From an uncultured Candidatus Saccharibacteria bacterium (GTDB lineage: Bacteria > Patescibacteriota > Saccharimonadia > Saccharimonadales > Saccharimonadaceae): 64,000 bases of DNA. This document shows, one piece after another, positions 1-64,000 of the stretch. The first letter of the stretch is position 1; each line of letters opens with the position of its first letter. The notes beneath the pieces were generated by a model. The model was not told the DNA's origin. It saw nothing but the letters and a program-made list of their open reading frames with translations, and made no database searches. Made by a program: the position numbers and the translations under genes. The stretch covers positions 57,156 through 121,155 of the forward strand of contig CAMNGP010000001.1 of the NCBI GenBank assembly GCA_946538495.1, given 5' to 3'.

Positions 1-106
1 CGAGGCTGCCAGCTTCGACGCCGGCAAAGTCGATTAGCGCTATGATGCGATAGAGAGTCCTCCCTTCAATCTTGATAGTTTCATCCGTCAGTTCATACTT
101 CTTCAT
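1..106 (-). CDS. N-terminus of phage-type hypothetical protein (partial)
   Basis: Reading the minus strand from an ATG at 106 gives an open frame to the window edge beginning MKKYELTDETIKIEGRTLYR. The opening resembles small phage or mobile-element proteins that start with a KYELTDET...GRTLYRI segment followed by hexapeptide-like repeats. The repeats, if present, lie outside the window, so the family is tentative. A purine-rich AAGGGGGG ribosome binding site sits a few bases upstream of the ATG, and a strong promoter with a palindrome lies further upstream. Function is not known. Confidence 0.5.
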   Translation of the reverse strand, partial: MKKYELTDETIKIEGRTLYRIIALIDFAGVEAGSL

Positions 107-140
107 TTTCCCCCCTTCGGAACAACCTTTTAAGATACTG

Positions 141-196
141 GTCACTTTTTAGTGACTACAGCTTATTATTTTAACATTCTTTTAGCCTAGTGTCAA
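141..196 (-). promoter_or_regulatory. Minus-strand promoter with downstream operator-like palindrome
   Basis: On the minus strand TTGACA (191-196) is followed after 17 bases by TAAAAT (168-173), a near-consensus sigma-70 promoter for the truncated gene at 1-106. Just downstream of the expected start site lies a perfect palindrome, GTCACT-TTTT-AGTGAC (141-156). This position suits a repressor operator or a 5' UTR hairpin. The regulator is unknown. Confidence 0.6.
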
Positions 197-220
197 TCTA
201 ACAGGTGATCAGAAATGTAG

Positions 221-226
221 TATAAT
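221..226 (+). promoter_or_regulatory. recG leaderless -10 box
   Basis: TATAAT ends 6 bases before the recG ATG at 233, so transcription should start at or within a base of the start codon. No Shine-Dalgarno sequence precedes the ATG. Many genes in this window show the same spacing. Confidence 0.7.
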
Positions 227-232
227 CTGATT

Positions 233-2248
233 ATGGATTTAGCACAGCCGGTAGGGGAATTAAAGGGAATCGGGCCAAAAACAACTGAAATACTAAAAAA
301 GTACGGGATTCGCACTGTGCGAGATTTCTTTTACAATTTGCCCAGAGATTACGAGAATTTTTCCGCCCCGATTTCGATTGCCGATATGCGCCCCGGGAAA
401 GTGGTTATTAGAGGAAAAATCGATAGAATCTCTACTCGCAGGGCCAAAAGACGCAATTTGTCGATAACTGAGGGAGTCATTTGTGATGGCACTGGCTCCG
501 TAAAAGTAGTATGGTTTAACCAAAGTTACAGAGCAAAACAGTTCGACCCAGCACGAGAATACTACTTTATGGGCTCGTTTGAGCTCAAAAATGGCCGCTA
601 CAGCTTGATTTCGCCTTCGGCGGCCTTGGTATCCGATATAGACCCGTCCGTGGGTTTAAACCCCATTTATGTGGCTCATGGAGCCCTTAAATCAAATGAT
701 TTTAAGAGGTTAATTAATAATTCGCGCGACAGATTTGCCCAGATACCCGACCTTTTGCCCACCGTAGAGCCGGGGAAGCGCAAAGACGCACTTTTTAATG
801 TGCATTTCCCGAGTTCAATTGAGTCGGTGCAAAAATCAAGGGAATACCTGGCCTACGAAGAGTTGTTTGAGTTAATTTTGGCTGCCAAATTAAACCGCCA
901 AGAAAACGAGAAGCTCAAGGCTTTGCCTCTTAAATTTAAACTCGATTCTATTCAAGATTTTCTAAAAGTGCTGCCTTTTGCTTTGACAGGGGCTCAAAAA
1001 AGGGCTGCTTGGGATATTTTTCAAGATTTAGAGAAAGATACACCGATGAATCGGCTCTTGCAGGGCGATGTTGGTTCCGGCAAAACTATGGTTGCCGCTC
1101 TTAGCGCCTATCAAGCGATTATTGACGGGGCACAGGTGGCCTTGCTGGCACCAACTGCTATCTTAGCCACTCAGCACTATGAGGGGCTGCACAAGTTATT
1201 AACACAATTTGGGATAAAAGTAATTTTGCTAACGGGCGCTACGAAACATAAAGTAGAGTTAAAAAAAGATATCGCAGACGGAAGGATCAACTTTGTAATT
1301 GGCACACACGCACTGCTGACAGATGATACAGAATTTAAAAACCTCGGACTCGTAATAATAGATGAGCAACATCGCTTTGGAGTAGAACAGAGACAAAAGC
1401 TCGCCCTCAAATCTCCGCGTGGTCTGGCTCCGCATCTTTTAGCAATGACGGCTACTCCTATTCCGCGCTCCTTGCAGTTGACGATTTTTGGCGACTTGGA
1501 TGTTTCTATCTTGAACGAATTACCTAAAGGCAGACGACCAATTACTACTCACATTCTGCAGGGTATAGAGGTAAAAAGTCGGCTTTATCCTCAGATACAA
1601 GAAACAATTAAAAATGGACAGCAAGTTTACTGGGTTTGCAAGGCAATCGATGATGACGCGCGCAGCGAAACTACCTCTGTCAAATCGCGTGCAGCAAAAC
1701 TCAAAACACTCTTTCCTAAGATGAATATTGAATTTTTGCACGGCAGAATGAAACCTGGCGAAAAAGATGAGATTATGGCGCGATTTTCAAGGGGCGAAAT
1801 ACAAATCCTGGTTTCTACAACGGTTATTGAGGTGGGAGTAGATGTGCCTAACGCAACTTTGATGATAATTGAGAACGCTGAAAGCTACGGCTTGGCGCAG
1901 CTGCATCAGCTGCGTGGGCGGGTTGGTAGGGGCAATAAGGCCTCGGCATGCTATTTACTGACCTCTGACGACATGCAACCATCACGAAGGCTGCGCGAGC
2001 TAGAGAAGTCCACCGACGGGTTCCATCTGGCGGAGGTGGATTTAAAATTACGCGGTCCGGGCGAAATTTATGGTGCATTGCAACATGGCGCCTTGGACCT
2101 ACGTATCGCAACCCTATCTGATACAAAGCTAATTCATCGTGCCCAGAATGACGTATCTAACTTTTTGCAGGCCCCTGAAAACATGCTAAAATATAAGGAG
2201 TTAATGCAAGGAATTACTAAATATCAACAGATCACTACTTTAAATTAA
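233..2248 (+). CDS. recG: ATP-dependent DNA helicase RecG
   Basis: RecG is a superfamily 2 helicase that remodels stalled forks and branched DNA. The protein is 671 residues, close to the usual 680-700. The N-terminal part (about 1-150) is the wedge/OB region. The helicase motifs are all visible: GDVGSGKT near residue 278 (Walker A), DEQH near 377 (Walker B), TATPIPR (motif III) and QLRGRVGRG near 560 (motif VI). The start is the ATG six bases after a TATAAT box, so the mRNA is probably leaderless. rsmD follows 7 bases downstream and is likely cotranscribed. Confidence 0.96.
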   Translation: MDLAQPVGELKGIGPKTTEILKKYGIRTVRDFFYNLPRDYENFSAPISIADMRPGKVVIRGKIDRISTRRAKRRNLSITEGVICDGTGSVKVVWFNQSYRAKQFDPAREYYFMGSFELKNGRYSLISPSAALVSDIDPSVGLNPIYVAHGALKSNDFKRLINNSRDRFAQIPDLLPTVEPGKRKDALFNVHFPSSIESVQKSREYLAYEELFELILAAKLNRQENEKLKALPLKFKLDSIQDFLKVLPFALTGAQKRAAWDIFQDLEKDTPMNRLLQGDVGSGKTMVAALSAYQAIIDGAQVALLAPTAILATQHYEGLHKLLTQFGIKVILLTGATKHKVELKKDIADGRINFVIGTHALLTDDTEFKNLGLVIIDEQHRFGVEQRQKLALKSPRGLAPHLLAMTATPIPRSLQLTIFGDLDVSILNELPKGRRPITTHILQGIEVKSRLYPQIQETIKNGQQVYWVCKAIDDDARSETTSVKSRAAKLKTLFPKMNIEFLHGRMKPGEKDEIMARFSRGEIQILVSTTVIEVGVDVPNATLMIIENAESYGLAQLHQLRGRVGRGNKASACYLLTSDDMQPSRRLRELEKSTDGFHLAEVDLKLRGPGEIYGALQHGALDLRIATLSDTKLIHRAQNDVSNFLQAPENMLKYKELMQGITKYQQITTLN

Positions 2249-2255
2249 GGATTAT

Positions 2256-2804
2256 ATGAAAAAGAATGGTTTTGTCAAAATTTCTTCTGGGATGTTTAAG
2301 GGCATAAAGGTGCTCACCCCTGGCGATAGCACTCATCCGATGGGCGAGAGAGAAAGGATTGCTCTTTTTAACCTAGTAGGGAATGACTGGCGGGAAAAAA
2401 AGGTACTGGACGCCTATGCTGGCGGTGGAACCTTAGGGATTGAGGCGATGTCTAGGGGTGCGCTTTGGACAGTTTTTGTCGAAAAATCCGCCAAAGCTAT
2501 TGATTTGATTAGAGATAATTTAGACCACATAGACGCCGTCGATACCTCTGAACGCGTGAGTAATGCCCAGGTCACGAGATGCGACGTGCGAGATTTTGAG
2601 CCTATTTTCCAATTAGATTTGATAATAGTAGATCCTCCTTACGACAAGTTTGAAACAGAAGGAGCCGAGCACCTGGTGCAATTTTTATCCGACGACGGGC
2701 TATTTGTGCTTTCCCATCCGAATGAGGCGCCAGAAATAAAGGGATTAAAGCTAATTAAAACTCGAAAATATGCCAGGGCGCATCTTTCCGTTTATGCAAA
2801 ATAA
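2256..2804 (+). CDS. rsmD: 16S rRNA (guanine966-N2)-methyltransferase RsmD
   Basis: RsmD transfers a methyl group from S-adenosylmethionine to G966 of 16S rRNA during 30S assembly. The 182-residue protein has the Rossmann SAM-binding motif I (DAYAGGGTLGIEA, about residues 51-63) and the catalytic DPPYD motif near residue 126, which is typical of N2-guanine and N6-adenine methylases. Length fits the family. An AAGGA ribosome binding site overlaps the recG stop codon and fixes the ATG at 2256. A fresh promoter follows for the next gene, so this is the end of a two-gene unit. Confidence 0.93.
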   Translation: MKKNGFVKISSGMFKGIKVLTPGDSTHPMGERERIALFNLVGNDWREKKVLDAYAGGGTLGIEAMSRGALWTVFVEKSAKAIDLIRDNLDHIDAVDTSERVSNAQVTRCDVRDFEPIFQLDLIIVDPPYDKFETEGAEHLVQFLSDDGLFVLSHPNEAPEIKGLKLIKTRKYARAHLSVYAK

Positions 2805-2806
2805 TG

Positions 2807-2835
2807 TTGCATTTTTAGCAAAAGTGTGATATAAT
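2807..2835 (+). promoter_or_regulatory. Sigma-70 type promoter of the Ser-rich surface protein
   Basis: TTGCAT (2807-2812), a 17-base spacer and TATAAT (2830-2835) precede the gene at 2858. Unlike many genes here this one keeps a short leader with an AAGGAG ribosome binding site at 2845-2850. Confidence 0.65.
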
Positions 2836-2857
2836 TAGATGCATAAGGAGTTTTATT

Positions 2858-3346
2858 ATGTATTATCAAGATGAAACTGATCGCAAGGAACGCCGCAAAA
2901 TCATTACAGTAGCTACTATTGCTGTACTGCTAATTATGATTTTGATTATCGCTATCGTTGTGGTCGCAACAAAGAAATCCGCACGCGTTAGCACTTCATC
3001 GAATGGTAACGAATCCGTGCAAATTAGTAACGTAGACGACAAGAGTCAAAGCACTTCTAACGAAGCAAAGAACTCTTCCGATAAGTCTAGCACTAAGGAA
3101 TCTGATAGCAAAGATAAGGCTAGCGACACCAACAAGTCTAGTTCAAGTTCGTCTAGCTCCAGCTCTTCTAGCTCAAGTAGGTCAAACACTTCTAGCTCTG
3201 CTAGTGGCTCAAGCAGTTCTGCAAGTTCTCAATCAGATTCGCCAATCCCAAGCACTGGCCCAGAAGAAGCTTTGCCTATCGCTTTAATTGCTGGCGCTTT
3301 GGTAGCATATCTCTCTTCGAGGAAGTTAGCTAAATCAGAAGCTTAA
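2858..3346 (+). CDS. Ser-rich surface protein with IPSTG sorting-like tail
   Basis: A 162-residue protein of unknown function. A membrane segment lies at about 16-38 after a short charged N-terminus. Residues 45-125 are low-complexity, rich in Ser, Asn, Lys and Asp, with a run of serines. The C-terminal end reads IPSTGPEE, then a hydrophobic stretch of about 15 residues and a short basic tail (RKLAKSEA). That layout is the LPXTG-type sortase signal with Ile in place of Leu. It could be a sortase substrate or a protein anchored at both ends. No enzymatic domain is seen. The gene has its own promoter and is followed by a strong terminator. Confidence 0.75.
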   Translation: MYYQDETDRKERRKIITVATIAVLLIMILIIAIVVVATKKSARVSTSSNGNESVQISNVDDKSQSTSNEAKNSSDKSSTKESDSKDKASDTNKSSSSSSSSSSSSSSRSNTSSSASGSSSSASSQSDSPIPSTGPEEALPIALIAGALVAYLSSRKLAKSEA

Positions 3347-3354
3347 GTAAAAGC

Positions 3355-3383
3355 AAAAAACGAGTCGCTTTGGCTCGTTTTTT
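3355..3383. terminator. Bidirectional rho-independent terminator
   Basis: AAAAAACGAG and CTCGTTTTTT form a hairpin flanked by A and T runs. It separates the surface protein from the tRNA-Leu gene. Confidence 0.85.
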
Positions 3384-3401
3384 GTGGTATAATTATCCTA
3401 G

Positions 3402-3486
3402 GCCCGGGTGGTGGAACTGGTAGACACGCATGCCTTAGGAGCATGTGCCTCACGGCTTGCAGGTTCGATTCCTGTCTCGGGCACCA
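3402..3486 (+). tRNA. tRNA-Leu (UAG anticodon)
   Basis: An 85-nt class II tRNA with encoded CCA. The acceptor arms GCCCGGG and CTCGGGC pair with one G-U. The D arm contains TGGTAGACACGC, typical of leucine tRNAs. The anticodon stem CATGC/GCATG encloses the loop CTTAGGA, giving anticodon TAG. A variable arm and the T loop GGTTCGATTCC follow. TATAAT at 3388-3393 places transcription start near the first base. The tRNA is followed by its own terminator. Confidence 0.96.
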
Positions 3487-3511
3487 TTATAGCAAAAAAC
3501 TCAGGATCTTC

Positions 3512-3530
3512 GCGCGATAGCGCATTTTTT
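3512..3530 (+). terminator. Terminator after tRNA-Leu(UAG)
   Basis: GCGC-GATA-GCGC hairpin followed by A and six T. It closes the monocistronic tRNA unit. The TATAAT box for the next gene (3534-3539) follows directly. Confidence 0.75.
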
Positions 3531-3582
3531 ATGTATAATATTAATAAATAAATGGAGAAACAAAGAAAAGAGGGAGTAATCC

Positions 3583-4137
3583 ATGAAAATTGAGTATTTT
3601 GGGCATGCATGTTTTCGGCTGGACGATGAGCTGGTAATTGATCCATACAAAGATGGGTCTGTGCCGGGACTTCCGCCACTGCGCATTAAAGCAGCCAAAA
3701 CTATTTGTTCACATGAACACGCCGATCATAGTGGTAGAGAATGCGTGGAACCAACAAATAATACATGTGGTTTTGATATCCGAGAGGTGCCGAGTTTTCA
3801 TGATGACGCCGGTGGAACCTTGCGTGGGCCAAATACGATTTTTGTAATTACAAAGGGCGACGAAAAACTGGTACACCTAGGAGATTTGGGGCATTTTCCA
3901 AATGACACCCAACTAGACGCGATTTTGGATGCTGATTACTTGTTGATTCCTGTAGGTGGATATTACACGATCGATGCGGAAATGGCGGCAAAAATTTGCG
4001 AAGCTTGTCGGCCAAGATGTATTATTCCGATGCATTATCGGACGGCTAATTCTGGCTATACCGAAATTGAAACCGTTGATAAATTCTTAGAATTAGCAAA
4101 GGAAAAAGGATTTCTTGACATCGTAAAAGTGATGTAA
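3583..4137 (+). CDS. Metallo-beta-lactamase-fold hydrolase (UPF0173/YtkL type)
   Basis: A 184-residue protein of the metal-dependent hydrolase branch of the metallo-beta-lactamase superfamily. It has the metal-binding HEHADH motif at about residues 44-49, a variant of HxHxDH, and a later MHYRT histidine near the C-terminus. Family members bind two metals and cleave ester, amide or phosphodiester bonds. The substrate cannot be told from sequence. The ATG at 3583 is supported by a GGGAG ribosome binding site at 3572-3576 and TATAAT at 3534-3539. It converges with the membrane gene at 4142, only 4 bases away. Confidence 0.85.
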   Translation: MKIEYFGHACFRLDDELVIDPYKDGSVPGLPPLRIKAAKTICSHEHADHSGRECVEPTNNTCGFDIREVPSFHDDAGGTLRGPNTIFVITKGDEKLVHLGDLGHFPNDTQLDAILDADYLLIPVGGYYTIDAEMAAKICEACRPRCIIPMHYRTANSGYTEIETVDKFLELAKEKGFLDIVKVM

Positions 4138-4141
4138 AAAA

Positions 4142-4852
4142 TCATTTTTTGACTTTATCGGTAATCGTGACACCGCCAAAACCGCCAGCCGCGTCGATAT
4201 AAATAGTGTATTTACCTTTTTCGGAGGCGGATTTGCGGTCATCGGAAATACCGCCAAAAATGAAGCCAGATTTGAGTTTGACTTTGACATCTTCTGGGAC
4301 TTTGATATCAATCCCACCAAAGAGGGCAAAAGCCTTAATTACGGTGTCTTTTTCAAATTTGGCATTTCGAAGATCTAGATTAACGCCACCAAAGATAGCG
4401 GAGACGTTAGAACCGGTAAAGACTTCGTCTTTATAAACGCGGTCACTACCAGAAAAGGCGGCAAATTGAGAATCCATAGTTTTGCCATCTTTTGTAGCTT
4501 CGGCGACTTTCTTCGCGACTTCCTGGTCGTTTTTGCTATGAAAAATGCTTTTAATGATAATGGAGAGGCCGGCCGCAACAAGAAAGACTGCAAGAATCAC
4601 TTTCCAAGCTACATCGTAGGAAAAGACATCTTGAGCAGCCAAAAGCAAAATAACACCTACAGCAATAAAACCGAGGCTCATGATTTTGTCTTTATCAGTA
4701 ATGAGACTAACGACGCTCGGAATGATAATGAATAGAGTCCACCAGCCATCAAAGAAGATGTCGAGATTAAATAATCCGAGGGCATTGCCGCCAAAAATAA
4801 TGCCTAGGGCGATAATGGCGATACCCCAAATAATTGGTTTAATTTGTTTCAT
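4142..4852 (-). CDS. LiaF-like membrane protein with C-terminal beta-repeat domain
   Basis: A 236-residue protein. About four hydrophobic segments fill residues 5-105 (the DUF5668-like membrane module). The C-terminal half (about 135-236) has Gly-rich repeated strands such as FGGVNLDLRNA, FGGIDIKVPEDV and FGGISDD, typical of the LiaF / cell-wall-active antibiotic response fold. LiaF in Firmicutes restrains an envelope-stress two-component system, and a two-component system lies 3 kb away at 7173-8787, but a link is inference. It has its own TATAAT (minus strand, 4877-4882) and an AAAGGAG ribosome binding site. Confidence 0.8.
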   Translation of the reverse strand: MKQIKPIIWGIAIIALGIIFGGNALGLFNLDIFFDGWWTLFIIIPSVVSLITDKDKIMSLGFIAVGVILLLAAQDVFSYDVAWKVILAVFLVAAGLSIIIKSIFHSKNDQEVAKKVAEATKDGKTMDSQFAAFSGSDRVYKDEVFTGSNVSAIFGGVNLDLRNAKFEKDTVIKAFALFGGIDIKVPEDVKVKLKSGFIFGGISDDRKSASEKGKYTIYIDAAGGFGGVTITDKVKK

Positions 4853-4886
4853 ATTAAGTACTCCTTTAGAATGAATTATAACACAG

Positions 4887-6668
4887 TTATTTTTTATTAG
4901 CTAAGAGGCGTGGGCGGATGATGAAGATAAAGATCCCGATTGATAGAGCAGCAACGATTTCGCAAATCATCTCGGCATGCGAAACGGCTATTTCGGTTTG
5001 CTGAGTATATGTATTAGCGCCGCTATTAGGAACAACAATATCTTCTTCGTCTTCTGGAATTAAATCTTTTAGGTTCTTCATCATACTTTCGGGGATGTGG
5101 CCGATAACAAGGGCTTCGGCATTTTTGACTAGACTATAAGTATAATAAAGTGAATAATCTTCGCCGAAAGTTTCTTGAGTGTACTTGGCGTCTGCAATGA
5201 TAAGTGGCGCCAAAGCTTTAACTAGAAGTGGTAAGTTAGTTTTAATAACTTCAAATTCTTCTTTAGAAACGGTGGGTGAGCCACTAGGTAAATCTTTGTA
5301 ATCGTCATATACTCCCATATATCCAGTTAAAAAGGTTAGCAATTCATTGACGTCGTTGCTCGTAGCGGTGCCCTTGAGTACTTTAACAAGATCCTTATAT
5401 GGTGGGAAATCGTCGAGTGAGCTACCATAGTTTTTTCCCAAATCAGTGAATGCATTTAAAGCTATCATGCCAACTAAGCCGTCAGTACTTGTAATAAAAT
5501 CAGTAAGTTCGGATTGTTTGTCGAGATGTCTCAATTGATAAATTTTCATAAGTTCAGATAGCGGAGGTTTTACTTCTGAGTCGAAGTATTCGCGAGTAAG
5601 GCCGTTTTCGTTGACGAATTTAAGCCATGAATCCATGTAGTCTCGACCGTTCATGGTGCTAACCTCTTCGACGAGTTTTTGGTTATCGGCGAGGATATTA
5701 TATACTCTCGTACTGTCGGTGAGATCAGAAATATTAACCATAGAAGTAATTATTTCAAGGTCGGCGGGATGGATCTCTTCGTAAGTGCCAGTATTATAGA
5801 ATCCCCACAGTTCTGGAAAAACATAGCCAAGTAACAAATCGTTACCATCTTTGACGTCGTGGATGTTGGTGTAGCCAGTTGCTACAGTGCTGGCTCTTGG
5901 TGCGCCAAAGGTATAAACATAAAAATCGTCTGGTGCTATTTTGTAATTGGCAAGGTTTTTGTTGATGGTTTTTGCAAACAAGTCAATTACGGCGCCACCA
6001 CGCGAATAACCAACTACCCAAACTTTGCAATTTGCAAGATTACGGCTCGACATATATTGGCTAAATCTATCTACGATAAAGCCAGCAGATTCGGAGAATC
6101 CGGCATGGTCGCCAGTCGTGCCGACATTGAAATTAGAAAGCCATTCAGTCATGTAATTATAGTTGCGTGGTGCGACCACTACTAATTCTTGACCACTAGC
6201 TAATGTTTTTCGCGCAATAGTAGTGCCCATGGAGTGGCCGTCGTCTTCCGAAGAAAGATCCCAACTTTGATAGTCAGAAAAACCGAGTTGATTTAGAAGG
6301 TCATAGAGTTTGGGATTAGGCTTAGATGGGTCGTATGGATAGCCGTCGTTTTGATTTTCGTAGCCAGCGAGTGCAAGAGCGTATGACATGGCGCGAAGCT
6401 TAGGGTGGTCACCAGGGGAAGGCTCTTCGAAATAAAAGTCACTGTAATTGATAGTACCAGTAGCGTCAAGCGCATCATAGACACTTTCCCATGGATTGTT
6501 TTCATCCTCGATAAAAGCATAGTATGGGTAAGTAACCGTGATTTCATCTGAGCTTGTCGTAAAAGCTTTGACCATAAATGAGCCAGATGAGCTTACGACG
6601 ATAATTCCAGCAACTAAAATATAAGTTATAGTTTTTAATCTTGATTTAAAAAAATTAGTAACTCGCAC
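4887..6668 (-). CDS. Membrane-anchored lipase-like alpha/beta hydrolase
   Basis: A 593-residue exported protein. An N-terminal signal anchor (about 14-36) is followed by a domain with the nucleophile elbow GYSRG near residue 220 and a following FGAPRAS segment, as in class 3 lipases and the Mbeg1/DUF2974 group. A long helical region follows, then a C-terminal membrane segment (about 565-585) with a basic tail. It probably acts as a hydrolase outside the cell, possibly on host or membrane lipids; the substrate is unknown. The start is GTG at 6668, supported by AAGGAG at 6674-6679. The start region lies inside a nested inverted repeat. Confidence 0.75.
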   Translation of the reverse strand: MRVTNFFKSRLKTITYILVAGIIVVSSSGSFMVKAFTTSSDEITVTYPYYAFIEDENNPWESVYDALDATGTINYSDFYFEEPSPGDHPKLRAMSYALALAGYENQNDGYPYDPSKPNPKLYDLLNQLGFSDYQSWDLSSEDDGHSMGTTIARKTLASGQELVVVAPRNYNYMTEWLSNFNVGTTGDHAGFSESAGFIVDRFSQYMSSRNLANCKVWVVGYSRGGAVIDLFAKTINKNLANYKIAPDDFYVYTFGAPRASTVATGYTNIHDVKDGNDLLLGYVFPELWGFYNTGTYEEIHPADLEIITSMVNISDLTDSTRVYNILADNQKLVEEVSTMNGRDYMDSWLKFVNENGLTREYFDSEVKPPLSELMKIYQLRHLDKQSELTDFITSTDGLVGMIALNAFTDLGKNYGSSLDDFPPYKDLVKVLKGTATSNDVNELLTFLTGYMGVYDDYKDLPSGSPTVSKEEFEVIKTNLPLLVKALAPLIIADAKYTQETFGEDYSLYYTYSLVKNAEALVIGHIPESMMKNLKDLIPEDEEDIVVPNSGANTYTQQTEIAVSHAEMICEIVAALSIGIFIFIIRPRLLANKK

Positions 6669-6721
6669 CTCTACTCCTTTATGCTTTTATTATAGCATAA
6701 GTAAGTTGAGCGTGCGAGTTA
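6659..6721 (-). promoter_or_regulatory. Nested inverted repeat around the lipase-like gene start
   Basis: The outer arms TAACTCGCAC (6659-6668) and GTGCGAGTTA (6712-6721) are perfect complements, and the first contains the GTG start codon of the gene at 6668. Nested between them is TTATGC...GCATAA (6679-6700), centred on the minus-strand TATAAT (6689-6694). An RNA that reads in from the upstream gene would hide the start codon in a hairpin, while an RNA started at the internal -10 would lack the 5' arm. Confidence 0.55.
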
Positions 6722-6742
6722 ATAATATTATTGTTTTAACTA

Positions 6743-7030
6743 TTAAAGGCTATTGTCTTGTTCGTTATTTGACTTTTCGGACGGAGTTTTTGACTGGTTA
6801 TCTTCGTCGCTTGGTTTATCGGGCGGAGTGCCACCTTGAGCGCCGCCAGGAATCTCGGGCGGAGTACCGCTTGGCATCTGCATTGATTGTCCACTGTTAT
6901 TATCTCCGGCGAGTTTGATGTATGCGAAAAAGGCACCAGTCGAGATAATTGCGCCAATCAGGACACCAATTGTAAAAATAATAAGTTTTTCTTTTACTGT
7001 ATCTTTCTTTTTATTGTCTTCACTTTTCAT
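6743..7030 (-). CDS. Small single-pass membrane protein with Pro/Gly-rich tail
   Basis: A 95-residue protein of unknown function. Residues about 17-42 form one membrane segment (LIIFTIGVLIGAIISTGAFF). The outer part is rich in Pro, Gly, Asp and Ser with PSGTPPEIPGG-like repeats and looks disordered. The start at 7030 is preferred over an upstream ATG at 7048 because AAAGGAG precedes it at the right distance. It is divergent from the response regulator at 7173 and upstream of the lipase-like gene on the same strand, so it may belong to that system's regulon; this is inference. Confidence 0.7.
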   Translation of the reverse strand: MKSEDNKKKDTVKEKLIIFTIGVLIGAIISTGAFFAYIKLAGDNNSGQSMQMPSGTPPEIPGGAQGGTPPDKPSDEDNQSKTPSEKSNNEQDNSL

Positions 7031-7079
7031 GATTATTGCTCCTTTCAATTGTTATGTAGGACTATTATCTTTGCTAATT

Positions 7080-7118
7080 CTGAAAAGGGCCTTAAAAATA
7101 AGCTAAGACCTTTTTCAG
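7080..7118. promoter_or_regulatory. Inverted repeat in the divergent two-component control region
   Basis: CTGAAAAGG (7080-7088) and CCTTTTTCAG (7109-7118) form a near-perfect inverted repeat, with CTTA/TAAG repeats between them. It lies between the divergent gene at 7030 and the response regulator -10 (TATAAT, 7151-7156). Position suggests a regulator binding site, though a hairpin in RNA is equally possible. Confidence 0.4.
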
Positions 7119-7172
7119 TTTCATTTGAGTTTGAGAAAGCAAAATTATATTATAATTAAACAAGGAAAAAAT

Positions 7173-7841
7173 ATGAGAATACTATATGTTGAAGACGCGA
7201 CTTTTCTAGCGGAAGCCGTGAAACATAATTTGGAAAAGCAGGGGATTACGGTGGATTTGGTAAGTGACGGCGAAGCAGGGTTAGAAAATGCAATGAGCGA
7301 TATTTATGATTGTGTGGTGCTCGATATTATGTTGCCGAAATTGTCGGGAACAGATATTTTAAAACGAATGCGCGAAAAAAATGTGCAGACACCGGTGATT
7401 ATGTTGTCAGCTTTGTCGGAGGTTGAAACAAAGATTAGTCACTTGGATCATGGAGCGGATGATTATTTGGCTAAGCCTTTTAAGACCGCTGAGCTGGTGG
7501 CTAGAATTAAGGCTTTGGTACGTCGTCCAAAAATCATTGACAATAAGGACGTGACTTACGGTGATTTAGTATTGGATAAAACTAATGCAACCCTGAACGG
7601 CCAACAATTGACGGCGAAGGAAATTGAGATTATCAGTGAATTAATTAAAACTCCAGATGTATTAGTGAGTAAAGAATATTTGCTAGCGAAAGTTTGGGGA
7701 GAAGATGGACTGGGTGAGGATAATTATGTAGAATCATATATGTCACGGATACGAAAGTTACTTAAAAAGATTCATAGCAAAACTAGAATTGTAACCATTC
7801 GCGGTCTTGGATATAAACTAACGAGCAAAGAAAATGTTTAA
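7173..7841 (+). CDS. OmpR/PhoB-family response regulator
   Basis: A 222-residue two-domain transcription regulator. The receiver (1-115) has the acidic pocket (VED), the phospho-accepting Asp in VLDIMLPKLSG near residue 50 and the conserved Lys in AKPF. Residues 125-222 form a winged-helix DNA-binding domain ending TIRGLGYKL. The start is the ATG at 7173 with AAGGA just upstream, rather than an in-frame start at 7125 that lies before the -10 box. It overlaps the histidine kinase gene by 8 bases, so the two are translationally coupled. Confidence 0.93.
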   Translation: MRILYVEDATFLAEAVKHNLEKQGITVDLVSDGEAGLENAMSDIYDCVVLDIMLPKLSGTDILKRMREKNVQTPVIMLSALSEVETKISHLDHGADDYLAKPFKTAELVARIKALVRRPKIIDNKDVTYGDLVLDKTNATLNGQQLTAKEIEIISELIKTPDVLVSKEYLLAKVWGEDGLGEDNYVESYMSRIRKLLKKIHSKTRIVTIRGLGYKLTSKENV

Positions 7842-8787
7842 GATATTACGTAACCGTATCATTATTATTACTATGACAATAACGACTGTGGTTTTGATTT
7901 TGTCTGGTGTTTTGATTATGCTATTTTCATCTGCGATGCGTCCAGAGCCGAGACCGATGCTAGAAATAAATATATCAAATTCAATGATTTACGACGATCA
8001 GGATCTAAAAGAGTTCATTCATAATGATAGAAAAGAAGGTAGTCAACGTTTATTAATTACACTATTATGCGTTGGTGCCATCATTGAAGTGGCGGTGTTT
8101 CTGATTATTTACTATACTTCGCAGAGAATAATTGAACCAGTTGAAGAATCTTATGATAAGCAAAAGATTTTTATTGCAAATGCGTCGCATGAGTTAAAGA
8201 CGCCACTCGCGGTTATTCAGGCTAATATGGAGGCGCTTGAAGTCGATAAAAGTAATGAGAAATGGAAGGATAATATTGAAACCGAGATTAATCATGCTAA
8301 TAAACTGGTGCTTGATTTATTACAGCTTGCAAAAATGGACGCGGGGAGTGTTGACGCGACTAAGCCTGAAGAAGTTGATTTGAAGCAGGAAATCGAGAAA
8401 CGGATAGAAATATTTAAGCCAAAGTTTGCTGGGAAGATTAGTTTCAAGAGTTCTTCTAAAGAGAAGGTTGCGCTTTTGCCTAGACAAGATATTTTGCAGG
8501 TTTTGGATATTTTGATGGATAATGCGACAAAGTATGGTGATAAAAAAATATCGATTGATTTAAGTGATGGGAAGATTGTGGTTTCAAATGACGGTGTAGG
8601 AGTTTTGAAAGATGATTTGGAAAAAGTGTTTGATAGATTTTACCAAACAGACAAGACTAAGGATGGTTCTGGGCTTGGGCTTGCGATTGCAAAGGCAATT
8701 TGTGAACGAAATGGTTGGGGAATTAAATGTGAAAGCGATAAGCGATTAACTAAGTTTATTGTGACTATCCATAGTCGCAATAAATAA
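7834..8787 (+). CDS. Membrane sensor histidine kinase
   Basis: A 317-residue sensor kinase. Two membrane segments (about 8-30 and 72-96) flank a short outer loop of some 40 residues, too small for a classical ligand domain, so sensing may be within the membrane. HisKA carries the phospho-acceptor in ASHELKTPLAVIQ near residue 119. The ATPase domain shows the N box (LMDNATKYG, near 228) and the glycine-rich G2 region (DGSGLGLAIAKAI). It phosphorylates the overlapping response regulator. The signal is unknown; nearby envelope proteins make envelope stress a reasonable guess. Confidence 0.92.
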   Translation: MFKILRNRIIIITMTITTVVLILSGVLIMLFSSAMRPEPRPMLEINISNSMIYDDQDLKEFIHNDRKEGSQRLLITLLCVGAIIEVAVFLIIYYTSQRIIEPVEESYDKQKIFIANASHELKTPLAVIQANMEALEVDKSNEKWKDNIETEINHANKLVLDLLQLAKMDAGSVDATKPEEVDLKQEIEKRIEIFKPKFAGKISFKSSSKEKVALLPRQDILQVLDILMDNATKYGDKKISIDLSDGKIVVSNDGVGVLKDDLEKVFDRFYQTDKTKDGSGLGLAIAKAICERNGWGIKCESDKRLTKFIVTIHSRNK

Positions 8788-8794
8788 AAGACAT

Positions 8795-9280
8795 CTACAA
8801 GCTGTCGGTCCATTCTTTGATATCGGCGTCGGTGGCGTCTTGGGAGAAGCGGTGGCCGGGTTGCCAGTTGCCAGTAGTGGTTTTGGAATGTAGATTCGTG
8901 TCACTACTACCTAGGCCGGAGGAGTGAGAAGTGCAGAAGGGGATGACGGTTTTGTCGGTGAAATCGGTTTGCTTGACGAAAGAATCGACTGGCCAGGCGG
9001 AGAGACCCCACCAAATTGGGTAGCCGATGAAGACGGTGTCGTAGGAGTCCCAATTGGGAACGGTTGTGGTTTTGAGGGCAACGTCTTGGAGAGACGCGTC
9101 GTCGTGTTCTTTAGAAACGCGTGAGTCGGAAGCGGTCCAGTCGAGGTCATCTTCGGTGTAAGGTTCGGCTGGTTCGATTTCGAAGATATCGGCGTTTAAG
9201 TTTGCCGCGATTCTAGTTGCGACGCTCCTAGTGTGGTTTTGAGCCGAGAAGTAGATGACGAGTGTTTTGTTGTTTTCCAT
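8795..9280 (-). CDS. Flavodoxin-family protein
   Basis: A 161-residue flavodoxin-fold protein. The phosphate-binding loop of FMN is recognisable in VIYFSAQNHTRSVA, followed by GYPIWWGLSAWPV and a FCTSHSSGLGSS segment, as in flavodoxin_4-type proteins. It likely carries electrons through FMN; the partner is unknown. The start is set at 9280 because a minus-strand TATAAT (9287-9292) lies 6 bases upstream, which makes the transcript leaderless; an upstream TTG in frame would overlap the -10 box. It converges with the histidine kinase gene. Confidence 0.85.
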   Translation of the reverse strand: MENNKTLVIYFSAQNHTRSVATRIAANLNADIFEIEPAEPYTEDDLDWTASDSRVSKEHDDASLQDVALKTTTVPNWDSYDTVFIGYPIWWGLSAWPVDSFVKQTDFTDKTVIPFCTSHSSGLGSSDTNLHSKTTTGNWQPGHRFSQDATDADIKEWTDSL

Positions 9281-9348
9281 GTAATCATTATATAACAAAT
9301 TGGGTTGTTTCGTGGTGATATAATGGTGGTAAATAAAGAAAGGATTTT

Positions 9349-9603
9349 ATGGAACAAGCTATTTGTCAAAGTTGTGCGATGCCGTTAACGTCGGATGATA
9401 TGTTTGGTACGAATGCGGATGGTAGCGTAAATAAAGATTACTGTAAGTGGTGCTATGATAAGGGTGAGTTTTTGGATAAGTGTACGATGGAGGAATATGT
9501 TGAGAAATGCTCGCAGTTCGGTGAGCAGGCGGGGATGACGAATGAACAGATGCGAGAGTATTGTACGAAAGTGTTTCCGACGCTGAAGAGATGGAAGAAG
9601 TGA
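9349..9603 (+). CDS. Small zinc-ribbon protein
   Basis: An 84-residue protein with a zinc-ribbon-like pattern: CQSCAMPL near the N-terminus, then CKWCYDKG at about residue 32, giving two CxxC pairs, followed by an alpha-helical region with more Cys. It matches the family of short putative zinc-ribbon proteins annotated next to GNAT or flavodoxin genes. Function is unknown. A TATAAT box and AAAGGA ribosome binding site precede the ATG. Confidence 0.75.
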   Translation: MEQAICQSCAMPLTSDDMFGTNADGSVNKDYCKWCYDKGEFLDKCTMEEYVEKCSQFGEQAGMTNEQMREYCTKVFPTLKRWKK

Positions 9604-9639
9604 GATGCTGGGGGTAAAAGTTTAAAGTTTTTGCGCTAA

Positions 9640-9966
9640 ATGGAATCTGGGATGAGCTTTCGGGAAGATGTTTATGTAGCGGTGAGAAAAATTAAACCAG
9701 GTCATGTGGCGACTTATGGCGAGATTGCTCTAATGGTAGGGCGGCCGGGCGCAGCGCGAGCGGTGGGGAATGCTTTGCATGTGAATCCGTACGAATGGGG
9801 TTCCTCGAGTGTGCCGAGGGAGCTTTGGGTGCCGTGTCATCGGGTGGTAGCTGCTGATGGGGCGCTAGCGGCTGGATTTGGGTTCGGCGGATGCGAAGAA
9901 CAAAGGATTAGGTTGACGGCTGAAGGGATGGAGATAGTGGAGAATAAGGTGGTGATGGATATCTGA
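9640..9966 (+). CDS. MGMT-like DNA alkyltransferase
   Basis: A 108-residue protein made of the C-terminal methyltransferase domain of O6-alkylguanine-DNA alkyltransferases. The active site reads PCHRVV, so the alkyl-accepting Cys is present; alkyltransferase-like proteins that only bind the lesion have Trp here. The helix-turn-helix (TYGEIALMVGRPGAARAVGNAL) that flips the base is clear. The N-terminal Ada-type domain is absent. Two starts are possible, 9640 and 9652 (MSFRED); neither has a good ribosome binding site. Confidence 0.82.
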   Translation: MESGMSFREDVYVAVRKIKPGHVATYGEIALMVGRPGAARAVGNALHVNPYEWGSSSVPRELWVPCHRVVAADGALAAGFGFGGCEEQRIRLTAEGMEIVENKVVMDI

Positions 9967-10045
9967 ATTGTCTATATTGCCCATGGGGATGCCATAACGC
10001 AGGTTGATTATCGATGGTTTAATATAATAGAAAAAAGAGATTATT

Positions 10046-10951
10046 ATGAGTATACCAAGTTTTCAAAGTTTTCTGTTACCGGTTTTGGAGATTTTTTCTG
10101 ATGGAAAGATGTATTCTGTTGATGAATGCTGTCGTATAATCAAGGACAAAATGAGTATTAGTGATGAGGGTGCCCAAGAGCTACTTCCAAGTGGAACTGA
10201 TACGAGGCTGCGTAATAGGGTCTATTGGTCATTAATATACTTTAACCACGCTCTCTTGTTAGAAAAACCGATTAAGATGCATTATAGAATAACTGATAGG
10301 GGAGAAGAATTGCTTGAGTCACGTCCTAGCGAGATTACGCGGAAAATGTTGAAAGAAAAATACCCTGAGTTTGCGAAGTTTTCTTCTTCGAAGAAGGAAA
10401 AAGGAGAGGATTCTGTTGATGATGGCAACCTTACTCCTGAAGAAGAACTTGATAAAGCTTTTCGGGAAATGAACGATGGCCTCGCTGATGAACTCTTGAA
10501 TAACCTATTACAAGTTGATCCTTACAGATTTGAGTATATTGTGATGGAGCTTTTAAGGAAAATGGGGTATGGAGGGATTTCAGATGAGGCCGTCAGCGTA
10601 ACGAAGAAATCCGGAGATGGCGGTATAGACGGAATAATTAATCAGGATAATCTTGGTTTGGAGAAAATCTATGTCCAGGCTAAACGATGGGCAAATAATG
10701 TCGGAAGTGTGGAAATTAGGGATTTTATAGGTTCGTTGTCAACAAATAAGTCGAGTAAAGGTTTTTTTATAACTACTTCTTCTTTTAGTGATGGGGCGTT
10801 CGAGTGCGCGAAAAGTGCCGATAAGATGGTCGTCCTTATTGATGGCGATACACTATCTAGATTAATGGTTGAATTTGGGGTAGGCGTTCAGACGGTGCAT
10901 AGTTACGATATTAAGAAGATCGATGGTGATTTTTTCGAAGTTAATAAATAA
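10046..10951 (+). CDS. Mrr-family restriction endonuclease
   Basis: A 301-residue type IV-like restriction protein. The N-terminal winged-helix region (about 1-100) is Mrr_N. The C-terminal catalytic domain contains SGDGGIDGII near 189 and YVQAKRW near 210, the D...QxK form of the PD-(D/E)xK nuclease site usual in Mrr. Such enzymes cut DNA carrying foreign methylation. It opens the defence-type region and has its own -10 box (TATAAT, 10023-10028). Confidence 0.88.
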   Translation: MSIPSFQSFLLPVLEIFSDGKMYSVDECCRIIKDKMSISDEGAQELLPSGTDTRLRNRVYWSLIYFNHALLLEKPIKMHYRITDRGEELLESRPSEITRKMLKEKYPEFAKFSSSKKEKGEDSVDDGNLTPEEELDKAFREMNDGLADELLNNLLQVDPYRFEYIVMELLRKMGYGGISDEAVSVTKKSGDGGIDGIINQDNLGLEKIYVQAKRWANNVGSVEIRDFIGSLSTNKSSKGFFITTSSFSDGAFECAKSADKMVVLIDGDTLSRLMVEFGVGVQTVHSYDIKKIDGDFFEVNK

Positions 10952-10998
10952 AGTAGTTTAGCTTTTAATGCAAAGATGGTTTGGTGTAATTTTTTGTG

Positions 10999-11035
10999 TT
11001 GACTTATTTATACAACAAGAGTATACTTGTTGTAT
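10999..11035 (+). promoter_or_regulatory. Promoter and palindromic operator of the XRE regulator
   Basis: TTGACT (10999-11004), a 17-base spacer and TATACT (11022-11027) form a strong promoter. A perfect 10-bp inverted repeat, ATACAACAAG (11010-11019) and CTTGTTGTAT (11026-11035), covers the -10 box. A further AACAACAAG half-site lies at 11042-11050. A repressor bound here would block RNA polymerase, as expected for autoregulation by the XRE protein encoded 23 bases downstream. Confidence 0.75.
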
Positions 11036-11057
11036 ATTAATAACAACAAGGAGCATT

Positions 11058-11429
11058 ATGAAATTCCATGAATTATTCAAGAAAAAAAGAATGGAAGTTG
11101 GAACGGTGCGTGAGTTCGCTAGGCAGTCTGGTTTTGATTTAGCATATATATCTAGATTGGAGAATGGTGTGACTTTGCCGCCAAAAGATAGCAAAAAACT
11201 TGCGAAGCTGGCTAAGGCTTTGAGGCTTCGTGATGATTCTGATGAATGGCAAGAGTTTATGGACCTCGCCGCTGTCGCGAAGAACGAATTACCCGAAGAC
11301 TTGCAAGATAATGAACGAATTGCTTCTGTTTTACCAGCGTTTTATCGAACATTGAGGAATAAGGAGCTAGACGAGACGGAGGTAAAGAAACTCTTAGACA
11401 TGATTAAGAATTCTGGAAAGGAGGATTAA
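11058..11429 (+). CDS. XRE-family transcription regulator
   Basis: A 123-residue protein with an N-terminal lambda-repressor-type helix-turn-helix (about residues 5-60, with TVREFARQSGFDLAYISRLENG). The C-terminal part is helical and may dimerise. The start at 11058 follows AAGGAG; a longer open frame upstream would read through the promoter. It precedes an ImmA-type protease gene by 5 bases, the usual repressor/anti-repressor-protease pairing of mobile elements and defence loci. Confidence 0.9.
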   Translation: MKFHELFKKKRMEVGTVREFARQSGFDLAYISRLENGVTLPPKDSKKLAKLAKALRLRDDSDEWQEFMDLAAVAKNELPEDLQDNERIASVLPAFYRTLRNKELDETEVKKLLDMIKNSGKED

Positions 11430-11434
11430 TCGAT

Positions 11435-12058
11435 ATGGTTTATTTAGGTGAGGGTGGGAGAGTTCCTTACTTAAATAAGAATAATATAGTAAGGAATGTG
11501 GAGGATACGCTGGAGGAATGTTGGAATGGGGCATTTCCAGTCGACGTGGAAGCTATTTGTGATGATTTAGGAATTGGGATTCTGCCGATTATTGATTTAT
11601 CAAAGACATTTCGAGTGGATGCTTTTATTTCAGCGGATTTTAGAACAATCTATGTTGATAGTCGTGAGTTTGAGAGAGATAGTCACAGATATAGGTTTAG
11701 TGTAGCGCATGAACTTGGGCACTTTGTTTTACATCGTAAGTATTGCCCCCATGTCACTAAAAGTTTAGATGAATGGTTCCGGTTTTTCCGTCGATTTACT
11801 AATGATTATGCAGAATTTCAGGCCAATTATTTTGCTGGAAACTTATTAGTGCCAGAAGCGGAATTAGTACGAGTACTTAACGATGGATTTGATGGAAGTT
11901 TTGTAAGAAATTATTGGAATGCTAGTCCTAGCGAGCTGGGGAGAATATTGATGAAAGTCCGTAGACACTTCAGAGTTTCCGACGATGTGATTGCGAGAAG
12001 AATGAGAGATGCTTTTCCGGGCGTAGATGAAATTGACAATAATAAAAAGTGGAGGTAA
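11435..12058 (+). CDS. ImmA/IrrE-family metallopeptidase
   Basis: A 207-residue zinc protease-like protein. The HELGH motif (HExxH) at about residues 92-96 and a downstream Glu in AEFQANYFAGNLLVP give the three-ligand zinc site. In ICEBs1 and Deinococcus such enzymes cleave their partner XRE repressor to switch on a mobile element or stress response. Here the partner is the XRE gene immediately upstream. A GGAGG near its start (11419-11423) supports translation. The downstream HNH gene begins 2 bases after the stop. Confidence 0.9.
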   Translation: MVYLGEGGRVPYLNKNNIVRNVEDTLEECWNGAFPVDVEAICDDLGIGILPIIDLSKTFRVDAFISADFRTIYVDSREFERDSHRYRFSVAHELGHFVLHRKYCPHVTKSLDEWFRFFRRFTNDYAEFQANYFAGNLLVPEAELVRVLNDGFDGSFVRNYWNASPSELGRILMKVRRHFRVSDDVIARRMRDAFPGVDEIDNNKKWR

Positions 12059-12060
12059 AA

Positions 12061-12357
12061 ATGACAACAAAAACAAGCAGAGCAAAGACTAAGGCTAAGT
12101 TGCAGTTGGTTTGGGAACGAGGAAAAAGATGTGCGATTTGTGGGAAAAAGATTAAAAGTTTAGATGATCTCACAATTGATCACATTGTGCCATTGGCGGA
12201 AGGCGGCAAGAATGTAATAGAAAACTATCAGCTCGCCCACAAAGCGTGTAATGAGGCAAAGGGCAGTTTGTTGCCGGATGAACATGAAAAATTGCTGAAA
12301 TATAACAGACGACGTATATTATGGATGAGGATACGAAGGGGTATTGTGGTGTGGTAA
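12061..12357 (+). CDS. HNH endonuclease
   Basis: A 98-residue McrA-type HNH nuclease. The pattern is CAICGKK, then DHIVPLAEGG, a conserved Asn, and HKACNEAKG, so both zinc-binding Cys pairs and the His-Asn-His catalytic centre are present. It would nick or cut DNA. GGAGG at 12051-12055 fixes the ATG at 12061. As the third gene of the XRE-ImmA unit it may be a nuclease effector of the regulated module or part of the adjacent restriction system. Confidence 0.85.
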   Translation: MTTKTSRAKTKAKLQLVWERGKRCAICGKKIKSLDDLTIDHIVPLAEGGKNVIENYQLAHKACNEAKGSLLPDEHEKLLKYNRRRILWMRIRRGIVVW

Positions 12358-12399
12358 TGATTCAATCATGGAGCGTAGTAAGTAATTTGTAAAGTATGG

Positions 12400-12555
12400 T
12401 ATAATTAAGGGGCAATACATCAACATTAACAGTTTGGCAATACGCTAACCTTAGTTTCTATAAAAGGGAAAGTGGGACCCTCATCGGCCCAATTTTGGCC
12501 CCTTTATGGAAGCTAATGTTGGTGTATTGCAAACCGTATGGGGGTTCCATTTTTT
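12400..12555 (+). ncRNA. Structured leader RNA / attenuator candidate upstream of the methylase operon
   Basis: TATAAT at 12400-12405 predicts a start near 12411. The RNA then begins with an arm (12412-12430) that pairs with 12512-12530 over 19 positions, two of them G-U. Inside are an AT/GC helix (about 12460-12468 with 12499-12507) and a GGCC...GGCC hairpin. A second helix, 12474-12487 with 12534-12548, abuts six T and looks like a terminator; it cannot form together with the closing helix without a pseudoknot. GCAATAC occurs twice on the left and GTATTGC twice on the right (the last at 12587), allowing alternative pairing. The methylase start codon is at 12612. Confidence 0.5.
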
Positions 12556-12611
12556 GTGGTAAATGAATTGGGCCCTAGTAGTTGTCGTATTGCAGAAAGA
12601 AGTTTTCTGCA

Positions 12612-13274
12612 ATGCCCCAAAAGAATCAAAAAGTTGTAGAAAACTCTTCTTCACGGAAGAGTTTTTCTGTTAAGAAAGGTATTAAGTCGCGAGACCGCGT
12701 GCGGAATCGGGGCGAGGTTTTTACGGAGCTTCGGGAAATCAATAATATTCTGGACCTGACGGCGGATGCGCATCGGAATTATAAAGATCAGAGAATCTTG
12801 GAGCCGGCTTGCGGGAATGGAAACTTCTTGGTGGTGATACTGGAGAGGCGGCTTGCAGATATTAAAAAGGCAATTAAGAAAAAGAACCAAGATGATACGG
12901 AATTTGCAATACTAACGGCACTATCTACCATGTATGGCGTGGATATTATGCCGGATAATATCAAAGAGTGTCATGAACGGCTCAAATCAATAATTGAGAA
13001 GTTTTATAAAGAAAGAGTACCGACGAAAAATCGTAGGCCGGAGTTTTTTGATGCCGTGAAGGAGATATTGCGTACGAATATTCAGCTTGGTGACATGCTG
13101 AATGGTAAAGAGAAGATTTGTTTTGTGGAATATACGGTGCCGCGCGATTATTATTTCGTGCGGAATGAATATAGATTGGTGGATTTGGAATTAGGGATTT
13201 TGTCGTCGAAGAAACGAATAAAACCAACGCATTATTTAAAAATAGGAGGAGAAAATGCCAACGAATGTAAGTAA
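12612..13274 (+). CDS. N6-adenine methylase-like protein lacking the NPPY motif
   Basis: A 220-residue protein with a SAM-binding motif I (ILEPACGNGNFLVVIL, near residue 62) and an acidic motif II (YGVDIMP), so it has the Rossmann core of class I methylases. No (D/N)PPY catalytic motif follows; the protein ends after about 150 residues of core. It overlaps the next, complete methylase gene by 20 bases. It may be a specificity or partner subunit, or a degenerate methylase. The ATG at 12612 is chosen; a TTG at 12582 is in frame, and a TTGCAGAA/TTCTGCAA hairpin lies just before the ATG. Confidence 0.75.
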   Translation: MPQKNQKVVENSSSRKSFSVKKGIKSRDRVRNRGEVFTELREINNILDLTADAHRNYKDQRILEPACGNGNFLVVILERRLADIKKAIKKKNQDDTEFAILTALSTMYGVDIMPDNIKECHERLKSIIEKFYKERVPTKNRRPEFFDAVKEILRTNIQLGDMLNGKEKICFVEYTVPRDYYFVRNEYRLVDLELGILSSKKRIKPTHYLKIGGENANECK

Positions 13275-14805
13275 AAACTTACTAAATCTTTCGCACTATT
13301 ATAAGGATAGGCGAAATCCGGATATTTTGGATTGCATTGCTAATCTTAGTTCGGATGAAGTATTTACGCCACCGGAGCTAGCGGATAAGGTACTGGACTT
13401 ACTACCAGAGGAAGTGTGGAGCAATCCGAATCTAAAATGGCTGGATCCAGCTTGCAAGACGGGTGTGTTTTTAAGACAGATTGCGATTCGTCTGATGGTG
13501 GGGCTGAAGGATGCGATTCCGGATGAAGCGGAGAGACGTGAGCATATTTTTAAGAAAATGTTGTATGGGATGCCGATTACAAGACTTACGGCATTAATGA
13601 GCCGGCGAAGCGTGTATTACGCGAAGAATGCGATGAGCGACAAGTCGGTAGTGAAGTTCAATGACAATGAAGGGAATATCATCTTTGTGCCGATGGAACA
13701 TCATTTTAAGATGGGGAAATGTACGTTTTGTGGACTATCACAAAACGAGAAGGTGCTCGGTAGTCGTGATGGAATGGGGGAGTTAGAAAACCATGCATAT
13801 CAATTTATCCATTTAAAAGAGGAGACATTAAAAACTATGAAATTTGATGTGATTGTGGGGAATCCACCATATCAACTTGGGGATGGTGGGGGTGTTGGTT
13901 CTTCCGCTATGCCCATATATCATTTGTTTATACAACAGGCAAAACGACTAAATGCTAGGTATATAGCATTTATTGTGCCTTCTCGTTGGTTTGCTGGAGG
14001 GAAGGGGCTAGATAGCTTCCGGGATGAGATGCTGAATGACAAGCATATTAAGAAGATAGTTGATTACCCAAATGCTAATGATTGTTTCCCTGGGGTTGAG
14101 ATAAAAGGTGGTGTCAATTATTTTATTTGGGATAGAGACTACAGTGGAGATTGTGAGATTACGAATGTTTATGGAGAAGATTTTTCATCTCTCGCAAAAA
14201 GAAAACTTAATGAATGGGATATTCTAATTAGATGGAATGATGGAACGTCGATTTTGAGAAAAGTCCAAAAAATGGGAGAAGAAACTTTAGATAAAAAAGT
14301 TTCTTCAAGGAGGCCTTTTGGTTTTGGCAGTAATTATTCGAAGTATGATCAGATTAATAACCCAGATAAGGTTAAACTGTACATGATGAATAAAAAAACT
14401 GGATATATTCCGAGGACTTTGGTTCAGCAATCGACGAATTTAATAGATGCAGATAAGGTTTTATTAGCAAAGGCAGGTAGCGTGAACGGCGTTTATCCGA
14501 ACAATATAATCGGAACAGTCTTTGTTGCTGACAAGCCTAGCGTTTGCACAGAAACGTTTCTAGTTGTTGGCCCTTTTCGATCTAATGCAGATGCTGAGTA
14601 TTTTGTAGATTATATGAAAACGAAATTTGTGAGGTTTATGATAATGCTACGGACTCCTACGCAGAATATGAGTAAAGCTTGTTTTTCGTTTGTACCGGAT
14701 TTACCAATGGACCATAAATGGACGGATGAGGAACTGTACAAAAGATACGATTTGTCAGAAGACGAAATTAGCTTTATCGAAAAAATGATTAAGGAGATGG
14801 AATAA
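13255..14805 (+). CDS. Eco57I-like DNA adenine methyltransferase
   Basis: A 516-residue DNA methylase. An opening EVFTPPELADKVLDLLP segment is followed by SAM motif I (WLDPACKTGVFL, near residue 62) and the catalytic NPPYQL near 202, with an IAFIVPSRWFAGG segment typical of Eco57I-type enzymes. Residues 340-510 likely form the target recognition domain. It would methylate adenine in the host's recognition site. AGGAGG precedes the ATG, which lies inside the upstream gene. The stop overlaps the next start (TAATG). Confidence 0.9.
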   Translation: MPTNVSKNLLNLSHYYKDRRNPDILDCIANLSSDEVFTPPELADKVLDLLPEEVWSNPNLKWLDPACKTGVFLRQIAIRLMVGLKDAIPDEAERREHIFKKMLYGMPITRLTALMSRRSVYYAKNAMSDKSVVKFNDNEGNIIFVPMEHHFKMGKCTFCGLSQNEKVLGSRDGMGELENHAYQFIHLKEETLKTMKFDVIVGNPPYQLGDGGGVGSSAMPIYHLFIQQAKRLNARYIAFIVPSRWFAGGKGLDSFRDEMLNDKHIKKIVDYPNANDCFPGVEIKGGVNYFIWDRDYSGDCEITNVYGEDFSSLAKRKLNEWDILIRWNDGTSILRKVQKMGEETLDKKVSSRRPFGFGSNYSKYDQINNPDKVKLYMMNKKTGYIPRTLVQQSTNLIDADKVLLAKAGSVNGVYPNNIIGTVFVADKPSVCTETFLVVGPFRSNADAEYFVDYMKTKFVRFMIMLRTPTQNMSKACFSFVPDLPMDHKWTDEELYKRYDLSEDEISFIEKMIKEME

Positions 14806-15371
14806 TGGCATTAGTAAATAGAGATAGGGAGAAAGACCTGAATGACTACGAAAAAATAGCCGACGTAATAATAAGCCATTCTGAAATAGATAAAATAATG
14901 TCTGAATTATTAGCTGCATTTATTGGTGACGATATTGAGTTGTCTTATGCTATCAACGATAGCGCAAAACTAAGCTTTGAACAGAAACGGATTCTCTTGA
15001 CGGAAATAATAAAAAGATATAAAGATAGCAATTGGAAGAAAGAGTTGCTGTTCTTTTTAAAAACAATTCAGAATCTTGAACAATTTCGAAATAAAATTGC
15101 ACACGGTAATACATTGAGAGAGATATTAAGAAAAAAGACTTTGAATGAGATACCGTATTTACGCAATAATTCAATCTTCCAAAAAGAGTGGCCACAGGAT
15201 ATAGATATTGACGTTTTATACAGTAATTATAATGAAGTGTTAAGTACGAATAATCCGTATGTGAAAAAAGAATACTTAATAAAAGGCCAAACTGATGACT
15301 TGTATTTTTTGATAGATAGATTGGAACAAATACCACCAAGCGAAATAATAGAGGAGATTAAAAATGAGTGA
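14805..15371 (+). CDS. HEPN-like protein
   Basis: A 188-residue, mostly helical protein not assigned to a named family by eye. Residues about 94-101 read FRNKIAHG, the R-N-x3-H pattern of HEPN RNase domains. HEPN proteins often act as RNA-cutting toxins in abortive defence. It overlaps the methylase by one base and the helicase by 8 bases, so it is an integral member of this operon. RNase activity is inferred from the motif alone; non-catalytic DUF4145-like relatives share the same motif. Confidence 0.65.
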   Translation: MALVNRDREKDLNDYEKIADVIISHSEIDKIMSELLAAFIGDDIELSYAINDSAKLSFEQKRILLTEIIKRYKDSNWKKELLFFLKTIQNLEQFRNKIAHGNTLREILRKKTLNEIPYLRNNSIFQKEWPQDIDIDVLYSNYNEVLSTNNPYVKKEYLIKGQTDDLYFLIDRLEQIPPSEIIEEIKNE

Positions 15372-17853
15372 CATTTTGAATTATCAAGCCAAGCCGAGGC
15401 AGATTTATGCCTATACGGCGAATGGACAAATTGGGATTAAGGTGGGGGATACGACGAAGGATGATGTAAATATTCGAATTCAACAAGGGCTAGTGAATAC
15501 GCCGAACCCGCAATATCATATTGAATTTGTGGATTATGCGGTTACCGTTGATGGGCATTTGTTTCGCGATTATGATGTACATCATGCGCTAGAAGATTTA
15601 GGTGTAAAGCGATTGAAGAATCAAGATGGTTCGAGTACAGAATGGTTCGAGACGGATGTTGCGACGGTTAGGCAAGCATTCCTGACAGTGAAACATGGTC
15701 GGATGGTTCAGAAAGCTCGGACGAAAGATTATGCACCCCGTGACGAGCAGAAGAAATTTATCCGTGAGACGGAATCGTATTTTAGAACTTATGATGCGAA
15801 TCCGAAGAACGATAAGGCGCCACATTATTTATGGAATGCGAAAATGCGTTTTGGGAAAACTTTTACGGCGTATGAACTCGCTAAGAAAATGAATTGGAAG
15901 CGGATTTTGGTGCTAACTTATAAACCAGCGACGGCGAAACAGTGGCGTGATGATTTGGAAGAGCATATTGATTTTGAAGGTTGGCAATTCATTAAGGGCG
16001 GTGATTATGATTGGAATAAGATTGACCAGTCGCAACCGATTGTGTGGTTTGCAAGCTATCAAGATATCTTGGGAAGAGATAAAGGCAAGACGGTAAAAGA
16101 AAAGTTTATCAAGATGTATGAGCAATCGTGGGATGCGATGTTCGTGGATGAATACCATTTCGGAGCGTGGCGTGATGCGGCGAAAGAACTGGGGCAAGCA
16201 AAAGATGACAACGAGACGGTGATGCCAGAAGAGGGCGATGAGGAGGGTGAAATTGAGGCGACGATGCCGCTTGACGTGAAACACTATGTGTATCTGTCGG
16301 GAACGCCATTCCGGGCGATTGCGGATGGGGAATTTGCGGAGGATCAGATTTCGAACTGGACTTATGCAGATGAGCAGAGAAAGAAAGAGGAATATGCGGG
16401 GCGTAAAGATAACCCTTATGCGGAGTTACCGCAAATTGTGATGATGACATATAAGATGCCAGAGAAGTTGCGCGAAGTGGCGATGCAGGGAGAATTTAAT
16501 GAATTTGATCTCAATACCTTCTTTGCGGCGAAGAAAAATGAGCAGGGCGAATATGTATTTGACCGCGAAAATGATGTGCAAGCGTTTTTGTCGATTTTAC
16601 ATGGAGCTAATCTGGAACAAAATGTTGAGGATGGGTTTGCAGCAAAGAGGCCACCAATTCCGTATGAAGATGCAAGACTTTTATCTGTGCTCAATCATAC
16701 CTTTTGGTTACTACCAAATGTTCCGAGTTGTAAGGCGATGAAAAGGTTGTTAGAGCGAAACAACTTCTTTAGGCAGTATAAGATTGTTTGTGCAGCAGGA
16801 AATGAAGCTGGGATGGGCGAGGCGGCACTTGTGCCAGTGATGGAGGCGATAACTGATGATCCATTTTCGACAAAAACGATTACACTGTCATGTCAAAAAT
16901 TAACGACTGGCGTAACAGTAAGACCTTGGACTGGCGTGTTTTTCCTGCGTAATATTACGGCGCCGGAAACATATTTTCAGGCGGGATTTCGAGCACAGTC
17001 ACCATGGTCTTATACGAACGAGGCAGGTGAAAAGGAAATCTTTAAGGAAACTTGCTATGTGTTTGATTTTGCGCCGACGAGAGCGATTAAGCTAATATCG
17101 GATTATGTTTCTGGGTTGGGGGTAGGTGATAAGAGAAAACCAGAAGAGCAAATTCAAGAGTTTTTGCACTTTTTGCCAATACTAAGTTATGACGGATATG
17201 TAATGCAATCGCTTGACGCGAAGTCGGTGCTGGATATTTCGACATTTGGGATTGGTTCGACGATGCTCGCGAGACGATGGCAATCGGCGAGATTGGTGGA
17301 TGTTTCGAATGTGGTATTGGAAAAGGTACTCAATAATGCCGAGCTGATGGCGGCGCTAGAAAAGATTGAGGACTTCCGGAATCTGAGGCAAGATATGACA
17401 AAGGTGATTGCGAGAGAGAAGGCGATTAATCAGACGAAGAAGGAAGGAAAGGAATTAACGCCGCGGGAGAAGAAAGAAAAGAAAGAGAATGATGGATTTA
17501 AGAAAAAGTTGCGAGAAAAACTATTGAAGTTTCTCACGCGAGTGCCAGTATTTATGTATCTGACTGAATATCGTGAGGAAACTCTGAAAGATGTGATTAC
17601 GCAGCTTGAGCCGGAGTTATTTACTAGAGTGACTGGGATTACAGTGCGAGATTTTGAACTGATGTGCGAAATTGGCGTATTTAATAAGGGGCACGTGAAT
17701 GAAGCGGTATATCAATTTAGGAGATTTGAGGATTCATCACTTAATTATGTTGGTGGTCATGATGAAGTGGGCGATATGATGGCGCTAATTGGTGGGTTTG
17801 ATGCGGTGGTGACTAGGGAGGAAGCGGATGAAATAATTGAGGGAGTAGTGTAA
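15364..17853 (+). CDS. GIY-YIG-like / SF2 helicase restriction protein
   Basis: An 829-residue protein. Residues about 10-50 (RQIYAYTANGQIGIKVGDTT, then an Arg in RIQQG) resemble the T5orf172/GIY-YIG nuclease fold. A superfamily 2 helicase follows: an unusual Walker A, MRFGKT (near 161), DEYHFGAWRD (near 261), YLSGTPFRA (near 310), and QAGFRAQ (near 539) in place of the usual QxxGR. A charged coiled region (about 680-740) precedes the C-terminal part. In context with the methylases it is the likely ATP-dependent restriction subunit. The start overlaps the HEPN-like gene by 8 bases. Confidence 0.85.
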   Translation: MSDILNYQAKPRQIYAYTANGQIGIKVGDTTKDDVNIRIQQGLVNTPNPQYHIEFVDYAVTVDGHLFRDYDVHHALEDLGVKRLKNQDGSSTEWFETDVATVRQAFLTVKHGRMVQKARTKDYAPRDEQKKFIRETESYFRTYDANPKNDKAPHYLWNAKMRFGKTFTAYELAKKMNWKRILVLTYKPATAKQWRDDLEEHIDFEGWQFIKGGDYDWNKIDQSQPIVWFASYQDILGRDKGKTVKEKFIKMYEQSWDAMFVDEYHFGAWRDAAKELGQAKDDNETVMPEEGDEEGEIEATMPLDVKHYVYLSGTPFRAIADGEFAEDQISNWTYADEQRKKEEYAGRKDNPYAELPQIVMMTYKMPEKLREVAMQGEFNEFDLNTFFAAKKNEQGEYVFDRENDVQAFLSILHGANLEQNVEDGFAAKRPPIPYEDARLLSVLNHTFWLLPNVPSCKAMKRLLERNNFFRQYKIVCAAGNEAGMGEAALVPVMEAITDDPFSTKTITLSCQKLTTGVTVRPWTGVFFLRNITAPETYFQAGFRAQSPWSYTNEAGEKEIFKETCYVFDFAPTRAIKLISDYVSGLGVGDKRKPEEQIQEFLHFLPILSYDGYVMQSLDAKSVLDISTFGIGSTMLARRWQSARLVDVSNVVLEKVLNNAELMAALEKIEDFRNLRQDMTKVIAREKAINQTKKEGKELTPREKKEKKENDGFKKKLREKLLKFLTRVPVFMYLTEYREETLKDVITQLEPELFTRVTGITVRDFELMCEIGVFNKGHVNEAVYQFRRFEDSSLNYVGGHDEVGDMMALIGGFDAVVTREEADEIIEGVV

Positions 17854-18320
17854 TGATAATGACAAATGTGGAACTGGGAGATTCTGTTCAGAAGATAGGT
17901 TTTCCTTCTGGGATTGTTGATGAATTAAAGAAAATCGGGATTAGTACAGTTGGGGATTTAGTTAGCAAAGATACGGATGGGCTATTTGATGATAATTTTA
18001 CCCTCAAGAATTATTTGAGTAGATTCTTTATAATAAATGCAGGTGGCGGTGAAAAGGAAAACAAAAAAGAAGAAGAAACGATTAGGTTTGATGGGTTTAC
18101 GTTCCAAAAGGATTTACAGCAGTTTATAAAAGAACATTATGCTAAACAAATAGAAATTCGATATAAAACGCATCGGGCTAAAAGCGATAAGAGATGGCGG
18201 CGGGTTGAAGTAGCTGGGCAAAATGAGGATCTTTTATTTACCAATGATGTTCGTTCGTCTGGTAAACGCGTCGCTTATGTGAAAGAAAAAATTGTAGAGT
18301 TCCGCGAAGTGAATGATTAA
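17853..18320 (+). CDS. Small protein with HhH-like and WYL-like segments
   Basis: A 155-residue protein, last gene of the restriction operon, whose start overlaps the helicase stop (TAATG). Residues about 12-45 (GIVDELKKIGISTVGDLV) look like the helix-hairpin-helix of the RNA polymerase alpha C-terminal domain. Residues about 90-152 (EIRYKTHRAKSDKRWRRVEV...KRVAYVKEKIVEF) look like a WYL-type beta domain. Both assignments are by pattern only. WYL domains often regulate defence loci, so a ligand or nucleic acid sensing role is possible. Confidence 0.6.
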   Translation: MIMTNVELGDSVQKIGFPSGIVDELKKIGISTVGDLVSKDTDGLFDDNFTLKNYLSRFFIINAGGGEKENKKEEETIRFDGFTFQKDLQQFIKEHYAKQIEIRYKTHRAKSDKRWRRVEVAGQNEDLLFTNDVRSSGKRVAYVKEKIVEFREVND

Positions 18321-18418
18321 AACATTTGATAGTCGTTTATGATGGCGATATGGATAGAATTAACATATACGGAACTAAAAATATTGATGCGAATGAGAGA
18401 AGAGGGCTGTTCTAGAAT

Positions 18419-20143
18419 TTATTGATTAGCCTTGATAAACCTCTTCAAATATTTTCTCAACCCTTTATCGCAGGCGTAGATATAAGTTCCATTTATTCCG
18501 CGAGTGCAGAGAACGGAATAGATATTTAAAATATACTTTTTGAGCGCAGCGTCATCGGTGGCATTTTTGCCACTTTTGTCAAAATATGAATCTCTATCAA
18601 TATAAAGCCGATTGTTTACTTCGTCGTATCGTAAATCTTTACCGATAATCACGCCTGCATAATTCAAGTCAAATCCTTGGATTGTATGAATACAACCAAT
18701 CTCGTTTACTGAATTCGGCGTACTAATCCAGCCATCGTATTTAACATTCCAAATATATTTATGTCCATCAATATCAATATCGTAATTGCCGTGAGATATT
18801 AGAGCGTCTGTTTCGGTCTTGTTTTCGGGCGGATAGATTCCTTTAGTGTTCCATGGCCAAGCGTAGCCAGCGATATTACGACACAAGCCGATTTTCTCGT
18901 CGTCATTTTTCTTCCGAATAGTTTCCGTCATTTCGTAAACATCGTCGAATATTTTTAAGTCGTAATCTTTGAAATCTATTGTCTGGGCTGGCGGCGTATC
19001 GCTGAAAAGTGAGCGAATATAATTGATATATGCTTCGCCACCATTCTTACATCGAATTTGAGTTTCAAGCTCAAAGCTTCTGGCGCCTTTTTCTTTAATT
19101 AACTCAAAATCGCTTGCGTCCACATCGGCGCGTTTGATAGTTTGCATGGCATCATAAAAGAAAATCTGATATTTACTTTTCTTGATAATCCAATCAAGTT
19201 GAGTGCCGGTGGTTTTGTCTAGACCAAGTTTAAGATTATTTTGCTGAATATTGCCAATCTCTGCACCGACATTACGTGGCGCCTTTAAGCGGTGTGCTTC
19301 ATCTACGATTAGTAAGTCAAACTTTTCAGTCGAATTCGCGATTTCACTTGGACTATAAACCATTGCATCGCTAAGTCCATAAGTAGACCGAAAAACATCT
19401 TTCAATATATTACGAAGGTTTGCCATTGATACTACAATGCCGATTTTAAAATCTGGCCAGAGTTGATGAAGCTTTTGTAAGTTTTCAATTAACTGCTCGT
19501 CGTCAGAATCCAAATCATCATCGATGTTTGAAGTTAAAAGCTTCATTAAATATATTCCAAGCACGGTTTTACCAGTTCCAGGCGCGCCATTCACAATGAA
19601 TGAACGTTCGGTTTGCGCATTAATATCACGAACTAAAGAATCGATAATCGACATCGAAATTGCATATTGATCGGCAGTCAAAGACTTAAACGGAGAATAT
19701 TTGAATAGGTTGCTGTTTTCAATTTTTTTGATTTCTTGCGTAGCGAGACCGTAGCGCCTTAGACCTTCCCAAATACCAGAAAATTGTGATTCGTAGTAGT
19801 CCTTTTGGAAATAATTATGCTTTTGGTGTCCAGCGTTGCCGTTTTGAAGGTATTTAAACCTAGTATCTGCGGACATGTGCGAAATTAAAAATGCCTCTAA
19901 ATCTAAAATGACAGATTTATTGAAAGTGTCATCGGAAATCAAGCGAACGCGATTCAACTTGCGCCTCTCCGGATTTTCGTAATGTTGGCTCATGCGCGTG
20001 CTAGCGTCAACGGTTTCACCGATATATACTTCTTCGTCGTTAAACAATAAATAAACTAACGGCCACTCCTTGCCGTATTTAATCGCTGCAACATCTCGGC
20101 CAGTAGTTTCAGTAAATTCTAGTTCGTTTGAGATTTTTGTCAT
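18419..20143 (-). CDS. GIY-YIG nuclease fused to DUF2075-type helicase
   Basis: A 574-residue protein. Residues about 28-120 form a GIY-YIG nuclease domain (LVYLLFNDEEVYIGET followed by a conserved Arg). The rest is a DUF2075/Schlafen-like superfamily 1 helicase: NGAPGTGKTVLG (Walker A, near 185), LLIVDEAHRL (near 276) and a C-terminal LCTRGINGTYIY segment. Such proteins are found in defence islands and probably process foreign DNA or RNA. It is downstream of the MazG-like gene (TGATATG junction) in a two-gene unit running against the restriction operon. Confidence 0.85.
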   Translation of the reverse strand: MTKISNELEFTETTGRDVAAIKYGKEWPLVYLLFNDEEVYIGETVDASTRMSQHYENPERRKLNRVRLISDDTFNKSVILDLEAFLISHMSADTRFKYLQNGNAGHQKHNYFQKDYYESQFSGIWEGLRRYGLATQEIKKIENSNLFKYSPFKSLTADQYAISMSIIDSLVRDINAQTERSFIVNGAPGTGKTVLGIYLMKLLTSNIDDDLDSDDEQLIENLQKLHQLWPDFKIGIVVSMANLRNILKDVFRSTYGLSDAMVYSPSEIANSTEKFDLLIVDEAHRLKAPRNVGAEIGNIQQNNLKLGLDKTTGTQLDWIIKKSKYQIFFYDAMQTIKRADVDASDFELIKEKGARSFELETQIRCKNGGEAYINYIRSLFSDTPPAQTIDFKDYDLKIFDDVYEMTETIRKKNDDEKIGLCRNIAGYAWPWNTKGIYPPENKTETDALISHGNYDIDIDGHKYIWNVKYDGWISTPNSVNEIGCIHTIQGFDLNYAGVIIGKDLRYDEVNNRLYIDRDSYFDKSGKNATDDAALKKYILNIYSVLCTRGINGTYIYACDKGLRKYLKRFIKANQ

Positions 20144-20144
20144 A

Positions 20145-20459
20145 TCAAAGCTCCGTGTATTTCCTACTGGTACCTTTAGCTTTTTCTATTGGATATTTTT
20201 TGCGAGTTTTCTCGAGTTTATTCAGGATGATTTCTTCTGGATTTACATTTAATTTACTCGCTAGCTGAAAGCAATAATTAAATACATCGGCTAGCTCGTC
20301 GCAGACATTTTCTTTATTATAATTATTATCCCATTGGAAGCATTCGAGTAGTTCGCCAGCTTCGATAGCGATTGATTTTGCCAAATTCTCTGGGCTATGA
20401 AATTGATCCCAGTCGCGTTCTTCGTTAAACTTTTCGATTTCTCGTTGAACCTTTTCCAT
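20145..20459 (-). CDS. MazG-like nucleotide pyrophosphohydrolase
   Basis: A 104-residue all-alpha NTP pyrophosphohydrolase of the MazG/RS21-C6 group. The metal-binding set is visible: EAGELLE near residue 29 and ELADVFNYC about 30 residues later. These enzymes hydrolyse (d)NTPs, often non-canonical ones, to NMP and pyrophosphate. The start at 20459 is chosen because a minus-strand TATAAT (20466-20471) lies exactly 6 bases upstream, giving a leaderless mRNA; a longer open frame extends through the promoter. It is cotranscribed with the GIY-YIG/DUF2075 gene. Confidence 0.87.
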   Translation of the reverse strand: MEKVQREIEKFNEERDWDQFHSPENLAKSIAIEAGELLECFQWDNNYNKENVCDELADVFNYCFQLASKLNVNPEEIILNKLEKTRKKYPIEKAKGTSRKYTEL

Positions 20460-20526
20460 GGTTTTATTATACCATGTGCGTGACATAGTTTTGGCGGCGT
20501 GGGGTATAATAATATTAAGGAGGAAC

Positions 20527-20976
20527 ATGTTTTTATTTGGATATAGTCATACATGGGGGTATGCATACCCGGGAGATAATGAGATCTGCAGGGTGATGAT
20601 TTTTCCTGGAAAAAACAACAACGTTTTAGTGTGGCGAGGTTACGATGAGAAACTTACTCAATATACTGTTAATAAGGAGGTAATTTGGGAAATTGAGGGT
20701 TTAATCGAACAACAAATGGAACTGACTGATGCTGAAAAGTCGAAAAAAGAATATGTATACGCTCTGGATGTGCCGATGGATTCCTTTGCTTTTATGGACG
20801 GCGAGGGAAGGCTTAGGGTATTTTCTGATGCTATGCTTGGATGCGAAAAAGGAAAAGATGCTGGTGTCGACAAGATAATTGATTTAGTGCTTAAGATTCA
20901 GGAGATTTTGAAGAGAAATGGGGTGGATGTAATAATGCTGGCTGAAAGCGATTTGGATAATTATATGCATTGTTGA
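20527..20976 (+). CDS. Hypothetical protein
   Basis: A 149-residue soluble protein that I do not recognise. It starts FLFGYSHTWGYAYPGDNEICRV and has alternating strands and a helical C-terminal region. There is no signal peptide. TATAAT (20505-20510) and AAGGAGG (20517-20523) support the ATG at 20527. It is divergent from the MazG-like gene. Its last codons carry the -10 box of the next gene. Confidence 0.65.
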   Translation: MFLFGYSHTWGYAYPGDNEICRVMIFPGKNNNVLVWRGYDEKLTQYTVNKEVIWEIEGLIEQQMELTDAEKSKKEYVYALDVPMDSFAFMDGEGRLRVFSDAMLGCEKGKDAGVDKIIDLVLKIQEILKRNGVDVIMLAESDLDNYMHC

Positions 20977-20988
20977 TATAATCGAGCT

Positions 20989-21495
20989 ATGGATAAGTAC
21001 ATAAATCAATCAATCACTGCGCGGAGGGAGGCTTTTGGGGCGAGTTTTGAGATTGATGCGGAGGCGCAGGGGAAGATTGATGCGCTGTTTGCGGAGATTG
21101 AAAAGCTGGGGGCGAAATGTAAAGATGTGGGGGAGTTTGAAACGGAGTTTGCGAACAGTCCGCTGAATCAGCGGTATCTGGATTTATTTACCGAAATTGC
21201 GACGAAGGGGACAGCTAAAAATACCGCAAATGGTGCAGGGTCTGCGGATGATTTGGCGGTAGATGCGAAGAAGGATGCTACCGCAAGTGTGGTAAAAGGT
21301 GCGTCGGCGGGCGTGGCGCAAAGCGCGGCGGAGCAGGCGCTCCAAAAAGCTGTGCCGACGACGCGGGCGGCGGTACATCAGAAGGCTTATGATGTGGCGC
21401 GGAGTGTGCCGGGGCTTGGCGATGCGATTAACATTGCCGAGAAGGCTAGTTATGCGGCGCATCTTGGGAAGCTGTTTAGGAAGAAAAAGAATTAA
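20989..21495 (+). CDS. Hypothetical Ala-rich protein
   Basis: A 168-residue protein without a recognised family. The first 70 residues are helical and charged; residues 70-130 are rich in Ala, Gly, Lys and Asp; the end is basic (FRKKKN). A short conserved-looking PGLGDAINIAEKASYAAHLGKLF segment precedes it. TATAAT (20977-20982) begins at the base after the previous stop codon and lies 6 bases before the ATG, so the mRNA is leaderless. Confidence 0.65.
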   Translation: MDKYINQSITARREAFGASFEIDAEAQGKIDALFAEIEKLGAKCKDVGEFETEFANSPLNQRYLDLFTEIATKGTAKNTANGAGSADDLAVDAKKDATASVVKGASAGVAQSAAEQALQKAVPTTRAAVHQKAYDVARSVPGLGDAINIAEKASYAAHLGKLFRKKKN

Positions 21496-21501
21496 ACGAA
21501 A

Positions 21502-21924
21502 ATGCAGAAGATTGACAAGATATATTTCGATATCGACGTGGTGATTCGGGCGACAGCGTCGCCGAAGGAAGATGTGATGGCTTTGCTTCGATATTGTCTA
21601 GATAGTTATCCCGGCAAAATATATTGGCTTACCACGCATTGCCGTAGCGGAGTGAATCATACTGATTTTGCGCTGCGGGGAGAGTTTCCGGATGAATTTG
21701 TGGATGAGTTATATGCCAAGGTTTTGCCGACGGAATGGGGAGCGCTGAAAACCGATGCGATCGACATGGATTCGGATTTTGTGTGGTTTGATGATAATTT
21801 ATTTGAAGCGGAAAAGGCCGTGCTGGAGCAAAACTATGTACTAGATGGGTTTTTCAAGATGAATCCGCGTGATCCAGTGATGGCGAAGAAAGCGCTGGAG
21901 TTTTTGAAAAGTTTTAAAGATTAG
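21502..21924 (+). CDS. HAD-like hydrolase
   Basis: A 140-residue protein with the haloacid dehalogenase layout: YFDIDVV (DxD nucleophile and acid), IYWLTTHCR (motif II Thr) and DFVWFDDNL (motif IV acids). It lacks a large cap domain. The motif spacing suggests a small phosphatase; the substrate is unknown. It lies 6 bases after the previous gene and is probably cotranscribed with it. Confidence 0.65.
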   Translation: MQKIDKIYFDIDVVIRATASPKEDVMALLRYCLDSYPGKIYWLTTHCRSGVNHTDFALRGEFPDEFVDELYAKVLPTEWGALKTDAIDMDSDFVWFDDNLFEAEKAVLEQNYVLDGFFKMNPRDPVMAKKALEFLKSFKD

Positions 21925-22080
21925 CAGAGTGGAATGAGATTTTAGCGAAAGCAAGATAAGTTGGATAACTTGGATAAAAACAGTTATGCTCGATATTGTG
22001 ATGATTGGGGGGTTGTATTATATATTGGGGCATGCTAGAAAGAGGGTGGGTTGGAGAAGTTTTGTTTGCGAGTAATATAG

Positions 22081-22186
22081 ATTCCCCTTCAAGGGAACGG
22101 GCGACAAAATTGAACGCGAGCTAGAGATAAGAGGCTGCGACGTGGTGTGGTGCGCCCGTTCCGTAAAGGGGGGATTTATACGGAAC
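22081..22186. repeat. Overlapping inverted repeats with mutually exclusive pairing
   Basis: ATTCCCCTT (22081-22089) with GGAACGGGCG (22094-22103) pairs with CGCCCGTTCC (22153-22162) and the A/G run at 22166-22175. The bases GTTCCGTA (22158-22165) can instead pair with TACGGAAC (22179-22186). The two structures compete. There is no convincing ORF here; the block sits in a gene-poor 496-base stretch (21925-22420). Confidence 0.5.
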
Positions 22187-22260
22187 AAAAAAATTACTGT
22201 CGTCGTAGACGAGCAGTAAACTAACCAATCCAGGCATGATTCTAGATTCTCATGCCTCCT
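22187..22260 (-). ncRNA. Candidate small RNA, minus strand
   Basis: A transcript starting near 22260 from the promoter at 22267-22296 would run about 74 nt to a strong terminator. The terminator hairpin is TTACTG...CAGTAA with an inner TCGTC/GACGA helix, followed by seven T on the minus strand (22187-22193). A 5' hairpin forms from AGGCATGA and TCATGCCT (22232-22257). An AGGAGG followed by ATG and two more codons before a stop could encode only a three-residue peptide. Confidence 0.5.
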
Positions 22261-22296
22261 GCTACCATTATAGCAATGGTAGCAGGGTCCAGTCAA
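22258..22296 (-). promoter_or_regulatory. Minus-strand promoter inside a 12-bp perfect palindrome
   Basis: On the minus strand TTGACT (22291-22296), an 18-base spacer and TATAAT (22267-22272) form a good promoter. The perfect inverted repeat CCTGCTACCATT (22258-22269) and AATGGTAGCAGG (22275-22286) straddles the -10 box and the likely start site. This is the layout of a repressor operator. Confidence 0.65.
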
Positions 22297-22304
22297 GAGT
22301 TCTG

Positions 22305-22379
22305 TTAATTATCATCGCTAAGATCATAGTCTTCGGCGCCGATACCGTAATCCATTTCATAGGCTTCGCGTTCGTCGTC
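22305..22379 (-). pseudogene. Remnant of the acidic-protein gene
   Basis: In the minus strand the last 24 codons of an open frame end in AYEMDYGIGAEDYDLSDDN and a stop. By eye 18 of 24 residues match the C-terminus of the complete acidic protein at 26253-26588 (AYELGYSIGAEDYDLSDDE). No start codon or upstream coding sequence remains. This is a truncated duplicate, cut off just before the promoter of the gene at 22421. Confidence 0.8.
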
Positions 22380-22420
22380 ACACGAAGGGAAGACTTTAGC
22401 ACAAGTGCTATAATAAACAT

Positions 22421-23083
22421 ATGAACAAAAAACTCACCAACAAAAAACCATTCAAAAAACTATTTCACGAATACTTGAAAGAAAAAATGAAACTAGAGTG
22501 TTGGCAATGGGCGGGATTAATGATGCTCATAACGGTATTTGCAGGATTTTTTGGTTGGGTTTATGAATTTATCTTTTATTTTTTTGACGGCGGGACCGAT
22601 GAATTCTATATGCAAGGCGGGAATTTCCTACCCTGGATCAATATTTATGCAATCGGCGCAGTGTTAATCGTGCTTGGCTGTTGGAAAATAAGACAACACC
22701 CGTGGGCAGTGTTTTTGCTCGCGATAGCAATTTCCGGAATCGTAGAATTTGTCGGCGGCTGGCTGGTGTATACCATAGGGAACGGAACGCGCTATTGGGA
22801 TTATAATACAGAGATTCTAAATTTCGGCAATATTGAAGGGTTTGTGTGTCTAAGATCAGTATTGTTTTTCGGAATATCGGCATTATTTTTAATGTATATG
22901 ATAGTTCCAGCAATCATCTGGCTGTCGCAAAGAATGTCTAAACGCGCGTTTTTAATCCTAGCAATAACGGCATTTACAATTGTAATGACAGACGAAATAT
23001 ACAACCTACTAGCATCAAAATTCTTCAACTGGCCAGACGCAATGGAATTCTACCGTTCGCTAGGATGGAAATATTTAACCTGA
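22421..23083 (+). CDS. CmpB-family putative ABC transporter permease (PF06541 type)
   Basis: A 220-residue membrane protein with about five hydrophobic segments. The family pattern is visible: FGWVYEFI, a GGNFLPWINIYAIGA segment, GIVEFVGGWLVY, GTRYWDYN and NIEGFVCLRSVLFFG. The family is annotated as permease but its role is not established. TATAAT (22409-22414) lies 6 bases before the ATG, so the mRNA is leaderless. Confidence 0.8.
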   Translation: MNKKLTNKKPFKKLFHEYLKEKMKLECWQWAGLMMLITVFAGFFGWVYEFIFYFFDGGTDEFYMQGGNFLPWINIYAIGAVLIVLGCWKIRQHPWAVFLLAIAISGIVEFVGGWLVYTIGNGTRYWDYNTEILNFGNIEGFVCLRSVLFFGISALFLMYMIVPAIIWLSQRMSKRAFLILAITAFTIVMTDEIYNLLASKFFNWPDAMEFYRSLGWKYLT

Positions 23084-23101
23084 ATAGGTTATAATTTAAA
23101 T

Positions 23102-23347
23102 ATGAATCACGAAATTGTAGTCCACGGCGTATATAAACATTTCAAAGGCGACCTATATATTGTCGAAGATTTAGCCAGGCATTCGGAAACCAATGAAATT
23201 ATGGTAATTTACCGCGCACTTTACGGCAATAATCAACTATATGTTCGCCCACTCGAAATGTTTTTAAGTCCAGTGGACAAAGAAAAGTATCCAGATGTTA
23301 AGCAAAAATATCGATTTGAGCTGCAGGAAATCAAAAGTAAAAGATAG
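23102..23347 (+). CDS. DUF1653 protein
   Basis: An 81-residue protein matching DUF1653: a Y-K-H-F-K-G opening, [18 protein letters not shown], then YVRPLEMF. The domain is a small beta fold of unknown function. TATAAT (23090-23095) is 6 bases before the ATG. It forms part of a run of four short, independently promoted genes (22421-25031). Confidence 0.85.
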
Positions 23348-23380
23348 CTATCAGCCTAATAATTCATATATAATATATAC

Positions 23381-24097
23381 ATGATAGAAAATTACAGCGA
23401 ATTTCGGGAAAAATTGGCTTACTATGCGGACGATAGTTATCGCGAATTTTCCCAAAAAGGCATTCCGACCGAACGGCCGTTTATTGGCGTGAGGATTCCG
23501 CAGATTCGTGAAATCGCAAATAATATTTCGCCTAAATTCTATGACAGTTTTTTAAAGACTGAACCAGTCGCAATCGAAGAAGTTCTAGCGCGCGGGATGG
23601 TGATTTGTCGGCTGCCGTATGAAGAAATATTGACGCCGCAAAAGGCTTTTAATAACAAATCATATTTCGATTCTCAAATCGACATTATCGACAACTGGTG
23701 TACTTGTGACACATTTTGTTCTGGCGTAGCTAAACCGATCAAAAACCACCGCGCCGAATTTCTAGATCAAAAAATCGAAAACCTACTCACCGACCCGCGC
23801 GAATTTGCCGTCCGCACTGGCTTGGTTTTATTAAAATGCGCCTATATGGATTTTGACTACCTAAATCTAATTTTTGACCGCGTCGAAAATCTGCGCAGTC
23901 GAGAAGAATACTATATCAAAATGGCTTCCGCTTGGCTGATCGCGGAATGTTTTACTAAATATCCAGAAGAAACCTTTGCTTATCTAAAAGCCACCAAGCT
24001 CCCCAAATGGACTTTTAATAAAACCATTTCCAAAATCTGCGATTCTTACCGCGTACTAGAAGAAGATAAAGCTCTTTTACGCAAAATGCGAAAATAA
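23381..24097 (+). CDS. AlkD-like DNA alkylation repair protein
   Basis: A 238-residue alpha-helical HEAT-like repeat protein. GVRIPQIREIAN, DNWCTCDTFC, AVRTGLVLLKCAYMDF and MASAWLIAECF are typical of the AlkC/AlkD superfamily. AlkD removes bulky or cationic alkylated bases without base flipping. The Trp and Asp of the DNW segment correspond to the catalytic pocket. TATAAT (23369-23374) is 6 bases before the ATG, so the mRNA is leaderless. Confidence 0.88.
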   Translation: MIENYSEFREKLAYYADDSYREFSQKGIPTERPFIGVRIPQIREIANNISPKFYDSFLKTEPVAIEEVLARGMVICRLPYEEILTPQKAFNNKSYFDSQIDIIDNWCTCDTFCSGVAKPIKNHRAEFLDQKIENLLTDPREFAVRTGLVLLKCAYMDFDYLNLIFDRVENLRSREEYYIKMASAWLIAECFTKYPEETFAYLKATKLPKWTFNKTISKICDSYRVLEEDKALLRKMRK

Positions 24098-24116
24098 GGA
24101 CTATAATAATAAATAT

Positions 24117-25031
24117 ATGACTAGCAAAATCTTAGATTACGCCAAAAATGTAGAAAAACTTGTCAACCCAATGGAAGTTGGCAAAGTGCTATATCTGCAA
24201 ACCAAAATGAAACATCTGCCAATTTGGGCACAGCGCAAAATTGTTACCAAAGCATCGGAAAAAGCGAGTAAAATGCCGTTTGTGGTGGAACCGTATTGTT
24301 CGTTTTTGTTTTACGAGATTCCAGAGCCCGAGAAAATCGTGCGATACCTACCGGCAGGATTTGTACCAGCAAAAACAGCGGTATTCGAAAACGGCCCCGA
24401 AAAATATTATGGCATCGTGACAATGTTTCGAATTCATACGAGCGTTTTCTGGGGTGCGAGAACGGAGTTTTATCTCGTAGCGGAAAACACGGAGACGGGG
24501 CTTTTATCCTGGATCATGTGCGATTATATTAGCGACACGATTTCATACGACGAGAAACACGGGCTAAAATCACCAGATGTTTCAAAAGCAGTCATGACAA
24601 CGACCTGCGAGGGCGATTTTGTGTGCGAAATGATTGACAAAACTACGCAAAAATACGCAAAATGCGAGATGAACCTCACAAACGCAAAAATGAAACCTTT
24701 AAACCAAAGACTATGGATAGAAGGAAACACCTCGATCGCTTATGGGCGAACCTCGGGCGAAGCGGACGGAGATTTATTCTCGTTAACATTTTTCCCAGAA
24801 GAAATGAAGCAAGCGCTTGAAGTTCCACTTAAAGACGTAAGATTAGCGGATGTATACTGCAATGTGGGCCGCGTTGGTGGCATACTAGAGCGAGCGGTAA
24901 GCTTCCCGTTTGCACAACACATGCTAAGCGATAGCCCTGGACAGAGAACGCATTACGGTAGCGAAGCCAAACTGCGTGCGGCCGTAGAAAAAGTGAGCTT
25001 CAAAAAGATTAAGACCTTGGGCGAAAAGTAA
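24117..25031 (+). CDS. Hypothetical protein
   Basis: A 304-residue soluble protein I cannot place with confidence. The first 60 residues are helical and basic. The central part (about 65-250) is strand-rich, with LPAGFVPAKTAVF and TEFYLVAENTETGLLSW, reminiscent of the acetoacetate-decarboxylase-like barrel, but the catalytic Lys is not identified. TATAAT at 24102-24107 lies 9 bases upstream of the ATG. Confidence 0.65.
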   Translation: MTSKILDYAKNVEKLVNPMEVGKVLYLQTKMKHLPIWAQRKIVTKASEKASKMPFVVEPYCSFLFYEIPEPEKIVRYLPAGFVPAKTAVFENGPEKYYGIVTMFRIHTSVFWGARTEFYLVAENTETGLLSWIMCDYISDTISYDEKHGLKSPDVSKAVMTTTCEGDFVCEMIDKTTQKYAKCEMNLTNAKMKPLNQRLWIEGNTSIAYGRTSGEADGDLFSLTFFPEEMKQALEVPLKDVRLADVYCNVGRVGGILERAVSFPFAQHMLSDSPGQRTHYGSEAKLRAAVEKVSFKKIKTLGEK

Positions 25032-25101
25032 TCAAAAACTTTTGTCGCAGCGAAAGTTATTCTGATTGTTGCAACAAAACTAACATCCTTGGCGTACCCA
25101 G

Positions 25102-26211
25102 CTAATGCCAAGGATTATTTGGATCCGGGTCGGTGGGATCCCAACCACGATTGGGGCTATTTTCATCAATTTTAATAGCCGTAGGCTTAACAACTCCAGC
25201 CGGAAGCGAAGCAGAATCGTATATCTTGACTTTGGTGCCGTAGCCAATGTTGTCATAAACCCATTTAGCGTCACTAGCGGAGAGCCTAACGCAGCCCGCC
25301 GATGCACCATTACCTAGCTTATTATATTCAAGATATTCCAGATTATTCCAAGGTGAACCCTTAGTAAAATATGGCACCGAGTGGAAGAAGAATGGCCCGC
25401 TAATACGCACCGCATAGTGCCCCCAAACATTTCCGACAAGAAAGAGCGATTCGTATCGATCGGACACAGAATAATCTCCTAGTGGAGTTTCAGAGCCGGG
25501 GGCCCCAGTAGAAGCAACAAATACTTTCGCAATATTGGAATAATTGCCGTCCGAACCTAGTGAATAAACAATAACGACATTTTGTTGGCGGTTCACCTCG
25601 ACATAATATGGACTTGAAGATGCAGCACGAACTGCCGTGTAGGTTGGGCGCGGAGGCTCGGTTACTTTAATAGTAACTTCCTTGTTTGAAGTGTTGCCAG
25701 ATTCATCTTTAGCAACAATTTTAATATTATATTCACCGGGTTGCCCCAAATTATAATCACCCTCGATAGCCAGTCCGACTGGTTTTTGGGAATTATCCTC
25801 CGCTTGATAGCGACTTAAAATATCATCCGTAGCGCCAGATTCAAACGAGAGTTCACTTTCGTCGCCCGTAATTATTGGTGCGGTAGTATCGACGACATTA
25901 TAAAAGACCACTACATCTTGTTTTGCTCCGAGCTGATTCGAAAAAGTCACCGTCCATGTTTTTTCGCCTATTTCCGATGTATCTATTAAGACTTCTCCTT
26001 GTTCAAGCACTCCTGAATCAATACTTGAAAATAGCGAAGCAACGTTGACCTCAGAATTAATTTCAAAACTTGGTGCATCAACCAATTGATAATCAATTCG
26101 AGACATTAAAACCAAGGCGGTTGTAGCAGAAATAGTAGTAACCACAAAAACGGCAAGACTCAAAAAGAAGATAACCCTGTTTTTCTTAGTTTTGAATTTT
26201 AAGCCTCGCAT
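25102..26211 (-). CDS. L,D-transpeptidase with Ig-like domain
   Basis: A 369-residue cell-wall enzyme. An N-terminal membrane anchor (about 10-33) is followed by a low-similarity region and a DUF5011-type Ig-like domain (about 110-190, DTTAPIITGDE to KEVTIKV). The YkuD catalytic domain (about 205-340) carries FHSVPYF and the active-site ASAGCVRLS with the nucleophilic Cys. It forms 3-3 cross-links in peptidoglycan or attaches proteins to it. A minus-strand TATAAT (26218-26223) lies 6 bases before the ATG. Confidence 0.9.
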   Translation of the reverse strand: MRGLKFKTKKNRVIFFLSLAVFVVTTISATTALVLMSRIDYQLVDAPSFEINSEVNVASLFSSIDSGVLEQGEVLIDTSEIGEKTWTVTFSNQLGAKQDVVVFYNVVDTTAPIITGDESELSFESGATDDILSRYQAEDNSQKPVGLAIEGDYNLGQPGEYNIKIVAKDESGNTSNKEVTIKVTEPPRPTYTAVRAASSSPYYVEVNRQQNVVIVYSLGSDGNYSNIAKVFVASTGAPGSETPLGDYSVSDRYESLFLVGNVWGHYAVRISGPFFFHSVPYFTKGSPWNNLEYLEYNKLGNGASAGCVRLSASDAKWVYDNIGYGTKVKIYDSASLPAGVVKPTAIKIDENSPNRGWDPTDPDPNNPWH

Positions 26212-26252
26212 TACTATATTATATCATCACGAAAAATAGAAACATGTGACAC

Positions 26253-26588
26253 CTACTCGTCGTCACTGAGATCGTAATCTTCGGCACCGATGCTATAGCC
26301 GAGCTCGTAGGCTTCGCGTTGGTCTTCGTCAAGTTCATCTAAATTAACAGAAGAACCAAAACCAGAATGGGGAAGCATGTGGTGTTCTCTATCAAAGCGA
26401 CCGTCGTCTATGCCAAGAGCTTCATAATAGGAAGCATCATGATAACCGTCATCATCACTACTTTCTTCGTCGTCAAAATCATCGCCATAATCATCTTCGT
26501 CATCAGAATCATAGCCATCATCATACAATTCGTCATCTTCTTTATCGAGGCCATAATCCTCGTCATCGTATTCGTCAAAGTCGTCCAT
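26253..26588 (-). CDS. Highly acidic Asp/Glu-rich protein
   Basis: A 111-residue protein dominated by Asp, Glu, Tyr and Gly, with a conserved C-terminal end (REAYELGYSIGAEDYDLSDDE). The acidic part is low-complexity and probably disordered. Function is unknown; it may bind cations or basic proteins. The start at 26588 is chosen because a minus-strand TATAAT (26595-26600) is 6 bases away. A truncated copy of its C-terminus survives at 22305-22379. Confidence 0.7.
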   Translation of the reverse strand: MDDFDEYDDEDYGLDKEDDELYDDGYDSDDEDDYGDDFDDEESSDDDGYHDASYYEALGIDDGRFDREHHMLPHSGFGSSVNLDELDEDQREAYELGYSIGAEDYDLSDDE

Positions 26589-26653
26589 GCGTTCATTATA
26601 GCATGCAACCATATATATTATATATACGTGTTATAATCAAAAAAAGGAGGTTT

Positions 26654-26875
26654 ATGGAATTCGTAAGATTAAAGTACGCCAATAACAAACTTATTAATGC
26701 CGATATCAAAGAACACCGTGATGTGATTAATGAGTATATCGAAAAGAAAGGTTATAAATACATCGGTTTCGTGCCAGTGCTTTTTGGGCCCAGTGGTAAA
26801 ATGCTTGAAATTGATTTGATTTTTGAGCCACCAAAAGAAGAAGATAAAACAAAATCTACTAAAAAGAAAAAATAA
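26654..26875 (+). CDS. Small hypothetical protein
   Basis: A 73-residue protein. EFVRLKYANNKLINADIKEHRDVINEYIEKKGYKYIGFVP forms a strand-helix unit and the tail is Lys-rich (STKKKK). A close family is not recognised. AAGGAGG precedes the ATG at 26654, and a TATAAT box lies about 20 bases further upstream. It is divergent from the acidic protein gene. Confidence 0.65.
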   Translation: MEFVRLKYANNKLINADIKEHRDVINEYIEKKGYKYIGFVPVLFGPSGKMLEIDLIFEPPKEEDKTKSTKKKK

Positions 26876-26930
26876 CATTTCAAGATTTAAAGCATAGTTC
26901 TTATGTTTTTGTGATATAATCGTTATCAGC

Positions 26931-28517
26931 ATGGGCAAGATTGCGAAATACCTTAATCAGCTTACAGTCGGCAATGTTTTTGATAATCCAGAAATTTTAG
27001 AATCATATTCCACGGATCGCTCGGCCCTTAAAATCAAACCACGTTTTGTAGCGTTTCCGGAATCTACGGAAGATATCCAGAAATTATTAAAGTTCTTTAA
27101 TCAATTAGCCGCTAAAGATATCAAGGTTGCGGTTACCGCTAGAGGCGGTGGCCGAAGTGAGGACGGCTCCTGCCTTACCAACGGAATCGTGATTTCTACG
27201 CAAAAGCTCAACAAGATGCTCGAAATTGACCCTCGCGAGCGCTTGGTGCGCGTTCAGTCCGGTATTACCTTGAAAGAATTAAATACAGCGCTTTCGGTTT
27301 CTGGTTTAACTATTCCAATTGAAGGTCACGACCACGATTCGATTGGCGGTTTGATTTCTAATTGCACTATTGATCGTTGCGCAGGTAAGTATGGCGGTAT
27401 CAAAAACTACGTCGAAAGAATTGAAGTCATTTTGGCGAATGGCGATTGCTTACAAACCGAGCGTTACAAAAAATACGCCCTAGCCAAAAAGGCAGTAGAA
27501 AAAACTACGGAAGGCGAAATCTATCGCAAATTTGCCAAGTTAATTAGCAAAAAAAAGGATTTTTTGGCGGAGCTCAAAAAAGGCACTCACAACTTAGCTG
27601 GCTATCCAAAGATGGTCGACGTGTCGGTGCGCGAATCGGTAGATTTGATGCCGGTTTTCTTTGGGGCGCAGGGTACGTTGGGTATTATTTCCGAGGTTAT
27701 TCTAAAGGCAGTACCACTCACTAAGCATCCATCACGCGTGGTCGCAACTTTCAAAGAGATTGGCGCGGCTGTCGACTTTCTGAATTCAGTCCATGAGATG
27801 AAGCCGCGTGCTTTAGATTTATATGATTTAAAGATTATCATGGAGGCTAAGGAAACTGGTAAAAACTTAGACGGAGTGATTAGACGCCTAGAAGATGGGT
27901 TTGTAGTATTTGCGAGTTTTGATGAAAGGCAAAACAGTTGTCTTAAAAAGATTGCCGCCTTGCAGGCTGAATTGCCGCGCAACAGTAAGTTTATTATCGA
28001 ATCAGACGAAAATAAAGGTACTCTAGACGAGTTTGAAAACTCGCTAATAAACTATCTAAGTTATGTAAAACATGGTGAGAGAGTGCCGATTTTGACTAAT
28101 TTTTACTTGCCTCGTTATAATTTGGAAAGTTTCCTGAAAGACCTGAAAGTTCTAGGCGAGAAGCTGAGCTTGGACTTAGAGCTTTATGGTTCTTACGCCA
28201 CATCTATATATAATTTACGTCCAAAATTTGATTTAGAAGATGACGATTTTAACAAAAAGGCTACTACTTTCTTGAAGGCAGGCGCTTTTGTGATAGACCG
28301 CCAGGGTGGAGAATTAGCTGGTGGTGCACCGGAAGGAAGACTCAAGGCAATCATCACTAATATTAAGTTGCCAGAGGCAGAATTGTCACTTTATAACGAG
28401 ATTAAAGATATTTTTGATCCATCTGGAGTCCTTAATCCAGACGTTAAATTGGGGGCTAACTCTAAATTTACCTTAACTCACTTTAGAGATACCAACCAAC
28501 CAAAAATTATGATATAA
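26931..28517 (+). CDS. FAD-binding oxidase (D-lactate dehydrogenase / GlcD-like)
   Basis: A 528-residue flavoenzyme of the FAD-binding PCMH (VAO) superfamily. The FAD domain shows FPESTEDIQKLL, TARGGGRSEDGS, HDHDSIGGLISNC and GAQGTLGIISEV (about residue 245). The C-terminal FAD-oxidase domain ends with IFDPSGVLNPDVKLG, as in GlcD and D-lactate dehydrogenases. It probably oxidises a 2-hydroxyacid such as D-lactate. There is no membrane segment and no iron-sulfur domain. A TATAAT lies 10 bases before the ATG. Confidence 0.85.
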   Translation: MGKIAKYLNQLTVGNVFDNPEILESYSTDRSALKIKPRFVAFPESTEDIQKLLKFFNQLAAKDIKVAVTARGGGRSEDGSCLTNGIVISTQKLNKMLEIDPRERLVRVQSGITLKELNTALSVSGLTIPIEGHDHDSIGGLISNCTIDRCAGKYGGIKNYVERIEVILANGDCLQTERYKKYALAKKAVEKTTEGEIYRKFAKLISKKKDFLAELKKGTHNLAGYPKMVDVSVRESVDLMPVFFGAQGTLGIISEVILKAVPLTKHPSRVVATFKEIGAAVDFLNSVHEMKPRALDLYDLKIIMEAKETGKNLDGVIRRLEDGFVVFASFDERQNSCLKKIAALQAELPRNSKFIIESDENKGTLDEFENSLINYLSYVKHGERVPILTNFYLPRYNLESFLKDLKVLGEKLSLDLELYGSYATSIYNLRPKFDLEDDDFNKKATTFLKAGAFVIDRQGGELAGGAPEGRLKAIITNIKLPEAELSLYNEIKDIFDPSGVLNPDVKLGANSKFTLTHFRDTNQPKIMI

Positions 28518-28539
28518 TACTAGCAAATAGGAGTTATTT

Positions 28540-29817
28540 ATGAAAACCAAATCAAAGAAGATTTCTGATTCGCGTGTCGAAATTACCGTGACATTAGATA
28601 GCAAAGATTTAAAGCCGGCAAGAGAAAAGGCGCTCGCTAAGTTGGCTAAAGAAGTTAAAGTCGAAGGCTTCAGAAAGGGCAAAGTCCCTACGGAGGTGGC
28701 TGCCAAATTTATCCCTGAAAACGATCTAAACGCCGAAACAATTGATATCGCTGTACGTTCCACCGTAATTGAAGCGTTCCGCAAAGAATCAAAATCTCCA
28801 TTGGTTTTGCCTAGCGTTAATGTCACTAAGTATGTACCAGGCGAATCAGCGGAATACACCGCCGTGGCAGACATCGTGCCAGAAGTCAAACTGGGCGATT
28901 ACAAAAAACTCAACGTCAAGCACGAAGATGTCAAAATAACCGCCAAAGATGTTAACGGTATTTTAGAAAACTTAGCCAGCTCTTACGCCGAGAAAAAAGT
29001 AGTGCGCCGTGCCGCCAAGCTTACCGATGAGGTAATTATCGACTTTGTCGGAAAAAAGGATGGTGAAGCGTTTAAGGGAGGCTCGGCCAAGGATTATCAC
29101 CTGGTATTAGGTTCAAAATCATTTATCCCAGGATTTGAAGATGGCATTGTCGGCCACGAATCTGGCGATAAGTTTGATTTAAAATTAACTTTCCCTAAAG
29201 ATTATGGTGTAAAGGATTTAGCTGGAGCTAAAGTTGTCTTTGAGGTACTCTTGAAGCAAGTTAACGAAGTCACGAAGGCCAAGATTGATGACGAAATGGC
29301 TAAAAAATGTGGTCCCTTTAAGACTTTGGCCGAACTTAAAGATGATATCAAGAAAAACCTTGAGGCCCAAAGCAAGCACCAAGCTCAAGAAAAGCTCAAA
29401 GATCAGTTGGTGGCTGAATTGGTAAAGGTTTCTAAGGTTCCTGCACCTGAGATTCTGATTGACGATCAAGTTAAAATGATTCGCGACGACATGACCAGAA
29501 ACGCCGCTGCGCAGGGAATGAGTTTCGAGGATTATCTCAAAGCTAACCAAGAGACCGTAGAGAACTGGGAGAAAGAGGCCAGAAAAATCGCCGAGACCCG
29601 TGTTAAGGCTTCGCTAGCTTTGCAAACTTTAGCCGTAGAACAAAAAATTACCGTTTCTGACGATTTAGTTAACGCAAAGATCGCTGAACTTCGCGATGTA
29701 TACAAAAAATCCCCCGAAGCCTTAAAGAGCCTAAAGGATCCAAATGTTAAAATGGATATTAAAAACAGAATGATTATCGAGGCAACATTAGATTATCTCG
29801 TGAAAACCAATTCTTAG
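28540..29817 (+). CDS. tig: Trigger factor
   Basis: A ribosome-bound chaperone and peptidyl-prolyl isomerase of 425 residues. The N-terminal ribosome-binding signature GFRKGKVP is at about residue 44. The FKBP domain (about 150-235) and the long helical C-terminal arms (TigC) follow. Length is usual. AGGAG precedes the ATG and a TATAAT lies just upstream, between the FAD oxidase stop and this gene. A strong terminator follows. Confidence 0.95.
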   Translation: MKTKSKKISDSRVEITVTLDSKDLKPAREKALAKLAKEVKVEGFRKGKVPTEVAAKFIPENDLNAETIDIAVRSTVIEAFRKESKSPLVLPSVNVTKYVPGESAEYTAVADIVPEVKLGDYKKLNVKHEDVKITAKDVNGILENLASSYAEKKVVRRAAKLTDEVIIDFVGKKDGEAFKGGSAKDYHLVLGSKSFIPGFEDGIVGHESGDKFDLKLTFPKDYGVKDLAGAKVVFEVLLKQVNEVTKAKIDDEMAKKCGPFKTLAELKDDIKKNLEAQSKHQAQEKLKDQLVAELVKVSKVPAPEILIDDQVKMIRDDMTRNAAAQGMSFEDYLKANQETVENWEKEARKIAETRVKASLALQTLAVEQKITVSDDLVNAKIAELRDVYKKSPEALKSLKDPNVKMDIKNRMIIEATLDYLVKTNS

Positions 29818-29823
29818 TCAAAG

Positions 29824-29846
29824 GCCCCTCGTCGCAGGGGCTTTTT
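29824..29846 (+). terminator. Terminator after tig
   Basis: GCCCCT and AGGGGC form a hairpin with a six-base loop, followed by five T. Confidence 0.9.
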
Positions 29847-29878
29847 GATGTTTTTTTATTGACGTTAGAAGAAATATG

Positions 29879-30032
29879 GTATAATGATATTGCTATATTC
29901 AATCATTCCGTTCTGCGTCAGTGTATCCTAGGCCGATCGTTAGAAATGATGGCACCATAAGGCACCGTCTTTTGCGAACGGTTATAAACTGGCGCAGAAT
30001 GATTGTATATAGCACCTTGTGGTGCCATTTTT
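29879..30032 (+). ncRNA. Structured leader RNA / attenuator candidate upstream of the FISUMP gene
   Basis: TATAAT at 29879-29884 predicts a start near 29891. The first 18 bases (29891-29908) pair with 29997-30014 with one mismatch, and the helix can extend with 29911-29922 against 29988-29999. The interior holds two small hairpins (GCC...GGC and ACCGT...ACGGT). A terminator hairpin GCACC-TTGT-GGTGC (30012-30025) runs into CA and five T. Its 3' strand can instead pair with ATGGCACC at 29949-29956. The surface-protein ATG is at 30089, so this may be a cis-regulatory leader or a separate small RNA. Confidence 0.5.
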
Positions 30033-30088
30033 ATGCATGCCTTTTATAAATGGCACCGCATGATCAGGTGACTAAGATGAGGTAATGC

Positions 30089-31534
30089 ATGAAGAAAAAC
30101 ATAACATTAAGTTTAGAAAACATAACAGACCATTTAACAGGGGCCAAAAAAATTATAATATTGTGTTTTCTAATCTCAACGTTATGTTTTTTTAATTCGG
30201 ACGATTCTTCCGCCCTCACCTACCAACAAGACATCCCAGTCTCATTCACCTTTAATTCTTCAGTCGCACTCTCCCTCTCTTCTGCCGATCTCAATATCTA
30301 CAATCTCTCCCCAGGCACCAGCAGCGACAGCAATATCGTCACAGTGACTGCTACTTCCAACAATTCCACTGGCTATGTTATCACTGCTACCGTAGGCGAT
30401 AATACTCATAGTAATCCATCCTATAGCAATACCAGCCTTAACCACACTAGCAATACTGGCAACACCTTCACTAGTCTAGCCACTACAGCTAGCTTAGCTA
30501 GCCTCACAGCAGACAATACTTGGGGCTATACTATTTCTGAAGATGGTAATACTTGGTCTAACTATTCTGGCCTGCCCATCTACACTGCCGAATCTGGCAA
30601 AACCTTAAAAGAGCTAAACACTAACGGCACCACCTCCTTTCAATTTAAAATCGGTGCCAAAGCTTCTAACACCCAGCCTTCTGGCGAATACAGAAATGTG
30701 ATCAATTTTACACTCACCACTAATGCAGTAGACAGCACCTATTACATGCAAGATGTAGGAACATGGGGAGATTCCATCCCTGCTGGCGCCGAAATCACCG
30801 CCGTAGATAACCGTGATGGTAAATCCTACACCGTAGCTAGACTTGCTGATGGGAACCTTTGGATGACCCAAAACCTAGATCACGACATAGACTCCACCAA
30901 GACTTACACTCCAGCTGATACTGATATTCCAGCCAACTGGACGCCAAGTCTCTCTACCTATGCTGCTAATGATACTACTTGGGAGTTTTCAACCACCACG
31001 CCAGAATCTTACGATCCAGGTACGCTATATTGGAGCGGCACACCAAACGATAATATTCCAGCATCGTCAGGCAATTCTCATTATCACTTAGGCAACTATT
31101 ACAACTGGTCTGCAGCCGTGGCTATGAACAACACTTCATCATATACTACCAATCAGACTCTAATAGACCAATCTATTTGTCCAGCTGGCTGGACTCTGCC
31201 TAGAGTTGGCTACGGTGAGGATACTTTCTACGGACTTTGGAGCGAATATGGATATGACGACAATAGTAGCGCCTTTAGCAGCATTTCTACTTTAACTGGC
31301 TCGCCTGCCTACTTTGCTCCTACCGGCAGTTGGGGCGGCTCGTTTGACACCATCGGCGATGGCGGGCTCTTTTGGTCGCCCGTCGTGGGGGCTAGCAACT
31401 CTTCCTACTACGCCGGCTTCAATATGGACGGCGATGCCTACCCGTCCGACGGCGATACCTTCATCCGCGACTACGGTAACTCTATCCGTTGTGTAGCCCG
31501 CCCCGTTACTTCTACGCTTCAGTGGAGCCCTTAG
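30089..31534 (+). CDS. FISUMP-type exported surface protein (paralogue 1)
   Basis: A 481-residue secreted protein. An N-terminal hydrophobic segment (about 19-38) ends near SSALTYQQDIP. Residues 45-215 are a Ser/Thr/Asn-rich beta domain. Residues 225-475 match the Fibrobacter succinogenes major paralogous (FISUMP) pattern, with YTVARLADGNLWMTQNLD and a C-terminal SIRCVARPVTSTLQW. No sorting signal is seen. A paralogue of nearly the same length lies inverted at 56019-57422. The two also share their 3' flanking DNA. Likely a surface adhesin or decoration protein; function unproven. Confidence 0.8.
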   Translation: MKKNITLSLENITDHLTGAKKIIILCFLISTLCFFNSDDSSALTYQQDIPVSFTFNSSVALSLSSADLNIYNLSPGTSSDSNIVTVTATSNNSTGYVITATVGDNTHSNPSYSNTSLNHTSNTGNTFTSLATTASLASLTADNTWGYTISEDGNTWSNYSGLPIYTAESGKTLKELNTNGTTSFQFKIGAKASNTQPSGEYRNVINFTLTTNAVDSTYYMQDVGTWGDSIPAGAEITAVDNRDGKSYTVARLADGNLWMTQNLDHDIDSTKTYTPADTDIPANWTPSLSTYAANDTTWEFSTTTPESYDPGTLYWSGTPNDNIPASSGNSHYHLGNYYNWSAAVAMNNTSSYTTNQTLIDQSICPAGWTLPRVGYGEDTFYGLWSEYGYDDNSSAFSSISTLTGSPAYFAPTGSWGGSFDTIGDGGLFWSPVVGASNSSYYAGFNMDGDAYPSDGDTFIRDYGNSIRCVARPVTSTLQWSP

Positions 31535-31660
31535 TAGCGGCCTAGAGTTATGGTCTGATAATAGCTTAAGGTGTATCACATTATATATAATATATAGTAA
31601 CCACCCTACGCTATATCTAGCGTACTATATCTAGCTCCATATGCCACATCTAGCGAGTAA
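31535..31660 (+). repeat. Shared 3' flank of the FISUMP genes with CTATATCTAGC repeats
   Basis: The sequence after the stop codon matches, in inverted orientation, the flank of the second FISUMP gene (55893-56018). The best block, about 42 bases starting near 31583, differs by one base. It contains the palindrome CGCTA-TATC-TAGCG and short repeats of the form ATATCTAGC or ACATCTAGC at about 15-20 base spacing. There is a 16-18 base length difference between the copies. Confidence 0.75.
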
Positions 31661-31796
31661 CAAGACATATCCAGCCAACCCATAATTGTCTAGCTTTTTT
31701 CTAAATTCTATGCTATAATTGCCTAAAGAGTTTCATCTCGTTTTCTATTGCTGTACGGAAAATGAGGCAAATATTAATTAATATAGAGGAATTTTA

Positions 31797-32210
31797 ATGC
31801 CAACTATTAATCAGTTGATTAGGAAGCCTCGTAAAAAGGCTGCCAAAAAATCCAAATCTCCAGCACTTGGTTCTATTATAAATACTCTTAAAACCAAGCG
31901 TTATGAGAAGAATTCACCATTAAAACGTGGTGTTTGTATTAAGGTTACTACCAAAACTCCAAAGAAGCCTAACTCCGCTATGCGTAAGGTTGCCCGTGTG
32001 CGTCTCACTAATGGCCAAGAAGTTTGGGCCTATATTGGTGGAGAAGGTCACAATTTGCAGGAGCACGCCGTGGTACTAGTGCGCGGTGGCCGTGTGCCAG
32101 ATTTGCCTGGTGTACGTTATCACGTCGTACGTGGCACTTTGGATCTTCAGGGTGTTGCTAACCGCAAACAAGGTCGTTCTAAATATGGTGCAAAAAAGGA
32201 GGGTAAGTAA
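31797..32210 (+). CDS. rpsL: 30S ribosomal protein S12
   Basis: Universal decoding-centre protein of 137 residues. [23 protein letters not shown] and [32 protein letters not shown] are diagnostic; the streptomycin-linked Lys in PKKPNSA is wild type. It is slightly longer than usual through the N-terminal region. A promoter and an 80-base leader precede it. rpsG follows after 2 bases. The fusA and tuf genes of the classical str operon are not next to it. Confidence 0.98.
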
Positions 32211-32212
32211 TT

Positions 32213-32689
32213 ATGCCACGCAAAACTACTAAATCCCTAACTCGTAAGGTCAGTCCGGATCGTAAATATCAATCGATGCTCGTGCAAAGATTGATTAACA
32301 AGTCGATGCTGGATGGCAAAAAGCAAGCCGCCGAGCGTGCTGTATATGCCGCTATCGAAGGCGCTGCCAAAAAACTTAATTCAGAAAATCCAGTTGAGGT
32401 TTTGGAAAAAGCTATCGCCAATATTTCGCCAGATTTCGAAGTAAAATCTCGTCGTGTAGGTGGTGCTAACTATCAAATTCCATTTCCAATTGCTGGGCAT
32501 CGCCAATTGCATTTTGCTTTTTCTTGGCTCGTACAATCCGCTCGTGCACGCAGCGGCATGCCATACGCCAAACGCCTAGAAGCTGAAATTGTAGACGCCT
32601 ACAACGAAACTGGCGCCGCCTTCAAGAAGAAAGAAGACTGCCATCGCATGGCCGAGGCCAACCGCGCATTTGCGCATTTTGCACGCTAG
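32213..32689 (+). CDS. rpsG: 30S ribosomal protein S7
   Basis: Primary 16S rRNA-binding protein of the 30S head, 158 residues. The N-terminal basic segment, VEVLEKAIANISPDFEVKSRRVGGANYQIP and the C-terminal KKEDCHRMAEANRAFAHFAR are typical. Length is normal. It forms the rpsL-rpsG unit and is followed at once by a palindromic element that serves as terminator. Confidence 0.98.
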   Translation: MPRKTTKSLTRKVSPDRKYQSMLVQRLINKSMLDGKKQAAERAVYAAIEGAAKKLNSENPVEVLEKAIANISPDFEVKSRRVGGANYQIPFPIAGHRQLHFAFSWLVQSARARSGMPYAKRLEAEIVDAYNETGAAFKKKEDCHRMAEANRAFAHFAR

Positions 32690-32695
32690 ATTAAC

Positions 32696-32765
32696 AAAAA
32701 AGCTCCTTTTTGGACAGGCTCAAGGGCGCTCGCCCAAGCTTACAGTCCTTAAGGGAGTCTTTTTT
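32696..32765. repeat. Palindromic element with hairpin core, copy 1 (acts as terminator)
   Basis: The outer arms (about 32696-32715 and 32745-32765) are imperfect inverted repeats ending in A and T runs. The core at 32721-32754 contains the hairpin GGGC-GCTC-GCCC followed by AAGCTTA and GTCCT. By my alignment 29 of 34 core positions match the core at 53478-53511, and the two changes in the hairpin stem compensate each other. The T run makes it a working rho-independent terminator after rpsG. Confidence 0.7.
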
Positions 32766-32824
32766 ATTGTTGTTTTCGAACAAATTGTGCTATAATTATT
32801 CATAAGTAGAATCAGGAGGTAATA

Positions 32825-33829
32825 ATGATAAAGGTAGCAATTAACGGCTTCGGGCGAATTGGTCGTTGTGCGCTAAAAATACTATTAGAACGGCATGATG
32901 TGCAAGTAGCAGCGATTAACGGCACCACGGACGCCGCCACGATGGCTTACCTTTTGAAGCATGATTCATCCTATGGTATTTATGATAAAAGAGTTTCTTA
33001 TGATAAAAAATCACTTATAATCAACACGCGCGAGATTCCTGTTTTTTCCGAACGTGAGCCTGTAAAATTGCCATGGAAAAAGTTGGGGATAGATGTAGTG
33101 ATTGAAGCTACCGGCGCTTTCACTAAACCCGAGGACGCTCGTGCCCATATTGAGGCCGGCGCAAAGAAGGTCGTAATTTCTGCACCAGCGAAAGGAGACG
33201 GCGCCAAAACAGTTGTGCTTGGGGTAAATGAAAATGTCGTAACGCCCGACGACAACATCATCTCTGCTGCCTCTTGCACCACTAATTGCATCGCCCCAAT
33301 TATGAAGATAATCGAAGATGAATTCGGTGTCGAGAAGGCCATGATGTCTACCGTTCATTCTTATACGTCCTCCCAAAAATTATTAGACGCTTCAGCTAAA
33401 GATTTACGCGAAGGTCGCAGCGCAGCAGAAAATATCATCCCTACCACTACTGGAGCATCTAAAGCTACCGCGCTTACGATTCCGTCCTTAAAGGACAAAT
33501 TTACTGGTCTATCTGTACGAGTGCCTACTCCAGTGGTATCGCTAGCGGATATTACTGCCGTATTAAAACGTAACACCACCAAAGAAGAGCTGGTCAAGCT
33601 ATTTACCAAGGCCTCCAAGGAACCATACTATGAGGGCATCGTTGGTGTGACAAATGAGGAATTAGTTTCGTCCGACTTTATTGGCGACCCACGCTCCTGC
33701 ATCGTAGATTTACCACTAATCGACGTGGTGGGTGGCAATATGATTAAGATTGTAGCTTGGTATGATAATGAATGGGGGTATTCTAATCGTTTAGTAGAAT
33801 TAGCGGTGGATTTTGGAAAGGACAAGTAA
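32825..33829 (+). CDS. gap: Glyceraldehyde-3-phosphate dehydrogenase, type I
   Basis: Oxidises glyceraldehyde-3-phosphate to 1,3-bisphosphoglycerate. The 334-residue protein has the NGFGRIGR dinucleotide loop, the catalytic Cys in SCTTNC (about residue 151) and the partner His in STVHSYT. The coenzyme-selecting position after beta-2 reads INGTTD, where NAD-specific enzymes have Asp (INDLTD). This suggests relaxed or NADP preference. AGGAGG precedes the ATG, and TATAAT lies upstream. rpiB overlaps the stop by one base (TAATG). Confidence 0.96.
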   Translation: MIKVAINGFGRIGRCALKILLERHDVQVAAINGTTDAATMAYLLKHDSSYGIYDKRVSYDKKSLIINTREIPVFSEREPVKLPWKKLGIDVVIEATGAFTKPEDARAHIEAGAKKVVISAPAKGDGAKTVVLGVNENVVTPDDNIISAASCTTNCIAPIMKIIEDEFGVEKAMMSTVHSYTSSQKLLDASAKDLREGRSAAENIIPTTTGASKATALTIPSLKDKFTGLSVRVPTPVVSLADITAVLKRNTTKEELVKLFTKASKEPYYEGIVGVTNEELVSSDFIGDPRSCIVDLPLIDVVGGNMIKIVAWYDNEWGYSNRLVELAVDFGKDK

Positions 33830-34278
33830 TGAATATCTATCTAGGCGCAGACTATAAAGGTTTAGAAAGAAAAAATTCTTTGCTGAGCTTCTTGGTTGAA
33901 CACGGCTATCAAACTATAGACAAAGGGGCCTTTGAATACCATGAGGGTGACGATTTTAACGACCCAGCCATTGCAGTTGCGCTGGAAGTCCGCAAAGACC
34001 CAGAAGCATTTGGTATCCTGATTTGCGATTCTGCGCACGGCGTGACGATTCAGGCAAACCGATTTAAAGGTATTCGAGCGGCACATTGCGAAACTCCAGA
34101 GTCGGCGATTTTGGCACGCGAGCATGATAATGCCAATGTTCTTTGTCTATCCGCTCATTCGATGAATGATCAAACAATCCAAGAGATTGCCTCTACATTT
34201 ATTAATACAAATTTTGTAGAATTAGAGCGTCGCGTTAGACGCATAAAGCGATTAGATGAAAGGGAGGACTATGATTAG
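33829..34278 (+). CDS. rpiB: Ribose-5-phosphate isomerase B family protein
   Basis: A 149-residue RpiB/LacA/LacB-family isomerase that interconverts ribose-5-phosphate and ribulose-5-phosphate. Recognisable segments are YLGADYKGLERK, VALEVRKDPEAFGILICDSAHG and NRFKGIRAAHCETPESA. The family's catalytic CGTG loop reads CDSAHG here, so exact substrate preference is open. It is translationally coupled to gap upstream and overlaps rpe by 8 bases, which supports a pentose-phosphate role. Confidence 0.85.
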   Translation: MNIYLGADYKGLERKNSLLSFLVEHGYQTIDKGAFEYHEGDDFNDPAIAVALEVRKDPEAFGILICDSAHGVTIQANRFKGIRAAHCETPESAILAREHDNANVLCLSAHSMNDQTIQEIASTFINTNFVELERRVRRIKRLDEREDYD

Positions 34279-34927
34279 AACCGTATCGATCGTACCGGCG
34301 ATCTTGACCGACAATAAGCAAGATTACCGAGCTCAGGTAGAAAGGATTAACTATTTTACCAGAAGAGTACAGATAGATATTACGGATGGTGTTTTTGCGC
34401 CCTATCCCACACTCGATATTACCAATGTATGGTGGCCTAAAAACTGGGCGGCAGACTTACATTTAATGGCGACAAATCCTTCTACGTATTTAGACACGAT
34501 TCTCAAGCTTCATCCTTCTTTATGTATTCTGCATGCCGAGGCAAATGAAGATTTATTGCCAATATTTGAGAGCTTAAAGCAAGCTGATATTAAGACTGGT
34601 GTAGCATTATTACCCTCGACATACCCTGGCGATGTTAAACAATACATAGATACCGCGGACCACGTGATGGTATTTGCTGGCCAGCTAGGCGTGCAAGGCT
34701 CTCCTGCCGATTTAATGCAGATGGAAAAAATCGCCATTATTCGTGGCATGAAGCCTGATGTAGAGATTGGTTGGGACGGTGGCGCAAATATTACCAATGT
34801 TCGTGCGTTAGCCCATGCCGATTTGGATGTAATTAACGTTGGCTCGGCAATTTCGCAAGCTAATAATCCAGCTGAGGTATTCCAAAGTTTAGTTGCTGAA
34901 ATTGATAAAAACGGGGTAGTTTTATAA
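34271..34927 (+). CDS. rpe: Ribulose-phosphate 3-epimerase-like protein
   Basis: A 218-residue TIM-barrel protein of the ribulose-phosphate 3-epimerase family. SIVPAILTDN, QIDITDGVFAPYPT, DLHLMATNPSTYLD, EIGWDGGANITNVRALAHADLDVINVGSAI correspond to the usual active-site loops, although HxMV...P is reworked. It would convert ribulose-5-phosphate into xylulose-5-phosphate, the phosphoketolase substrate. GGGAGG fixes the start at 34271, inside the rpiB 3' end. Confidence 0.83.
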   Translation: MIRTVSIVPAILTDNKQDYRAQVERINYFTRRVQIDITDGVFAPYPTLDITNVWWPKNWAADLHLMATNPSTYLDTILKLHPSLCILHAEANEDLLPIFESLKQADIKTGVALLPSTYPGDVKQYIDTADHVMVFAGQLGVQGSPADLMQMEKIAIIRGMKPDVEIGWDGGANITNVRALAHADLDVINVGSAISQANNPAEVFQSLVAEIDKNGVVL

Positions 34928-34954
34928 TAACTGGTGGGCAGAAAAGGAGAAATA

Positions 34955-35671
34955 ATGATTAAAGCCGAAGAAGAATTATTAAAAAAACTATCAATTGCAG
35001 ATTTGGAACGTGCAAACGCCTACGCGAAAGATTTGGGTAGTGGTCTGCAAATTATACGTTCTTTTCCTCAAGGTGTAACAATTTTTGGTTCGGCACGCTT
35101 GCCGCAGGATAGTAGATATTGCAAGATGGCTTATGACCTAGGTGCGCTTTTGGCAAAAAACGGCCACGCCGTAATAACGGGCGGAGGCCCAGGTATCATG
35201 GAGGCGGCTTCGCAGGGTGCATATGAAATTGGCGGTAGGACGATTGGTCTAAACATTACATTGGCGCACGAACAATTTCCTAATCCTTATCTGACAGATT
35301 GTTTGACCTTTGAGTATTTCTTTGCGCGCAAAGTAGCATTAGCAATGGCAGCCAAAGTGTTTGTCTTTTTTCCGGGTGGTTTTGGCACAATGGATGAGAT
35401 ATCTGAGATTTTATGCTTAATGCAAGAAAAGAAAATGCCCAAAATGCCAGTATTCTTGATTGGCGAAGATTATTGGAAGGGTTTTGACAAGATAATCGGC
35501 AAAATGCTAGCCCTTAAGATGATTAGCGCTGGAGACACTAAGATATTCGAGATTACCGATGATATCGAAAAGGTTGTAAAGGCCGCCAATAAGATTGGCC
35601 ATCCGAAGATTTCGGAAAACTATTACGACGGCTTTAGAGAAGCTTCTGCGCTAGGCCAAGCCGAGAATTAG
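34955..35671 (+). CDS. LOG-family (TIGR00730) Rossmann-fold protein
   Basis: A 238-residue protein with the signature PGGFGTMDE near residue 139 and GGGPGIMEAASQGA near 75. The family, long misnamed lysine decarboxylase, hydrolyses nucleoside 5'-monophosphates such as cytokinin riboside monophosphate or AMP to base and ribose-5-phosphate. Ribose-5-phosphate release would fit the neighbouring rpiB and rpe. AAGGAG supports the ATG at 34955. Its 3' end overlaps the convergent enolase gene by 38 bases. Confidence 0.87.
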   Translation: MIKAEEELLKKLSIADLERANAYAKDLGSGLQIIRSFPQGVTIFGSARLPQDSRYCKMAYDLGALLAKNGHAVITGGGPGIMEAASQGAYEIGGRTIGLNITLAHEQFPNPYLTDCLTFEYFFARKVALAMAAKVFVFFPGGFGTMDEISEILCLMQEKKMPKMPVFLIGEDYWKGFDKIIGKMLALKMISAGDTKIFEITDDIEKVVKAANKIGHPKISENYYDGFREASALGQAEN

Positions 35672-36917
35672 TATCAGCGATTCGAATTAATTCATTATAC
35701 TTTGCGATTCTTTCTGAGCGGGAAAGGGAACCGGTTTTGATTTGACCAGTACCAAGCCCAACGGCCAGGTGGGAAATCGACACGTCTTCAGTTTCGCCGG
35801 AGCGATGCGACATTACCGTGCGATAGCCAGCTTTTTTTGCCATCATTACGGCATCGATAGTTTCAGACAAAGTGCCGATTTGGTTTGGCTTAATCAGGAT
35901 AGCGTTTGCTGCGCCCTCTTCAATGCCTTTGGCGAGTAGCTTCGTATTGGTTACAAAGAGATCGTCTCCGACTAATTGTATGCGGTCGCCCAAGCGCTTA
36001 GTCATGATTTGCCAATTAGACCAATCGTTTTCGGCCAAACCATCTTCGATAGAAACTACGGGATAATTATCGGCCATCCAAGTATACCAATTAATCATAT
36101 CGTCTGCGCTACGCCAATAACCATTGGTCTTGAGTACATAGCGACCATCTTCATAGAATTCGCTTGCGGCAATGTCTAGAGCAATAGCGATATCTTCGCC
36201 AAACTTATAGCCAGCTTTTTCGACGGCAAGCCTAATGCATTCTAGCGGCTCATTATTACCATCTCTAACTTTTGGCGCATAGCCGCCTTCGTCACCAACA
36301 GTGGTGGGATACATACGAGAGGCTAGTACCTTCTTGAGGGCATGGAAAACTTCGGCGCCATAGCGTATAGCGTCAGCAATGTTGCCAGCTCCCCGTGGCA
36401 CAATCATATATTCTTGAAAATCAGTTGCCCAGGAGGCATGCTCGCCACCGTTCATTACGTTCATCATCGGCATTGGGATAGACATTTCGTCCGTAGTGCC
36501 AGCTAGCTCGGCAACGTAACGATAGAATGGCAATCTTCTTGATCTGGCATTGGCCTTTGCATTGGCAAGCGAGACAGCCAGAGTAGCGTTCGCGCCTAGA
36601 TTTGATTTATTTTCGGTGCCATCTAGATCTAAAATCATTTGGTCTACAGTAAATGGATCCGCATTGTTGTCGAGCAAAACATCACGAATTTTTGAATTAA
36701 CATTCCAAACAGCTTTTAAGACTCCTTTGCCCTGATAATACTTCTCATCTCCATCACGCAATTCAAGCGCTTCGCCAGAACCAGTGGAGGCGCCTGAAGG
36801 CACAATCGCCCTACCAAAACTGCCATCATTTAAGTATACCTCTGCTTCTACCGTGGGATTACCCCTAGAGTCTAAAACTTGCCTTGCTTTAATATTTTTG
36901 ATTGAAAGATTATCCAT
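35634..36917 (-). CDS. eno: Enolase
   Basis: Converts 2-phosphoglycerate to phosphoenolpyruvate. The 427-residue protein has ARQVLDSRGNPTVEAEV at the N-terminus, the catalytic Glu and metal ligands in VGDEGGYAPK, SIEDGLAENDW and GDDLFVTN, the catalytic Lys in LIKPNQIGT, and the MSHRSGETED signature. Length is normal. A minus-strand TATAAT (36924-36929) lies 6 bases before the ATG, so the mRNA is leaderless. The last 13 codons overlap the 3' end of the LOG-family gene. Confidence 0.97.
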   Translation of the reverse strand: MDNLSIKNIKARQVLDSRGNPTVEAEVYLNDGSFGRAIVPSGASTGSGEALELRDGDEKYYQGKGVLKAVWNVNSKIRDVLLDNNADPFTVDQMILDLDGTENKSNLGANATLAVSLANAKANARSRRLPFYRYVAELAGTTDEMSIPMPMMNVMNGGEHASWATDFQEYMIVPRGAGNIADAIRYGAEVFHALKKVLASRMYPTTVGDEGGYAPKVRDGNNEPLECIRLAVEKAGYKFGEDIAIALDIAASEFYEDGRYVLKTNGYWRSADDMINWYTWMADNYPVVSIEDGLAENDWSNWQIMTKRLGDRIQLVGDDLFVTNTKLLAKGIEEGAANAILIKPNQIGTLSETIDAVMMAKKAGYRTVMSHRSGETEDVSISHLAVGLGTGQIKTGSLSRSERIAKYNELIRIADTNSRLGLAQKLL

Positions 36918-36983
36918 ATAATTATTATAGCAAATTTTATAGTACTTATGTTATAATGGTTCTAAGAAAAAAAAGGAGTGTTT

Positions 36984-38414
36984 ATGGACCAAAATACTAA
37001 GGGGACACCCAGTCCTCTTAACCAGGCCCCTAAAGCGGTGGGGCAAACCAATCGGCCAGCACAAACGGTTCCTGTTTCGGTTTCTACGCCGAAAACAGCA
37101 CCAGTCGCAAGGCCTGTGAAACAAACAGTTGCACCAGCAGCGCAGCCAGTACGGCAAGCGCCCGCGCCAGCTGCAAGGCCAATTGGGCAAACTGCAACGC
37201 CAGTCGCAGAGCCTGTAGCGCCCGAAGCGCGTCCGATGGAGCAAGCACCAGCAGCAGATGGAGCACCAAAGAGCAGCAAAAAGAAAACTGGCTTAATAAT
37301 TGCCGGTGTGGTGGCTTTATTCTTAGCGATAGGTTGTGGCGTAGCGGCAACACTACTGCTTTTGAACCCAGGTGGTGATCCGGTAGCCGCTGCAGTACAA
37401 AGGTTGATGAGCGGTGAAAGCGGTAGCAAATTAGCGGTGAATGGCACTATTAATAGCACATTTGGTGACGACTCATCGTCAATGATATCCGATTTAAATA
37501 TAACTCTTGACGGCAAGGCCGATTTAATGGCTAAGATTAGCTCCGCAAATATTGGTATCAGCGCAAGACTAACTGGCAACGACGAAGCATTATCAATTAA
37601 TGCTGAAGAAATTTCAACTGGAGATGGCGATTTATTTATTAAATTAGACAATCTCAGTGAAGCGATTGAAAACTATGGCAACGGTTTGAATAGCTCAGAA
37701 CCTACAACTCAAATAATTGAAGATTGCGACCTAGAAAACGCAGAAGATTGTATGGTTGACGTGACTACCCTGGACAGTGGTTCAGCAGTAGATATTTCTC
37801 AATATGCCGTCTTGTTTGAATTGTTTGAGAACAAGTGGTTTAGAATTTCTGCTGACGACCTGACGAGCGATGATCTCGACATGGATACTGATACCGCTCA
37901 GTGTTTAAATACCTTATACGAGGATATCAAGAATAGCGCCAATAGTCTATCTGGCGTATACAAGGATTATCCGTTCATTACATCTTCAACCGAAAACATC
38001 ACTATCGCAAAAAGGCAGAACCCGATTTATCGCGTAATCATCGATGGGGAAAATTTGGCAAACTATCTAAAAGTTGCAAATGACTTACCTGCTATGGATA
38101 GTTTCCGTGCTTGTGCTGGTGCGCAAAACGCGGAGATTGACACCGAAGAAATCAAAAATACGATAGCAGAAATGCCAGAGCTTTATGTCGAAGTCGATAA
38201 TAATCGTAATTTCACAAGGTTATACACAGAATTTACGATCGACGGCTTAGACGCTGATATAACGTTAGACTTGAATTTCTCCTATCCGGAATCCGTCAAT
38301 GTGAGCGAGCCAACTGAATACGAAAATTTCTCAGATTTCATGCAAAAATTGTCCACGGCTTTCAGCGGATCAGGTGAGAACCAGCTTGAAAGCAATGTCA
38401 TAATAGGAGATTAA
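36984..38414 (+). CDS. Hypothetical membrane-anchored protein with Pro/Ala/Gln-rich cytoplasmic part
   Basis: A 476-residue protein of unknown function. Residues 1-95 are low-complexity, rich in Pro, Ala, Gln and Thr with VAxPVxQ-like repeats. One membrane segment (about 100-125, GLIIAGVVALFLAIGCGVAATLLLL) follows. The outer domain (about 135-476) is acidic and strand-rich. AAGGAG (36973-36978) supports the ATG at 36984 rather than an upstream GTG. TATAAT (36952-36957) precedes it. It could be a lipid- or wall-binding protein. Confidence 0.7.
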   Translation: MDQNTKGTPSPLNQAPKAVGQTNRPAQTVPVSVSTPKTAPVARPVKQTVAPAAQPVRQAPAPAARPIGQTATPVAEPVAPEARPMEQAPAADGAPKSSKKKTGLIIAGVVALFLAIGCGVAATLLLLNPGGDPVAAAVQRLMSGESGSKLAVNGTINSTFGDDSSSMISDLNITLDGKADLMAKISSANIGISARLTGNDEALSINAEEISTGDGDLFIKLDNLSEAIENYGNGLNSSEPTTQIIEDCDLENAEDCMVDVTTLDSGSAVDISQYAVLFELFENKWFRISADDLTSDDLDMDTDTAQCLNTLYEDIKNSANSLSGVYKDYPFITSSTENITIAKRQNPIYRVIIDGENLANYLKVANDLPAMDSFRACAGAQNAEIDTEEIKNTIAEMPELYVEVDNNRNFTRLYTEFTIDGLDADITLDLNFSYPESVNVSEPTEYENFSDFMQKLSTAFSGSGENQLESNVIIGD

Positions 38415-38415
38415 T

Positions 38416-38444
38416 TTGACATTTTAGCTTAAGTGTGATATAAT
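38416..38444 (+). promoter_or_regulatory. Consensus leaderless promoter of uvrC
   Basis: TTGACA (38416-38421), a 17-base spacer and TATAAT (38439-38444) match the sigma-70 consensus perfectly. The ATG at 38451 is 6 bases after the -10 box. This is the cleanest example of the leaderless layout in the window. Confidence 0.85.
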
Positions 38445-38450
38445 TAGTAC

Positions 38451-39824
38451 ATGGATGAAGCTTTAAAACAAAAACTAAATAAACTCCCGGTGGCTCCGGG
38501 GGTTTATTTTCATAAAAATGCATCAGGGGAGATAATCTATGTTGGCAAGGCGGCAGTATTAAAAAATCGCGTGCGCCAATATTTTCAAAAATCACAAAAG
38601 GACGTTAAAACCGAGGCGTTGGTGCGAGAAATCGCTGACACCGATTGGATTATAGTTGAGACCGAAATGGATGCTTTGTTTTTGGAGTCTGAGATGATAA
38701 AGCGGTATATGCCTAAATGGAACATTCTACTACGTGATGATAAGACTGTGTCATACGTAAGAATTACAATGAATGAAGAGGTGCCGTATATCTCTTTCAC
38801 GCGAAATCCGATAGATGACAAAGCGACTTATATTGGACCATTTTATGGCAAGTCATCAGTAGAAAAAGCCGTTAGAATTTTGCGACGAATTTTCCCATAT
38901 TACGTCAAACCGTATTCTGGACGAAAGACCCTAGACACTGATCTAGGCTTAACTCCTGGCATCGAAGTAGGTAAATCCACTCCAAAAGATTATAAGAGAA
39001 ATCTTAAAAAATTAATCAGATATATTGAGGGTGACCGAGAAAAGTTGCTACGCGATTTGGAAAAAACCATGCAAAACGAAGCAAAAAAAGGTAATTTTGA
39101 ACTTGCAGCGGAGGCGCGTGACCAATTGTTTGGCTTAAAAGAGCTCAAAAAGAAAATTGTGTTCTCGGATAAAGAATTCCTTGACATTTCGTCAGATCAA
39201 GCTCTTAAACAGTTGCAGGACTTGCTGAAACTAAAGGACCCGCCACGCCGGATTGAGGGTTATGACATTTCTCATCAATCGGGAGAAAACACCGTGGGAA
39301 GCATGGTAGTGTTTATCAATGGAACTGCCGCGCGTGATCAATATCGCAAATTTAAGATTCGCACCAGCACAAACGATGACTTAAAAAGTATGAAAGAAAT
39401 GATTTCTAGGCGACTAAAACATAAGGAATGGGATTTTCCGGATGTGATTATTCTGGATGGTGGCGCCACACAAGTAAATGCTATATTGCCGATAGTGGAG
39501 CCATATGGCATACCGGTGATTGGTCGCGACAAATCGGGCGATCATACGCGAAATGCAAGGATACAATTAATAATTCCGAGATACTCTGATTCAAATGAAC
39601 TCGAGACTGCACCCTCTCGGGACGGGTCGCTCGCGCCCTCATCCTCGGCCGTAGCCTCCGGAAGCCCTCGAGTGATGCAGTCTTCGAGTCCTTCAAATTG
39701 GGAAAAACTAGAGTTGTCGTCTAATTCTCATATTGCGCGCCTGGTGGCACGCATTGACGAAGAGGCACATCGCTTCGCTATTACTTACCATTCTTTACTC
39801 AAAAGAAAGAGTATGCTAAAATAG
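38451..39824 (+). CDS. uvrC: UvrC excinuclease subunit, lacking HhH domain and with an in-frame insertion
   Basis: UvrC makes both incisions in nucleotide excision repair. The 457-residue protein is much shorter than the usual 600. The GIY-YIG nuclease (about 10-90, APGVYFHKNASGEIIYVGKA), the UVR UvrB-binding motif (about 197-232) and the RNase H-like domain (from about 265; EGYDISHQSG, DVIILDGG) are present. Residues about 383-414 are a palindrome-encoded insert rich in Ser, Ala and Pro. Conserved sequence resumes with ARIDEEAHRFAITYH, then the protein stops. The C-terminal helix-hairpin-helix DNA-binding domain is absent. Confidence 0.93.
   Translation: MDEALKQKLNKLPVAPGVYFHKNASGEIIYVGKAAVLKNRVRQYFQKSQKDVKTEALVREIADTDWIIVETEMDALFLESEMIKRYMPKWNILLRDDKTVSYVRITMNEEVPYISFTRNPIDDKATYIGPFYGKSSVEKAVRILRRIFPYYVKPYSGRKTLDTDLGLTPGIEVGKSTPKDYKRNLKKLIRYIEGDREKLLRDLEKTMQNEAKKGNFELAAEARDQLFGLKELKKKIVFSDKEFLDISSDQALKQLQDLLKLKDPPRRIEGYDISHQSGENTVGSMVVFINGTAARDQYRKFKIRTSTNDDLKSMKEMISRRLKHKEWDFPDVIILDGGATQVNAILPIVEPYGIPVIGRDKSGDHTRNARIQLIIPRYSDSNELETAPSRDGSLAPSSSAVASGSPRVMQSSSPSNWEKLELSSNSHIARLVARIDEEAHRFAITYHSLLKRKSMLK
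39598..39691. repeat. Palindromic insert within uvrC, possible copy of the element family
   Basis: The arms AACTCGAGACTGCA (39598-39611) and TGCAGTCTTCGAGTCC (39676-39691) are inverted repeats with one bulge. The G/C-rich core includes GGGTCGCTCGCGCCC, like the GCTC-loop hairpin of the other copies, though overall similarity is weak. The reading frame stays open. Conserved UvrC sequence flanks it on both sides. Confidence 0.55.
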
Positions 39825-39841
39825 TTTTTAGGAGTTATTTT

Positions 39842-40069
39842 ATGGACATAGGAAAAATTCTAGAAATTGCAGTATTTGTTTCAGCCGCTCTTACTATTAT
39901 CTTAATTCTTTTGCAACAGCGCGGCGCTTCACTTGGCTCAGGCTCTGGCAGCTCAAGCGAGCTCTACACTACTAGGCGTGGTCTTGAGAAATCGTTATTC
40001 GTAACTACTATCGTAATGGCGGTAATTTTTGTTTCATCAATCATGGGGCTATTATTAATTCCGGTATAA
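39842..40069 (+). CDS. secG: Preprotein translocase subunit SecG
   Basis: A 75-residue protein with two membrane segments (about 5-24 and 52-73) joined by a Gly/Ser-rich loop (LLQQRGASLGSGSGSSSELYTTRRG), the SecG pattern. It supports protein export through SecYEG. AGGAG precedes the ATG. The next gene starts one base after its stop, so translation is coupled with the peptide-binding protein. Confidence 0.9.
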   Translation: MDIGKILEIAVFVSAALTIILILLQQRGASLGSGSGSSSELYTTRRGLEKSLFVTTIVMAVIFVSSIMGLLLIPV

Positions 40070-40070
40070 T

Positions 40071-41804
40071 ATGGCAAATTCAATCAAAAAGCGTGGGCAA
40101 AAGTTTTTAAGGAAGTTTTCGCGAGCTTCTATTAAAGCTGGTGAAGAGGGAAAAGAGCACATCAAGGAAAACTTGATTAAGCGAATTTCACATGTTGAGA
40201 ATATCAGATTATTAGTACTTGAATGGGTGCTCCTGGTGGGAGCCTTAATTATGTTGGCACTGGCTCAGGCGTTCTGGTTTGGCGATTCTTACGCCAAAAA
40301 CGAATTTGTCGCTGGCGGCACATATACGGAAGCCACACTGGGCGAGGTAAATTCATTAAACCCGCTTTTTGCAACCACTAGCAGCGAAAAGGTTTTAAGT
40401 AGGTTAATGTTTGGCACCATTTCGGCAATTGATTTGTCGGGACATCCTGGAATTGGTTTGGCGAAATCAATTCGTGCCGATGACAATGGCAAAACTTGGA
40501 TCGTTAGACTTAGAGATAATTTGAAGTGGTCAGATGGTGAACCAATCACTAATGATGATGTAATTTTTACAACAGAGCTGATTAAAGATCCTGCGGTTAC
40601 TACGATTTATGATTCGAATCTTTCCAGAGTAAAAGTTTCAGAAAACGAAAATGGTGAAATTATTTTTAGCTTACCGTCGGCCTATGCCGATTTTATTTCG
40701 GCTTTAAATTTCCCAATAGTCCCTAAACATATTTTGGGCGATGCAGACCGCAAAACTCTAGTAGAAAATGATTTTTCAATTACACCTGTAACTTCTGGAG
40801 CTTTTTCTTATAACGCTGCGCAATCGTCGGCTGGCGATGATAAAACATATTTTCTTTCAGCAAACTTGGATTATTATAAGGGTGGGCCTTTACTTAACAG
40901 TTTTGCCGTACATACTTATGCCGCCAAGGAAGATATTGTTCGTGCTGTTAATTCTGGAGCGGTTACCGCTACGGCAGAATTATCGGGCGCTGACTCCGCC
41001 AAAGTCACCGCTGGGCAATTCATACAAAAAAATTCTAGCCTAAGTTCTGGAGCATTTATTTTCTTTAATCTCAAAAGTGAAAAGGTCAAAAGTCTGGAAC
41101 TCAGGAGTGCTATCAGACAGGGAATTGACCTAGAAAAAATTCGCGCCGCAGCACCAGATACTCAAGCGTTGAATTACCCTTTGATTAATTCACAAATTGA
41201 GATTTCGAATTATCCGAACTTGCCAGGGCGCGACGCAGAGGCGAGCAAGGCCAAAATTGCAGAGCTGGTGGCAGGTGAGCCCATCCATGTTGATATAGCT
41301 ACGGTCAATTCAGGATACCTGCCAAACGTAGCCGAGGTCATTAAATCCGAATTAGAGTCTCTCGGTATCGATGCGACTGTTTTTACCTACGAAGAGGATC
41401 AAGATTTTATTACTAATGTAATCTCTAGACGTAATTATGATATCTTGGTGTACGAAATTGAGCTCGGCGCCGACCCTGATCTTTTACCATACTATCATTC
41501 GTCGCAGGCCTCGACTGGCGGGCTTAACCTATCGAATTATCGTGATGCTTTAGTTGACGATTTACTACTTGGTGCAAGAGACACACTGGACGAAGAGCTT
41601 CGCGTCAAGAAATATGAGAGTTTTCTAGAAAAATGGGTAACAGATATCCCGGCGATTGGCCTCTATCAGCCCAATTTAACCTATTTTTACAACAAAAACG
41701 TCCGAACCTTTAGCAATGACGTAAGGTTAGTAACAGCACTCGATCGTTTCTCTGATGTCACAAGTTGGGCGGTAAATAAAAGCACAAAAAATAAAACCCC
41801 GTAA
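40071..41804 (+). CDS. ABC transporter substrate-binding protein, family 5
   Basis: A 577-residue oligopeptide-binding-type protein. A basic N-terminal segment precedes a membrane anchor (about 46-68). The SBP_bac_5 domain starts near residue 80: TLGEVNSLNPLFATTSSEKVLSRLMFG, LRDNLKWSDGEPITNDDVIFT. It would bind peptides outside the cell and hand them to a permease that is not in this window. For an organism with few biosynthetic genes, peptide uptake is expected. No lipobox is seen; anchoring is by the N-terminal helix. Confidence 0.88.
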   Translation: MANSIKKRGQKFLRKFSRASIKAGEEGKEHIKENLIKRISHVENIRLLVLEWVLLVGALIMLALAQAFWFGDSYAKNEFVAGGTYTEATLGEVNSLNPLFATTSSEKVLSRLMFGTISAIDLSGHPGIGLAKSIRADDNGKTWIVRLRDNLKWSDGEPITNDDVIFTTELIKDPAVTTIYDSNLSRVKVSENENGEIIFSLPSAYADFISALNFPIVPKHILGDADRKTLVENDFSITPVTSGAFSYNAAQSSAGDDKTYFLSANLDYYKGGPLLNSFAVHTYAAKEDIVRAVNSGAVTATAELSGADSAKVTAGQFIQKNSSLSSGAFIFFNLKSEKVKSLELRSAIRQGIDLEKIRAAAPDTQALNYPLINSQIEISNYPNLPGRDAEASKAKIAELVAGEPIHVDIATVNSGYLPNVAEVIKSELESLGIDATVFTYEEDQDFITNVISRRNYDILVYEIELGADPDLLPYYHSSQASTGGLNLSNYRDALVDDLLLGARDTLDEELRVKKYESFLEKWVTDIPAIGLYQPNLTYFYNKNVRTFSNDVRLVTALDRFSDVTSWAVNKSTKNKTP

Positions 41805-41818
41805 TCAGCTTTTTATGA

Positions 41819-41824
41819 TATAAT
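41819..41824 (+). promoter_or_regulatory. -10 box of tRNA-Leu(GAG)
   Basis: TATAAT lies 9 bases before the first tRNA base. No terminator follows the tRNA, so this promoter probably also drives the surface-protein genes at 41946 and 42992. Confidence 0.7.
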
Positions 41825-41833
41825 AATAAATAT

Positions 41834-41924
41834 GCGCGCGTGGTGGAATTGGTAGACACGCTACCTTGAGGTGGTAGTGGCCACATTCACGGCTGTGCTG
41901 GTTCAAGTCCAGTCGCGCGCACCA
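41834..41924 (+). tRNA. tRNA-Leu (GAG anticodon)
   Basis: A 91-nt class II tRNA with encoded CCA. Acceptor arms GCGCGCG and CGCGCGC pair perfectly. The D arm has TGGTAGACACGC as in the other leucine tRNA. The anticodon stem CTACC/GGTAG encloses TTGAGGT, giving anticodon GAG. A long variable arm and the T arm GGTTCAAGTCC follow. Confidence 0.96.
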
Positions 41925-41945
41925 TGTAGAACAAAAAGGAGGTAG

Positions 41946-42938
41946 ATGAAAAAATTTGTTATACGCACCCTAGCAGTTAGCTTATTGGCTATACTTGGCT
42001 TGGGGTTTTTTGTTGGTAATACTTATGCAGATGAAGAGGAAAAGCCCGTAGCTGGCACTAGTATTCGCTTGTCGCCGGCCAATATAGTTTTGTCGTTATC
42101 CTCGAATGCTAATATTACTGGGTCTTTTGAAATCAAAAATGAAGGCGATTCCGATATTAATGTAGAAGTCTATGCCGCGCCTTATTCTTATGCCTACTCC
42201 GAAGATGAAGACCAATACAAGTTGGGTTTCAATACTGAGAACAATTACACACAGATTACTAGGTGGGTAAAGTTTAAAACTAGTTCTGGAGAATACGCCG
42301 AAAAGATTAGGGTCAAGATTGAAGCCGAAAAAGCTTACACCGTAGATTACAGTATTACAACGCCTGCAAGCATTCCGAACGGCGGGCAGTACACAGTATT
42401 CTTTGCCCATGCTTTGGCTGATTCTACGTCTGGTAGTGGCATCAAGACCGAAGCTAGTCCGGGCATTGTGGTTTATGGGCGTTCAACCGAAGGAGAAACC
42501 ATAGTATCGGCCGAACTAAAAGGTTTGGAGGTTGGGCGTGGCATCACTGAAGGTAACACCACGCGAAATAATATCTACGGCTTAGCCAAAGCAAAAAACA
42601 ATGGTAATGTAGACTTTAACTTAGTCGGTTCATTAAAAGTTGAGCCAATCATCGGCTTTTCATCTTACGAAACTCCAAATTCTGGTGCGAGAGTATCAGT
42701 GATTCCAGAAGTTGAGTTATCGGTATTTGATGAATGGAAAGAAACCCCAGATTTTGGCATTTATAAGGCTACCTGGACGGCAACAGCTGGTGGAGAAACG
42801 CAAACTTCGGAACGCATTTTCTTCCTGTTTCCGCCTTTCGCATTAATAATCTTAATTTTCCTATTGACATTTTTAACCATATGGATTATAATGCGAGTAA
42901 GGAGACGTAAAGAACGTCGTTCTAGATTGGCTGTCTAG
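41946..42938 (+). CDS. Exported DUF916-like membrane-anchored protein
   Basis: A 330-residue protein with a signal peptide (about 1-30, ending near NTYADEE), a strand-rich outer region beginning SIRLSPANIVLSLSSNANITGSFEIKNEGD, which resembles the N-terminal Ig-like part of DUF916 surface proteins, and a C-terminal membrane helix (about 293-315) with a basic tail (RVRRRKERRSR). It may form a surface complex with the next gene product. AAGGAGG supports the start. The gene follows tRNA-Leu(GAG) by only 21 bases with no terminator. Confidence 0.75.
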   Translation: MKKFVIRTLAVSLLAILGLGFFVGNTYADEEEKPVAGTSIRLSPANIVLSLSSNANITGSFEIKNEGDSDINVEVYAAPYSYAYSEDEDQYKLGFNTENNYTQITRWVKFKTSSGEYAEKIRVKIEAEKAYTVDYSITTPASIPNGGQYTVFFAHALADSTSGSGIKTEASPGIVVYGRSTEGETIVSAELKGLEVGRGITEGNTTRNNIYGLAKAKNNGNVDFNLVGSLKVEPIIGFSSYETPNSGARVSVIPEVELSVFDEWKETPDFGIYKATWTATAGGETQTSERIFFLFPPFALIILIFLLTFLTIWIIMRVRRRKERRSRLAV

Positions 42939-42991
42939 ATCGATTTACGGAACCAAAACAAACATTAAACATAAAAAAGAGAGTGTAGAGT

Positions 42992-43903
42992 ATGAAAAAG
43001 ACACCAAAGAAAGTTCTTGGTACTTTAGGCTTGCTGGTGGTTGCTGCGACCACAGTTTTTGCGGCTTTTTTGCCGTTGCCAAGTGCCTCAGCGGCAGATA
43101 CTAGTGTGGTAGACACTATTACTGTCCGCGTTATCGGCAATACGCCGAGCGTAAACATCACTGACCCTGGCAGTGATGAAGCTATTGCGCATGCGCAACA
43201 ACGTATAAGTTATAATTATGAGAATGTCGACAAGGTAACAGCCGTATTGGAGTATACTGATCGAGACGGTAATCCTCATCGGGATGTGTTGGGAGAATAT
43301 CCTATTACTGAGGATTATGGTACTGGTGTGCTCGATTTAAATATGTCTAGCTACGATTATGGTGACTATGTACTAAAGTTAATTGGAGAAGGCATAAATG
43401 GGCTCGAATACGAAGACGCAATCACACTATATTATTACCCTGTAACCACCGAGATAGAGTACAACGAAGAAACCAATGACACATTTGCTATTTTGGACTA
43501 TGATTTGACTGACGAAGATATCGATACATTGGTGCTAGAGATTTATGACGAGAATGGGAACTTAATGTCGCCACTTTCACCGATTAGAGTAAAGCGTGGC
43601 ACTACTAGAGTTGAATTGCCGCTTGAAGAATATAACACACCAGAAGGAAAATATACGATAAGGACAACGGCATATGATGCAAGCGGTACCGCATTATATA
43701 AGCCATTTGATATGATTTTGAATTATACGATTCACGTACCAAGCCCAGATGTACCAAATACTGGCGCAATGACATTTGGAAATCTAAACATTTCAAAAAC
43801 TGATTATCTGATAACTGGATTAATAATCTTTTCAATTGTGGGTGTAGGAGGTATTTATTATATCACTCACAATAATAGTAAGCGTTCACGCAAAAAACGT
43901 TAA
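42992..43903 (+). CDS. Surface protein with VPNTG sorting-like signal
   Basis: A 303-residue exported protein. A signal peptide (about 1-33) is followed by Ig-like beta domains (about 45-245) rich in Asp, Tyr and Thr. The end reads VPNTGAMTFGN, then a hydrophobic stretch (about 270-290) and a strongly basic tail (NNSKRSRKKR), the LPXTG sortase layout with Val in the first position. It is 53 bases downstream of the DUF916-like gene and probably in the same operon. A hairpin terminator follows. Confidence 0.77.
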   Translation: MKKTPKKVLGTLGLLVVAATTVFAAFLPLPSASAADTSVVDTITVRVIGNTPSVNITDPGSDEAIAHAQQRISYNYENVDKVTAVLEYTDRDGNPHRDVLGEYPITEDYGTGVLDLNMSSYDYGDYVLKLIGEGINGLEYEDAITLYYYPVTTEIEYNEETNDTFAILDYDLTDEDIDTLVLEIYDENGNLMSPLSPIRVKRGTTRVELPLEEYNTPEGKYTIRTTAYDASGTALYKPFDMILNYTIHVPSPDVPNTGAMTFGNLNISKTDYLITGLIIFSIVGVGGIYYITHNNSKRSRKKR

Positions 43904-43927
43904 TTATTAGAAATCATACTCTATAAA

Positions 43928-43967
43928 AAATTGGGCACGCCTACTGCGAGGGTGCCCAATTTTAGCT
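43928..43967. terminator. Hairpin terminator after the surface operon
   Basis: AAATTGGGCAC (43928-43938) and GTGCCCAATTT (43952-43962) form a perfect 11-bp stem flanked by A and T runs. A second small A/T hairpin follows at about 43969-43988. Confidence 0.8.
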
Positions 43968-44010
43968 CGGGTTTTTTAGAAAAAACCTCTAAGCAAAAAA
44001 CCAACATAAA

Positions 44011-44047
44011 AAACGAGCTGAGAATGAAACCCAACTCGTTTTTTTTG
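44011..44047. terminator. Bidirectional terminator between convergent units
   Basis: AAAACGAG (44011-44018) and CTCGTTTT (44036-44043) form a stem with a 17-base loop and T runs on both strands. It ends tsf on the minus strand. Confidence 0.75.
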
Positions 44048-44051
44048 ATTA

Positions 44052-44648
44052 TTATTCCGTGACCCCTAATTCTATTCTCTTAAACTGCCTCACGGTAATG
44101 TTTTCGCCGGTCTTAGCGATCGATTCTTTGATAAACTGTTCCACGGTCTTAGTGTCATCTAAGATATATGGTTGATTCATCAACACCTTGTCCGAGAAGG
44201 CTTTTTTCATTTGGCCTTCGAGGATTTTGTCTTTCATGTTTTCTGGACCTTTAAAGCTAGCTTCTAGCTCTTTGATTTTGGCTTTTCTAACTTCTTTCGG
44301 GATGTCTTCCTCAGAAACATAAAGTGGGTTCATAGAGGCAACTTGCATCGCGATTTGATGGGCCAAAGTCTTGAATTCGTCGGTTTTGGCAACAAAGCTG
44401 GTTTCACAGTTAACTTCGACAATAGCGCCAAGGCGGCCATCGTGAATATAAGATTCTACACGACCTTCGCGGGTTTCGCGATCGCCACGTTTTTCGGCCT
44501 TAGTAAGACCTTTTTTGCGCATTGCTTCAAGAGCCTTATCGAAATCACCCTTTGCTTCAACCAGGGCCTGTTTGGCGTCTGTTAGGCCAGCGCCGGATAA
44601 TTCTTTGAGTTTTTTGATTTGTTCAATTGTTACTTTTGGGTCTGCCAT
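44052..44648 (-). CDS. tsf: Elongation factor Ts
   Basis: Nucleotide exchange factor for EF-Tu, 198 residues, the short form. The N-terminal UBA-like module (IKKLKELSGAGLTDAKQALVEAKGDFDKALEAMRKKG) and the signature EVNCETSFVAKTDEF are diagnostic. The second half of the dimerisation region is reduced, as in other short EF-Ts. It follows rpsB by 12 bases in the classical rpsB-tsf operon. Confidence 0.97.
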   Translation of the reverse strand: MADPKVTIEQIKKLKELSGAGLTDAKQALVEAKGDFDKALEAMRKKGLTKAEKRGDRETREGRVESYIHDGRLGAIVEVNCETSFVAKTDEFKTLAHQIAMQVASMNPLYVSEEDIPKEVRKAKIKELEASFKGPENMKDKILEGQMKKAFSDKVLMNQPYILDDTKTVEQFIKESIAKTGENITVRQFKRIELGVTE

Positions 44649-44660
44649 TTTGCCTCCTAA

Positions 44661-45347
44661 TTATTTTTTACCTTCTTTAATAGCCTCGGTAATATAGCCG
44701 AGTACGAGTTTTGTAGCCTTGATTGAATCGTCGTTCATTGGAATAACGTAGTCAATTGGAGTTGGGTCTACATTAGTATCGACAAACGCAAAAACTGGGA
44801 TATTTAGGCCCTTAGCTTCTTTGATTGCGTTCTTTTCTTCGTTGGCGTCTACCACGATGATAGCAGCTGGCTGATCGGTCATGTCTTTGATGCCACCATA
44901 GCGTTCGTTCAAGACGTCAATTTCTTCTTGGAATCTTTGGACTTCAAGCTTAGAATAGCGATTTTCAAGTTCACCTGATGCCATGCGGCGCTCCAAATCT
45001 TTTAATTTTTTGATTTGGCGATTAACGGTTTCGACATTAGTGAGAGTACCGCCAACCCAACGTACGGTGACGTACGGCATTTCGACCGATTCGGCAGCTT
45101 CCTTGACGGCGTCTTTCATCTGTTTTTTGGTGCCGATGAATAATACCTTCTTGCCGCTTTTGACAATTTCGGTGATCTTTGGCAAAGCCTTTTCTAGACC
45201 GTCAACGGTTTTTTCTAGATTGATAATATGGGCATCTTGACGCTTGCTGTGGATGTACGGCGCCATCTTTGGATGCCAGCGGCTAGTTTTATGCCCAAAA
45301 TGAGCACCACTCTCTAGCAGAGCCTTCATATCGACATTTACAGTCAT
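44661..45347 (-). CDS. rpsB: 30S ribosomal protein S2
   Basis: S2 of 228 residues. KALLESGAHFGHKTSRWHPKMAPYI, VLFIGTKKQMKDAV, VRWVGGTLTN and DPTPIDYVIPMNDDSIKA are typical. AAGGAAA precedes the ATG. The unusually long (about 90-base) structured leader suggests feedback control, as known for rpsB in other bacteria; the details here are inferred. Confidence 0.98.
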   Translation of the reverse strand: MTVNVDMKALLESGAHFGHKTSRWHPKMAPYIHSKRQDAHIINLEKTVDGLEKALPKITEIVKSGKKVLFIGTKKQMKDAVKEAAESVEMPYVTVRWVGGTLTNVETVNRQIKKLKDLERRMASGELENRYSKLEVQRFQEEIDVLNERYGGIKDMTDQPAAIIVVDANEEKNAIKEAKGLNIPVFAFVDTNVDPTPIDYVIPMNDDSIKATKLVLGYITEAIKEGKK

Positions 45348-45472
45348 ATATGATTTCCTTTCGCTTTGTTTCTGGGAACTTGCACGCTTATAGCGCCAGG
45401 AAACCTCCCAAAAACTGTTTCATTAAAATTGATAATAGTTCCATTATAGCACATAAGCTTGAAAAAATCAAG
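45348..45472 (-). promoter_or_regulatory. rpsB promoter and structured leader
   Basis: On the minus strand TTGATT, a 17-base spacer and TATAAT form the promoter near 45441-45469. The leader of about 90 bases contains a hairpin whose arms, in plus-strand terms, are GTTTCTGG and CCAGGAAAC with an inner CGC/GCG pair (about 45369-45406). It is a candidate S2 autoregulatory site. Confidence 0.5.
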
Positions 45473-45532
45473 TTAATAAGGTATAATTTAGGAATAATTA
45501 TTGGTGGGTTGCACTTTAAAAGGAGGATCACT

Positions 45533-46207
45533 ATGTACGGAGTAAACCGTCAACTCAGTGTGTTTACTATCCCTGGCAATACTACGCTCAATGTCGACTG
45601 CACGTTCGATCAGTTCAGCCGGATGCTCGACAAGATGGATAGGAGGCTGTACCTGTACGGCTCGATCATGACGGCCGACGACGAGGAATTCAATATGGTA
45701 GGTTCCTCGATGGCGTCTGACTTGGTCGAGAAGATTATGGAGTACAACCGCGCTGACCGCGATAGCGGTCTGGAGCCGGAAGAGCGCAAGCCCATCCGCC
45801 TCTACATCAATTCGCCTGGTGGCGTGATAACTGAGGGCTTTCAGCTGATTGATGCGATTGAAGCCAGCAAGACTCCGGTCTACACCATCAACACGGGTGG
45901 GTGGAGCTCTATGTCGTTTTTGATCGGCATTACTGGTAAGAAGCGCTACTCGCTGAGGCACTCCACGTTCCTGCTTCACGACGGTTCATCCTTCGTGGGC
46001 GGTTCTACCAGCAAGGTGAAAGATCGTGTGATGTTTGACGCCCGTTTTGAGGCGGAAGTCATCAAGTCGCATGTGCTTGACCACAGCTGCATGTCCGAGG
46101 AGGAATACGACAACATTAGCCGCAACGAATTCTATATGTTGCCGGAGGATGCCTTGAGATATAACTTCATCGATGAGATCGTCGACGATCTTGATGCGAT
46201 CCTCTAG
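45533..46207 (+). CDS. clpP: ClpP-type serine protease
   Basis: A 224-residue ClpP-like protease subunit. RRLYLYGSIM, PIRLYINSPGGVITEGFQLIDAI, the catalytic Ser in GWSSMSFLIG, the His in TFLLHDGSSFVGG and the Asp near DALRYNFID make a complete triad, although the Ser box differs from the canonical ASMGA. The gene is richer in G and C and uses CTG, CGC and GCC codons far more than its neighbours, which suggests separate origin. AAGGAGG fixes the ATG at 45533; TATAAT lies about 45 bases upstream. Confidence 0.88.
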   Translation: MYGVNRQLSVFTIPGNTTLNVDCTFDQFSRMLDKMDRRLYLYGSIMTADDEEFNMVGSSMASDLVEKIMEYNRADRDSGLEPEERKPIRLYINSPGGVITEGFQLIDAIEASKTPVYTINTGGWSSMSFLIGITGKKRYSLRHSTFLLHDGSSFVGGSTSKVKDRVMFDARFEAEVIKSHVLDHSCMSEEEYDNISRNEFYMLPEDALRYNFIDEIVDDLDAIL

Positions 46208-46228
46208 CCCAGAAGGGGGGCTGGGAGA

Positions 46229-46256
46229 AGCGAGCCAATCGGCTCGCTTTTTCCTT
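46229..46256 (+). terminator. Terminator after clpP
   Basis: AGCGAGCC and GGCTCGCT form a stem with a short AATC-like loop, followed by five T. Confidence 0.9.
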
Positions 46257-46293
46257 TACATTTTTTAAATAATCTGATATAATGGCGGGAATT

Positions 46294-46638
46294 ATGAGTA
46301 AAAAAGAATTACATCCTAAAGATTATCGCTATGTTGTCTTTTCTGACGAAGCAGCTGGTTTTTCTTTCTTAACGAAATCTACCGCTACTAGCGATGAAAC
46401 CATCAAATGGGAAGATGGCAACGAATACCCATTAGTCAAGGTTCAGATTTCTTCTGCAAGCCACCCATTCTTCACTGGCGAAGAGAAGATTATCGATACC
46501 GAGGGTCGCGTAGACCGCTTTAAGGCTCGCGCCGAAAAGGCTAAGAAGCTTAAAGAGGCTCTCGAAAATAAGGCCAAAAAAGCCGCTAAGGAGGCTGAGA
46601 AAAAGGCTAAAGCCAAAGACAGTAAAGTTGAGGCTTAA
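46294..46638 (+). CDS. rpmE2: 50S ribosomal protein L31 type B, extended
   Basis: Residues 1-80 are L31 type [62 protein letters not shown] Lys/Ala/Glu-rich helical tail brings the length to 114 residues, longer than the usual 80-90. The zinc-binding Cys of type A are absent. The start is 46294; a nearer ATG overlaps the TATAAT box (46278-46283). Confidence 0.93.
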
Positions 46639-46641
46639 GAA

Positions 46642-46665
46642 AAACCCGCAAATAGCGGGTTTTTT
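46642..46665 (+). terminator. Terminator after rpmE2
   Basis: AAACCCGC and GCGGGTTT form a stem around AAATA, followed by T. Confidence 0.9.
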
Positions 46666-46706
46666 GGTTGGTATGCTATAATTTAATTATTAAATAAGGA
46701 GTGAAT

Positions 46707-47252
46707 ATGTTTGACACCAAAGAAGATCGCAAAAAGATGGAAGGTATCATCGAGCGATTCAAGAATGAAATGAAGAAGGTGCGCACTGGCCGCGCTCATC
46801 CAGACATGCTAGCTGGCATCAAGGTAGAGGTATATGGCCAAATGATGCCACTAAACCAGGTTTCAAATATTACCGCCTCCGATGCGACTTTGCTTGTCAT
46901 TACTCCTTTTGACCCAACCAATATCCAATCAATCGTGGCGGCAATTCGTAATGACCAATCATTGGGTCTAAATCCAGCCGACGACGGTCGCGTAATTAGG
47001 GTGCCAATTCCCGCATTAACGGAAGAGCGTCGTAAAGAAATTGTCAAAACTGCCTCGGCAAAAGTCGAAGAAGCCAAGGTTGCGCTCAGAAATGTACGCG
47101 AGGATGCGCGCAAGGCTGTAAAAGTCGCTGCCGAAATGGGCGAAGACGTCAAAAAACGCGCCGAAAAAGAAATCGATGAGATCACTAAGGAGTTTAGCGA
47201 CAAAATCGATGCAGAGTTCAAAAATAAGTCCGATGAAATAATGAAATTATGA
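46707..47252 (+). CDS. frr: Ribosome recycling factor
   Basis: Splits post-termination ribosomes with EF-G. The 181-residue protein has the family landmarks KVRTGRAHPDMLAGIKVEVYG, TPFDPTNIQSIVAAIRNDQSLGLNPADDGRVIRVPIPALTEERRKE and a long three-helix bundle. AAGGAG precedes the ATG at 46707. The stop overlaps the uppS start (ATGA), so translation is coupled. Confidence 0.97.
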   Translation: MFDTKEDRKKMEGIIERFKNEMKKVRTGRAHPDMLAGIKVEVYGQMMPLNQVSNITASDATLLVITPFDPTNIQSIVAAIRNDQSLGLNPADDGRVIRVPIPALTEERRKEIVKTASAKVEEAKVALRNVREDARKAVKVAAEMGEDVKKRAEKEIDEITKEFSDKIDAEFKNKSDEIMKL

Positions 47253-47923
47253 GCGAATTAAGACATTTAGGAATTATTGCAGACGGCAACAGAAGATGGG
47301 CTAAAGCCAAGGGCTTACCCACAATTGAAGGCCACAAAAAAGGGCTCGACGCGATTGAAGCCTTAATTGGCGCCGCAATTAAAGCCAAAATACCGTATAT
47401 CTCTTTTTACGTATTTAGCACCGAAAACTGGGGGCGTAGCGAGACGGAAGTTTCGTATATCATGAAACTAATTGAGACTCGGATAATTAAATACGCTGAG
47501 AAACTTGCCAAAAATAATGCAAAAATGCTGATATTGGGGTCAAGAGACAGAATCTCGCCAAAGCTAGCCAGCCTGATTGAAAAGGCCGAAAAGATTACCG
47601 AGGATTGCGATGGCATTACGGTTGGGTTTTGTTTTAACTATGGGGGTGAGCAAGAGATTGCCGATGCCGCAAACATCGCCATGGAAGCCGACGGCAAGAT
47701 TACTCCCGAAACTATCCGCAAGCACTTGTATAAGCCTGAAATCCCTGATGTCGATATGGTAGTAAGGACTTCTGGCGAAGAAAGAATATCTGGTTTTATG
47801 CTTTGGCGAGCCGCCTACGCTGAGTTCATGTTTATCAAAAAGTATTTTCCAGAAATGGGCGCCGAAGATATCCAGGATATTTTGCAGGAGTTCGAAAGTC
47901 GCAACCGTAGATTCGGAAAATAA
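47249..47923 (+). CDS. uppS: Isoprenyl (undecaprenyl) diphosphate synthase
   Basis: Cis-prenyltransferase that makes the lipid carrier for peptidoglycan. The 224-residue protein has the signature HLGIIADGNRRWAKAKG with the catalytic Asp, the FYVFSTENWGRS region, and VRTSGEERISGFMLWRAAYAEFMF at the C-terminal end. Length is normal. It is translationally coupled to frr. rseP follows with its own leaderless promoter. Confidence 0.96.
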   Translation: MSELRHLGIIADGNRRWAKAKGLPTIEGHKKGLDAIEALIGAAIKAKIPYISFYVFSTENWGRSETEVSYIMKLIETRIIKYAEKLAKNNAKMLILGSRDRISPKLASLIEKAEKITEDCDGITVGFCFNYGGEQEIADAANIAMEADGKITPETIRKHLYKPEIPDVDMVVRTSGEERISGFMLWRAAYAEFMFIKKYFPEMGAEDIQDILQEFESRNRRFGK

Positions 47924-47938
47924 TGTTATAATATGTTT

Positions 47939-49255
47939 ATGGATATATTTTTAGGTGTTATTGTTGGTCTATTAGTTTTAATGTTTTTGGTAACTGCCCA
48001 CGAATTTGGTCATTTTTTGGCGGCCAGACGCAATGGCGTGAATGTACTAGAATTTGGAATTGGCTTTCCACCCAGAGCAATCGCTTGGATTAAGGACCCT
48101 AAAACTGGCAAATGGCGCAGATTGCCAAAAAAAGAATGGAAAAAAGACGGCATGGCTAAGGTCGTCTATTCTAACGGGGAAAAATCTGAGCTTACTCAAG
48201 ATGGAATGATTTTTAGCTTAAACTGGCTGCCGATTGGTGGTTTTTGCCAGATGGACGGGGAATCGGCAGCAGATAAACGTAAAGGGACTTTTGGCGCGGC
48301 AAATTTTTGGTCTAAGACTAAGATTCTTTTTGCTGGCGTAACGATGAACTGGCTAGTGGCTTTTATTATCTTTACGATTCTTGCCTGGACTGGCATGCCA
48401 AAATTCCTCGATAATCAATTCTCCTTGCCAAATGATACCCGCATCAACAAGGAACCCGTGCAAGTGATAAATGTTGCCGAAGGGTCACCAGCTTCTGAAG
48501 CAGGTTTTAAGAATGATGATTTAATTGTGGCCGTAAACGGTGAAAAGATTGCCTACGCTGATGACATTATTAGCTACAACGAGGCGCACGCTGGCGAAGA
48601 AGTTACTTATACCATTAAAAGATTGGAAACAGTTTGCATGAATCAGCCAGATTGCTACCAAGAACCTTGTCCATGCTTGGAGGAGGGTGAGGAATGGACA
48701 GAAAGAGAGATTACGGCGAAGCTAAATCCGTCTGAAAGCGAATATTTACTTGGTGTATCGATGGCCTCGTCGCAAGCGCTATCATATTCCACTTGGTCGG
48801 CACCAATCGTAGGGGCAGGAATCACATTGCAGCTCACTGGGGAAACGTTTAAGGGCGTAGGAGTTATGTTATGGAATTTGATTTCTGGAATTGGCTCGCA
48901 GTTTAGCCCAGATGCCAGCGTGCGCGAAAGCGGACAAGAATCAATTTCAGCCGTAGGCGATTCGGTTTCTGGCCCGGTAGGGATAATCGGAGTTTTATTC
49001 CCAGCCTTTACATCGGCGGGGCCGGCCAACCTGGCGTTTCTAGCAGCATTAATTTCAGTCTCCTTGGCATGTATGAATGTTTTACCAATTCCAGCTTTGG
49101 ATGGCGGGAGGTGGCTGTTGATTGCAATCTATAAGATTCGCAAAAAAGAGCTCACTAAAGAAGTAGAAGAAAAAATCGTCTCGCGTGCCTTTATGGTGCT
49201 TTTGGCCATGATTTTTATCGTAACTATTCTAGACATCATTAGGATTGCAAACTAA
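47939..49255 (+). CDS. rseP: Site-2 protease RseP/RasP (M50)
   Basis: An intramembrane zinc protease that cleaves anti-sigma factors or signal peptide remnants. The 438-residue protein has the first helix with HEFGHFLAA (HExxH), a PDZ domain (about 175-235, VAEGSPASEAGFKNDDLIVAVNGE), and the second zinc ligand in NVLPIPALDGGRW. A Cys-rich insert (CMNQPDCYQEPCPCLEEGEEW) within the PDZ region is unusual. The start is 47939, 6 bases after TATAAT (47927-47932); the ATG at 47933 touches the -10 box and cannot be in the mRNA. Confidence 0.93.
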   Translation: MDIFLGVIVGLLVLMFLVTAHEFGHFLAARRNGVNVLEFGIGFPPRAIAWIKDPKTGKWRRLPKKEWKKDGMAKVVYSNGEKSELTQDGMIFSLNWLPIGGFCQMDGESAADKRKGTFGAANFWSKTKILFAGVTMNWLVAFIIFTILAWTGMPKFLDNQFSLPNDTRINKEPVQVINVAEGSPASEAGFKNDDLIVAVNGEKIAYADDIISYNEAHAGEEVTYTIKRLETVCMNQPDCYQEPCPCLEEGEEWTEREITAKLNPSESEYLLGVSMASSQALSYSTWSAPIVGAGITLQLTGETFKGVGVMLWNLISGIGSQFSPDASVRESGQESISAVGDSVSGPVGIIGVLFPAFTSAGPANLAFLAALISVSLACMNVLPIPALDGGRWLLIAIYKIRKKELTKEVEEKIVSRAFMVLLAMIFIVTILDIIRIAN

Positions 49256-50055
49256 TGAAAGAGAAGAAAGCGCCTAACATTTCTCCGAAAAAACAGGGGT
49301 GGCGCCATAGTTTTAAGTTGTTCCTAAAAGTATTATTTCTTTTGTGTGGAGTCGCCGCCGTTGTACTCGGCTCGCAATTATTGGTGGGCATGCTGCTAGT
49401 ATTAACACTCGGCGCAGACAAGCTATCTAGTCCTGTTGGGACAGCAATATATTCGGCTTTGTCGTATGTGCTTGCAATGATTCTTATAATTTCTCTCCCG
49501 AATCTGCTAGCAAAACGCGGAAAGCTTGGCGTAAAAAAGATGAGTCGAGAAGACTTGGGACTAAAGGACCTTCCGACCTGGACGGATTTGGGGCTCGCTC
49601 CAGTAGGATTTATCGTTTATTTAATCCTAGCAGCAGGTATTATATGGATTTTTAGCCTGTTTCCATGGTTTGATGCAGAGCAAGCACAAGATGTGGGCTT
49701 TAGCTTTTTGATTTCTGGTTTTGATAGGGTAGTAGCGTTTCTTACGCTTGTAGTGATTGCGCCAATTGCCGAAGAGATAATCTTTCGCGGTTGGCTTTAT
49801 GCAAAGATAAAGTATGCTTTGCTGAGCCGATTATCGTCCAAAATCGCAACAGCTATTGCTATTTTTCTGGTGTCAGTTTTGTTTGGCATTATGCATATGC
49901 AGTGGAACGTAGGAGTAAATGTGTTTGCGATGTCAATCGTATTATGCTTATTAAGAGAGATCACTGGCACGACATATGCCGGAATTCTGATGCATATGGT
50001 TAAAAATGGTTTGGCGTTTTATCTCTTGTATGTGGTAGGGGTAGGGGTAGGCTAA
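49255..50055 (+). CDS. CPBP-family intramembrane metalloprotease
   Basis: A 266-residue membrane protein (about seven hydrophobic segments) of the CAAX protease and bacteriocin-processing (Abi) family. The first motif, APIAEEIIFRGWLYA (EExxxR), and the later His residues in FGIMHMQWN and AGILMHMVKN form the catalytic site. Members process prenylated proteins or confer bacteriocin immunity; the substrate here is unknown. Its start overlaps the rseP stop (TAATG). Its last codons and stop lie within the left arm of a large palindrome. Confidence 0.88.
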   Translation: MKEKKAPNISPKKQGWRHSFKLFLKVLFLLCGVAAVVLGSQLLVGMLLVLTLGADKLSSPVGTAIYSALSYVLAMILIISLPNLLAKRGKLGVKKMSREDLGLKDLPTWTDLGLAPVGFIVYLILAAGIIWIFSLFPWFDAEQAQDVGFSFLISGFDRVVAFLTLVVIAPIAEEIIFRGWLYAKIKYALLSRLSSKIATAIAIFLVSVLFGIMHMQWNVGVNVFAMSIVLCLLREITGTTYAGILMHMVKNGLAFYLLYVVGVGVG

Positions 50056-50179
50056 ACCCTTTATTCTGAGTATTGAACATTGAATTAGATTTGAAGTCCA
50101 AAAATGTATATTCCTGACGCTTGCCAGCGTATGACATTTTTGGACTTTAAGTCATACGAAGAATAAAGGGTTTAGCCTA
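50048..50179. repeat. Triple nested palindrome before proS
   Basis: Three concentric perfect inverted repeats: 20-bp outer arms (50048-50067 and 50160-50179), 14-bp middle arms AAGTCCAAAAATGT (50094-50107) and ACATTTTTGGACTT (50134-50147), and inner ACGCT-TGCC-AGCGT (50117-50130). The left arm contains the stop codon of the CPBP gene and the right arm covers the proS -35 region. No T run follows, so it is not a standard terminator. Confidence 0.8.
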
Positions 50180-50198
50180 TTTGTGCTATAATCATCGT

Positions 50199-51413
50199 AT
50201 GAGATTATCGAAAACTTTTGTCAAAACATTACGAGAGGCCCCAAAAGACGAAACTGCTCGCAACGGGCAATTATTAGTGAGGGCTGGTTTTATTAACAAG
50301 GAAATGGCCGGAGTATATGATTATCTGCCGCTCGGACTTCGTGTAATTGAGAACATCAAGAATATCGTTAGAGAAGAAATGAACAATATTGGCTGCGAAG
50401 AATTACTACTGACGGCCTTGCAGAACCCTGAACCTTGGGAAAAAACTGGCAGATTTAGCGATAAAGAAGTAGACGTGTGGTTTAAGACTGAACTCGCAAG
50501 TGGCGGAATGTTGGGCCTAGCGCCTACCCACGAGGAGCCAATTACCACATTGATGAAAACCTATATTTCAAGCTACAAAGATTTGCCGGTTTATGTTTAT
50601 CAATTCCAAACCAAATTCCGAAATGAGCTAAGGGCAAAATCTGGCATCTTGAGAGGTCGCGAGTTCCTGATGAAAGATCTTTACAGTTTTCATACAACAG
50701 AAAAGGACCTTGATGATTTCTACAAAAAGGTTGAGCGAGCTTACATGAATGTGTTTGAGCGACTCGGACTAGGCGAAGACACAATTGAAACTTTTGCATC
50801 GGGTGGTATGTTTTCTAAGTATTCACACGAATTCCAGACTTTACTACCCGTAGGCGAAGACACGGTTTATTATAATGCAGATAAAACCATTGCCGTCAAT
50901 AAAGAGGTTATGAACGATGAAACTCTAAAGGATTTGAATCTTAAAAGAGAAGAATTAACTGAGGGCCCCGCAGCCGAAGTTGGCAACATCTTTAAGCTTA
51001 AATTGAAATATTCGGAGCCATTAGGGCTAAAATATATTGATAAGAACAATGAGCAAAAAACAGTCTGTATGGGTTGCTACGGAATTGGAATTTCTCGCTT
51101 AATGGGTGTAGTTGCCGAAAAGTTTGCCGACGACAAAGGTCTAGTATGGCCAGAATCGATTGCGCCATTTAAATACTATTTGGTTGGCATCGGCGAAAAG
51201 GGAATGGAGCAGGCCGAAGAATACTACAAGGCGCATCAGGACGAAGTCTTGTTTGATGATCGCGACATTAGACCAGGCGAAAAATTCGCAGATGCAGAAC
51301 TAATGGGCATACCTTATCGGGTCGTGATTTCCGACAAGACTTTAGCTACTGGGTCGGCAGAAATTACCAATCGCCAAACTGGTGAAACTAAGTTAATAAA
51401 AGTACTTGACTAG
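50199..51413 (+). CDS. proS: Prolyl-tRNA synthetase, short form without editing insertion
   Basis: Charges tRNA-Pro. The 404-residue protein has class II motif 1 (GVYDYLPLGLRVIENI), motif 2 (FRNELRAKSGILRGREFLMKDLYSFH) and motif 3 (CYGIGISRLMGVVAE), then an anticodon-binding domain. The INS editing domain between motifs 2 and 3 is missing, as in the short alphaproteobacterial type. The start is 50199, 6 bases after TATAAT (50187-50192); an upstream in-frame ATG lies before the promoter. Confidence 0.95.
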   Translation: MRLSKTFVKTLREAPKDETARNGQLLVRAGFINKEMAGVYDYLPLGLRVIENIKNIVREEMNNIGCEELLLTALQNPEPWEKTGRFSDKEVDVWFKTELASGGMLGLAPTHEEPITTLMKTYISSYKDLPVYVYQFQTKFRNELRAKSGILRGREFLMKDLYSFHTTEKDLDDFYKKVERAYMNVFERLGLGEDTIETFASGGMFSKYSHEFQTLLPVGEDTVYYNADKTIAVNKEVMNDETLKDLNLKREELTEGPAAEVGNIFKLKLKYSEPLGLKYIDKNNEQKTVCMGCYGIGISRLMGVVAEKFADDKGLVWPESIAPFKYYLVGIGEKGMEQAEEYYKAHQDEVLFDDRDIRPGEKFADAELMGIPYRVVISDKTLATGSAEITNRQTGETKLIKVLD

Positions 51414-51434
51414 TCAGTAGTTTTTAGGTACACT
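51406..51434 (+). promoter_or_regulatory. greA promoter overlapping the proS stop
   Basis: TTGACT (51406-51411), a 17-base spacer and TACACT (51429-51434). The -35 box includes part of the proS stop codon. Confidence 0.65.
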
Positions 51435-51462
51435 GTTCTAAGACTTAAGTGGGGATATAATT

Positions 51463-51909
51463 ATGATTAAAAAAAATATCAGTTTGACTGCCGAAGGCAA
51501 AAAAGAATTAGAAAACGAATTAAATGAATTGATTAAGGGTCGCCCAGCGATTGCCGAAAAAATTGCGACCGCCAGGGCTTTTGGTGACTTATCAGAAAAC
51601 GAAGAGTATAGCTCTGCACGTAACGAACAAAAAATGGCCGAGAGTCGAATTTTAGAAATCCAGGACATTCTAAAGAACGCAAAAGTAATCCGCGGTGGCA
51701 AAAGAGACAAGGCTGTTTTAGGGGCAACCGTGGCGCTTGATATGGGTGGACGTAAAATGGAATATACCCTCGTGGGACCCACCGAGGCAAATCCACTCGA
51801 AGGGAAGATTTCTAATGAATCGCCAATCGGGAAGGCAGTTTTTGGGCGCAAAGCTGGCGACACATTCGAGTTTAATGGCAAAAAAGTCAAGATTATAGAC
51901 ATAAAATAG
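51463..51909 (+). CDS. greA: Transcription elongation factor GreA
   Basis: Stimulates cleavage of backtracked RNA by RNA polymerase. The 148-residue protein has an N-terminal coiled coil with the acidic tip (ATARAFGDLSENEEYSSARNEQ) and a C-terminal FKBP-like domain (TVALDMGGRKMEYTLVGPTEANP, GNESPIGKAVFGRKAGD-like end). Length is normal. A GGGGA at 51451-51455 is the likely ribosome binding site. Confidence 0.95.
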   Translation: MIKKNISLTAEGKKELENELNELIKGRPAIAEKIATARAFGDLSENEEYSSARNEQKMAESRILEIQDILKNAKVIRGGKRDKAVLGATVALDMGGRKMEYTLVGPTEANPLEGKISNESPIGKAVFGRKAGDTFEFNGKKVKIIDIK

Positions 51910-51966
51910 TTAATCTGTTCGCGGTTCGCTTCGCGCCAATAAGAATTTTATGTTATAATATAAGAC

Positions 51967-53424
51967 ATGTTACTTGAAGACTATAGAAACGAAAGATTAA
52001 AGAAACTAAAAGAAATTGAAGAGCGCGGCATCGATCCGTACCCTGCAAAATCGCACCGCAATTGCAAAATTGTTGAGGTGATAGATCATTTCGACGAAAA
52101 ACAAGGCCAAGAGGTTTGCGTTGTTGGCAGAATTACCGCTATTAGATCGTTTGGTAAGTTAGTGTTTATTAAGCTACGTGATTATACTGGCGAGGTGCAG
52201 ATATTCATGAAGAGCACTGCCGACAAAACGCCAGAAGGCCTGTTTGGCGCAAAAGAGATTAAGCTGCTAGACATTGGTGACTTTATTGAGGCGACCGGCA
52301 AGATTGATAAGACTCAAACTGGCGAGATTTCAGTTTTTGCCAATTATGTTAGATTGCTAACAAAATCACTGCGTCCTTTGCCAGAAAAATTCACCAACAA
52401 GGAAGAACGCTATCGCCGACGCTACGTAGATATGAATGTGAATCCGGAAGTGCGCGAACGCCTAGTGCGTAGATCAAAATTTTGGCAGGCCACACGCGAT
52501 TTTATGAACAAGCATGGTTTCATTGAGATAAATATTCCGGTCTTAGAGCACACTACCGGTGGCGCCGATGCTGAGCCATTCGTAACCCATATGAATGCCC
52601 TTGATGAAGATTTTTATCTAAGAATTTCGCACGAGTTGCCTCTCAAGCGCTTACTGGGTGGTGGATTCGAAAAAGTCTACGATATTGGACCAAGATTTCG
52701 CAATGAGGGCGTAGACGATGAGCATTTGCCAGAACATATTGCTTTTGAGTCTTACGCCGCATACGAAAACTACGAAGATGGCATGAAATTATACGAAGAA
52801 ATGATTAAATACGTCGCCAAAGAGACTTGGGGCACGCTAAAGTTTAATGTAAATGGGTTTAATATTGACTTAGACTGTGAGTGGCCACGTATCAAATATG
52901 CAGACCTACTGAAAGAAAAATTTGATGTTGATGTGTTTAACCCCGATCGTGAACAGTTAGTAAAAATCCTAAAGGATAACGGGGTAGAAACTAATTATGA
53001 CGCTCCAGACGCCAGGTTAATTGATAACGTTTGGAAGTTAATTCGCAAAAATTCAGCTGGGCCATACTGGCTAATTGAGGAGCCTTTAAGCTTATCGCCT
53101 CTAGCAAAAAAATCTGCAACTAACCCTCTCGTGACAGAGCGCTTCCATCCAATTATTGCTGGCACTGAAATGGGGAATGGTTACTCCGAGCTAAATAATC
53201 CGATTGATCAAATGGAACGCTTCGAAGAACAACAAGCCGCGCGTGACGCTGGTGACGACGAAGCACAGATGATGGATGTAGATTTTGTCGAAATGCTAGA
53301 ATACGGTATGCCTCCGGCTTGCGGCTGGGGTAATTCAGAGCGTAATTTCTGGCTGCTTGAGGGCGTGCCAGGACGTGAGGCGGTGCCGTTTCCGACTATG
53401 CGCAAGATCGAAGAGTCTGAGTAA
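51967..53424 (+). CDS. lysS: Lysyl-tRNA synthetase, class II
   Basis: Charges tRNA-Lys. The 485-residue protein has an N-terminal OB fold (about 55-145, VCVVGRITAIRSFGKLVFIKLRDYTGEVQIFM), class II motif 1 (FMNKHGFIEINIPVLEHTTGGADAEPF), motif 2 (DIGPRFRNEGVDDEHLPEHIAFESYAAY, split here by a short insertion) and a C-terminal motif 3-like region. The start is the ATG 7 bases after TATAAT (51954-51959). The stop is followed directly by a palindromic element. Confidence 0.96.
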   Translation: MLLEDYRNERLKKLKEIEERGIDPYPAKSHRNCKIVEVIDHFDEKQGQEVCVVGRITAIRSFGKLVFIKLRDYTGEVQIFMKSTADKTPEGLFGAKEIKLLDIGDFIEATGKIDKTQTGEISVFANYVRLLTKSLRPLPEKFTNKEERYRRRYVDMNVNPEVRERLVRRSKFWQATRDFMNKHGFIEINIPVLEHTTGGADAEPFVTHMNALDEDFYLRISHELPLKRLLGGGFEKVYDIGPRFRNEGVDDEHLPEHIAFESYAAYENYEDGMKLYEEMIKYVAKETWGTLKFNVNGFNIDLDCEWPRIKYADLLKEKFDVDVFNPDREQLVKILKDNGVETNYDAPDARLIDNVWKLIRKNSAGPYWLIEEPLSLSPLAKKSATNPLVTERFHPIIAGTEMGNGYSELNNPIDQMERFEEQQAARDAGDDEAQMMDVDFVEMLEYGMPPACGWGNSERNFWLLEGVPGREAVPFPTMRKIEESE

Positions 53425-53528
53425 GAGTTTTAGATATTTACTTTCAGGACACGCTGGGACGCGTCCCAAGGGGCGTTCAAGGCCGCTCGGCCAAGCTTAT
53501 GGTCCTGAAGGCAAATATCCTAAAACTC
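53425..53528. repeat. Palindromic element with hairpin core, copy 2
   Basis: The outer arms (53425-53450 and 53502-53528) are inverted repeats with a few mismatches. A first hairpin is GGGAC-GC-GTCCC (53456-53467). The core at 53478-53511 holds GGCC-GCTC-GGCC, then AAGCTTA and GTCCT, and matches the core at 32721-32754. It fills the space between the convergent lysS and DUF167 genes, and its right arm encodes the last residues of the DUF167 protein. Confidence 0.75.
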
Positions 53529-53735
53529 TATAATTTTACTTTTTGATTTAGCACCACGAATAATTTTAATGGAAGTTTTTGGGACTTTGTAATATTTTGA
53601 GAGTAGCTTGATTAATGCATCATTGGCCTTACCGTCGTGGGCTTTGGCGCGAAGATAAATAGTTAATTCGCCTTCGTTTGTTTCGATAATTTTCTCTTGG
53701 CTGCTGCCTGGTTTTACCGTAATTGCGTATCTCAT
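53520..53735 (-). CDS. DUF167 / YggU-family protein
   Basis: A 71-residue protein. [42 protein letters not shown] and [16 protein letters not shown] match DUF167 throughout. Function is unknown. The start at 53735 is 6 bases from the minus-strand TATAAT (53742-53747). It is divergent from uvrB with 22 bases between start codons. The final codons lie inside the right arm of a palindromic element. Confidence 0.88.
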
Positions 53736-53741
53736 GACTAT

Positions 53742-53751
53742 ATTATATAAT
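53742..53751. promoter_or_regulatory. Overlapping divergent -10 boxes of the DUF167 gene and uvrB
   Basis: The palindrome ATTATATAAT contains TATAAT on the plus strand (53746-53751, 6 bases before the uvrB ATG) and on the minus strand (53742-53747, 6 bases before the DUF167 ATG). The plus -35 TTGCGT (53723-53728) and a minus TTGAAC (53766-53771) each lie in the opposite gene's coding sequence. Confidence 0.7.
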
Positions 53752-53757
53752 AATAGA

Positions 53758-55857
53758 ATGGCAAAGTTCAAATTAGTGTCAAAATACCAGCCAACTGGCG
53801 ATCAGCCCGCTGCGATTAAACAGCTCGTAGAAGGCATTAATAGTGGCGTACATGAACAAACTTTGCTAGGCGTGACTGGGTCTGGCAAGACTTTTACCAT
53901 GGCTAACATCATTGAACAAACCCAGCGTCCGACCTTGATTCTGGCTCATAATAAAACTTTGGCCGCCCAATTATACTCTGAATTCCGCGACTTCTTTCCT
54001 GAAAATGAGGTGCATTATTTTGTATCGTATTTTGATTATTACCAGCCTGAAGCATATATTGCCTCCACGGATACTTATATCGAAAAGGATTCGGCAATTA
54101 ATGATGAGATTGACAGATTACGACATGGCGCAACCGAGGCCTTGCTCACAAGACGCGACGTCATTGTAGTATCATCCGTATCATGTATCTATGGCATTGG
54201 TTCACCTGCGCATTACGAAGAAATGTCACTACCGATGTGGCGAACAAAATCTGGCTGGATAACTGGACAGGAGCAGACTGAGCCCAGCGTGCCCTTCGGG
54301 CACGCTCCGGGCCGCTCTGGCCAAGTCCTTACGTCCCTTAGGTCAACTGGGGCTCAGTCTGCTCCTGCCCGAGTTACGCAATTGGATTTTATTCGTCGCC
54401 TTGTCGGAATGCAATATCATCGCAATGATTTGGCGTTTGAGCGAGGTAATTTTCGCGTGATGGGCGATACGATAGACCTTTATCCAGCCAATGGGGAATA
54501 TGCATATCGGTTTGAGTTCGGATTTGATACCTTAGAAGAAGTAAAAATCGTAGATCCGTTAACCTTTGCCGTGAGAGAAAGGCCAGATCACATACATATC
54601 TTTCCTAATACTCACTATGCTACGCCAATGGATCAACTAGAAAAAGCCCTGACAACGATTCGGGCAGAATTTGATGATAGATTGAAGTATTTCGAGAAGC
54701 ACCAAAAGTATCTAGAGGCACAAAGATTATCTCAACGCACCAAATATGATTTGGAAATGTTGAAAGAAACTGGCTTTGTAAAGGGTATTGAAAACTATTC
54801 CAGGCATCTAGACGGGCGAAAACCCGGCGAGCCACCGTCAACTCTACTAGATTTCTTTCCAAAGGATTTCTTGTTGATTGTTGATGAGTCTCACATGACT
54901 TTACCGCAAGTACGCGGTATGTATAATGGCGACCATGCGCGCAAGGTAGCACTGGTAGACTATGGTTTTCGCTTGCCGTCTGCTTTAGACAACCGCCCAC
55001 TTACTTATGGTGAGTTCCAGAAGCATATAAACCAGGCAGTTTACGTATCAGCTACGCCAGGAGAGTATGAACTTGAAGTTTCACCAAAACCAGCCGAACA
55101 AGTGATTCGTCCAACCGGACTTTTGGATCCCGAAATTGAGGTACGTTCGTCGGATGGACAAATTGATGATTTGATGGAGGAGATCGATAAGCGCATCGCA
55201 AAGGGCCAAAGAACGTTAATTACAACCCTCACCAAGCGTATGGCTGAAGATTTAACGGACCATTTGAAGGAACGCGGAGTTAAAACTGCTTATATCCACT
55301 CGGATATCGACACCCTGGAGCGTGGCGATATTTTGCGAGATTTACGCGCTGGCGTATACGATGTGCTGGTTGGGATTAACCTGTTGCGCGAGGGGTTGGA
55401 TTTGCCAGAGGTATCACTAGTGGCGATTTTGGATGCAGATAAAGAAGGGTTTTTACGCTCTGAGTCGGCCTTAATTCAAACGATCGGACGGGCGGCGCGT
55501 CACGAAGAAGGCAAAGTAATAATGTATGCAGATTATATTACCGAGAGTATGGAAAAAGCCATCAGCGAGACCAACCGAAGGCGCGAGATTCAAAAAGCAT
55601 ATAACGCCGAGCATGGCATTACGCCCCATTCAGTTAAGAAGGAAATTTCGGCAGGACTACGTGCAATTATTCCAGAAAAAGAGAAGGAAAATAAGCTGGA
55701 TATTAAGCGGATTCCAAAAGATGAACTACCGGCACTAATTAAACAGCTCTCTTCCGAGATGCAACTAGCGGCAGCCAATCTTGAGTTTGAACGCGCGGCG
55801 GCGTTACGTGACGAAGTAGAGAGAATCAAAGATTTTATGAATGGTGGCAAAAGGTAA
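53758..55857 (+). CDS. uvrB: UvrB excinuclease subunit with an in-frame palindromic insertion
   Basis: Damage-verifying helicase of nucleotide excision repair, 699 residues. [12 protein letters not shown] (Walker A, near 38), [15 protein letters not shown] (beta-hairpin), [35 protein letters not shown] and a C-terminal UVR motif are present. After EEMSLPM the usual dozen residues before [14 protein letters not shown] are replaced by about 45 extra residues encoded by a palindrome (residues about 168-206). The start is 53758, 6 bases after TATAAT; the longer frame would begin before the promoter. Confidence 0.96.
54260..54375. repeat. Palindromic insert within uvrB, copy 3 of the element family
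   Basis: The arms 54260-54287 and 54347-54375 are inverted repeats including an exact 18-base match (CAGGAGCAGACTGAGCCC and its complement). Inside are the hairpin GCGTGCCC-TTCG-GGGCACGC-like stem (54288-54304) and a GGCC-GCTC-TGGCC hairpin followed by AAG and GTCC (54310-54337), as in copies 1 and 2. The frame remains open, so the element is translated. Confidence 0.8.
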
Positions 55858-55892
55858 TTATTGCCGAGTTTTGTTCGGGAATTGTTCGGTTG

Positions 55893-56018
55893 TACGCTAG
55901 ATGTGGCACATAACGCTAGATATAGCGTAGGGTGGCTACTATATATTATATATAGCGTGGTATACCTTAAGTTACTGTTAAGCTATAACACTAGGTCACC
56001 GCCAGAGCTACCACCTGA
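55893..56018 (-). repeat. Shared 3' flank of the second FISUMP gene
   Basis: Read on the minus strand this follows the stop codon of the FISUMP gene at 56019. It matches 31535-31660 from the stop region through the CTAGC-rich block. The two copies are inverted relative to each other and about 24 kb apart. Confidence 0.75.
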
Positions 56019-57422
56019 CTACCACTGAAGTGTAGAAGTAACGGGGCGAGCAACACAACGAACAGAATGACCATATTCACGGTCGTCGAAGGCGGTAGGA
56101 TTAGCAAGGTTGTCCATATTAAAAGCGGCGCTGAATGATGTGGCCTCGTCTTCTATGACGGAGGATTCTGCGACGGGAGACCAGAAATAACCACTCGAGC
56201 CAAACACCGAGAAGGAACCACTCCAATCGCCAGTAGGGGCAAAATAGGCAGGCGAGCCAGTAATGGCGGAAATATCACTGAATTCATGACTATTATTATC
56301 GTATCCATATTCTCTCCATAATGAAAAGAAAGTATCTTCGCCGATGCCCGCCCGTGGTAAAGTCCAGCCAGATGGGCAGATAGATTGGTCTACTAAGGCT
56401 GTAGTAGTATACGCCGAGGAGCTATTCATTGCCACCGCTGCTGTCCAGTTATAGTAATTACCTAAATGATAGTGTGAATTGCCGGATGATACTGGGGTAG
56501 AATCATTCGCAATGCCACTCCAATATAAAGTACCTGGGTCATAAGACTCTGGAGCAGCAATAGAGCCATTCCAGGTGGTGGTTGTATATGTAGAAGTACT
56601 CGGAGTCCAATTGGCTGAAATATCGGTATCTTGCGGAGTGTAGGTTCTAGTAGAATCTATATCATGATCTAGATTTTGGGTCATCCAAAGGTTCCCATCA
56701 GCAAGTCTAGCTACGGTATATGTTTTGTCGTCCCTACTGTCTATGGCGGTAATTTCAGAACCGGCGGTAACGGAGCCTCCCCAAGTAGCAACGTCTTGCA
56801 TGTAATAAGTTGGATCAGGAGCAGCATTACTAGTTACCGTAAAATTAATCACATTATTATATTCACCAGAAGGTTGGGTATTAGAAGCTTTAGCACCGAT
56901 TTTAAATTGGAAGGAGGTAGTACCATTAGTATTAGATTCTTTTAAGGTCTTACCAGCTTCTGCTGTGTAGATTGGTAAACCTGAATAGTTAGCCCAAGTA
57001 TTACCATTATCAGAAATAGTATAGCCCCAAGTATTATCATTAGTTATATCAGCTAGGCTTGCATTAGTAGCTAGACTAGTAAAGGTACTACCAGTATTAC
57101 TTTTATGGTTTAGACTAGTATTACTAAAGGAAGGATTAGAATGGGTATTATCTCCTACCGTAGCAGTAACTACATAGCCAGTACTATTGTTGGAGGTAGC
57201 GGATACCGTGATAATGTTACTATCTGCTACAGTACCAGGAACTAGATTATTTATCCTAAGATCGGCAGAGGAGAGTGTAAGAATAATAGAAGAGTTAAAG
57301 GTAAATGAGACTGGGATGTCTTGTTGGTAGGTGAGGGCGGAGGTGGAGGGAACATTTGCCGCCGCAGACAACAAAAACAATCCTATTGCCGTGAATTTTA
57401 AAAATGTTTTCTTTTTATACAT
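56019..57422 (-). CDS. FISUMP-type exported surface protein (paralogue 2)
   Basis: A 467-residue secreted protein. The signal peptide (about 1-29) ends near STSALTYQQDIP. The Ser/Thr-rich beta domain (about 35-205) and the FISUMP domain (about 215-465) match paralogue 1 along the whole length, with clear conservation at LADGNLWMTQNLDHDIDST and at the C-terminus. Codons differ at many positions, so the duplication is not recent. AAGGAAA precedes the ATG. It lacks the long structured leader of paralogue 1. Confidence 0.8.
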   Translation of the reverse strand: MYKKKTFLKFTAIGLFLLSAAANVPSTSALTYQQDIPVSFTFNSSIILTLSSADLRINNLVPGTVADSNIITVSATSNNSTGYVVTATVGDNTHSNPSFSNTSLNHKSNTGSTFTSLATNASLADITNDNTWGYTISDNGNTWANYSGLPIYTAEAGKTLKESNTNGTTSFQFKIGAKASNTQPSGEYNNVINFTVTSNAAPDPTYYMQDVATWGGSVTAGSEITAIDSRDDKTYTVARLADGNLWMTQNLDHDIDSTRTYTPQDTDISANWTPSTSTYTTTTWNGSIAAPESYDPGTLYWSGIANDSTPVSSGNSHYHLGNYYNWTAAVAMNSSSAYTTTALVDQSICPSGWTLPRAGIGEDTFFSLWREYGYDNNSHEFSDISAITGSPAYFAPTGDWSGSFSVFGSSGYFWSPVAESSVIEDEATSFSAAFNMDNLANPTAFDDREYGHSVRCVARPVTSTLQW

Positions 57423-57509
57423 GTATTTCCTTTATGTTTATATTTTACCGCCCTTAGCCCCACGTAGTCAAGAGTTTATTTTTATATCTTTTCATGTTAT
57501 ATTATTATC

Positions 57510-58442
57510 ATGAATGCGGTGGGCATTGCTGAAATAGAATACATCAAAAAACGCATTAGATTGTGCGATTATCTATGTGTTGCCCAGCTTTTTTTGCAAG
57601 ATAATTTTTTATTAGAACGTCCACTTGAATTTAACGACATCAAACCAAGACTGCTTGGGCATTGGGGGACTTGCTACGGCATTAACGTGGTATACGCAAA
57701 TCTTAAAAATGCATTCGGTAAAGATTCTAATTTCAGTTTCATTCTAGGGCCAGGACATGGTTTTCCGGCGCTTAATGCGAACCTTTGGCTTGACGGTGAT
57801 TTAGAGAAGATCGACAAAAAGGCGACGCGTGATTATGCTGGATTAAAATATCTTTGCAGGTCTTTTTCTTGGCCTGATGGATTCCCAAGCCATGCCAGCC
57901 CGATAACTCCCGGAGTAATCACCGAGGGCGGTGAGCTGGGTTACGCCCTAGCAAATGCCTACGGGATGAGCTTGGGGCATCCAGAAAAGACTATTGCCGT
58001 GTTGATTGGTGACGGGGAACTAGAGACCGCAACCGCCATCGATTCGTTAAACTTGCACAACTTGTTGACTGGTTCGAACAACGGAAAGGTTTTACCTTTC
58101 CTACATCTAAATGGATATAAGATTTCGGCGCCGTCAATTTATGCTCGTAAATCGCAAAGAGAATTAAATGAGTTAATTCGTGGTTTTGGTTTTGCGTCAA
58201 TTTGGCTAGATGATAACAATCCAGAGGAATTCCAGGAAGCGCTAAATACCAACGAGAAAGCCCCCTTCTATATTCTAAAAACCGAAAAAGGCTTTGGCGG
58301 CCCCAATCGTCACCAAGACGCGCACCAAATTCCGCTCAAGAATGCTAGGACCGACATCAACGAGCTGGCTGTATTGGAAGAGTGGCTAAAATCCTATAAA
58401 ATTGACAAATTATTCAGCCGCGAGGAAGGAGTACTGATATGA
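57510..58442 (+). CDS. xfp: Phosphoketolase N-terminal half (split gene)
   Basis: A 310-residue protein equal to the thiamine-diphosphate PP domain of xylulose-5-phosphate/fructose-6-phosphate phosphoketolase. LLGHWGTCYGINVVYA, LGPGHGFPALNAN, GFPSHASPITPGVITEGGELGYALANAYG, VLIGDGELETATA (GDG cofactor motif) and LHLNGYKISAPS are conserved. Normally this is the first part of a single protein of about 800 residues. The next gene begins within its stop codon (ATGA). A TATATT box (57498-57503) lies 6 bases before the ATG. Confidence 0.9.
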   Translation: MNAVGIAEIEYIKKRIRLCDYLCVAQLFLQDNFLLERPLEFNDIKPRLLGHWGTCYGINVVYANLKNAFGKDSNFSFILGPGHGFPALNANLWLDGDLEKIDKKATRDYAGLKYLCRSFSWPDGFPSHASPITPGVITEGGELGYALANAYGMSLGHPEKTIAVLIGDGELETATAIDSLNLHNLLTGSNNGKVLPFLHLNGYKISAPSIYARKSQRELNELIRGFGFASIWLDDNNPEEFQEALNTNEKAPFYILKTEKGFGGPNRHQDAHQIPLKNARTDINELAVLEEWLKSYKIDKLFSREEGVLI

Positions 58443-59587
58443 CTGAACAATACTCGTCCGCCAAAAAAATTGGCGAACTCCTAACAGCAGAATTCGAAAA
58501 GGATCCGCATTTTTATTTCTTCTCGCCGGACGAAACAACCTCAAATAAATTTGATCAGATTTTTGATGTAGAGAAGCGCGCGTGGGGCACTTTACCACAG
58601 AAAACCTGGGATTTGCCAGAATCAGAGAATGGGCGCATCGTAGAAATGCTTTCGGAGAATGTATTGTTTAGTACAATGACTGGCCACCTTGCAAATGGCG
58701 AGCGGGCCATGATGGGGAGCTATGAAGCGTTCTTTCCAATTATCACATCCCAACTGCTTCAACAGATGAAATTCATAAAACAATCAAAGGCCGTATCTTG
58801 GCGTCAGCCGTTGCCGGCCGTAAATCTATTGTCTACTTCTACATGCTGGCGACAAGACCATAATGGTTTTACACATCAATCACCGGCTTTGATTTCGCAG
58901 CTTTTGACCGTGCCATCTAACTTGGCGAACTGTTTCTTTCCATTCGATGATGTAGATGCAGAATCTATGTATAATTATATGATTAATTCAACGAATGTTG
59001 TGAATCTTACAACATTTGATAAAAATGAACGGCCGAGATATTTTGACTTTGAGCAAGCCAGCAGAATTCGTGAAGACGGCGGAGCGCTAATTCTTGATTC
59101 TTATTCAAGTGAGAGCCCAGATTTTGTAATGGTTGCATGCGGTGACATCGTCGGTCACGAAACGATTGAAGCGATTAAAATTTTGAATAAGGATTTGCCG
59201 GAAATAAGGCTGAGATTCGTATATATCAATACGCTTTCTTATCGTGGTATAGGCACTACAGAGAACAAGTTAACTCGCGAGAAGTTCAATGAAATATTCA
59301 CTAGCAACAAGCCTATCTTGGCAAATTTTCATGGTTATCCTGAGACTCTAGAAAACATTCTAGAGAATTACACTGCACGAAGTCGCTTAAGAGTGCATGG
59401 CTTTAACGAAGAAGGCTCTACCACTACGCCATTTGAAATGCTTCGCAAAAACATGGCATCGCGTTACGACCTAGCAATCGATATTGCAATGGTTGCCAAG
59501 CGCAATGATTTAGCAACAAAATATGAGGATATTCTAGCGCAGAATCATTCGCATGCTACCCAATTTGGCGTAGATTTGATAAAATAG
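58439..59587 (+). CDS. xfp: Phosphoketolase C-terminal half (split gene)
   Basis: A 382-residue protein equal to the pyrimidine-binding and C-terminal domains of phosphoketolase. FFSPDETTSNKFDQIF, EMLSENVLFSTMTGHLANGERAMMGSYEAFFPI, WRQDHNGFTHQSPALI, and the C-terminal RSRLRVHGFNEEGSTTTPFEML are the family landmarks. With the upstream half it should rebuild the enzyme that converts xylulose-5-phosphate and phosphate to acetyl phosphate and glyceraldehyde-3-phosphate. The 4-base overlap gives coupled, equal synthesis of both halves. Confidence 0.9.
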   Translation: MTEQYSSAKKIGELLTAEFEKDPHFYFFSPDETTSNKFDQIFDVEKRAWGTLPQKTWDLPESENGRIVEMLSENVLFSTMTGHLANGERAMMGSYEAFFPIITSQLLQQMKFIKQSKAVSWRQPLPAVNLLSTSTCWRQDHNGFTHQSPALISQLLTVPSNLANCFFPFDDVDAESMYNYMINSTNVVNLTTFDKNERPRYFDFEQASRIREDGGALILDSYSSESPDFVMVACGDIVGHETIEAIKILNKDLPEIRLRFVYINTLSYRGIGTTENKLTREKFNEIFTSNKPILANFHGYPETLENILENYTARSRLRVHGFNEEGSTTTPFEMLRKNMASRYDLAIDIAMVAKRNDLATKYEDILAQNHSHATQFGVDLIK

Positions 59588-59594
59588 TTGCGTT

Positions 59595-60275
59595 ATGGAA
59601 TTATTTATTTTAATTATTACATTATTAATTTTGGCAGAAACGAGTTTTTTAACTGTCAAAAAGTACCAGCCCACTAGAAATGGGGCAAGAAAAATCTATG
59701 TAGACACATCGGTGTTAATCGACGGTCGTATACTAAATATTGCCAGGACTGGTTTTATTGACGGTGATTTGATTGTGCTAAAGAGCGTACTTCGCGAGTT
59801 GCAACTTCTGGCCGACGGTAAAGATTCGGAAAAGCGCACCCGAGCCAGAATGGGGCTAAGCAATGTTGCGGAGCTAGAGAGAGTGGTTGAGATTAACACA
59901 GAAATATTTGATGACGGAGAAGGTAATAAAAAAGTTGATGAACAATTATTGAAGCTGGCGAAGGCCAACAATGGCGCGATTCTTACGCTTGATTATAATT
60001 TAATAAAAGTTGCTGAGGCTGAAAAAACAAAAGTGTTAAATATTAATGATTTAGCCTTGGCGGTGCGAACAGAGTTTTTGCCTGGTGAAAAGATTGAGCT
60101 TAAGATTACTGAAAAAGGCTCTAACCGTGGACAAGGGATTGGTTATTTGCCAAATGGTACAATGGTAGTGGTTGAAAAAGCGGCAAACAAAATTGGCAAG
60201 ACCATCATCGTAGAGTTCGTGAGATTTCACGAAACTTCAGCTGGTAAAATGATCTTTGCCAAAATTGCGCGCTAA
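59595..60275 (+). CDS. PIN-TRAM domain protein (YacL-like)
   Basis: A 226-residue protein with an N-terminal membrane helix (about 3-22), a PIN nuclease-like domain (about 30-155, with YVDTSVLIDGR, the acid in LRELQLLAD and LTLDYNLIK) and a C-terminal TRAM RNA-binding domain (LPGEKIELKITEKGSNRGQGIGYLPNGTMVVVE). It resembles B. subtilis YacL without its multi-helix N-terminus. A membrane-bound RNase role is inferred. The stop overlaps the convergent PBP gene by 3 bases. Confidence 0.87.
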   Translation: MELFILIITLLILAETSFLTVKKYQPTRNGARKIYVDTSVLIDGRILNIARTGFIDGDLIVLKSVLRELQLLADGKDSEKRTRARMGLSNVAELERVVEINTEIFDDGEGNKKVDEQLLKLAKANNGAILTLDYNLIKVAEAEKTKVLNINDLALAVRTEFLPGEKIELKITEKGSNRGQGIGYLPNGTMVVVEKAANKIGKTIIVEFVRFHETSAGKMIFAKIAR

Positions 60276-62986
60276 TCTTTTTTGTCTTTATCCGTATCTG
60301 TGCCTGGGGCAGGCGCTACTGGCGTTAAGGTTAGTTCGCTAGTGGCGGTGTAGCCAGCATCATCAGAGATCATAAGTTTGACGGATGTTTCGGTGCCCTT
60401 TAGCGTATAACCATTAATGCTGCCATCTCCGCCTAAGGAAATACCGCTTTGTTCTACGCCATTGATATACAGGGTGTAGCCCTTGATACCGTAGGTGCCA
60501 CGACGAATTGTCGCAATAATTTTGTTGCCGCTAACGGATAAGGATAGTTTTGGCGGATCGTAGTCGCAGGTATCTTTGGTGTCGCGGTTGTATGGCTCTG
60601 GAACGTTGTAGACTTCGTTGCCCGTCATCGGATCGGTAACTTTAGTAACTTCAATCTCAATCTTGAACGATTCGTCGGTACAGTCAGAAGCTAGCAGATG
60701 ATTGTATCTGTTAAAAGTGAGGGTTTCCTTAGAGATGCCAGAGTTTTTAGAAGCATTAAACCAGCTCGGCCAAATGTCCGAGCGACCATTAACCGTAAGG
60801 GTTTGGATGCCAGCAGGGCGGGCAGGCTGATCGCCAGAATGCCAACGGCCATCGGGTTCGTAAACTTCTTTATGAACGCGTTCCATATAGTGGCCAACAG
60901 TATAACGTACGATATCGTTGGAGTTTGACGCGAGGCCAGAACCATCGTGATTGCCATTCCAAACAAACGTAGATAAGGCAGTAGAGAAGCTCTCGATCAA
61001 TGAGTCCTTTGTGACTGCAGAGTTAGCCGTGGTAGTGGTACCGGTTTTGGTACCAGTCCAAACGCCAGGCACCACGAAGCCATCGTTATTAAACCAACGA
61101 GCAGAACGATCACTTAGGATACTTGAAATCATGTAAGCAACTTGGTCGTCTACGACGCGTTCACCTTCAGAATCCTCCCAACTTTCAATAGTTTCACCAG
61201 AAGAATTCTTGACTTCTAGAATGTAAGAGAGGTCTTTATAGGTGCCGCCACGGGCAATTGAGGCATAGGCATTGGCATGTTCTACCATACGCACATTACA
61301 TCCAGAGCCAATTGCAATAGATAGGCCATAACCTTCTCGTCCCTCACAATAAGTTTTGTCACCTAGTGCGTGTGCAACTTCTAGGGAATTATCTATACCA
61401 TTAATATATAGAGCCTTAACCGCAGCAATATTGAGGGAGTGACCGAGCGAGAAGCGGATGGTTACGTTTCCGTAGAATGTATTTGTCGCGTTAGTCATTG
61501 TGCAGCCACGGGATGCACCAGCACAATAGATTCTATCGATATTTTCGTCTTTCAGGATTGAGCCTGGACCGTAGTTTATGCCTTCGCGCTGCATAAAGAG
61601 CGGGGCATAGTCAAGAATCGGCTTAATCGAAGAACCTGGCTCGATTAATGAATCAGTAGTAACATTCAATTCGCCATATTCTGAATTAAAGAAATCTACC
61701 GAGCCAACCATAGCTACAACTTGCGAGGTTTCGACATCTACTGATACCAATGCGATGTTGTCGCTTCTGTTTTTGTAGGTATGGCTAACACCGACTGCCA
61801 CAGCGTCTTCAGCAATCTTTTGAGCGCGGTAATCGAGCGTGGTTTTAATAGTCCAACCACCAGCACGCAAGGTTTGGATGCCGTATTTTTCTTCGAGCTG
61901 AGAACGTACTTCTAGGACAAAATGTGGCGCTAACATATCTGCGTACTGATTAGCTTCTGGTCTAATGGTGTCAAGAATTGCTACCTCCTTAGCCTCCTTA
62001 GCTTCGTCTGCACTAATATAGCCCATTGAAACCATATCATCTAACACCTTGTGCTGACGTTCGATCAACATTTCGTTACCATATATATTATATGGATTCA
62101 AGACGCCTGGGTTATTTGGAATAGCAGCAAGCAGTGCAGCTTCAGCTAGAGTTAGATCTTTGGCTGATTTGCCAAAATAGGTTTGAGCGGCAGACTCTAC
62201 ACCATTACGACGACCGCCATAAGGCGATTGGTTGAGATACATGGTGAGAATTTGATCTTTTGAATACATGCGCTCAAGCTCAATCGCTAGAATTAGCTCT
62301 TTCACCTTACGCGTTAAACCACCACGGTTTTCGCTTTGAGCTTCGTCAGAGAAATAAACTTGTTTAATCAGCTGCTGAGTGAGGGTAGAACCACCCTGGA
62401 CGCCTTTACCAGTCAAGGTTGAAAGCGTAGCACGAATTAATGCACCGAAGTCTACACCCATGTGGTTATAGAAATTCTTGTCCTCAATAGCAATAGTAGC
62501 CTGGCGCATATAATCTGAGATTTCGTCGTCTTTTACCACTAGGCGATAATCCTCTGTGCCGGTATCCTTCCATAGTACGACGCCGTTACGGTCTAGGTAG
62601 GTATTAACGGTTTCGGAGATAGTCATTTCGTCGAGGCGAATTTCGTCAAGATCCTTTTTGTAATATAGGAAGAGGCCGCCAATAAATATTATTAAAATCA
62701 AAGTACATGCGGCGATGAATTTAAGAATAGCTTTTTGGCCACGCCAAGAAAACCACCACTTAAACACACGCTTAGGGTGCAAACGCGCGAAAAAGCGCTT
62801 AACTGGCTCTTTTGGCAGTTTTGCTAATTCTTCCGCACGTTTTCTTGAGTTGGCTTCCTTTCGTTCACGATGATTGTAGGCCAAACTCGAATACAAATTC
62901 ATATTCTTTTTAGATGATTTTTGGGACTTTTTTGCCGCTTTCTTAGATTTTGACGGCAAAATCACCACACTCTTTTTCTTTGCCAT
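60272..62986 (-). CDS. Class A penicillin-binding protein
   Basis: A 904-residue bifunctional peptidoglycan synthase. A long basic cytoplasmic part (1-88) precedes one membrane helix (about 88-110). The glycosyltransferase domain has ATIAIEDKNFYNHMGVDF, GGSTLTQQLIKQ and the MYLNQSPYGGRRNGVESAAQTYFGK region. The transpeptidase shows SSIKP (SxxK, near 450), HSLN (SxN) and KTGTTT (KTG, near 647). The C-terminal 200 residues are strand-rich with an Asp/Lys tail. A minus-strand TATAAT (62993-62998) lies 6 bases before the ATG. Confidence 0.95.
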   Translation of the reverse strand: MAKKKSVVILPSKSKKAAKKSQKSSKKNMNLYSSLAYNHRERKEANSRKRAEELAKLPKEPVKRFFARLHPKRVFKWWFSWRGQKAILKFIAACTLILIIFIGGLFLYYKKDLDEIRLDEMTISETVNTYLDRNGVVLWKDTGTEDYRLVVKDDEISDYMRQATIAIEDKNFYNHMGVDFGALIRATLSTLTGKGVQGGSTLTQQLIKQVYFSDEAQSENRGGLTRKVKELILAIELERMYSKDQILTMYLNQSPYGGRRNGVESAAQTYFGKSAKDLTLAEAALLAAIPNNPGVLNPYNIYGNEMLIERQHKVLDDMVSMGYISADEAKEAKEVAILDTIRPEANQYADMLAPHFVLEVRSQLEEKYGIQTLRAGGWTIKTTLDYRAQKIAEDAVAVGVSHTYKNRSDNIALVSVDVETSQVVAMVGSVDFFNSEYGELNVTTDSLIEPGSSIKPILDYAPLFMQREGINYGPGSILKDENIDRIYCAGASRGCTMTNATNTFYGNVTIRFSLGHSLNIAAVKALYINGIDNSLEVAHALGDKTYCEGREGYGLSIAIGSGCNVRMVEHANAYASIARGGTYKDLSYILEVKNSSGETIESWEDSEGERVVDDQVAYMISSILSDRSARWFNNDGFVVPGVWTGTKTGTTTTANSAVTKDSLIESFSTALSTFVWNGNHDGSGLASNSNDIVRYTVGHYMERVHKEVYEPDGRWHSGDQPARPAGIQTLTVNGRSDIWPSWFNASKNSGISKETLTFNRYNHLLASDCTDESFKIEIEVTKVTDPMTGNEVYNVPEPYNRDTKDTCDYDPPKLSLSVSGNKIIATIRRGTYGIKGYTLYINGVEQSGISLGGDGSINGYTLKGTETSVKLMISDDAGYTATSELTLTPVAPAPGTDTDKDKKD

Positions 62987-63070
62987 ATATTTATTATAGC
63001 ATTAATGTTTTAGAAATGGATAATTTTGTATTATTTTGTGGTTTTGTTTGTGTGTTACAATAATATACAT

Positions 63071-64000
63071 ATGAGACGTTTTAAGTTTAAGTCTGTTGTG
63101 CAGCTAGCAAATATTAAACTATCGGTAAAATCGGCCGCGATTGTACTAGCTAGTTCAACTTTAATTTCGGCTTTGCTTGGATTATTTAGGGATCGCTTAC
63201 TAAATTCGTATTATCTTGGCACTTATCCTACTGGCATAGACGCCTACACGGCTGCTTTTACTATTCCGGATTTTATGTTTTTTATTTTGACTTCGGGCGC
63301 ATTAGCAGTTTCATTTATTCCGGTCTTTAATCAAAGGCTAATTTCTGGTAACAAAAAATCTGCTTGGGAGTTATCGTCAAGTTTACTGAATCTACTAGCT
63401 ATCCTGACGCTAATTACTAGCGTATTGATTATGATTTTTGCCGATCCTTTGATTCGCTATATCGTTAGCCCTGGCCTTGATGAGTCTGGCATGATTTTAG
63501 CAATTAATATGACTCGTGTGATTGCAATCAATCCGTTTTTGTTTTCGATTGCAACGGTCTTAACTTCTATACAGCAGGCCGTTGGCCGCTTTATCTTTTA
63601 TTCTTTTGCTCCAGCAATCTATAATGTTGGCATCATCATCGGCATTACGTGCTTTACGGACGGGATCAATATCTTTGGCTTACAGATTTTTGAAGGTGGT
63701 ATTATGGGGGTGGCGCTTGGCGTAATCCTAGGCGCCGTAATGCAATTAATTGTTTCTTTAATCGGATTGTTTGGCCTTGGCATGGATTATGAGTTTAAGA
63801 TTTATTGGCGAAATCAAGGATTCCGTTCAATCTTGAAACTTTTACCAGCAAGGTCCTTGGACCAGGGAATCGATTACATTAACGGTATCGTTAACACTAA
63901 CCTCTCCTCACGGATGGGGGCGGGAGCAGTACGTTCTTTTAATCAGGCTTCGTCTCTACATCAAATGCCAGTCAATCTAATCGGTGTTGCTATTTCTACG
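63071..64000 (+). CDS. murJ: Lipid II flippase MurJ (5' part)
   Basis: The frame opens at ATG 63071 and runs off the window (310 codons). It begins MRRFKFKSVVQLANIKLSVK and has repeated membrane segments with GLFRDRLLNSYYLG, TAAFTIPDFMFFILTSGALAVSFIPVFNQ and GRFIFYSFAPAIYNVGIIIG, the MviN/MurJ pattern. It would flip lipid II outward for the divergently encoded class A PBP. A TACAAT box lies about 9 bases upstream of the ATG. The 3' end is outside the window. Confidence 0.92.
   Translation, partial: MRRFKFKSVVQLANIKLSVKSAAIVLASSTLISALLGLFRDRLLNSYYLGTYPTGIDAYTAAFTIPDFMFFILTSGALAVSFIPVFNQRLISGNKKSAWELSSSLLNLLAILTLITSVLIMIFADPLIRYIVSPGLDESGMILAINMTRVIAINPFLFSIATVLTSIQQAVGRFIFYSFAPAIYNVGIIIGITCFTDGINIFGLQIFEGGIMGVALGVILGAVMQLIVSLIGLFGLGMDYEFKIYWRNQGFRSILKLLPARSLDQGIDYINGIVNTNLSSRMGAGAVRSFNQASSLHQMPVNLIGVAIST

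Follow-up and report, generated by a model that had tools for sequence, protein, structure and literature searches.

What does the DNA between the trigger factor gene and the secreted-protein gene behind it encode, and could it control that second gene? In the 64,000-nucleotide stretch of DNA from a gut Saccharibacterium analysed here (the window), a promoter-like element is followed at this place by a long inverted repeat and a terminator-like hairpin. The parts of the region, with the leader at 29891-30036, are given below with the basis for each in brackets.

28540-29817, strand not given: trigger factor gene (Pfam match)
29820-29845, plus strand: trigger-factor terminator, setting the leader apart from the upstream gene (terminator scan)
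29877-29885, plus strand: extended -10 promoter element TGGTATAAT (sequence; TG enrichment in the family)
29880-29885, plus strand: TATAAT of the leader (read in the sequence)
29891-29892, plus strand: predicted transcription start (fold, family covariation)
29891-29908, plus strand: 5' strand of the closing helix, P1 (fold and family covariation)
29912-29923, plus strand: 5' strand of the middle helix (tctgcgtcagt), with its partner at about 29985-29996 (fold)
29949-29962, plus strand: copy1, ATGGCACCATAAGG, at the rod tip, the complement of copy2 (sequence, duplex energy, covariation)
29997-30014, plus strand: 3' strand of P1 (sequence and fold)
30012-30032, plus strand: local terminator hairpin GCACC-TTGT-GGTGC (30012-30025), then CA and a U-run at 30028-30032 (sequence, terminator scan)
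30015-30028, plus strand: copy2, CCTTGTGGTGCCAT, predicted 3' strand of a long-range copy1:copy2 terminator stem (alignment, duplex energies)
30048-30059, plus strand: copy3, AAATGGCACCGC, downstream of the terminator (fold, duplex energy; copy3-like elements in the family)
30089-31534, plus strand: secreted-protein gene with a Fib_succ_major-like domain (Pfam PF09603, E 5.8e-4, below the curated cut-off)

An earlier note on this DNA had named a TATAAT, an 18-bp helix (one mismatch) that starts on the predicted first base, an interior complement of the terminator, and a U-run; all of these were found where it placed them. P1 joins 29891-29908 to 29997-30014 over 18 bp with a single U-U mismatch (29899/30006); its end coordinates are accurate to 1-2 bases, and the last bases of its 3' strand coincide with the 5' arm of the local terminator hairpin. 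The interior complement had been described as 8 nt matching the 3' strand of that hairpin. It was present at 14 nt, spanning the terminator loop as well as the 3' arm. Computed energies were -26.6 kcal/mol for the copy1:copy2 duplex and -8.3 kcal/mol for the local hairpin, and in a read-through RNA copy3 could pair with copy2 at -19.4 kcal/mol. The 145-nt stretch folded at -55.6 kcal/mol (z -5.2; 0 of 200 shuffles as low), and z reached -7.4 once the second, downstream hairpin was included. No promoter was seen 3' of the window terminator.

The window genome is a draft assembly of 579 kb that is 79% complete. About half of it (289 kb) was scanned on both strands, blind to sequence, for a -10, a helix at the start site, a U-run and an interior complement. 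Only 12400 and 29880 scored high on both architecture criteria of the scan. The first of these is the locus that had been put forward as having the same geometry, and that description was correct:

12400-12405, plus strand: -10 element of the second-subfamily leader (read in the sequence)
12411-12559, plus strand: second-subfamily leader (sequence, fold, duplex energies)
12612-13274, plus strand: start of a restriction-modification operon behind the 12411 leader, an MmeI/Eco57I-type methyltransferase

P1 of the 12411 leader pairs GCAATACATCAACATTAA... with ...TAATGTTGGTGTATTGC, a further 5' strand reads GGCAATACGC..., and copy1 (AAAGTGGGACCCTCATCGG) and copy2 (CCGTATGGGGGTTCCA) are followed by the U-run. 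The 29891 and 12411 leaders were confirmed to be unrelated in sequence, and they represent two subfamilies with a common architecture.

The first relatives of the 29891 leader came from a DNA search whose matches were then read, which gave a dozen leaders on the same plan. GCACC-N3-6-GGTGCC-N-TTTTT served as the search pattern. It was present in 51 of the 174 genomes of the genus, with up to 35 occurrences per genome, and the reversed control pattern gave one match in total. We collected 167 places, 157 of which had the helix shortly after a -10, and these yielded 116 distinct leaders. Family membership was defined by the pattern together with architecture scans; rod lengths are highly variable. 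Clear relatives of the 12411 leader were found in about ten genomes.

Leader-bearing relatives are named Candidatus Saccharibacteria, and most come from sheep, goat or cattle gut. In 393 genomes of the order, two copy2-like matches fell outside the genus, both plain terminators by sequence, and no rod was present at the one that was read in context. A search of 2.9 million viral contigs for a phage origin gave no matches, and Rfam at the gathering threshold matched neither the window nor 20 member loci. Judged by their sequences, the leaders look like a previously undescribed RNA family restricted to one genus, in which rod sequence differs from locus to locus and shape is constant. Leaders were also seen on rabbit-gut contigs labelled Dysosmobacter, Clostridia and Oscillospiraceae (L134, L137, L150), which are probably misbinned Saccharibacteria.

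Across the family P1 starts mostly 3-6 nt past the -10, and the stretch of RNA spanning P1 through copy2 measures about 124 nt. TG stands ahead of the -10 in 94 of 113 members, compared with 33 of 142 TATAAT or TACAAT sequences in the window at large. The common predicted fold consists of P1 (about 14-20 bp), a short A-rich 5' bulge, P2, an AUUUU 5' bulge or small hairpin, P3 and an A-rich internal loop, with copy1 carried at the rod tip, where it often closes a GNRA-like tetraloop. The U-rich AUUUU bulge occurs in 88 of 113 members (32 expected) and is absent from the window leader; outside copy1 and copy2, this bulge and an A-rich stretch were the only enriched elements. Downstream of the U-run, 90 of 150 members have a copy3-like element and 40% have none. 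Guanine makes up only 7% of the 5' strand of P1, so wobbles nearly always place U on the 5' strand and G on the 3' strand. P1 often has one such U-G wobble around pair 9-11, and the U-U mismatch of the window leader lies close to this position.

In the 116 leaders each of the first 14 P1 positions is paired in 94-100% of cases, where composition would predict 40-62%, and several pair types occur at each. Of 14 pairs, a 5' strand forms 13.8 with its own 3' strand and 10.3 with that of another leader, even with the register re-optimised. For 45 leaders, a gap-free alignment was built that comprised both P1 strands, copy1 and copy2 and omitted the variable interior. In this alignment P1 (16 bp) and copy1:copy2 (14 bp) together were 97.2% paired, and partners slid out of register were 34-47% paired. 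Double-change cells numbered 197, against 47 in shuffles. Double changes fell at 17 of the 30 pairs, 13 of 16 in P1 and four in copy1:copy2. P1 in the 116 leaders tolerates U-G wobbles and not mismatches, so selection acts on the RNA.

This pattern bears on whether the inverted repeats might act as DNA, as a small mobile element or an invertible segment. The many copies per genome and the copies beside contig ends would fit such an element. The repeats vary by copy and accept U-G pairs while rejecting mismatches, neither of which recombinases or transposases would need, and a promoter stands at a fixed distance with a gene behind it in the same direction. Neither shared terminal repeats nor identical DNA inverted repeats were found; P1 is locus-specific and uses U-G pairs. 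A DNA element was already disfavoured and is the least probable of the readings considered here.

In copy1:copy2 the covarying pairs sit in the terminator loop and at the edges. Insertions and deletions are matched on both sides (GTTTAGG/CCTAGAC, GTTCAGG/CCTGAGC), and AC/GT edges also occur. Within single genomes, a leader's own copy2 fits its copy1 better than the copy2 of other leaders does (33 vs 9, p 8e-6), which indicates that copy1 and copy2 pair in cis. The predicted leader structure and the cis pairing are well supported by these comparisons. The suggestion that the two loci stand for a class of cis-regulatory RNA, which the earlier note would have abandoned had covariation been lacking, also gains support: compensatory changes are present, and relatives of both subfamilies carry them.

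The same note had offered two small RNAs as the other choice, and each leader could be mainly a stand-alone small RNA of about 145 nt whose tip and tail act in trans, for example through copy3, so that members cross-regulate. A terminated leader would be just such an RNA. Copy2 is uniform in many genomes (11 of 11 in G005, 9 of 9 in G009); copy1 and copy3 have the same sense, so that the copy2 of one RNA could reach the copy3 of another mRNA; and one leader (L045) precedes relA, which has a TATAAT of its own. However, within a genome copy1 pairs better with the copy2 of its own leader than with that of another leader, a same-strand gene lies directly behind almost every leader, and gene conversion of the downstream gene would also account for a uniform copy2. 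We therefore regard action in trans as unlikely. Kissing antisense pairs such as RNAI/RNAII and CopA/CopT likewise consist of two hairpins whose loops are complementary and whose pairing can spread into a full duplex; here, in contrast, a single transcript contains both partners, and they match best in cis.

In the second subfamily copy1 and copy2 change in concert (GTGGGA/TTCCAT, ATGGGG/CCCCAT, ACGGGG/CCCCGT). Their duplex, at -28 to -32 kcal/mol, is flush with the U-run, and the local hairpin reaches merely -2 to -5 kcal/mol; the averages for the first subfamily are -27 kcal/mol for copy1:copy2 and -7 kcal/mol for the local hairpin. Since copy1:copy2 is common to both subfamilies and the local hairpin is negligible in the second, we take copy1:copy2 as the probable functional terminator stem.

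Fluoride, preQ1-I and ZTP switches have a hairpin loop that pairs with the tail forming the terminator. The leaders share this topology with these H-type pseudoknot riboswitches (fluoride/crcB, preQ1-I, ZTP), in that the loop of a 5' hairpin pairs with a terminator-forming tail, and by eye the TGGCACCGC of copy1 and copy3 looks like a T-box core. The leaders might thus be diverged T-boxes or small pseudoknot riboswitches, or offshoots of another known leader class. However, they have a rod of about 45 bp rather than a small aptamer, and only the pairing strands are conserved; no conserved ligand core was found outside them. As in T-box leaders, a TGGCACCGC-like strand is complementary to the terminator. 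Unlike T-box leaders, these showed no stem I with a specifier loop and matched no T-box covariance model; U and C vary where the CCA end of a tRNA would pair, no tRNA-related gene follows, and the second subfamily lacks the T-box-like sequence. Rfam, silent at its gathering threshold for the window and 20 member loci, gave no T-box or riboswitch match for the window leader even at E up to 10. Descent from a known class is accordingly very improbable.

Intrinsic-terminator attenuators with alternative pairing, the trp- and pyr-type leaders, have been surveyed (PMC2965389). They share with the present leaders a promoter, a structured leader, a U-run ahead of the gene and a strand complementary to the terminator. 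The leaders described here differ in having no leader peptide or known effector, in their long rod of free sequence and fixed layout with many copies per genome, and in that the complementary strand forms a stem flush with the U-run.

We consider it likely that the leaders are cis-acting transcription attenuators in which the real terminator stem is copy1:copy2 running into the U-run, and the rod presents copy1. An upstream extended -10 at a fixed distance and a downstream same-strand gene, a G+C-rich stem with a U-run between promoter and start codon, and an alternative partner for the terminator strand, with covariation, were all found. RNA polymerase would initiate at the first base of P1, and the nascent RNA would fold into the rod of about 45 bp with copy1 at its tip. 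As soon as the rod closed, copy2 would be made, complementary to copy1 over 14-16 nt. Copy2 and the U-run would then act as an intrinsic terminator in one of two forms: the long-range copy1:copy2 stem, in which the rod persists and a giant pseudoknot or clamp results, or the weaker local hairpin. Termination would release an RNA of about 145 nt; read-through would give an mRNA in which copy3 could mask copy2. The split between the two would set expression of a surface protein in the first subfamily and of a restriction-modification operon in the second. We infer termination, the role of copy1:copy2 as its main stem, and a signal or folding kinetics as what decides between termination and read-through. 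No ligand pocket, signal or binding protein was identified for the leaders.

The predicted rod averages -52 kcal/mol. Replacing the rod tip and local hairpin by copy1:copy2, with the rod kept and before any pseudoknot penalty, gains more than 5 kcal/mol in 114 of 116 leaders. Counting against the attenuator model, the rod would have to be bent or partly opened for its tip to reach copy2. A fold-back geometry, in which the lengths of the lower and upper rod would rise together, was not supported, the lengths being negatively correlated. The 40% of members without copy3, the window leader without a U-rich bulge, and the fact that most Fib_succ_major genes in leaderless genomes manage without a leader also count against the model. 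Messenger RNAs are classically stabilised by a helix that closes on the 5'-terminal nucleotide. On that ground the rod could serve as a structured 5' UTR, protecting the mRNA or preventing its breakdown, and the U-run would not terminate in vivo; a read-through leader could indeed fold fully. This would leave unexplained both the conserved 14-nt copy1:copy2 complementarity and the U-run directly after copy2 in both subfamilies, and we regard it as improbable.

Nearly all leaders examined directly precede a gene on the same strand, with a median of 69 nt from U-run to ATG. At 29891 the ATG (30089) lies 197 nt from 29892, in agreement with the roughly 200 nt reported earlier; the similar distance at 12411, which had been read as shared geometry, is a coincidence, given this median and the wide range in the family. 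The downstream proteins have a hydrophobic N-terminus in 108 of 125 cases. By strict count, 16 of 20 that were scanned match Fib_succ_major (10/10 and 6/10, the window gene being additional), the 20 including two atypical neighbours, L045 and L053. The idea that the leader is an intrinsic part of Fib_succ_major genes was rejected, as it was absent from 40 upstream regions in genomes without the copy2 pattern. Many such genes can occur in a genome without a leader, which suggests that the leader is a lineage-specific control layer. Two paralogues of the 30089 gene, at window positions 56019-57422 (minus strand) and at G000:C1:161953-163374 (minus strand), encode proteins 76% and 63% identical to its product, and both have a near-identical 42-nt stretch after the signal peptide. 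Reading the sequence upstream of the 56019 paralogue revealed no leader. In L054, L272, L275, L279 and L284, other palindromic elements lie between the terminator and the Fib_succ_major start; the leader is longer there, and rod and copy2 are intact.

Second-subfamily leaders precede two unrelated restriction-modification types. MmeI/Eco57I-type operons follow the leader in the window and, by N-terminal similarity, in G003, G074 and G225. Putative type III Mod methyltransferases, assigned by reading the protein sequences, follow it in G045, G081 and G194, with a short open end in G198. The similarity of G003 to the window starts at the -10 of the 12411-type leader, suggesting that promoter, leader and operon moved together. 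In G005, unrelated rods are followed by an identical 118 nt from copy2 up to the contig ends (L249/L254, L255/L257), and the window-leader rod is present in two further genomes, before an orthologous gene in G047 and before a different one in G055. From these cases, promoter-plus-rod units and genes seem to have been reshuffled at copy2.

A retroelement template as the source of the rods was rejected: G000 has a leader and no reverse transcriptase match, and the rods share no template. Reverse transcriptases (RVT_1) do lie within a few kb of Fib_succ_major genes at G063:C40, G084:C1, G182:C24, G047:C12 and G059:C14, suggesting diversity-generating retroelements that act on Fib_succ_major proteins. 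None was found in the window's own genome.

On/off variation classically affects surface proteins and restriction-modification systems, and by this analogy stochastic termination at the leaders would be plausible. A bolder and rather doubtful extension of the attenuator model is a genome-wide RNA switchboard. In it, 10-35 surface-protein genes and restriction-modification operons would stand under interchangeable promoter-plus-rod units, genes would be swapped by recombination at copy2, and termination would be stochastic or set by one factor that reads the tip. If true, surface expression could vary without a change in DNA.

The literature searched contained no account of surface-protein control in host-dependent Saccharibacteria, and no regulatory RNA of this leader kind. 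Up to 35 copies of a cis-RNA before surface proteins in a genome of about 0.9 Mb, with a sister family before restriction-modification operons, would amount to a principal tier of gene control in such reduced genomes. Tools for expression control are lacking for Saccharibacteria (PMC11665869), and there the leaders would offer a ready-made expression switch. The rods also make up a rare natural data set, with more than 100 RNAs of widely differing sequence and one shape.

Other repeats were noted along the way. At window 30095-30190 the start of the Fib_succ_major coding sequence is spanned by a hairpin formed from a dispersed repeat, AAACATAACATTAAGTTT..TTTAACAGGGG... This repeat is also present at L022, L023, L025, L028, L030, L032 and L033 in genomes of the same genus, where it lies between genes or apparently inside reading frames (queA-like in L030, cysS-like in L032) and resembles an in-frame palindromic element. 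Long near-perfect palindromes, GGAAAGTAAGAATTTTAACGTGCCC..GGGCACG..AATTCTTACTTTCC, occur in at least two places (G000:C2, L298 19216-19340 and 8438-8560) and represent another dispersed hairpin element. In a same-genus genome, L057 520-567 gave an Rfam match to DUF3800-XI RNA beside a tRNA.
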